A DNA stretch of 21,662 bases from a virus: the IMG/VR virus record IMGVR_UViG_3300048772_000007, positions 1 through 21,662 of that record, one strand, 5' to 3'. The position numbers and the translations under genes are program-made. Positions 1-21,662 of this stretch are shown one piece after another. How positions within the stretch are numbered: the stretch's first letter is position 1; the number at the start of each line of letters is the position of its first letter. The notes under the pieces are model-generated. The model searched no databases and was not told the origin of the DNA. It saw only the letters and a list, made by a program, of their open reading frames with translations.

Positions 1-1016
1 ACGGGACGAAGCTGGTAGCCGTACAGCGCACAGACCTAGACCTTGCCGACCCGCGTACCCGGCAGTTGGCCGTGGCCGACAATCGTTCCTCGCAAGTCAG
101 CTTGGATTGGGATACGGAGACGCTCAAGGGGCTAGTGGAGGACGGCGTGGATCTGGCCCCGTTCTGGACAGCGGATGAGTTGGCTGCGATGTGGCCGCAG
201 ACCGTGGACCTGCTCACGGATGAGGACGATGTGCCGCCCGTGCCAGTGGAGCCAGTAAGCAAGCTAGGCGACTTGTACATCCTAGGCAATCACAGGTTGT
301 TGTGCGGCGATTCTACCGTGCTGGCGGACGTGGAGAGGCTGATGGGCGGGGCGAAGGCTGACATGGTGTTTACAGACCCGCCGTACAATGTCGCAGTCTG
401 TAGTGGAGACCATAACCCGCAGGGGCTCACCTACGGCAAGGGCAAGCGTATTCTAAACGATTCCATGCCCGATGCCGAGTTCCATCAATTTCTCGTAGAC
501 TCGTTTACCTCTATGTCGATGGTAATAAAGGACGGCGCAACGGTTTATGTCACCCACGCGGATACAGAAGGAATCAACTTTCGCACGGCCTTTATTGGGG
601 CCGGATTCATGCTCAAGCAATGCTTGATATGGGCAAAACAGCAGTTTGTATTCGGGCGTTCTGACTACCACTGGCAGCATGAGCCGATATTGTACGGCTG
701 GAAGGCTGGTGCGGCGCATACGTTCTATGGTGAGCGCAATCAAGGGACAGTATGGAACATCGACCGTCCTATGCGCTCAGAGATGGAACACCCTACACAG
801 AAGCCGGTTGCTCTGGTCGAAAAGGCGATAGGGAACAGCAGCAAGAGCGGTGATATCCTGTTTGAACCATTCGGCGGTTCCGGCTCAACCCTCATAGCCT
901 GCGAGAAAACCGGAAGGCGCTGCTATATGATGGAACTATCGCCCGCGTATACCGATGTAATTTGCAAGCGTTGGGAGCAGGCGACAGGCAAGAAGGCGGT
1001 GCTGAGTGCCGGATAG
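1..1016 (+). CDS. ParB-like / beta-class DNA adenine (N6 or N4) methyltransferase, 5'-truncated
   Basis: The frame is open from the left edge (first full codon at base 3), so the true start lies outside the window. A TTG at 66 falls inside conserved-looking protein and is unlikely to be the start. The first ~60 codons resemble the end of a ParB-like nuclease domain (NRSSQVSLDWD, the 'adNrs...WD' pattern). The catalytic motif IV is DPPY at nt 375-386. The AdoMet-binding motif FEPFGGSGST follows at nt 861-890, preceded by HPTQKPVALVEKA. DPPY before the glycine-rich motif is the beta-class order. It would methylate DNA on an exocyclic amine; such ParB-methylase fusions commonly sit next to phage terminases. 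Self-protection or pac-site modification is inference. It overlaps the terminase small subunit by 11 bases. Base specificity cannot be read from the sequence. Confidence 0.9.
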   Translation, partial: GTKLVAVQRTDLDLADPRTRQLAVADNRSSQVSLDWDTETLKGLVEDGVDLAPFWTADELAAMWPQTVDLLTDEDDVPPVPVEPVSKLGDLYILGNHRLLCGDSTVLADVERLMGGAKADMVFTDPPYNVAVCSGDHNPQGLTYGKGKRILNDSMPDAEFHQFLVDSFTSMSMVIKDGATVYVTHADTEGINFRTAFIGAGFMLKQCLIWAKQQFVFGRSDYHWQHEPILYGWKAGAAHTFYGERNQGTVWNIDRPMRSEMEHPTQKPVALVEKAIGNSSKSGDILFEPFGGSGSTLIACEKTGRRCYMMELSPAYTDVICKRWEQATGKKAVLSAG

Positions 1017-1434
1017 CGAACAGGACGTTGCAAACAACGAAGATTCAACGGCCCCGCCTAAACTTCTTGGAGGCATTACAGGCAAAGGGTTTATGCCTGG
1101 TCAGTCTGGTAATCCGTTAGGAAAACCAAAGCGCAAGCCCCTTTCGGATGCCTATTCTGCGTTGCTCGGACAGACAGTACCTCCAGAAATAGCGCGGCAA
1201 CTCCGCATAAGTGAAGCATCGACATACGCCGAAGTGGTGGCTATGGCGTTACTGAAAGAGGCGGTGAAGGGCAAGGTCAACGCAGCGGCAGAGCTTGCGG
1301 ACAGAGTAGAGGGGCGCGTGATGGAGCGGGTGCAGGTCGATCATCGAGGCGATCCCCTCGCAGATCTGCTCTCTGAGTTCAAACGAGAATATGATGATTT
1401 GCCAAAGACCGAGACTCCTGAAGCGACCCCATGA
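1006..1434 (+). CDS. Terminase small subunit-like protein (DUF5681 family)
   Basis: This 142-residue protein starts at GTG 1006 inside the end of the methyltransferase. Residues 29-42 (FMPGQSGNPLGKPK) match the DUF5681 signature 'F.PGqSGNPkGrPk', which is typical of short proteins encoded directly before PBSX-type large terminases. The rest is helical and charged, with an acidic C-terminus. The stop overlaps the ATG of the large terminase by four bases (ATGA), so the two are probably translationally coupled. By position it should recognise the phage DNA end or pac site and hand it to the large subunit; no separate DNA-binding motif could be confirmed. The function rests on family and context. 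Confidence 0.8.
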   Translation: MPDSEQDVANNEDSTAPPKLLGGITGKGFMPGQSGNPLGKPKRKPLSDAYSALLGQTVPPEIARQLRISEASTYAEVVAMALLKEAVKGKVNAAAELADRVEGRVMERVQVDHRGDPLADLLSEFKREYDDLPKTETPEATP

Positions 1435-2660
1435 TTCTCAACTATGGTCAACGCTTAAAATCCTTCGCCTACAAACCCATAGAGCTAGACCGGCGCATCA
1501 ACATCCTCGAAGGCTCAGTCCGTAGCGGGAAAACATGGGCGCTGCACCCCAAGATACTACAAGCGTGCCGCTATCCTATCGCGGGCTGGCGCGTGCTGAC
1601 TGGGGTATCGAAGCAAACCATCTTCAATAACGTCCTGAATGACCTGTTTAATATCGTTGGCCCATCGAACTACACCTATAACCACCAGTCCGGGCTGCTC
1701 ACTCTATGCGGGTCTAGCTGGCTGGTGATGGGTGCAAAGGACGAGGGCAGCGAGAAGTATGTGCGTGGGCTGACAGTGGGAATAGCGGTGGGAGATGAAA
1801 TCTCGCTCATGCCGCAAGAGTTCTTTCAGATGCTGCTCACCCGTATGTCGCCCGAAGGGGCAAGGATGTACGGCACAACCAACCCTGGACCTCCAAGTCA
1901 CTGGCTAAAGACTGAATTCCTCGATAATCCAAACCTGCGATCTATGGGTCTGCTATGGTCTGGGCATTACACGATGGAGGACAACCCGAATCTCAGCGCG
2001 GAATTCATCGAAGCACAAAAGAATATGTATACCGGGGTGTTCTACCAGCGGTACATTCTCGGCCAATGGGTGACGGCGGAAAGCTCAATCTATCGTGACG
2101 TGCTCGGCCCACAATGCAAATATGATGATTCCAGCCGTCCAATCGCTCTGCTCACCAGCCCGGCAGAGAGATACGTGTTTGTGGACTATGGAACTATCAA
2201 CCCCTGCGTATTCTTAGACGTGTATGGGGATGGCAAGACGCTGTGGCAGGAACGGGAATACTACTGGGATAGTGAGAAGCAGCGTCGGCAAAAGACAGAT
2301 GCGGAGTATGGTGAAGATTTCGATGCGTTTGTAGGCCGGGAGCATCGCGGCTTGGTAGTGATTGTTGACCCGTCAGCGGCCAGCTTCAAGCTTGAACTGG
2401 TCAGACGAGGCTATCAGGTCAAGAACGGCGATAACGAAGTCCTAGAGGGCATCCGGCGCGTATCGTCTGCGCTCAAGATGGGGATGTACAAGATTCACGA
2501 GCGCAACTGCCCCATGACGCTGAAAGAGCATGAGGGCTATGCCTGGGATGATAAGAAGGCCGACAAGGGAAAAGAGGAGCCGATCAAGGATCACGACCAT
2601 ACGTGCGACGCCGCCCGTGTGGGAATTTGCAGGGCTATTCCTAAGTGGCGGTTGGGATGA
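1431..2660 (+). CDS. terL: Terminase large subunit (PBSX-type ATPase/nuclease)
   Basis: This 409-residue packaging motor and DNA-cutting enzyme acts at the portal vertex of the prohead. The N-terminal ATPase has a Walker A motif GSVRSGKT (residues 28-35), a Walker B motif VGIAVGDE (116-123, D122 and E123) and a coupling-type motif TTNPGP near 149-154. The C-terminal RNase H-like nuclease has acidic residues in VFVDYG (D252), VIVDPS (D313) and DHDHTCDAA (D388, D393). The length is normal for PBSX-type large terminases and all expected motifs are present, so it looks intact. It starts at ATG 1431, overlapping the small subunit stop. After its stop there is a 52-base gap before the portal gene. 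Confidence 0.95.
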   Translation: MILNYGQRLKSFAYKPIELDRRINILEGSVRSGKTWALHPKILQACRYPIAGWRVLTGVSKQTIFNNVLNDLFNIVGPSNYTYNHQSGLLTLCGSSWLVMGAKDEGSEKYVRGLTVGIAVGDEISLMPQEFFQMLLTRMSPEGARMYGTTNPGPPSHWLKTEFLDNPNLRSMGLLWSGHYTMEDNPNLSAEFIEAQKNMYTGVFYQRYILGQWVTAESSIYRDVLGPQCKYDDSSRPIALLTSPAERYVFVDYGTINPCVFLDVYGDGKTLWQEREYYWDSEKQRRQKTDAEYGEDFDAFVGREHRGLVVIVDPSAASFKLELVRRGYQVKNGDNEVLEGIRRVSSALKMGMYKIHERNCPMTLKEHEGYAWDDKKADKGKEEPIKDHDHTCDAARVGICRAIPKWRLG

Positions 2661-2700
2661 TGTGCGTATTTCTATGCGTATCCCAATACTAATGCTGGTG

Positions 2701-2712
2701 TAAGATAATTCC
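2701..2712 (+). promoter_or_regulatory. Possible leaderless -10 element before the portal gene
   Basis: TAAGAT at 2701-2706 lies exactly six bases before the portal ATG, with TG just upstream. No Shine-Dalgarno sequence is visible between it and the start. I found no good -35 box at 16-18 bases, so this is weak alone. It is listed because the same geometry recurs at 5580 and 8099. The bases between hexamer and ATG (AATTCC) also resemble those at 5574-5579 (ATTCCC). Confidence 0.3.
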
Positions 2713-4239
2713 ATGAGCGACAAACTACAGGCAGCGAAGGCGCGGGCGGCGGCAAGGCTGAGGCTCCCGGCCCCGGCACAGGAATCAGGTGCGAAGGATA
2801 TGTATAGCAACCCCGCTGCGAATGTGGGATGGGGCAGCACCAGCCTAGCCAATGGCGGGCGTCACATCCCCTTCCGTATCTCGCTTGACTACCAGAAGCT
2901 CGTTTTCATGTATCGCGGCTCATGGGTGATTCGGGCTATCGTGGATACAAAGCCCCAAGACCAGTTAAAAGCCTTTCCTTCCATTGTCAGCCAGGTAACC
3001 CCAGAACAGATTTCTGACTTCTACAAAGTAGTTGCTTCAACCGCGACTCTACAGAAATACATAGAAGCTCGGAAGTGGGGAAGACTGTTCGGTGGGGCGC
3101 TTGGTATCATTATCCTCAAGGGCCACAATGATCTCTCACAGCCCCTTACATTAGAAGATGTGGATGTGGACAGCTACAAAGGGCTGCTCGTGGTTGACCG
3201 CTGGTCTGGTATGTCGCCCAGTTCGGAACTCGTCAGAGACTTGGATAATCCCGCCGAATACGGATACCCAGTGTACTACGATGTTTACACTGAGACAGGG
3301 GATCGGTTGCGCGTCCATCATTCTCGCTGTATGCGATTCGTTGGCCGCGACCTTCCCTTGTTCGAGAAGCAGATTGAAACCTACTGGGGCATGAGCGAAA
3401 TCGAATGTGTCTTGGATGAGCTAAACCGCTACGACTACGGCATGGCGGCGGTTTCAGACCTTATCTCGCGGGCGAACGTCTTTGCTATGCAGAATCCCAT
3501 GCTGGCGCAGATGCTCTCCGGTGTTGGGCTGACAGAGCAGCAATTGAAAGATTATCTGGTCCGCACGGCAGCGGTATCGGAGAACATCAGCACGAATGGG
3601 CTGTTGATTCTAGGAGAGGATGAGCAGCTATTCACCCATCAGGCATCGTTCTCTGGCCTCTCGGAAGTCATGCGAATGCAGATTATGTGCCTCTGCGGAG
3701 CCAGCGGGTATCCGGTTTCAAGGCTCTTCGGCGAGACGCAATCCGGGCTGTCGAGTTCCAACGAAGGTGATTTGCAAGCGTACTACGATAACGCAGATCA
3801 AGAGCGCCAGCAGCGAGAACGTCCTTTGATGGATAAGCTAATTCCCATTATCTGCATGAGTACCTGGGGCATGGTGCCGGATGATCTAGATTACAACTTC
3901 GCGCCTATGCGGACGATGAACGCAAAGGAAAAGGCAGAGCTTGCCAAGAGCCAGTCTGATGCGATTCGCGGATACTTTACCGATGGCATTATTGGCCGTC
4001 AGACCACATTGCGCGAAATCCAGACCGCCTCGAAGATCACCGAGATTGGAACGAACGTGACCGACGAAATGATTGAGGCGGCGGACGATGATGTGCAGGT
4101 GCCTTTGCAAATTGAGACAGAGGAGGCCCGCGCCGGGTCTGAGGAGTTCTCGGAGGGAAAGACAGGCACAGAGGCCAGCAAGACCAAGGGCGGCAAGGAT
4201 TCATGGTTCGACAGGGCTTTGAAGAGTCTGAGGTCGTAA
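2713..4239 (+). CDS. Phage portal protein (DUF1073 family)
   Basis: This 508-residue protein would form the dodecameric ring at one capsid vertex through which DNA is packaged and ejected, and on which the neck assembles. Family signatures are WGRLFGGALGIIIL (about residues 122-135), the VHHSRCMRFVGRDLP strand region, GLLILGEDEQ, and the conserved SGYPVSRLFGETQSGLSSS segment starting near residue 331, followed by YYDNADQERQQ. These match DUF1073 portals, named after the Acb1-associated family; no Acb1 nuclease domain is seen. The C-terminal ~60 residues are acidic and low in complexity. It starts at ATG 2713 with no clear Shine-Dalgarno sequence. It is followed after one base by the head morphogenesis gene. 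Confidence 0.88.
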   Translation: MSDKLQAAKARAAARLRLPAPAQESGAKDMYSNPAANVGWGSTSLANGGRHIPFRISLDYQKLVFMYRGSWVIRAIVDTKPQDQLKAFPSIVSQVTPEQISDFYKVVASTATLQKYIEARKWGRLFGGALGIIILKGHNDLSQPLTLEDVDVDSYKGLLVVDRWSGMSPSSELVRDLDNPAEYGYPVYYDVYTETGDRLRVHHSRCMRFVGRDLPLFEKQIETYWGMSEIECVLDELNRYDYGMAAVSDLISRANVFAMQNPMLAQMLSGVGLTEQQLKDYLVRTAAVSENISTNGLLILGEDEQLFTHQASFSGLSEVMRMQIMCLCGASGYPVSRLFGETQSGLSSSNEGDLQAYYDNADQERQQRERPLMDKLIPIICMSTWGMVPDDLDYNFAPMRTMNAKEKAELAKSQSDAIRGYFTDGIIGRQTTLREIQTASKITEIGTNVTDEMIEAADDDVQVPLQIETEEARAGSEEFSEGKTGTEASKTKGGKDSWFDRALKSLRS

Positions 4240-4240
4240 C

Positions 4241-5065
4241 GTGCCAGACTTCCACCGGCCAATGCGTATTGAGCTTGAATACCGCCGCGCCCTGAATGCC
4301 CTCATGCAGTCTTGGCTCAAGATGGTTCCTGCTGGGTCAGACCTCGAAGCGATATTTTCCTACCTTGGCAACGGCGGTGGTGAGCGCGTCATACAAGCCT
4401 CTGAACGGCTGGCGCGGGGCATGGTGACGGCTACAGCAGTCCAGAACGCGGTATCGTGGCGTGACGCGGCCCGGAAATCTACGCAGGGAGCACGAATCTA
4501 TGACCTGCTCAAACGTGAGATGGACGGACCTGTAGGGGCGCAGATGCGCGAACTGGTCAAGACTCACGCTGCCCTTATCAGAACCGTTCCGCAGGACGTT
4601 GCCCAGGACATAGCTTCGCAGATTGCTACACGCCAGATGCGCGGAGAGCGAGCGGAGACTATCGCAAGGGACATACGGCGGCGTATCCCTGAGATTACGA
4701 AGAGCCGGGTAGCAATGCTGGCCCGGACTGAGGTATCCAGCACGGCTACATCTATCAGCGAGGCGCGGGCCGCACACCTGTCACTTCCCTGCTATGAGTG
4801 GCTGTCGAGCAAGGATAGGCGCGTCCGGCCCTCACACCGGCTCATGGACCATGTGATTGTGTTCTGGTCAGACCCACCCGCGCCAGAGGCATTGGCCGGA
4901 ATAAGGTCGAAACTCGGCCACTACCAGGCCGGGAAGGTTCCCAACTGCCGCTGTGATGCTAACGTGATTGTGGATTTGGGCCAGATTACATTTCCCGCAA
5001 AGGTGTACCACGATGGCAAGATTGAGCGTATGGGCCGAGCAAAGTTCTTAAATCTGTACCAATGA
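4241..5065 (+). CDS. Minor head / head morphogenesis protein (Mu gpF / SPP1 gp7-like)
   Basis: This 274-residue protein starts at GTG 4241, one base after the portal stop. The C-terminal half carries the full Mu F-like pattern: ARTEVSSTAT (R162, E164), KDRRVRPSH (D192 to H199) and PNCRCD (C236, C238). The family sits inside the capsid beside the portal and helps head assembly or DNA ejection. The N-terminal 130 residues are helical. Location immediately after the portal is the usual one. It ends where the ordinary head module is interrupted: the next standard head gene (protease) begins 3 kb downstream, after an accessory cassette. Confidence 0.88.
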   Translation: MPDFHRPMRIELEYRRALNALMQSWLKMVPAGSDLEAIFSYLGNGGGERVIQASERLARGMVTATAVQNAVSWRDAARKSTQGARIYDLLKREMDGPVGAQMRELVKTHAALIRTVPQDVAQDIASQIATRQMRGERAETIARDIRRRIPEITKSRVAMLARTEVSSTATSISEARAAHLSLPCYEWLSSKDRRVRPSHRLMDHVIVFWSDPPAPEALAGIRSKLGHYQAGKVPNCRCDANVIVDLGQITFPAKVYHDGKIERMGRAKFLNLYQ

Positions 5066-5088
5066 AAGGAGACGCGAAGAGCCAGAGC

Positions 5089-5121
5089 ACACGGGGCCGT
5101 CCTTCGTGGCGGCTTTCGTGT
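5089..5121 (+). other. Strong RNA hairpin after the head morphogenesis gene
   Basis: The arms ACACGGGGCCGTC (5089-5101) and GGCGGCTTTCGTGT (5108-5121) pair over 13 positions, including several G-U pairs and one bulged C, around a 6-base loop. It lies 24 bases after the stop of the head morphogenesis gene. There is no T-run behind it, so it is not a standard intrinsic terminator. It could slow transcription, protect the mRNA 3' end or separate the head operon from the cassette; these roles are inference. Confidence 0.4.
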
Positions 5122-5542
5122 CTTAGGCATAGGGGCGGCTTCCCTTTGGGGTAAGGGGTAAGTCTCTTACTTAGTATGACTCTCAGGTCTGGAATTCAAG
5201 GACACAGTTTCGTATTGGAAGGCTTGCGCCTCACCCCATTGCGACCAGGACGTAGCCGCCTTTGCGCAGATCAAGTACCGCGCCCGGAGCCTGGATTTCT
5301 CTGTGAACTGGATTCATCGGTGCCAATGCCCGTCCCTGTCGTACTCAAGCGGCCCGTTGATTATGGGAAAGAGTGCCGCGAACTCCCCGAAACACTTGCG
5401 CGTCTCTGTCATACCTAAACAGTTGCAACCCTATCACAATATGCGATATACTTCAATTGCGGGGTGAGATTGATGAACTTGCCCCTCGCGTCATGCCTAG
5501 ACACCTGCCGCGAAACCACCCCGCAGCCTTTTAATTTCCCCC

Positions 5543-5573
5543 TTGACAATACAGATACAGACCGTGATACAGT
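5543..5573 (+). promoter_or_regulatory. Predicted promoter of the accessory cassette (leaderless geometry)
   Basis: A perfect -35 box TTGACA lies at 5543-5548. The best -10 candidate is TACAGT (5568-5573, spacing 19), with GATACA (5566-5571, spacing 17) as a weaker alternative. The downstream ATG at 5580 begins six bases after TACAGT, leaving no room for a leader or Shine-Dalgarno sequence, so transcription would start at or next to the start codon. It would drive the five-gene cassette independently of the late head genes. Confidence 0.5.
5549..5572 (+). repeat. Three ATACAG repeats inside the cassette promoter
   Basis: ATACAG occurs at 5549-5554, 5555-5560 and 5567-5572, a 6-base unit with one position in the array replaced by ACCGTG. 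The array fills the space between the -35 and -10 boxes, where a bound protein would block RNA polymerase. A ribbon-helix-helix-like gene lies 280 bases downstream in the same unit, and that family often binds short tandem operators. Auto-regulation is inference. Confidence 0.4.
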
Positions 5574-5579
5574 ATTCCC

Positions 5580-5861
5580 ATGAGTAAAACCACGAAACAA
5601 ACCCCGAAGTCTCAGTTGTTTGCCGAGATCGTTGCCCGGCAGACGCAAGTCGCAGCCATCGAAGCCAAAGAGCGTAAGATTCTGGCGCTGAAACAGAAGC
5701 AGGTCCGGCTTGAAGTGGAGCGCGCATTGCTTGTCGCAATTGATAACTATCTCTCTCTCGGACCACTCATCGGCTCTCTTGATGAATTTACTGTTACTCA
5801 TTGTTTGGCCTCAGCGGGTGCGCTACTTGAGCGCATCGTGAAAGAGCAATGTCATGCGTAG
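5580..5861 (+). CDS. Small helical/coiled-coil protein of unknown function
   Basis: This 93-residue protein was not recognised. Residues ~10-55 form a long charged helix with heptad-like spacing (QTQVAAIEAKERKILALKQ and on), and the C-terminal third is a more hydrophobic helical segment. There is no signal peptide or clear membrane segment. It is the first gene of the accessory cassette. It begins at ATG 5580 directly behind a predicted promoter, with no Shine-Dalgarno site, implying leaderless translation. Its stop overlaps the next gene by eight bases. It could be a regulatory partner or structural accessory protein, but nothing in the sequence decides this. Confidence 0.65.
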   Translation: MSKTTKQTPKSQLFAEIVARQTQVAAIEAKERKILALKQKQVRLEVERALLVAIDNYLSLGPLIGSLDEFTVTHCLASAGALLERIVKEQCHA

Positions 5862-6000
5862 AGTTGGCACCGTTGTAGTAATCCGCGTGAATGACGATAT
5901 GCTGGCCGTCGCCCGCAAGATGGCCGAGGCGCAAAAGAAGCCGCTCCGTACCCTGCTCAGGGAGATTATCGAGGATGTGTTGAAAGAGGCAGAGAAGTGA
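5854..6000 (+). CDS. Ribbon-helix-helix-like small protein
   Basis: This 48-residue protein starts at ATG 5854, eight bases inside the preceding gene. It fits a ribbon-helix-helix fold: a short beta strand with alternating residues (VVVIRVNDD, residues 7-15), helix 1 (LAVARKMAEAQ), a turn (KKPL) and helix 2 (RTLLREIIEDVLKEAEK). Arc/MetJ-type proteins of this size dimerise through the strand and bind short DNA repeats as repressors. The ATACAG array upstream is a candidate target. Its stop overlaps the GTG of the superinfection-immunity gene by four bases. The identification rests on pattern and length only. Confidence 0.6.
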   Translation: MRRVGTVVVIRVNDDMLAVARKMAEAQKKPLRTLLREIIEDVLKEAEK

Positions 6001-6242
6001 GCGATTCAGATAGTCTTTTCCCTGTTTTCGCTGGCATTGTTGCAGTAGTCGGGGCCGTATTCCTTTACTGGCTACCAACAATTATTGCTTGGCGGCGCGA
6101 CCATAGCAACACATTGTCTATCGGTGTGACCAATCTTTTCTTTGGTTGGACCATCATTGGCTGGTTATTCGCTCTGATTTGGGCCACAACGGATAATGTG
6201 AGGCGCTATGGCCGTTACGCCGATTCTAATTCTCTCCGATAA
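5997..6242 (+). CDS. Superinfection immunity protein (Imm_superinfect family)
   Basis: This 81-residue inner-membrane protein has two predicted transmembrane helices (residues ~8-31 and ~42-63). The family pattern is clear: LYWLPTIIAWRRDHSNT followed by NLFFGWTIIGWLFALIWA. It matches the family of T4 Imm, which blocks entry of DNA from a second infecting phage. The start is GTG 5997, overlapping the previous stop (GTGA). The final ~12 codons overlap the glycosyltransferase start by 35 bases. The expected role is exclusion of related phages while this phage or prophage occupies the cell. The family assignment is strong; which phages it excludes is unknown. Confidence 0.88.
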   Translation: MSDSDSLFPVFAGIVAVVGAVFLYWLPTIIAWRRDHSNTLSIGVTNLFFGWTIIGWLFALIWATTDNVRRYGRYADSNSLR

Positions 6243-7374
6243 CCCCACGGCTAAGACAGGCCTCGCTCGTATAACGCGGGAACTCGCTTTGAGAATCCAT
6301 GAGAACATGAGCGACGTGTTCCGCGTGGCTTGCTTCGGGCCAGGATGGGATGAGACGGTGAGCCTACCGTTTCCTGCATATCCTATTCACAGGATGGAGA
6401 ACTGGATTACGCCTGAACTCCCTGACCGCTGGCGTGAGTTTGCAGGGGATGAGCGCGGTATTCTTCTGGTAATATGGGACGCCAGCCGGTTGCTTTGGTT
6501 GACCGACCCCGCGAAGTATTGCCCCGATCCGTATCTCAGAAACTTCCTACTCCGCAAGCCTTTTGATATTTGGACCTACACCGCTATCGACGCGGAGGGG
6601 CCGAATGGACGGCTCTCTTACCTGCTCCGTGAAGTGCTGAGTAAGTGTAACCGCGTGCTGGCATACAGCGAATGGTCGGCTCGAATCATCGAACGGACCA
6701 TCGGCGGAACGATTGAATCCCTACCACACGGCATTGACACGCAAGTGTGGCGACCGCGAGGGCGCGATAAGGCACGGCGCAAGTTTGGGCAAATTGTCTT
6801 CGATACGGATTTCAGCATCAAGCCAGACCAGTTCGTTATCGGCATGGTTGGAACGAATCAGGCCCGTAAGGACTTCGGTACAGCTATTGCGGCAGCGGCG
6901 GATATTGCCAAAACAAAAGACGTCCTGCTCTGGATTCATACCGACATGATGGAGCGGTTCTGGTCTATCTCATCCCTACTAGTTGACTATGGACTCGAAA
7001 ATCAAGCTGTGGTGACTACCGGGCGATTGACGGATGAGCAGATGACTTGGGCCTACTCCGCTTGCGATGTGACGTTTGGGATTGGATTATCTGAGGGATT
7101 TGGATTTCCGATCTATGAATCTCTCGCTTGTGGCGTGCCTTGTATTCATGGCAACTACGGTGGCGGCGCTGAATGGCTCTCTGCTGAATTCAAGTTTGAG
7201 CCAGTAGCGTTTCGCCCCGAAGGAACATTCTGCTCAATTCGTCCGGTCTATACGCCGCATCAATGGGCGGAAAAGGCGCTTGCGGTTACGGGCGCGACGG
7301 CAAGTCTACCGCCTGAACTTAACTGGAACAATCTATGGCCGCGATGGGATGCGTGGCTTAGAAGGGAATCATGA
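6208..7374 (+). CDS. GT4-type (GT-B fold) glycosyltransferase
   Basis: This 388-residue protein transfers a sugar from an activated nucleotide donor. The N-terminal Rossmann domain begins with ILILSDNPTAKTGLARITREL (residues 6-26), including the glycine loop. PHGIDTQVW lies at 173-181, and the second domain starts at VIGMVGTNQARKDF. The retaining GT4 signature is complete: EGFGFPIYE (E296 and E304, the E-x7-E donor-binding pair), followed by SLACGVPCI. There is no signal peptide or membrane segment, so it is cytoplasmic. It overlaps the superinfection gene by 35 bases and the second glycosyltransferase by four (ATGA). The acceptor cannot be read from sequence; a virion protein, phage DNA or host surface polymer are all possible. 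Confidence 0.85.
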   Translation: MAVTPILILSDNPTAKTGLARITRELALRIHENMSDVFRVACFGPGWDETVSLPFPAYPIHRMENWITPELPDRWREFAGDERGILLVIWDASRLLWLTDPAKYCPDPYLRNFLLRKPFDIWTYTAIDAEGPNGRLSYLLREVLSKCNRVLAYSEWSARIIERTIGGTIESLPHGIDTQVWRPRGRDKARRKFGQIVFDTDFSIKPDQFVIGMVGTNQARKDFGTAIAAAADIAKTKDVLLWIHTDMMERFWSISSLLVDYGLENQAVVTTGRLTDEQMTWAYSACDVTFGIGLSEGFGFPIYESLACGVPCIHGNYGGGAEWLSAEFKFEPVAFRPEGTFCSIRPVYTPHQWAEKALAVTGATASLPPELNWNNLWPRWDAWLRRES

Positions 7375-8015
7375 GCGATTATCAGGCATACTTTCTACAC
7401 GTCAATCGTGAGGACTTGCTGCAACGTGCAGTCGATAGCGCAATAGACTTCGCGCCTAATATGCTCATCATGGACAGCTCTAAGAATGGACTGTCATGGG
7501 ATGCTCCGTGCGAAGTGTGGAGGCCGCACACAGAGCAGTTGTTTGTCCAGAATATCAACTATGCCCTTGCACGCACACGAGCGATGGGTGGCAATATCTG
7601 TATCTGGATGCACTCGGACGCGGTTGCTGCTCCGGGTTCATGTTTGCAACTTCTCGCCGAGGCGCGCCGTCTTAATGCAGCGAACGTAAAATGGGGAATC
7701 CTGTTTACGAACTATGATGCGCTTGTGGCGCTCAATGCAAACTTCATTGACGATGTAGGTTTATACGACCTCACGCTTCCTTGGTATTTCGCAGATGATG
7801 ATCTCTACCGGCGCATTGAACTTGCTGGATATGAGAAGCGCGAGACAGGTATTCAGGTGTTCCATGAGCCAAGCCAAACACTAAATAGCGATGTAAATTT
7901 AGCGTTTCATAATTCAATCACGTTCCCGCTCTACCGCCAATACTACATAGCGAAGTGGGGCGGCGAACCTCATCACGAAACGTATCAGCATCCCTTCAAC
8001 CAAGTAACTAACTAG
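7371..8015 (+). CDS. GT2-like (GT-A fold) glycosyltransferase
   Basis: This 214-residue protein starts at an ATGA overlap with the GT4 gene, indicating coupled expression. The GT-A features are an N-terminal strand-helix unit (YFLHVNREDLLQRAVDSA), a DXD-equivalent WMHSDA (residues 79-84, D83), a WYFADDDLYRRIELAGY segment (138-154) of the 'eD.dl..R...aGy' type, and a FHEPS histidine near 164-168. It is short for family 2 but appears to contain the complete core. With the neighbour it forms a two-enzyme set that could build a disaccharide or act on successive acceptors. It ends the accessory cassette; an 83-base gap with a promoter follows. Confidence 0.72.
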   Translation: MSDYQAYFLHVNREDLLQRAVDSAIDFAPNMLIMDSSKNGLSWDAPCEVWRPHTEQLFVQNINYALARTRAMGGNICIWMHSDAVAAPGSCLQLLAEARRLNAANVKWGILFTNYDALVALNANFIDDVGLYDLTLPWYFADDDLYRRIELAGYEKRETGIQVFHEPSQTLNSDVNLAFHNSITFPLYRQYYIAKWGGEPHHETYQHPFNQVTN

Positions 8016-8062
8016 ATTCCTATGATCTAAAACCGCTATTGACAGAATCATCGAAATACATA

Positions 8063-8091
8063 ATGACCTGAAATTGCGGTTGTGCTATATT
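8063..8091 (+). promoter_or_regulatory. Predicted extended -10 promoter of the protease/capsid unit
   Basis: ATGACC (8063-8068) is a 4/6 match to the -35 box. It is spaced 17 bases from TATATT (8086-8091), which has an extended TGC just upstream (8083-8085). The ATG at 8099 begins eight bases after the -10 box, so transcription would start at or next to it with no leader, and no Shine-Dalgarno sequence is present. An imperfect inverted repeat, AACCGCTATT (8031-8040) against AATTGCGGTT (8072-8081), straddles the promoter and could be an operator. A TTGACA at 8039-8044 has only a poorly spaced -10. Confidence 0.5.
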
Positions 8092-8098
8092 CTTTTTC

Positions 8099-9439
8099 AT
8101 GGCGCGTCTTACATACTACGCAACAAAGCTCCCCGATAAGGAGACTTGGTTCCAGACGCCAGAGGGCTATCGGATTTACAGGAATGTGCCGATTGCGCGT
8201 ACAGGAAGCCAGAATTATCTCGGCTACGAAATCAAGAAAAACCCCGGATACAAGCAGGAATGGAATGTAGGAGACGAGGATTTAGTCACGGTCTACCGGC
8301 CTGAGTCTGAGGTTCTTGCGCCTGAAGCTCTTGCGTCTTTTGAGGGTAAGTCTGTTTTAGACGAGCATCCCGCCGATCCGCAAGTTCTGATTGACGCTGT
8401 TGATGAATACGACGGAATCAGCCGGGGCCATGTGATGAATGTTCGCTCCGGTGAGCGCATGGCAGACGGTGAAATCGGGCCGATTGCTGACCTTTGGGTG
8501 AAACATCCCGATCTCAATCTTAAGGTTGAAAACGGGCTGCGGGATGTGTCATGCGGATACACTTTCATGCTTGCAAAAGACGAGCATGGTAAATTCATTA
8601 TGACGGAGATTAGAGGGAATCATGTGGCTGTGGTTCCTACTGGTCGAGCAGGGCGACTGTATGGAATTGGAGACAGTGCGCTAGAATCAAGGAATAGGAG
8701 AACCAGTATGGCGAAGTCGAACTTCTTTCAACGTATTCAGGCTCACGGATTAAAGGCGTGGGCTGCGGAAGCCAAGCCGGATGAGTTGATGGATGGCCTA
8801 GCCGAACTCTCCGCCGTCAAAGACAAGGACGAGGTTGCCGAGAAAGCAGCCGAGAAGGAAAAGGCCGAGCGCGACAAGAAGGCCAAGGATTGCGCTGTCG
8901 GGGATGAGGACGAGGAAGAAACCGAAGAAGAGAAGAAAGAGCGCCTCGCAAAGCGTAAAGAAGCCAAGGACAAAAAGACGGCCAAGGATGCTGCCGAGTA
9001 TGGCGAGGATGAAATGACCGACGCCGACAAACTCGAAGAGGAAGAAAAGAAAGACAAGAAAGAGGAGAAGAAGGAAGCTGCCGAAGATGCGGATGCCCTG
9101 ATTCTCCCCGCTGATGAGCATTCCAAGTCTGAGTTCTCGACTGGCGATGCAGCCAAACATCTCCTTGCCCTCAAGCCCGTTATCGCGGCCTGCAAGTCCA
9201 AGGGTGCGAAGGATGCCTATAACGCTCTCTGCAAAGGAGTTCGGCAAGTGAAGTCGGGTATCAAGGACGGCGCTACCGATCCCTTCGCGTTGCTGACGCG
9301 CATCTCTAGCGCGGACGGTGCAGCCGACAATGAAGCCGAAATTCCGATGTTCCAATTCTTCAACGGAAAGTCTCACGCCGATGGACTCAAGGCGTACAAC
9401 GAATATGTGGACCGCCGCGCTGCACGCGCCCGGAAATAA
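8099..9439 (+). CDS. Prohead protease-scaffold fusion (DUF2213 N-terminus)
   Basis: This 446-residue protein has two parts. Residues 1-~195 match DUF2213, a prohead-protease-like family: VTVYRPESEV, SVLDEHP (H90), DISRG-like strand, ENGLRDVSCGY (S151) and RGNHVAVVPTGRAG (H175). S151 and H175 are the likely catalytic serine and histidine. Residues ~205-446 are a scaffold-like region, with an extremely Lys/Glu/Asp-rich coiled segment (~230-330) and a folded C-terminus (AKHLLALKPVIAAC to the end). It would guide capsid shell assembly and then process scaffold and itself. An internal ribosome site and ATG at 8708 could make the scaffold alone. It begins at ATG 8099 behind a predicted leaderless promoter. 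Confidence 0.82.
   Translation: MARLTYYATKLPDKETWFQTPEGYRIYRNVPIARTGSQNYLGYEIKKNPGYKQEWNVGDEDLVTVYRPESEVLAPEALASFEGKSVLDEHPADPQVLIDAVDEYDGISRGHVMNVRSGERMADGEIGPIADLWVKHPDLNLKVENGLRDVSCGYTFMLAKDEHGKFIMTEIRGNHVAVVPTGRAGRLYGIGDSALESRNRRTSMAKSNFFQRIQAHGLKAWAAEAKPDELMDGLAELSAVKDKDEVAEKAAEKEKAERDKKAKDCAVGDEDEEETEEEKKERLAKRKEAKDKKTAKDAAEYGEDEMTDADKLEEEEKKDKKEEKKEAAEDADALILPADEHSKSEFSTGDAAKHLLALKPVIAACKSKGAKDAYNALCKGVRQVKSGIKDGATDPFALLTRISSADGAADNEAEIPMFQFFNGKSHADGLKAYNEYVDRRAARARK
8708..9439 (+). CDS. Nested in-frame scaffold protein (internal start)
   Basis: AGGAG at 8696-8700 lies seven bases before ATG 8708, in frame with the larger protease gene (codon 204). The larger gene lacks such a site at its own start. 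Initiation here would give a 243-residue protein consisting only of the scaffold-like portion (MAKSNFFQRIQAHGLKAW onward). Nested protease/scaffold genes with separate internal starts are established in lambda (C and Nu3) and Mu (I and Z). The product would be needed in many copies per prohead, consistent with a stronger ribosome site than the fusion. No protein evidence is available here. Confidence 0.65.
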   Translation: MAKSNFFQRIQAHGLKAWAAEAKPDELMDGLAELSAVKDKDEVAEKAAEKEKAERDKKAKDCAVGDEDEEETEEEKKERLAKRKEAKDKKTAKDAAEYGEDEMTDADKLEEEEKKDKKEEKKEAAEDADALILPADEHSKSEFSTGDAAKHLLALKPVIAACKSKGAKDAYNALCKGVRQVKSGIKDGATDPFALLTRISSADGAADNEAEIPMFQFFNGKSHADGLKAYNEYVDRRAARARK

Positions 9440-9450
9440 GGAGCGATACC

Positions 9451-10029
9451 ATGCCCGCAAGCATCATTCCAGTAACAGGACTCATTCAGGGTCCGATTGG
9501 CACGATTTCACAGTCGGACTATCCGTTGACCACGAATCGGCTTTTGAACCCCGCTGACACGGTGGCCGCGAACTTCGGCGATACGCTGGTGCTGAACTCA
9601 AATAACACCTATTCGAGCGTGGCCCAGTTCATTACCGTGGACAGTTCATCGGTGACCGGAACAACGGGGATTGCCTTTGCACAGGCCAACGTCAAGACGA
9701 ATGCCTACTACCCGACCAACAACAGCGGGGAGCAGAACACGTCCGGTTCCTACCTTCCCGGCCAGCCTTGCGATGCTCTTGTGCGCGGCACCATGACGGT
9801 TAAGGTTCCCTACGGAACACCCGCCGGTGCTGGTGCGCCTGTCTGGATTCGCACGGCGACGAATGCCAGCTACCCGAACAGTAAGATCGGGTCCATTGAG
9901 GGAAGTTCGCTCACGGGTAATATCGTGACGGCGAATGGCGTTGTTTTTACGACCGGGGTTCTTTCAACCGACCCGGCAACTGGGGAGATCGTTGCCCAGG
10001 TAACGATTTTGAATCGAAACATTCCGTAA
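9451..10029 (+). CDS. Capsid cement/decoration-like structural protein
   Basis: This 192-residue protein has an AGGAG ribosome site (9439-9443) before ATG 9451. It is rich in Ser, Thr, Gly, Asn and Val with beta-strand periodicity and lacks Cys apart from one. Features resembling phage structural cement proteins are the early FGDTLVLNSNNTYSS segment, CDALVRGTMTVKVPYGTPAGAGAPVW in the middle and a beta-rich C-terminus ending VAQVTILNRNIP. It lies between scaffold and major capsid genes, the normal place for a cement or decoration protein that stabilises the expanded shell. The family call is from overall pattern and position; no catalytic motif is expected. Confidence 0.65.
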   Translation: MPASIIPVTGLIQGPIGTISQSDYPLTTNRLLNPADTVAANFGDTLVLNSNNTYSSVAQFITVDSSSVTGTTGIAFAQANVKTNAYYPTNNSGEQNTSGSYLPGQPCDALVRGTMTVKVPYGTPAGAGAPVWIRTATNASYPNSKIGSIEGSSLTGNIVTANGVVFTTGVLSTDPATGEIVAQVTILNRNIP

Positions 10030-10044
10030 CAATGGAGCGCAAAG

Positions 10045-11190
10045 ATGAACAGCAACGAACGTTTCTTGACCACACCGCGTAAGGGAATCTCGGAATCTCT
10101 GGATCAGGTTTGCGCCTGGGCTGGAACAAACCCAACAGCCTATGCCAAGAGCCTGTATGCGCTTCGTATGTCTGGACCGGGTGGCAATCTGCTCGGCGCA
10201 AAGGATGCGAGTTCGACTGGCCAGATTTTTGTCCAATCGGAACTTAACAAGCCCGATGTTCGGCTGCACATGCCGCTCGAAGGGCATACCTGGTTCCGAG
10301 ACGTGCCGCTGATGAATGGCGGCGGATGGGTGGACACTGAGACGGCGCAGTTCGTTGACGTGTTCTCGCCGAACAATGTCGCTTCGCCGAATACGACCGG
10401 CACAAGCTCGAATAACATCCGCACGTTGAACTTCAACCGTTCGCAGGATGTTTATCCGACCTTTGCCTATCAGGTCAATATCCGCATCCCGCTGATTGAG
10501 TCGTTGAAACTGGCACAGGCAAACAAATCACCCAATGACATTCTCGATAAGGGTGTGCGTACCGACTGGAACAAAACCCTCGATATGCGCGTCTATGTCG
10601 GCGAACAGGCCAATCAGGGACTGCTCAATCAGAACCTTCCCGGCGTGGTCAATCAGGTTGCAGCCAATGGTGCGACTAGCGGTACTCCTGGATGGGCAAC
10701 CAAGACTCCCCTCGACATTGTGAATGACTTCCAAGTGGCCCCGTACACTGTTTGGGCTGCTTCTGGCTATGCTCTGGACGCCGTGCCTGACCGTTTCCTG
10801 GTCCCGGCAAGCAAGTGGCAGTATCTCTTGCAGCCCATGACTCTTCCCACTACCGGAACAGGCGGGGGAACCATCCCGGCATTCGCAAACATACTCGAAT
10901 ACATCAAGGCAAACTATTGGGGTATCTCAATCAACGGAAAGACCCCGGAAATCATCCCGCTTCCCTATTGGGCGGAGAATATCGGTGGCGTTGCACACAC
11001 TGGCAGCACCCAGTTGACCTGTTACAAGTTCGACGACGATTTCTTGAACTTTGGCATCTTGCAGGACATTCAGCGCATGGGTGGGCCTCTCAGCCTTCAA
11101 GACGGGGCATTCGTGGCCACCTATATCGCCAACACGGGCATTGTGAAGCTCTATCGGCCCACAACCATCATGTACCAGTACGGAATCTAA
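10045..11190 (+). CDS. Major capsid protein (DUF2184 family)
   Basis: This 381-residue protein has a GGAGC ribosome site ahead of ATG 10045. It resembles DUF2184 capsid proteins: an N-terminal helical arm, the EGHTWFRDVPLMNGGGWV segment, central aromatic- and Asn-rich strands, VPDRFLVPASKWQYLLQPM, and a C-terminus ending in VKLYRPTTIMYQYGI. These proteins usually adopt the HK97 fold and form the icosahedral shell. No delta-domain or cleavage site can be read directly; any N-terminal processing would be by the DUF2213 protease. An intrinsic terminator follows 30 bases downstream, so this gene ends the head transcription unit, as expected for a highly expressed product. Confidence 0.82.
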   Translation: MNSNERFLTTPRKGISESLDQVCAWAGTNPTAYAKSLYALRMSGPGGNLLGAKDASSTGQIFVQSELNKPDVRLHMPLEGHTWFRDVPLMNGGGWVDTETAQFVDVFSPNNVASPNTTGTSSNNIRTLNFNRSQDVYPTFAYQVNIRIPLIESLKLAQANKSPNDILDKGVRTDWNKTLDMRVYVGEQANQGLLNQNLPGVVNQVAANGATSGTPGWATKTPLDIVNDFQVAPYTVWAASGYALDAVPDRFLVPASKWQYLLQPMTLPTTGTGGGTIPAFANILEYIKANYWGISINGKTPEIIPLPYWAENIGGVAHTGSTQLTCYKFDDDFLNFGILQDIQRMGGPLSLQDGAFVATYIANTGIVKLYRPTTIMYQYGI

Positions 11191-11220
11191 CTCGCGGCCT
11201 CCTCCGGCGAAGCAAACCAT

Positions 11221-11256
11221 GGGCAAGGTGACATAAGTTGCCTTGCCCGATTTTTT
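11221..11256 (+). terminator. Intrinsic terminator after the major capsid gene
   Basis: GGGCAAGG (11221-11228) and CCTTGCCC (11241-11248) form a perfect 8-base stem with a 12-base loop, followed by GA and six Ts (11251-11256). It lies 30 bases after the capsid stop. The ribosome site AGGAGT of the next gene begins right at the end of the T-run, so read-through transcripts still feed the tail genes. Confidence 0.85.
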
Positions 11257-11266
11257 AGGAGTCACA

Positions 11267-12034
11267 ATGCCCTGTTTCCCAACCCAAGGAATCGAACTGT
11301 TCTATCAGGTAATCTATGGCGGTTTCGGATATAACGGGGATGGGGATTGGGGAATTAATGGATACGATGGCTGTCTTTGCGGAACGTATCTCGGTCTGGC
11401 CTCTGGATTACCTCAAGGAGGTAACCCGCCTTATTATGTGAATAATTTACTTGCGCTCTATCCTAAGTTCTTCGGCGATCCCACGCTCGTAACAGGCATT
11501 TCGGACGGCACCACAGGAATCATTACAAGCGTGAATTCTACCGCTGCTGCATTGCCGGGGCAGCTTGTTACCGCGTCAACAATTCTTCCGTCAAGTGTCA
11601 TTCTGTCGGTTGGAACCAACTCAGTTACCTTGTCGAGTATTCCTACGCAAGCAGGCGAAATTTCGATGCAGGTTTACGAAGTTCCGCCTATTTCTTTGGC
11701 GGTCATTCAGCTTTACTTGAATCTTGCTTACGCCTCTATGATGCAGTCGCGCTGGCGTGAGCAATGGCCGCTGGCAATGGCGCTCTATATCGCGCATTAT
11801 CTGACGCTATGGGAGCAGACCGAGGGGAATCCGCAGACCACGCCAAACCAGATTGTAGCGAACAGCCTTCAGGCGGGGATCACTGTTTCGCAGAGTGCGG
11901 ATGGTGTAAGCCAAGGGTTGCAGGCGCTCACGAAGTTGGAGAATTGGGGAACGTGGACACTTACTCAGTACGGCGTTACCCTCGCAACTATGGCGCGGCT
12001 AGTAGGTTCGGGACCAATCTACGTAAAAGGATAG
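11267..12034 (+). CDS. Head-tail connector (DUF4054-like) with an inserted beta domain
   Basis: The start ATG 11267 has AGGAGT nine bases ahead; an in-frame TTG at 11243 lies within the terminator and is rejected. The 255-residue protein has the DUF4054 adaptor pattern in two pieces: VNNLLALYPKFFG (residues 58-70), then SLAVIQLYLNLAYASMMQSRW (143-163) and PLAMALYIAHYLTLW (168-182), with WTLTQYGVTLATM near the end. Between them lies a Ser/Thr/Val-rich beta segment (about 74-137), unlike a typical ~120-residue member. The first 50 residues are Gly- and Tyr-rich with no recognised match. It would bind below the portal as the first neck ring. Confidence 0.68.
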   Translation: MPCFPTQGIELFYQVIYGGFGYNGDGDWGINGYDGCLCGTYLGLASGLPQGGNPPYYVNNLLALYPKFFGDPTLVTGISDGTTGIITSVNSTAAALPGQLVTASTILPSSVILSVGTNSVTLSSIPTQAGEISMQVYEVPPISLAVIQLYLNLAYASMMQSRWREQWPLAMALYIAHYLTLWEQTEGNPQTTPNQIVANSLQAGITVSQSADGVSQGLQALTKLENWGTWTLTQYGVTLATMARLVGSGPIYVKG

Positions 12035-12037
12035 GTC

Positions 12038-12646
12038 ATGGGATTCGACATTAGCTACAGTTCAAGCGGCCCCGGCATGGATGGCATCATGCGCGGTATC
12101 GATGCTTTGAATGGGGCTGATGCGCTGGTGGGAATTCCAGAGGGTAATGCGCCGCGCAAGAAGGGCGATATTAACAACGCAGAGTTGCTTTTCCTTTTCA
12201 CGAATGGAAGTCCGTTGCGCGGTACGCCGGGGCGAGTTGTGATTGAGGCGGCAATTGAGGCCGAACCAACTAAAGACCTGATTGCGAAGGAAATGGCAGC
12301 GGCGGCGACGGCAGCTCTCGACGGTGATGAGAAAGGCATGATGGACCATTTAGACCGCGCCGGTACGATTGCAGAGTCAGCATCGAAGCGGTGGTTTACC
12401 GATCCTCGAAACGGATGGGAGCCAAATGCGCCTTCTACGATTCGGGCCAAAGGGAGCGAGACGCCTGGTGTGGATACAGGACAGATGCGAAGGGCAATCA
12501 CGCACATCGTGGAAGCGGGCGGCGCGGTTCATACGGGGAATGGCGCAGAGCTTGATCCGGGCGATGAGATTTCATTTGGGACACGGGCCGAGGAGGTAGT
12601 AGAAGATGCGGGTGAGGAACTGGCCGAAGTCTTGGAGGTAGTCTAA
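12038..12646 (+). CDS. Tail completion / HK97 gp10-like neck protein
   Basis: This 202-residue protein starts at ATG 12038, three bases after the previous gene. It follows the gp10-like/virion morphogenesis pattern: ADALVGIPEGNA (about residues 28-39), NAELLFLFTNGSPLRGTPGR (matching 'n..iA.ihefGs....PaR'), and later NGWEPNAPSTIRAKGS with TPGVDTGQMRRAIT ('gW.pl...Ti..Kgs..PLidTGqlr.si'). Such proteins act in joining or completing the tail at the neck. The C-terminal tail is acidic (EEVVEDAGEELAEVLEVV). The stop overlaps the next ATG by one base, consistent with coupling. Confidence 0.72.
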   Translation: MGFDISYSSSGPGMDGIMRGIDALNGADALVGIPEGNAPRKKGDINNAELLFLFTNGSPLRGTPGRVVIEAAIEAEPTKDLIAKEMAAAATAALDGDEKGMMDHLDRAGTIAESASKRWFTDPRNGWEPNAPSTIRAKGSETPGVDTGQMRRAITHIVEAGGAVHTGNGAELDPGDEISFGTRAEEVVEDAGEELAEVLEVV

Positions 12647-13014
12647 TGCCGACTATCTCACTCACTCGCGTAGCTAACTCTCCGGCCTTCGCGCAGGATT
12701 ACATCGTCAATCGTTCGACGGGAACATTTCAGCAGGGCGGATATGTGTTTACAACGGCACCGATTCCCTTCTATGGAATCATTCAACCAGCTTCAAATCA
12801 AGATTTATTGCAGATTGCCGAAGGCGACCGGGTGACGGGGATGATTACCTTCATCTCTGAGAAGCCCATGTATCGGACGCGGGTTGAGGGCAGCACGTCA
12901 GGCATCGGCGACACGATCACATGGCGCGGTCAAGAGTACCGCGTTGTAGCGGTGTTGCCGTGGCTAGATTTCGGATTTTTCAAAAGTTTCGCAGCGAGGT
13001 TAAGCGGTGAGTAG
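12646..13014 (+). CDS. Head closure/stopper-like neck protein
   Basis: This 122-residue beta-rich protein starts at ATG 12646, sharing one base with the previous stop. Recognisable stretches are SPAFAQDYIVNRSTG at the N-terminus, FYGIIQPASNQDLLQIAEGDRVTG (a 'GviqPa...dL...peGdRv.G' pattern), ITWRGQEYRVVAVLPW and a closing FFKSFAARLSGE. The same pattern occurs between gp10-like and terminator genes in DUF3383-sheath phages, where it is expected to cap or link the neck. No Pfam name can be assigned with certainty. It overlaps the next gene by eight bases. Confidence 0.6.
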   Translation: MPTISLTRVANSPAFAQDYIVNRSTGTFQQGGYVFTTAPIPFYGIIQPASNQDLLQIAEGDRVTGMITFISEKPMYRTRVEGSTSGIGDTITWRGQEYRVVAVLPWLDFGFFKSFAARLSGE

Positions 13015-13627
13015 CTACCCGGTCCCGAATGTCGGTACGATGACCAGCACGGGCCTTACCGCGCAGCAAATGGCTATTATCTGGCAGAATATCGTCCTAC
13101 AGTGCATCGGCATTGCGCCCAGTGGCCCTACAGACGCTTCGGCGTACTCGCAGGTACGAATAGACTGGCCTACGCCTGGACAGCCCGCTTGGGCCATTAC
13201 ACAGGACGTGGCGTTCATCCGGGCAATCGAGACGCCGGACGATTACAACACAGCCCATGAGGTCCAGCCCATTGTAGAGTTTGGACGGACTTTCCCGGAG
13301 AATACGATCTATACCCGCGTCTGGCAGATAGACTTAATCTTCTATGGGCCGAACAGCTTTGACCATTCCAGACAGGTAAAAGACTGCATTTTCCAAGATT
13401 TCGTGCGTGATATTCTGGGGGCGTCGAATCTTTACTCTGAAACCGTTGTCGGAACATCGCGGCGCACGCCGGAACTCTTCCAGAATCAGTGGTGGGAGCG
13501 TAGCGGTTTCTCAATGAGATTGAACGAACAAGTCACCGATTCACTGACTAAACAGGCCATACAGAGCGTTGAAGTTGCGCTCCAAAGTGAGGCGGGTATA
13601 ATCAGTGATGTAATGGTTGGACTTTAG
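13007..13627 (+). CDS. Tail terminator / phage neck gp12-like protein (LIC_12616-type)
   Basis: This 206-residue protein begins at GTG 13007, within the end of the previous gene. The family pattern is VRIDWPTPGQPAWAITQDVAFI (about residues 48-69), YTRVWQIDLIFYGPNSFDHSR (105-125) and the 'lf..qWwer..f.m.fne.v.......i.svev' region near ELFQNQWWERSGFSMRLNEQV. Members of this group terminate the tail tube and sheath where the tail meets the neck. Its position directly before the sheath gene supports this. No unusual residues or breaks are seen. Confidence 0.72.
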   Translation: MSSYPVPNVGTMTSTGLTAQQMAIIWQNIVLQCIGIAPSGPTDASAYSQVRIDWPTPGQPAWAITQDVAFIRAIETPDDYNTAHEVQPIVEFGRTFPENTIYTRVWQIDLIFYGPNSFDHSRQVKDCIFQDFVRDILGASNLYSETVVGTSRRTPELFQNQWWERSGFSMRLNEQVTDSLTKQAIQSVEVALQSEAGIISDVMVGL

Positions 13628-13637
13628 GAGCTAGAAC

Positions 13638-15122
13638 ATGGCGACACAGCCTCTTCCTCTTTCGATTCTTGCTGATGTGACGGTTTCCGTCACCCCGGCT
13701 GGCGTAGCAGTTCCGGCGTTCAACCAGTGGCTTGTCGTCGGCAATTCCGGTCGGCTTCCCTCCTATGGCGCGAACTCGCGTTGCGTCTTGATTCCCGGCG
13801 CTGAGTGGCAATCTGCGATGGTAGCACTGGGTTACCAGCCCACTGACCCCGAATATATTGGGATGGAGCAGTATTTTTCTCAGGATGCTCCTCCAGTGAC
13901 TCCTCCGCAGTACGCTTGGGTGGGATGCCAAGACCCGTCCGCAATCCAAACCATTCAGGTTGATTCGGGGTTCGGCGGAACTGGATGGGCTGCAAATGAC
14001 CAATTCCTTATTGCTCAAGGCGGCGCATCATACGGATACGGAAAGGTGCTTACCGAGACGGGCGGAGTAGTCCAGACCGTTGCTGTCGTTCCTGGAAAGC
14101 AAGGCACAGCCTACACCGTTGCCAATGGACTGACTTGTACGGCAGTCCTACCGAGTGTGGGCCTGAATCTCAAGGTCAACGTCACCGCGATAGGCGAGAC
14201 TCCCTTACAGGCCGTTACTGCCTGCCGCGTCAACCAGCCGAACTGGTATCTTGTTACCTGTCTCACCGCGACGGACTCTGACAACATCGCTATCACCGAA
14301 TACGCTCAGAGCGTCCAGCCTGCGATGCAGAACATCTATCAGACCTCTAGCGTATCTGCATTGTTTGGGCTTCCTGGGAACATCTTTACCACGCTCAAGA
14401 TTGGGAACTACAATCGCGGTCATGGGATGTATGCCACGACTCAAGGCGGATCGGCGCTGTTGAACGCATATCAGGCGTGCGCCGTTGCGGGCGTGGCAAT
14501 GGGCCTGAATACCGGCCTTGCCAACAGCAACTTCTCGCTGGCGGCAAAAACGCTTGTGGGGCAGACGCCGGTGAATGACGGGCCGGACACGAACACAGGC
14601 GCTCCGCTCACGTTCACCCAAATCAACACTTTCGCTGGAACACCTGGGCTTGGCTTCGGAAACAATGGAAATAGCTACAACGATTACGCCGCAAGCTATG
14701 AGTTCTACTATCAGGGCGTGAACGCGAATGGGTTGAGCTTCACAACGATTCTAGGCCTGGATATGCTGGCGGCTGATTGCCAGATTTCGATTCTGAATGT
14801 GCTCCAGGCGCTGCCCTCAATCCCGCAGACTGACCCCGGTCAGGCGCTCGTATTGAACGCGGTGCGTGGAGCTTGTGCAAGGTCGGCCAATCGTGGATTT
14901 ATCGCAGGCGGAACGTGGAATGGTGCGACGATTCCAACGCCTCCCGGTACAGGGTTAACGCCGGGTACGGCGCTCACAACGGGCTACTGGGTGGCTTCTC
15001 CTTCATTCTCTACGCAGTCGGCTCCAGATAGGGCGCTATTCAAGTCCATGCCGGTCTATGTGGCCGTGGTTTTGGCCGGAACACAGCAAAGCTTCTTAAT
15101 CGCAGTGAACGTGCAACAGTGA
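13638..15122 (+). CDS. Contractile tail sheath protein (DUF3383) with an extra beta domain
   Basis: This 494-residue protein has AGGAG at 13627-13631 ahead of ATG 13638. It matches DUF3383 sheath-like proteins: an N-terminal 'isdvv.v.vs....a......n..l.vg' region, YAWVGCQDPSAIQ (92-104), ETPLQAVTACRVNQPNWYLVTCLTATDSD, NYNRGHGMYATTQ near residue 257, and a C-terminus VYVAVVLAGTQQSFLIAVNVQQ. These form the contracting outer layer of the tail. Between about residues 105 and 186 lies a Gly/Thr/Val-rich segment (GFGGTGWAANDQF, GGVVQTVAVVPGKQGTAYT) that looks inserted, because the flanking parts read as one continuous DUF3383 motif. Confidence 0.82.
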   Translation: MATQPLPLSILADVTVSVTPAGVAVPAFNQWLVVGNSGRLPSYGANSRCVLIPGAEWQSAMVALGYQPTDPEYIGMEQYFSQDAPPVTPPQYAWVGCQDPSAIQTIQVDSGFGGTGWAANDQFLIAQGGASYGYGKVLTETGGVVQTVAVVPGKQGTAYTVANGLTCTAVLPSVGLNLKVNVTAIGETPLQAVTACRVNQPNWYLVTCLTATDSDNIAITEYAQSVQPAMQNIYQTSSVSALFGLPGNIFTTLKIGNYNRGHGMYATTQGGSALLNAYQACAVAGVAMGLNTGLANSNFSLAAKTLVGQTPVNDGPDTNTGAPLTFTQINTFAGTPGLGFGNNGNSYNDYAASYEFYYQGVNANGLSFTTILGLDMLAADCQISILNVLQALPSIPQTDPGQALVLNAVRGACARSANRGFIAGGTWNGATIPTPPGTGLTPGTALTTGYWVASPSFSTQSAPDRALFKSMPVYVAVVLAGTQQSFLIAVNVQQ

Positions 15123-15130
15123 GGTGATGT

Positions 15131-15586
15131 ATGGCATTCGGAACAACGACATATTCAGGCATGGGCGTAACCGGGGCTATCAATTCCCCGTATGCCGGAC
15201 CCTTCATTCTCGCTGGAGCTTTTCTTGGCCGTGGGAAAGTCACCGTCACGATGGAGCACGAATGGACAGAGAATGATATTTCTGTTGATGGCGCAGTGAT
15301 GGTTTCTGCAAGTATTGGGTTTCAGGGAATGGTTGAGATTGAATGTCAGCAAACTTCTTCGCTGAACTCATACCTCAAGGCTGCGCAGAATTCCCATCAA
15401 ACAGCACTTGCCAATATGGACCCAAGTCAGTGGGCCGCGATCTCTCTTGAACTTCAGAACCTCACTACAAACGATATGAGCGTCTGCACGGGAGTTTCGT
15501 TCACCAAGAAACCGCCATTGCCGATGGGTCCAAAAGGCGAGTACATCCGCTGGACTCTCCGCGCTGCTAACATTGCCAATCTGTAA
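15131..15586 (+). CDS. Tail tube protein (DUF3277-like)
   Basis: This 151-residue protein starts at ATG 15131 with GAGGTGAT just upstream. It is typical in size and position for the inner tube, immediately after the sheath. Pattern matches are SMG-like opening (GMGVTGAINSPYAG), VTVTMEHEWTENDISVDGAVMVSAS, GMVEIECQQTSSLNSYLKA, and GEYIRWTLRAANIANL at the end, resembling the alternating strands and central helix of contractile tail tubes. Hexamers would stack along the tape measure protein. A Shine-Dalgarno site for the next gene overlaps its stop. Confidence 0.75.
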   Translation: MAFGTTTYSGMGVTGAINSPYAGPFILAGAFLGRGKVTVTMEHEWTENDISVDGAVMVSASIGFQGMVEIECQQTSSLNSYLKAAQNSHQTALANMDPSQWAAISLELQNLTTNDMSVCTGVSFTKKPPLPMGPKGEYIRWTLRAANIANL

Positions 15587-15594
15587 GGAGACGC

Positions 15595-16077
15595 ATGGAT
15601 CATAAAGACGTTCAAATCGGCGAATCTTCCTACCGCATAGGTCGCATGAAGGCGGCAGACGGTAGCTGGATTGCTACGACATTCGCAAAGCGGTATCGGG
15701 AATACAGAGAGGCAAATCCGTTTCCTGAACCAGATCCGAATGCTGAACCTACGACTCCTGTTCCTGCGGAACTCGGATATATGCTCTCGGCCCAATTTCT
15801 TGCTGAACAACTATCGAGAACCGAGTACACGGAAATGCAAACGCTCTGCCTTTCGGTATGCGGGCGTTACAGCAACAAAACAGGTTCTCCGCTTTCTCTT
15901 CCGATCTTGCTTCCGAATGGTGCATGGGCAATACCGGAACTTGAGTACGATGGGCCAACAATTCTGCAACTGACAAAGGAGACATTGGCATTCAATATCG
16001 CCCCTTTTTTTCCAGGAGCCGGGTCAGTAGGGACGACTCCGGCGACGGATTCGAGTCAACTGAGTTCCCAAACCTAG
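15595..16077 (+). CDS. Tail assembly chaperone, zero-frame product (G-like)
   Basis: This 160-residue protein has AAGGAG at 15586-15591 before ATG 15595. It lies between the tube and tape measure genes, where most tailed phages encode a chaperone pair that coats the tape measure before tube polymerisation. The opening YRIGRMKAADGSW and central helical region (LSAQFLAEQLSRTEYTEMQ) fit chaperones of DUF3383-type phages. After residue 139 the sequence turns into a low-complexity Ser/Thr/Gly tail, exactly at the predicted frameshift site. It is expected to be made in excess over the extended form. Confidence 0.75.
   Translation: MDHKDVQIGESSYRIGRMKAADGSWIATTFAKRYREYREANPFPEPDPNAEPTTPVPAELGYMLSAQFLAEQLSRTEYTEMQTLCLSVCGRYSNKTGSPLSLPILLPNGAWAIPELEYDGPTILQLTKETLAFNIAPFFPGAGSVGTTPATDSSQLSSQT
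16005..16043 (+). promoter_or_regulatory. Programmed -1 ribosomal frameshift signal
   Basis: TTTTTTT at 16005-16011 sits in the exact reading register of a slippery heptamer (T TTT TTT, with zero-frame codons at 16006 and 16009). After a six-base spacer, GCCGGGTC (16018-16025) pairs with GACTCCGGC (16035-16043), forming an 8-base-pair stem with one bulged C and a 9-base loop, suitable as a stimulator. The -1 frame then stays open to a stop at 16241. Confidence 0.8.
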
Positions 16078-16241
16078 ACCCGTTTCTGTGGCGTCCCGTG
16101 CTGGCCGGAGTTTGGACGCATCGGGATATTGTTGAAGGTGTATTCACGTTTCAGGATTTGTGCGAGGCGCATGAATATCTTGACGTGAAGGAAAAGAACG
16201 AGGCCGACTTCCGCGCATGGAGAGCGGCAAAGGAGGCATAG
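16011..16241 (+). CDS. Tail assembly chaperone, -1 frameshift extension (GT-type, T part)
   Basis: This stretch has no suitable start of its own but is open in the -1 frame from the slip site to TAG 16239-16241. The fused product would have 139 residues of the upstream gene plus 76 here, 215 in total. The extension contains DPFLWRPVLAGVWTHRDIV followed by FTFQDLCEAHEYLDVKEKNE, which resembles the DUF6889 group of small tail proteins ('lRPv..g.w....l.dG.lTl.dl...he.Ldv..en'). In lambda the analogous T domain recruits tube subunits to the G-coated tape measure. The next gene's ribosome site AAAGGAGG lies inside its end. Confidence 0.78.
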   Translation, partial: SRSRVSRDDSGDGFESTEFPNLDPFLWRPVLAGVWTHRDIVEGVFTFQDLCEAHEYLDVKEKNEADFRAWRAAKEA

Positions 16242-16243
16242 AG

Positions 16244-17806
16244 ATGGCCGATGTAATCAAATCTTATCTAATCAGTCTCTCTGCCTCCACAGATAAAGCA
16301 TCCTTCGACAAATTCACCCAAGCAATGACCGGCGCGGAGAAAACCGTCGCGTCATCTGTAGGTGGGATACTCAGTAAATTCCTTGCATTTGAAGTGGCCG
16401 GAATAGCCGCCTTTGCATCCGTTGGTTTTGGGATTATAGGATACCTAGATAAATTAGCAATGCTGGATCGCAAGCAGCAAATCCTCGCCATGCAGAACAT
16501 GATGAGCGTACAGCAATATCGCTCTCTCTCGATGGCTCTGGATACGATGGGCGTTTCTATAGAAGATGTGATCTGGGGAACGAATGAAATGAAAGAGCAG
16601 TTTCATGGACTAATTCAAGACCAAAAACAGTTGGCCGCGATGGTTGGTCCTAATTACGAAGGTTCGATGAAACAGATACGGGGAGTTATATACGAGTTCC
16701 AACGCCTTGAACTCAAAGCTAAATGGTTTGGCATGAAGTTTGCAGAGGACTTGCTTGGAAAAGTAGGATTCGGTGGAGGTGGAATTGAATTACAGCTTGA
16801 ACGTCTGAACGATTTTGTTATGAAGAATATGCCCCATTGGTCGGACGTTCTCAGTACGGACGTGATCCCGTATTTTACTGACCTATGGAATTTAATGAAG
16901 GAATTGAAACTTGTAGCAGGGGAGTTTGAAGTTGGATTTGTGCATCTCATGGGCGCAATGTCAGGCGACGATGCGTTAAAGAACTCGAAGGGGAGTTTTG
17001 AAGACCTGTCTAAATCTATTGGAATGGCGGCTCACGAGTTCGGAGTTATACTTGAGATACTTCCTAAGATAGCCACTATACTTATTCCCCTTATGGAAGA
17101 GTCCGTAGATGCACTTACGGGCGTTTCTGAATTCATGAGCGGCCATCCATTCAAAGCGAAAGAGGATTTCGACAGGGCGCGTTCGCACGGGGATGAAGTT
17201 ACTAAACAGATGGTAGGACTCAAGGACTGGTTTGCATCTAATCCATTTTCGTATGCTCCATCAGCGAACAGTGATTTGTTAAGCCAGATAAGCGGATCAT
17301 CTCCTGACTTCATAAAGTTAGTTCATGGCGTTGCGATGGCCGAGTCTGGGGACCGGCAATATGATAGCTCTGGAAAAGTAATACTTGGTCCGCCAATTGC
17401 GGGGACAACGGATCGCGCCATAGGACGGATGCAGTTAATGCCTTCCACGGCTAAAATGCTCGGTGTTGACCCGTATGACACAGGGCAGAACATTGAGGGC
17501 GGAGAGAAATATCTTCTCCAACTTCTCCAAAAGCATGGGGGAAATGTTTGGGACACATTGGCCGAATATGGAGGATTCAGAACAAGTTCTCCATCTAATT
17601 ATGTGCACCGCGTGGAGCAGGCGGGTGGATTAACGATTGGCAGCATCACTATAAATTCTGCTCCTAATCTTACGCCGGAGCAGCACAAGCAAGTGATTGT
17701 ATCTGCACTGGACCAGCATACTCGGGACTTTTTACGAAAGGGAGCAATTCTTAGGGAAAGAGAGCGCCAGGGATTGACAATACAGCTTAACGGGGCGCAT
17801 CAATAA
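16244..17806 (+). CDS. Tail tape measure protein with C-terminal lytic transglycosylase domain
   Basis: ATG 16244 is chosen because AAAGGAGG (16229-16236) lies seven bases ahead; the in-frame ATG at 16217 lies inside the chaperone extension and lacks this site. The 520-residue protein starts with helical sequence, has a hydrophobic stretch (FLAFEVAGIAAFASVGFGIIGYL, split here as FLAFEVAGIAAF and ASVGFGIIGYL, ~45-68) that could cross a membrane, and continues helical to ~340. Residues ~355-450 are a soluble-lytic-transglycosylase fold: AMAESGD (E367 likely catalytic), IGRMQLMPSTAKMLG, GGEKYLLQLLQKHGG and LAEYGGF. It sets tail length and would open peptidoglycan during DNA injection. Confidence 0.85.
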   Translation: MADVIKSYLISLSASTDKASFDKFTQAMTGAEKTVASSVGGILSKFLAFEVAGIAAFASVGFGIIGYLDKLAMLDRKQQILAMQNMMSVQQYRSLSMALDTMGVSIEDVIWGTNEMKEQFHGLIQDQKQLAAMVGPNYEGSMKQIRGVIYEFQRLELKAKWFGMKFAEDLLGKVGFGGGGIELQLERLNDFVMKNMPHWSDVLSTDVIPYFTDLWNLMKELKLVAGEFEVGFVHLMGAMSGDDALKNSKGSFEDLSKSIGMAAHEFGVILEILPKIATILIPLMEESVDALTGVSEFMSGHPFKAKEDFDRARSHGDEVTKQMVGLKDWFASNPFSYAPSANSDLLSQISGSSPDFIKLVHGVAMAESGDRQYDSSGKVILGPPIAGTTDRAIGRMQLMPSTAKMLGVDPYDTGQNIEGGEKYLLQLLQKHGGNVWDTLAEYGGFRTSSPSNYVHRVEQAGGLTIGSITINSAPNLTPEQHKQVIVSALDQHTRDFLRKGAILRERERQGLTIQLNGAHQ

Positions 17807-18693
17807 TGGGCGGCATGATTATTCCCGCAGCCACATCCGCCGCGATTGCAGGCGCTGGGGAGATAATCGTCTACGCCGTTACCTCGGCGAAGGCGGCGGC
17901 AATGAAAGCCTCTATTGCCGCATCAGTTCCCGCTGCAAATCCGTTCCGGCCTCCGCAGTGGAGTTCTCCCGCGCTCACGATGATTACCGTTCCCGCATCT
18001 TACGTGAATTCGCAGTCGGCAGGTTCTGCCAATCCACTTAACGCTGTCTCAGGTTCTTCTCCGGCAGTACCAGCCAATACGACTCCTCAATTTCTCGTAT
18101 TCGATGGCGTGATGCGGGTTTCTCATTCTCAACCCATGACGGCAACAGAGCATCCCATTCAAGATGCGGCGAACCTTACCGATCACATCCGGGCGAATCA
18201 GGCAACTATCACGATGGATGTGTTGATGACTGACGTTCTGCCTGCGTATGCCGTTGGTCAATGGGTAGGGAACGCATCAAAGTCTATTTCATGTTTTGAT
18301 ACGCTTGACGCTCTCCGTCTTGCGCGTGTTCCACTCACGTTGACAACGCGCCTGAAAACCTACTCTCCGGTTTTTATTATGAATGTCATCCCGGATGATA
18401 CGGCGCAAACACAATTCGGACTGCGTTGTCGAGTTGAGTTCAAGCAGATGTTTCTATTCAGCGTGGCTACTCAGACGAACAGCGCACGCAACCAGACTAC
18501 AGGAAGCAGTGCTGTCGGCACAACCGCTGTGCAGCCCGTAACTAGTGGCGTGACAGCACAGAATGGTATGCCTTCTTCTTCGACAGGCGTTCAATCATCT
18601 TCCGCAATTCAGACACAGAGCGACACGGTGATAGGCGCGGGAAATTGGAGTAGCAACAACACGGGGCAGTTAACAGAGGGACCTTTAGGCTAG
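17806..18693 (+). CDS. Dit-like baseplate/tail protein
   Basis: This 295-residue protein starts at ATG 17806, sharing one base with the tape measure stop. The N-terminus is Ala-rich. The core (about residues 98-225) has the pattern of a Dit-like N-terminal domain: FDGVMRVSHSQPMTATEHPIQDAANLTDHI, then ITMDVLMTDV, CFDTLDALRLARVPLTLTTRL, YSPVFIMNV and FGLRCRVEFKQMFLF. The last 70 residues are a Ser/Thr/Gln/Gly-rich low-complexity tail. Dit-like proteins form the ring joining tube and baseplate hub. The order tape measure, Dit-like, plug, hub, spike supports this. Confidence 0.72.
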   Translation: MGGMIIPAATSAAIAGAGEIIVYAVTSAKAAAMKASIAASVPAANPFRPPQWSSPALTMITVPASYVNSQSAGSANPLNAVSGSSPAVPANTTPQFLVFDGVMRVSHSQPMTATEHPIQDAANLTDHIRANQATITMDVLMTDVLPAYAVGQWVGNASKSISCFDTLDALRLARVPLTLTTRLKTYSPVFIMNVIPDDTAQTQFGLRCRVEFKQMFLFSVATQTNSARNQTTGSSAVGTTAVQPVTSGVTAQNGMPSSSTGVQSSSAIQTQSDTVIGAGNWSSNNTGQLTEGPLG

Positions 18694-18695
18694 GT

Positions 18696-19031
18696 ATGGC
18701 ACAGATTATTCCATTGACGAACGCTCCGAACCAGACGCTAAACGTAGCTCTGAATGTCAATGGAGGAGTCATGCGCCTCGGCCTGTTCATCACCTATAGC
18801 GAGATGGCACAGTATTGGATCATGTCGATCTCAGACTCGCAAGGAAATCTGTTGCTCTCTTCTATCCCGATGGTGACAGGCTCATGGCCCGCCGCGAATC
18901 TTTTAGCGCAGTTCGGCTATCTGAATATCGGGAGCGCGTACATCATCAATCTAGGGCAGGTGCCGGACGATTACCCGAACTCAAACGAATTAGGGTCGAA
19001 TTTCTTATTGTTGTGGGATGACAATGTATGA
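18696..19031 (+). CDS. Baseplate plug-like protein (cyanophage Pam3 gp18 type)
   Basis: This 111-residue beta-rich protein starts at ATG 18696, two bases after the previous stop. Its pattern fits the Pam3 gp18-like family: IIPLTNAPNQTLNVALNVNG, MRLGLFITYSEMAQYWIMSISDSQGN, then LLSSIPMVTGSWPAANLLAQFGYL and the Asp/Pro region before FLLLWDD. In Pam3 the protein sits in the baseplate centre. The stop overlaps the hub gene by four bases (ATGA). The call comes from pattern, length and order rather than catalytic residues. Confidence 0.7.
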   Translation: MAQIIPLTNAPNQTLNVALNVNGGVMRLGLFITYSEMAQYWIMSISDSQGNLLLSSIPMVTGSWPAANLLAQFGYLNIGSAYIINLGQVPDDYPNSNELGSNFLLLWDDNV

Positions 19032-20065
19032 GCACTCAATATAGCCCGGTTTCGCAGATACCAAACTTCGGTAGGGCATGGAGCCTCACTGTCGCGAACC
19101 CTGCTAATAGTGCAGGCGTTCCACTAACCTACACCCTCGACTCGCAGACTTGGCAACCAGAGACGATGCGAATTGTTTTTGAGGTAAACATTCTAGGGTA
19201 CTCATCAAAAGGAGGATATTGGACGGCCATGATTGAACTCTGGAATCTGAGTGCCGATATAGTTCAGAGCTTCCTTTATGGTCAAGGGGCAACCGTAACA
19301 CTATCCGCCGGATTCCAGGCTGGTCCTTACGGAGTCATATTCCAAGGGACGGTTTATCAAGCTCTATATGAACGTGTTGAGGTAGTTGATTCCAAGGTCA
19401 CTCTCATGTGCTATACGGGCATGAAAGAGACGATTGCAAACTTTGCTGTTTTGCGGGGCGACGCGCAAATGACGCAGGCTGCTATTGTTGCGAAGATGGC
19501 GGCAGGGTCGCAGAATCCCTTTCCTATCGACCCGGCTTCGCAGACGGCCCTAAGTAAGTTGTCAACGACTCCCTATCCGCGTGCGCGTGCGTATTTTGGC
19601 GATCCCCACGATTTCATTGACCGGGTTACGACAGCCAATAATATGCAGTCATGGTACGGGTTTGACGGCTTAGGAATTAGCGTTATGTCTGACCAGAATT
19701 CTGTCAGCACGATTACCTACACTCCATCGACAGGGATTCTCGGAACTCCGCAGCAAACAGTCATCAATGGAATTGCGGACGGAGTTCAATTCCGCGTTCT
19801 GCTTGACCCGCGCTTGAAAGTTACAATTCCGAGGATGCAGGTGAGTATCACAGATTCGCAGATTAAGCAGATTCAGTATGTTCCTCCAGGATACCGTCAT
19901 CTGTTGGACCCAAACGGACTATACCTTGTGAACGCTTTGCAGTTCCGAGGAGACAGCCGAGGGAATATGTGGGAGACGGAAATAGTAGCATTTATCTCTA
20001 TCGGTGGACTTGCGGCAATGATTGACCAACCGGGGCTGACACTTGATCCGAGGTCTGCACGATGA
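19028..20065 (+). CDS. Baseplate hub protein (gp27/gp44-like)
   Basis: This 345-residue protein overlaps the plug gene by four bases and the spike gene by four. It has the hub pattern of two related beta-barrel domains: IVFEVNILGYSSKGGYWTAMIELWNLSADIV with GATVTLSAGFQAGPYGVIFQGTVYQ near the N-terminus, an intermediate helical region (DAQMTQAAIVAKMA), HDFIDRVTTANNMQSWYGFDGLGISVM, and the C-terminal YVPPGYRHLLDPNGLYLVNALQFRGDSRGNMWETEI. In contractile tails this trimer anchors the spike and joins the tube to the baseplate. No enzymatic motif is seen. Position between plug and gp138-like spike makes the call secure. Confidence 0.75.
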   Translation: MSTQYSPVSQIPNFGRAWSLTVANPANSAGVPLTYTLDSQTWQPETMRIVFEVNILGYSSKGGYWTAMIELWNLSADIVQSFLYGQGATVTLSAGFQAGPYGVIFQGTVYQALYERVEVVDSKVTLMCYTGMKETIANFAVLRGDAQMTQAAIVAKMAAGSQNPFPIDPASQTALSKLSTTPYPRARAYFGDPHDFIDRVTTANNMQSWYGFDGLGISVMSDQNSVSTITYTPSTGILGTPQQTVINGIADGVQFRVLLDPRLKVTIPRMQVSITDSQIKQIQYVPPGYRHLLDPNGLYLVNALQFRGDSRGNMWETEIVAFISIGGLAAMIDQPGLTLDPRSAR

Positions 20066-20850
20066 CTACCTTACCGATGATTCCGTTGCAGCATCGAATG
20101 AGCATCCAGTCGGCTCCAATTGAACTTGCGCTACATCAATTCGAGTGCAACTTCTGGTGCCATATTCCGGCTATCGTTGTTGCCAATCCCCAAGGTAACG
20201 CTTTTAACCCGCAGAAGATGACTGTCTCTGTTCAGCCTACGATAAAGGAAGTCATCAGGAATGGGGCGGTCCCTACGATTACCTCTCTGCCAATCCTTGA
20301 TGATGTGCCGATTAAGATTCCTACGGGAGGAGGATGGAGTCTCACGCTTCCAATCAAAATTGGAGACGAGTGTGAACTGTCGTTTCAGGACATGGCCTTC
20401 GATATGTGGTGGCAGAATGGCGGGGTTCAGAAACAACCGGACGGCGCACTCTTCCGACACGACGTTGGTGATGCCTTCGCTGAATTCGGAGTTAGAAGTG
20501 TTCCAAACGTAATCCCAAACTACTCAACCACTAGCGCACAGCTTCGCAACGACAGTGGTCTTGTGGTGATTGATTTGGCTACAGCGGGAATTACAATCAC
20601 TTCTCCATCGTTGAATGTGATGGACTTGCTGATTATTCCTTTCGTTGGAACGCCAAACTTCAAGTCTCCGCTTGGAACTGGCGTCTATAGCGTAGCGGGG
20701 ATGCCGATTCCGTTAGCTCCATTGGCCGGGGTTGGAGCGAGGGCGTTTGTCACTGACGCAATAGCTAACACATTTCAGGCTCCGTATGTCGGCGGCGGGA
20801 GTTACGCATTGCCAGTATATTCAGACGGAACAGGATGGTTCATAGGATGA
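20062..20850 (+). CDS. Baseplate spike protein (gp138 N-terminal domain)
   Basis: This 262-residue protein starts at ATG 20062 in the hub stop. The gp138-type OB-fold domain is clear: FWCHIPAIVVANPQGNAF, MTVSVQPTIKEV, LPILDDVPIKIPTGGGWSL, IKIGDECELSFQDMAFDMWW and ALFRHDVGDAFAEFGV. The C-terminal ~100 residues run from a Thr/Ser-rich strand region to an Ala/Gly-rich tip ending ARAFVTDAIANTFQ and GGGSYALPVYSDGTGWFIG, a shape common for spike tips. The trimer would pierce the outer membrane or cell surface on contraction. It overlaps the gp25-like gene by four bases. Confidence 0.82.
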   Translation: MTTLPMIPLQHRMSIQSAPIELALHQFECNFWCHIPAIVVANPQGNAFNPQKMTVSVQPTIKEVIRNGAVPTITSLPILDDVPIKIPTGGGWSLTLPIKIGDECELSFQDMAFDMWWQNGGVQKQPDGALFRHDVGDAFAEFGVRSVPNVIPNYSTTSAQLRNDSGLVVIDLATAGITITSPSLNVMDLLIIPFVGTPNFKSPLGTGVYSVAGMPIPLAPLAGVGARAFVTDAIANTFQAPYVGGGSYALPVYSDGTGWFIG

Positions 20851-21251
20851 GCACACCGACGATCATGGTTCAACAAAATGCGATGCCTCAGAACGATCCT
20901 GTCGAAGGAGCGAATGGGCCAGTGTTTCTTTCAGATCTTGACGCTGTGGCGCAAATCATCTATACGACTCTTCGGCTGCTCTTGGGAGAGTGGTGGGAGA
21001 ATCTGACTATTGGTTTTCCGCTCTTCCAGTCGCTCATCGGCTCTAGCGGTTCCCCGACCAATCAGGCCGGGGTCATGCTCATCATTCAGCAGACGATTCT
21101 CTCCTGTCCGTATGTCTTGCAAATCATTGATTTTAGCTTCGTACACAACACGGCAACACTCAATTCCACCTTTACGGCAACCGTAAGTACGCAATTTGGT
21201 AATCTGATAGTAAGCAACGCGCCCGGTTCCAGCGCACAGGTGACAGCATAA
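20847..21251 (+). CDS. Baseplate wedge protein (gp25/gpW-like)
   Basis: ATG 20847 is taken as start because it forms an ATGA overlap with the spike stop, the pattern used repeatedly in this operon; an in-frame ATG at 20835 lies further inside the spike gene. The 134-residue protein has the gp25-like order: DLDAVAQIIYTTLRLLLGEWW, GFPLFQSLIGSSGS, a helix with QAGVMLIIQQTILSCPYV and IIDFSFVHN before paired strands (NSTFTATVSTQFGNLIVSN). The family forms part of the baseplate wedge and nucleates sheath assembly. Its stop shares one base with the next ATG. Confidence 0.75.
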   Translation: MSTPTIMVQQNAMPQNDPVEGANGPVFLSDLDAVAQIIYTTLRLLLGEWWENLTIGFPLFQSLIGSSGSPTNQAGVMLIIQQTILSCPYVLQIIDFSFVHNTATLNSTFTATVSTQFGNLIVSNAPGSSAQVTA

Positions 21252-21662
21252 TGGCGACTCCCGCGTACATCGCGCCTTTCATCAGTCCGACAGCGGGCCT
21301 CGTGCTGCCGTCCTACCAGAGCATCATCAATGACCTCATCAGCGGGTACAGGGCGATTTATCCGCAAGTTGTTTATCTTGGAACGGACACGGCAAAGTAT
21401 CAGGAAATCAGCATATTCGCGCTGAAAGTTTACGACTGCAACCTGGCCTCGCAGCTTGCCTACAATGCGCGTTCGCCTATCTCGGCGGCTGGGGCGGACC
21501 TCGACAGCATCGTGAAGATGAATGGAATTGCTCGGCTTCCCGCTTCATATTCCACGGCTCCCTTGACCGTTTCAGGAGTTGCCGGAACGGTTATAACGAA
21601 TGGCCTGGTGACGGATACGCAAGGAAACGCTTGGTCGCTACCCGTATCCGTTACCATCCCTA
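21251..21662 (+). CDS. Baseplate J-like protein, 3'-truncated by the window edge
   Basis: The frame opens at ATG 21251, sharing one base with the gp25-like stop, and runs out of the window after about 137 codons. The opening (FISPTAGLVLPSYQSIIND) followed by ISGYRAIYPQVVYLGTDTAKYQEISIFA and NARSPISAAGADLDSIVKMNGIAR is typical of baseplate J/gp6-like wedge proteins, including the 'G..LD.ia...gi.R' motif. A beta-strand region (LTVSGVAGTVITNGLV) follows. This is the next gene expected after gp25. Only the N-terminal portion can be described. Confidence 0.85.
   Translation, partial: MATPAYIAPFISPTAGLVLPSYQSIINDLISGYRAIYPQVVYLGTDTAKYQEISIFALKVYDCNLASQLAYNARSPISAAGADLDSIVKMNGIARLPASYSTAPLTVSGVAGTVITNGLVTDTQGNAWSLPVSVTIP

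What the first reader, a model, noticed from the sequence alone, without database searches (positions are those of the whole stretch)
5580..8015. Accessory cassette inserted in the head module: immunity protein plus two glycosyltransferases
Five overlapping genes lie between the Mu F-like gene and the protease, where head genes are normally contiguous. They have their own predicted promoter. The set combines a coiled-coil protein, a ribbon-helix-helix-like protein, a T4 Imm-type exclusion protein, and two sugar transferases of different folds. Tight overlaps (8, 4, 35, 4 bases) suggest one co-regulated unit. The combination could be a compound anti-competitor system: blocking DNA entry of rivals and also altering the cell surface or virion.
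Basis: partly seen in the sequence, partly recalled or inferred. Interest (0 to 1): 0.65.

Follow-up and report, generated by a model that had tools for sequence, protein, structure and literature searches.

The report
Insulated sugar-transferase cassette among phage head genes
An uncultivated phage carries, between two head genes, a separately switched block of accessory genes: a small DNA-binding protein, a superinfection-immunity-family membrane protein and two sugar-adding enzymes, which relatives swap, fuse or delete, suggesting that the phage keeps changing a sugar coat on its particles or its host.

Summary
Five overlapping genes (5580-8015) lie between the Mu F-like gene and the DUF2213 protease: an unknown 93-aa protein, an Arc/RHH-like protein, an Imm_superinfect-family protein, a GT-B GT4 enzyme and a GT-A GT2-like enzyme.

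About 65 related viral loci show more. (1) The slot is an accessory hot spot; distant relatives have MuF and protease 30-150 bp apart. (2) The cassette has its own promoter, TTGACA-N4..7-TAC-N9-TAC(-10)-ATG: 24 distinct copies, always 12 bp between TACs, about none expected by chance. A terminator-like hairpin follows MuF. (3) RHH and GT4 are the constant parts; Imm is optional cargo. (4) GT4 and GT2 are fused in two relatives and deleted in four loci. The window is itself a recombinant: its GT2 is 99-100% DNA-identical to phages whose flanks are ~92% identical. (5) The nearest cultured homologues of both transferases sit together beside the capsid gene of Pontimonas phage phiPsal1.

Best reading: a moron-like, probably RHH-autoregulated unit whose conserved job is a two-step glycosylation, most likely of virion protein, with exclusion as a changeable extra. 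The "compound anti-competitor unit" is only partly supported. Host, acceptor and expression are unproven.

The parts
4241..5065 (+). Mu F-like minor head protein (left flank of the slot)
   Evidence: PF04233 E 6e-15, phrog_324 E 8e-50
5088..5123 (+). terminator-like hairpin after MuF (T-tract degenerate in the window, clearer in relatives such as L009, L172, L178)
   Evidence: same position in most relatives, about 10 bp before the cassette -35 where no other insert is present
5130..5542 (+). extra non-conserved stretch between hairpin and promoter in the window
   Evidence: no alignable counterpart in L005, only about 55% to L002; no family matches to its ORF 5176-5418
5543..5579 (+). cassette promoter: -35 TTGACA 5543-5548, TAC direct repeats 5556-5558 and 5568-5570 (12 bp apart), -10 TACAGT 5568-5573; predicted start of transcription at or next to the ATG (leaderless)
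   Evidence: 24 distinct copies in relatives, spacing always N9, expected about 0
5580..5861 (+). 93-aa protein of unknown family (reader: coiled coil); optional first gene
   Evidence: homologues only in nearest relatives, dN/dS 0.28
5854..6000 (+). RHH/Arc-like 48-aa protein; constant part of the cassette, proposed autoregulator
   Evidence: phrog_6506 E 6e-4; in all complete slots of the clade; residue 9 covaries with operator base
5997..6242 (+). Imm_superinfect family small membrane protein; optional cargo
   Evidence: PF14373 E 1.8e-17, phrog_1039 E 1e-23; 924 phage records with homologues
6208..7374 (+). GT4 glycosyltransferase (GT-B fold); E296 and E304 of the EX7E motif invariant
   Evidence: PF00534 E 1e-11; alignment; fold search
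7371..8015 (+). GT2-like glycosyltransferase (GT-A fold), exchangeable allele
   Evidence: phrog_29879 E 1e-9; fold search; H81 and D83 invariant; 99-100% nt to L005
8063..8098 (+). possible second promoter restarting head-gene transcription at the protease (TG-extended -10 TATATT 8086-8091, ATG 8099)
   Evidence: conserved in L002, L005, L010
8099..9439 (+). DUF2213 head maturation protease (right flank of the slot)
   Evidence: PF09979 E 3e-30, phrog_530 E 3e-33

Best explanation
This is a moron-like accessory unit placed in a hot spot between two head genes and set apart from the late head transcript by a terminator-like hairpin and its own promoter. The small RHH protein, constant in every version, probably represses that promoter by binding the two TAC boxes 12 bp apart that overlap the -10 (inferred). 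The conserved cargo is a pair of soluble sugar transferases working in series (inferred from fusion, co-occurrence and recombination): GT4 adds a sugar to an acceptor, and the GT2-like enzyme, which phages exchange as alleles, extends or caps it, so swapping it would change the exposed glycan. The acceptor is most likely a virion protein, probably of the head. Imm is an optional passenger that would block DNA entry of rivals. Shown: gene content, folds, promoter conservation, hot spot, recombination, fusion, deletions. Inferred: promoter activity, regulation by RHH, order of sugar addition, the acceptor, and any exclusion effect.
For: Hot spot: MuF and protease 30-150 bp apart in L188, L190, L191, L196, but holding different cargo in nearer relatives. 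Promoter: 24 distinct copies with invariant N9 spacing and none at N5-8 or N10-15; 22 observed in a subset against 1 hit in 20 simulations of it; 0 in 252 kb of distant phages; one copy in a 48-kb relative, at the cassette. Hairpin after MuF. RHH residue 9 (V or T) is the only column that perfectly predicts the base before TAC in repeat 1 (A or G), with two concordant switches on the portal tree. GT4-GT2 fused in L002/L030 and L007. Window GT2 is 99-100% nt-identical to L005 (dS 0) while flanking genes have dS 0.25-0.6; L002 holds a 41% allele despite 94% GT4. GT4 and GT2 homologues sit together in unrelated phages, some with Methyltransf_24 (L218, L219, L226, L232, L234, L237, L238). The nearest cultured homologues lie by the major capsid gene in phiPsal1 (both enzymes) and Mae-JY09 (GT4). 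Phage-encoded transferases glycosylate capsid and tail in mycobacteriophages (as cited in PMC12619734 and PMC12363180).
Against: No host, virion protein data or transcript is available. A promoter of its own is not needed for late virion modification and fits host modification equally well. GT4-GT2 islands in several unrelated phages are not visibly inside head modules. The RHH call is weak by sequence, and the residue-base covariation was found after the fact and rests on two switches. The hairpin's T-tract is poor in the window itself. No terminator was found downstream of GT2.
Confidence: 0.45

Rival explanations
1. Host-surface modification: the two transferases modify a cell-wall, LPS or capsule glycan of the infected cell and, together with Imm where present, keep other phages out.
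For: Own promoter independent of late genes; Imm family gene in the same unit in the window, L002 and L009; allele exchange is also typical of surface-modifying genes; serotype conversion by phages is established (PMC11436027).
Against: No flippase or polyprenyl-linked transferase of the gtrABC kind found in the slot (GtrA and GtrB are membrane proteins); in the window the only membrane-type protein is Imm. Imm is absent from most versions. The nearest cultured relatives place the transferases beside the capsid gene.
Confidence: 0.3
2. The promoter is simply a late promoter for the downstream half of the head operon, and the accessory genes are passengers inside an ordinary late transcript.
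For: Cassette genes and head genes share a strand in this clade; no downstream terminator found.
Against: The element is found once in a 48-kb relative and stands before accessory genes in the slot. It also stands before antisense accessory genes in the terminase-portal gap (L176, L180, L186), and the window's protease has its own promoter-like element.
Confidence: 0.12
3. DNA hypermodification: the transferases glycosylate modified bases of the phage genome to escape restriction.
For: Phage transferases do this in some phages (cited in PMC12619734); the window has a DNA methylase at 3-1013.
Against: No TET/JBP (control did not ring, so weak) and no thymidylate synthase-type hydroxymethylase in 11 records, including 48-kb and 46.9-kb relatives. 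Elsewhere the pair sits with sugar-processing genes rather than base-modifying genes.
Confidence: 0.06

Closest known systems
Phage morons / accessory loci (Hendrix, Juhala 2000; definition as quoted in PMC6814406 and PMC7067206)
   Same: Inserted between ordinary phage genes, own promoter, variable in relatives, dispensable cargo.
   Different: Hairpin lies upstream rather than downstream; constant RHH gene and repeat-bearing promoter; no evidence of a lysogenic phase; several cargo genes in one unit.
Mycobacteriophage virion glycosylation (Che8, Corndog, Myrna; Freeman et al. 2023, known here through PMC12363180)
   Same: Phage-encoded transferases, often more than one, that coat the particle.
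   Different: Glycan and acceptor not shown here. The cassette is separately promoted and inside the head module; in the Che8-like phage Maravista the transferases are near the genome end.
Pontimonas phage phiPsal1 MCP-GT4-methyltransferase-GT2 block
   Same: Homologous GT4 (30%) and GT2 (35%), in one block, in the head gene module.
   Different: No RHH, Imm or promoter element of this kind noted; inserted after the capsid gene rather than after MuF.
T4 Imm (PF14373, phrog_1039)
   Same: Small membrane protein family; strong profile match.
   Different: In this clade Imm is optional and mobile; exclusion not tested.
P22/Shigella-phage gtrABC serotype conversion
   Same: Phage glycosyltransferase operon with an exchangeable last transferase.
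   Different: No GtrA flippase or GtrB polyprenyl transferase; enzymes are soluble GT4 and GT2-like.

Membership tests
Moron / accessory locus | inserted between otherwise adjacent phage genes, absent in relatives | tested here: met
   MuF-protease 30-150 bp apart in L188, L190, L191, L196
Moron / accessory locus | own promoter | tested here: met
   conserved element, 24 distinct copies; activity not measured
Moron / accessory locus | own transcription terminator | tested here: inconclusive
   hairpin upstream of the unit; none found downstream of GT2
Moron / accessory locus | expressed in the prophage, not needed for the lytic cycle | not testable with these tools
   no integrase (PF00589) in 11 records and no prophage found in genomes; lifestyle unknown
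Virion glycosylation system | phage-encoded glycosyltransferases with catalytic residues | tested here: met
   invariant EX7E in GT4 and HxD in GT2-like; folds
Virion glycosylation system | glycan attached to capsid or tail protein | not testable with these tools
   needs mass spectrometry of virions; host unknown
T4 Imm superinfection immunity | match to the curated family | tested here: met
   PF14373 63.3 bits against cut-off 27.9
T4 Imm superinfection immunity | blocks DNA entry of superinfecting phage | not testable with these tools
   needs expression and phage challenge
gtrABC serotype-conversion operon | GtrA flippase and GtrB polyprenyl-phosphate transferase | tested here: not met
   no such family among the window's cassette proteins or the slot proteins of relatives that were scanned
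GT4-conflict (PF20706) | match above Pfam cut-off | tested here: not met
   14.6 bits against 26
DNA hypermodification module | base-modifying partner enzyme (TET/JBP or thymidylate-synthase type) | tested here: inconclusive
   none in 11 records; records partly fragments and the TET control did not ring
RHH (Arc/MetJ/RelB) repressor | profile match and strand-helix-helix pattern with Arg in the strand | tested here: inconclusive
   phrog_6506 E 6e-4, invariant I10-R11, no PDB sequence match; no structure model made
RHH (Arc/MetJ/RelB) repressor | binds repeated operator boxes in its own promoter | not testable with these tools
   TAC-N9-TAC boxes and residue 9-base covariation are indirect

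The most novel reading that the evidence does not exclude
A phage-borne plug-in expression system: an RHH repressor and its own repeat-bearing, mostly leaderless promoter form a constant chassis in the head operon that receives interchangeable surface-modifying or exclusion cargo. The GT2 alleles act as an exchangeable, antigen-like sugar switch for the virion in environmental phages, where antibodies are not the selecting force.
Probability: 0.25. Interest if true: 0.75.

Novelty: new variant of a known kind. Interest (0 to 1): 0.5.

Why it matters
Virion glycosylation by phages is known from a few mycobacteriophages. Here a GT4-GT2 (sometimes plus methyltransferase) partnership recurs in many uncultivated phages, sometimes between head genes, with recent allele swaps, fusions and natural deletions. 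That gives ready-made comparisons (transferase-intact against transferase-deleted relatives) to ask what the sugars do outside animals. The conserved promoter with TAC boxes and the RHH gene offers a compact, testable accessory-gene switch that is separate from late transcription.

Tried and rejected
Host search: portal and GT4 alignments found no relative in the genome collection, so no host or prophage could be named. Tyrosine integrase not found. Rejected: gtrABC-type serotype conversion (no flippase or polyprenyl transferase); PADLOC defence systems (none); GT4-conflict family (below cut-off); five genes as a single inherited unit (Imm and the 93-aa gene come and go separately). Leaderless start as a general rule was dropped: L009, L011, L019 and L182 have longer leaders, some with a ribosome site. 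The generic promoter scan did not list the true element because of its 19-bp spacer. One scan of an antisense gene failed on coordinates. The key paper by Freeman et al. is not held, so it is cited second-hand.

Full report
What is there. The window is a 21.7-kb IMG/VR virus contig with a head and contractile-tail gene module. They lie between a Mu F-like gene (PF04233, E 6e-15) and a DUF2213 protease (PF09979, E 3e-30). Gene 3 is a clear Imm_superinfect family member (E 1.8e-17). Gene 4 is a GT4 enzyme and gene 5 a diverged GT2-like enzyme. AlphaFold models matched to the PDB give GT-B (3oy2, BshA) for gene 4 (pLDDT 77.5, moderate) and GT-A (WrtF and others) for gene 5 (pLDDT 85.7), so the two folds do differ. 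Gene 2 resembles Arc-like RHH proteins only weakly (phrog_6506, E 6e-4). Gene 1 has no useful match.

The slot. Two scans of viral contigs brought in about 65 portal-bearing relatives. Mapping the window's genes on them shows that the MuF-protease interval is an accessory hot spot. In distant relatives the two flanking genes are 30-150 bp apart (L188, L190, L191, L196). In the L184 group (57% portal identity) the slot holds an RHH-like gene followed by an Imm gene on the opposite strand and no transferases. In the clade with 65-99% portal identity nearly every slot that can be read through holds RHH followed by GT4. L009 and L013 carry extra GT2-like enzymes or a Methyltransf_24 enzyme. By my count of about 20 distinct complete slots, RHH is in all, intact GT4 in 16, Imm in 3 and the 93-aa gene in 4.

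Own transcription unit. All 24 distinct copies of TTGACA-N4..7-TAC-Nx-TAC-NN-T in the clade have exactly nine bases between the TACs; spacings of 5-8 and 10-15 give none. Simulated sequence gave one hit in 20 runs where 22 were observed, and 252 kb of distant phages gave none. In the window the element is at 5543-5573 and the ATG follows six bases after the -10, which implies a leaderless message; most copies share this, though L009, L011, L019 and L182 have a longer leader. The -35 to -10 distance varies (16-19) while the 12-bp TAC periodicity does not, which points to a bound protein rather than to RNA polymerase alone (inference). The element occurs once in a 48-kb relative, at the cassette. 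It also precedes antisense accessory genes in the terminase-portal gap of L176, L180 and L186. A hairpin stands directly after MuF, usually about 10 bp before the -35, with a better T-tract in L007, L009, L172 and L178 but a poor one in the window. The window's protease has its own promoter-like element.

A likely regulator. RHH proteins such as RelB bind adjacent 12-bp half-sites cooperatively (PMC2812701). Across 16 RHH-promoter pairs, residue 9 (V or T), two before the invariant Arg 11 in the presumed DNA-reading strand, is the only column that perfectly predicts the base before TAC in repeat 1 (A or G). On a portal tree this needs two changes, and both partners change together (the L018 placement has support 87/91). 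This was noticed after the fact, the sequences are related, and L007 and L011 each have one mismatched half-site in repeat 2. I treat it as suggestive.

The transferase pair. In L002/L030 and L007 GT4 and GT2 form one open frame (659 aa in L002). In L174, L179/L181 and L180 different deletions have collapsed both genes, leaving RHH. These are natural knock-outs, so the function is dispensable at least in some settings. The window is a recombinant: its GT4 N-half is 98-100% DNA-identical to L002, its GT4 C-end and GT2 (7048-8007) are 99-100% identical to L005, and the flanks are about 92% identical to both. L002 itself has a 41%-identical GT2 allele. Outside the clade, GT2 relatives sit near GT4 relatives (38-51%), in some cases with Methyltransf_24, sugar aminotransferase or UDP-sugar dehydrogenase genes, in at least seven other phage contigs (L218, L219, L226, L232, L234, L237, L238). 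In L232 the trio lies among head and neck genes. The nearest cultured homologues of both enzymes lie in one block directly downstream of the capsid gene in Pontimonas phage phiPsal1; a GT4 homologue is close to the capsid gene of Microcystis phage Mae-JY09. The cassette promoter is absent from the unrelated loci, so the sugar pair and the promoter-RHH chassis look like separate building blocks.

Mechanism. The conserved output is probably a two-step glycosylation whose last step is exchanged between phages. The acceptor is the open point. A virion protein is favoured (0.45) by repeated placement among head genes, solubility, absence of a flippase, and the mycobacteriophage precedent. Host-surface modification (0.30) is favoured by the independent promoter and the Imm passenger. 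DNA modification (0.06) lacks partner enzymes in 11 records, though the TET control did not ring. Imm remains a plausible exclusion protein, since the T4 member blocks DNA injection (PMC11436027), but here it is optional and mobile.

The claim of one compound anti-competitor unit is only partly supported, because the genes come and go separately.

Limits. The host is unknown, no isolate exists, many loci are fragments, and slot counts rest on my reading of ORF lists. Confidence in the architecture alone (insert, own promoter, RHH-GT4 core, optional Imm) is about 0.85; the lower overall figure reflects the unproven acceptor.

Noticed in passing
L177:2128-3885: The MuF gene of this relative is interrupted by an intein-like insert (Intein_splicing PF14890, E 3e-5, below its cut-off).
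   Followed up: partly
L174, L179, L181, L180 (MuF-protease slot): Different deletions have collapsed GT4 and GT2 while RHH and the promoter remain: natural transferase knock-outs.
   Followed up: yes
L176:2261-, L180:5087-, L186:5611- (minus strand): The same TTGACA-TAC-N9-TAC promoter precedes an antisense ~100-aa gene (MSKQSFES...) in the terminase-portal gap.
   Followed up: partly
L201:4693-4956 (G001:C1:24693-24956): Excisionase-like HTH gene on the opposite strand beside the MCP region of a 48-kb relative in which no tyrosine integrase was found.
   Followed up: no
L203:7500-8560 (G002): Slot of a 57% relative holds antisense RHH-like + Imm genes and a separate antisense excisionase-like HTH gene with a TTGACA promoter-like sequence.
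   Followed up: partly
L002:5778-6345: A second copy of the cassette promoter precedes a 176-aa gene of unknown family just upstream of the main cassette.
   Followed up: no
L034:8001-8225 / L152:10189-10413: Contig ends in a truncated Imm joined to a second partial MuF: recombination junction or assembly chimera.
   Followed up: no
window 3-1013: N6/N4 DNA methylase (PF01555, E 6e-27) at the contig start; another N6/N4 methylase sits in the slot of L024.
   Followed up: no
L241, L242, L247, L248: A GT2-like gene followed by an NAD-epimerase gene in a different group of phages, resembling the epimerase near GT4 in Microcystis phage Mae-JY09.
   Followed up: no
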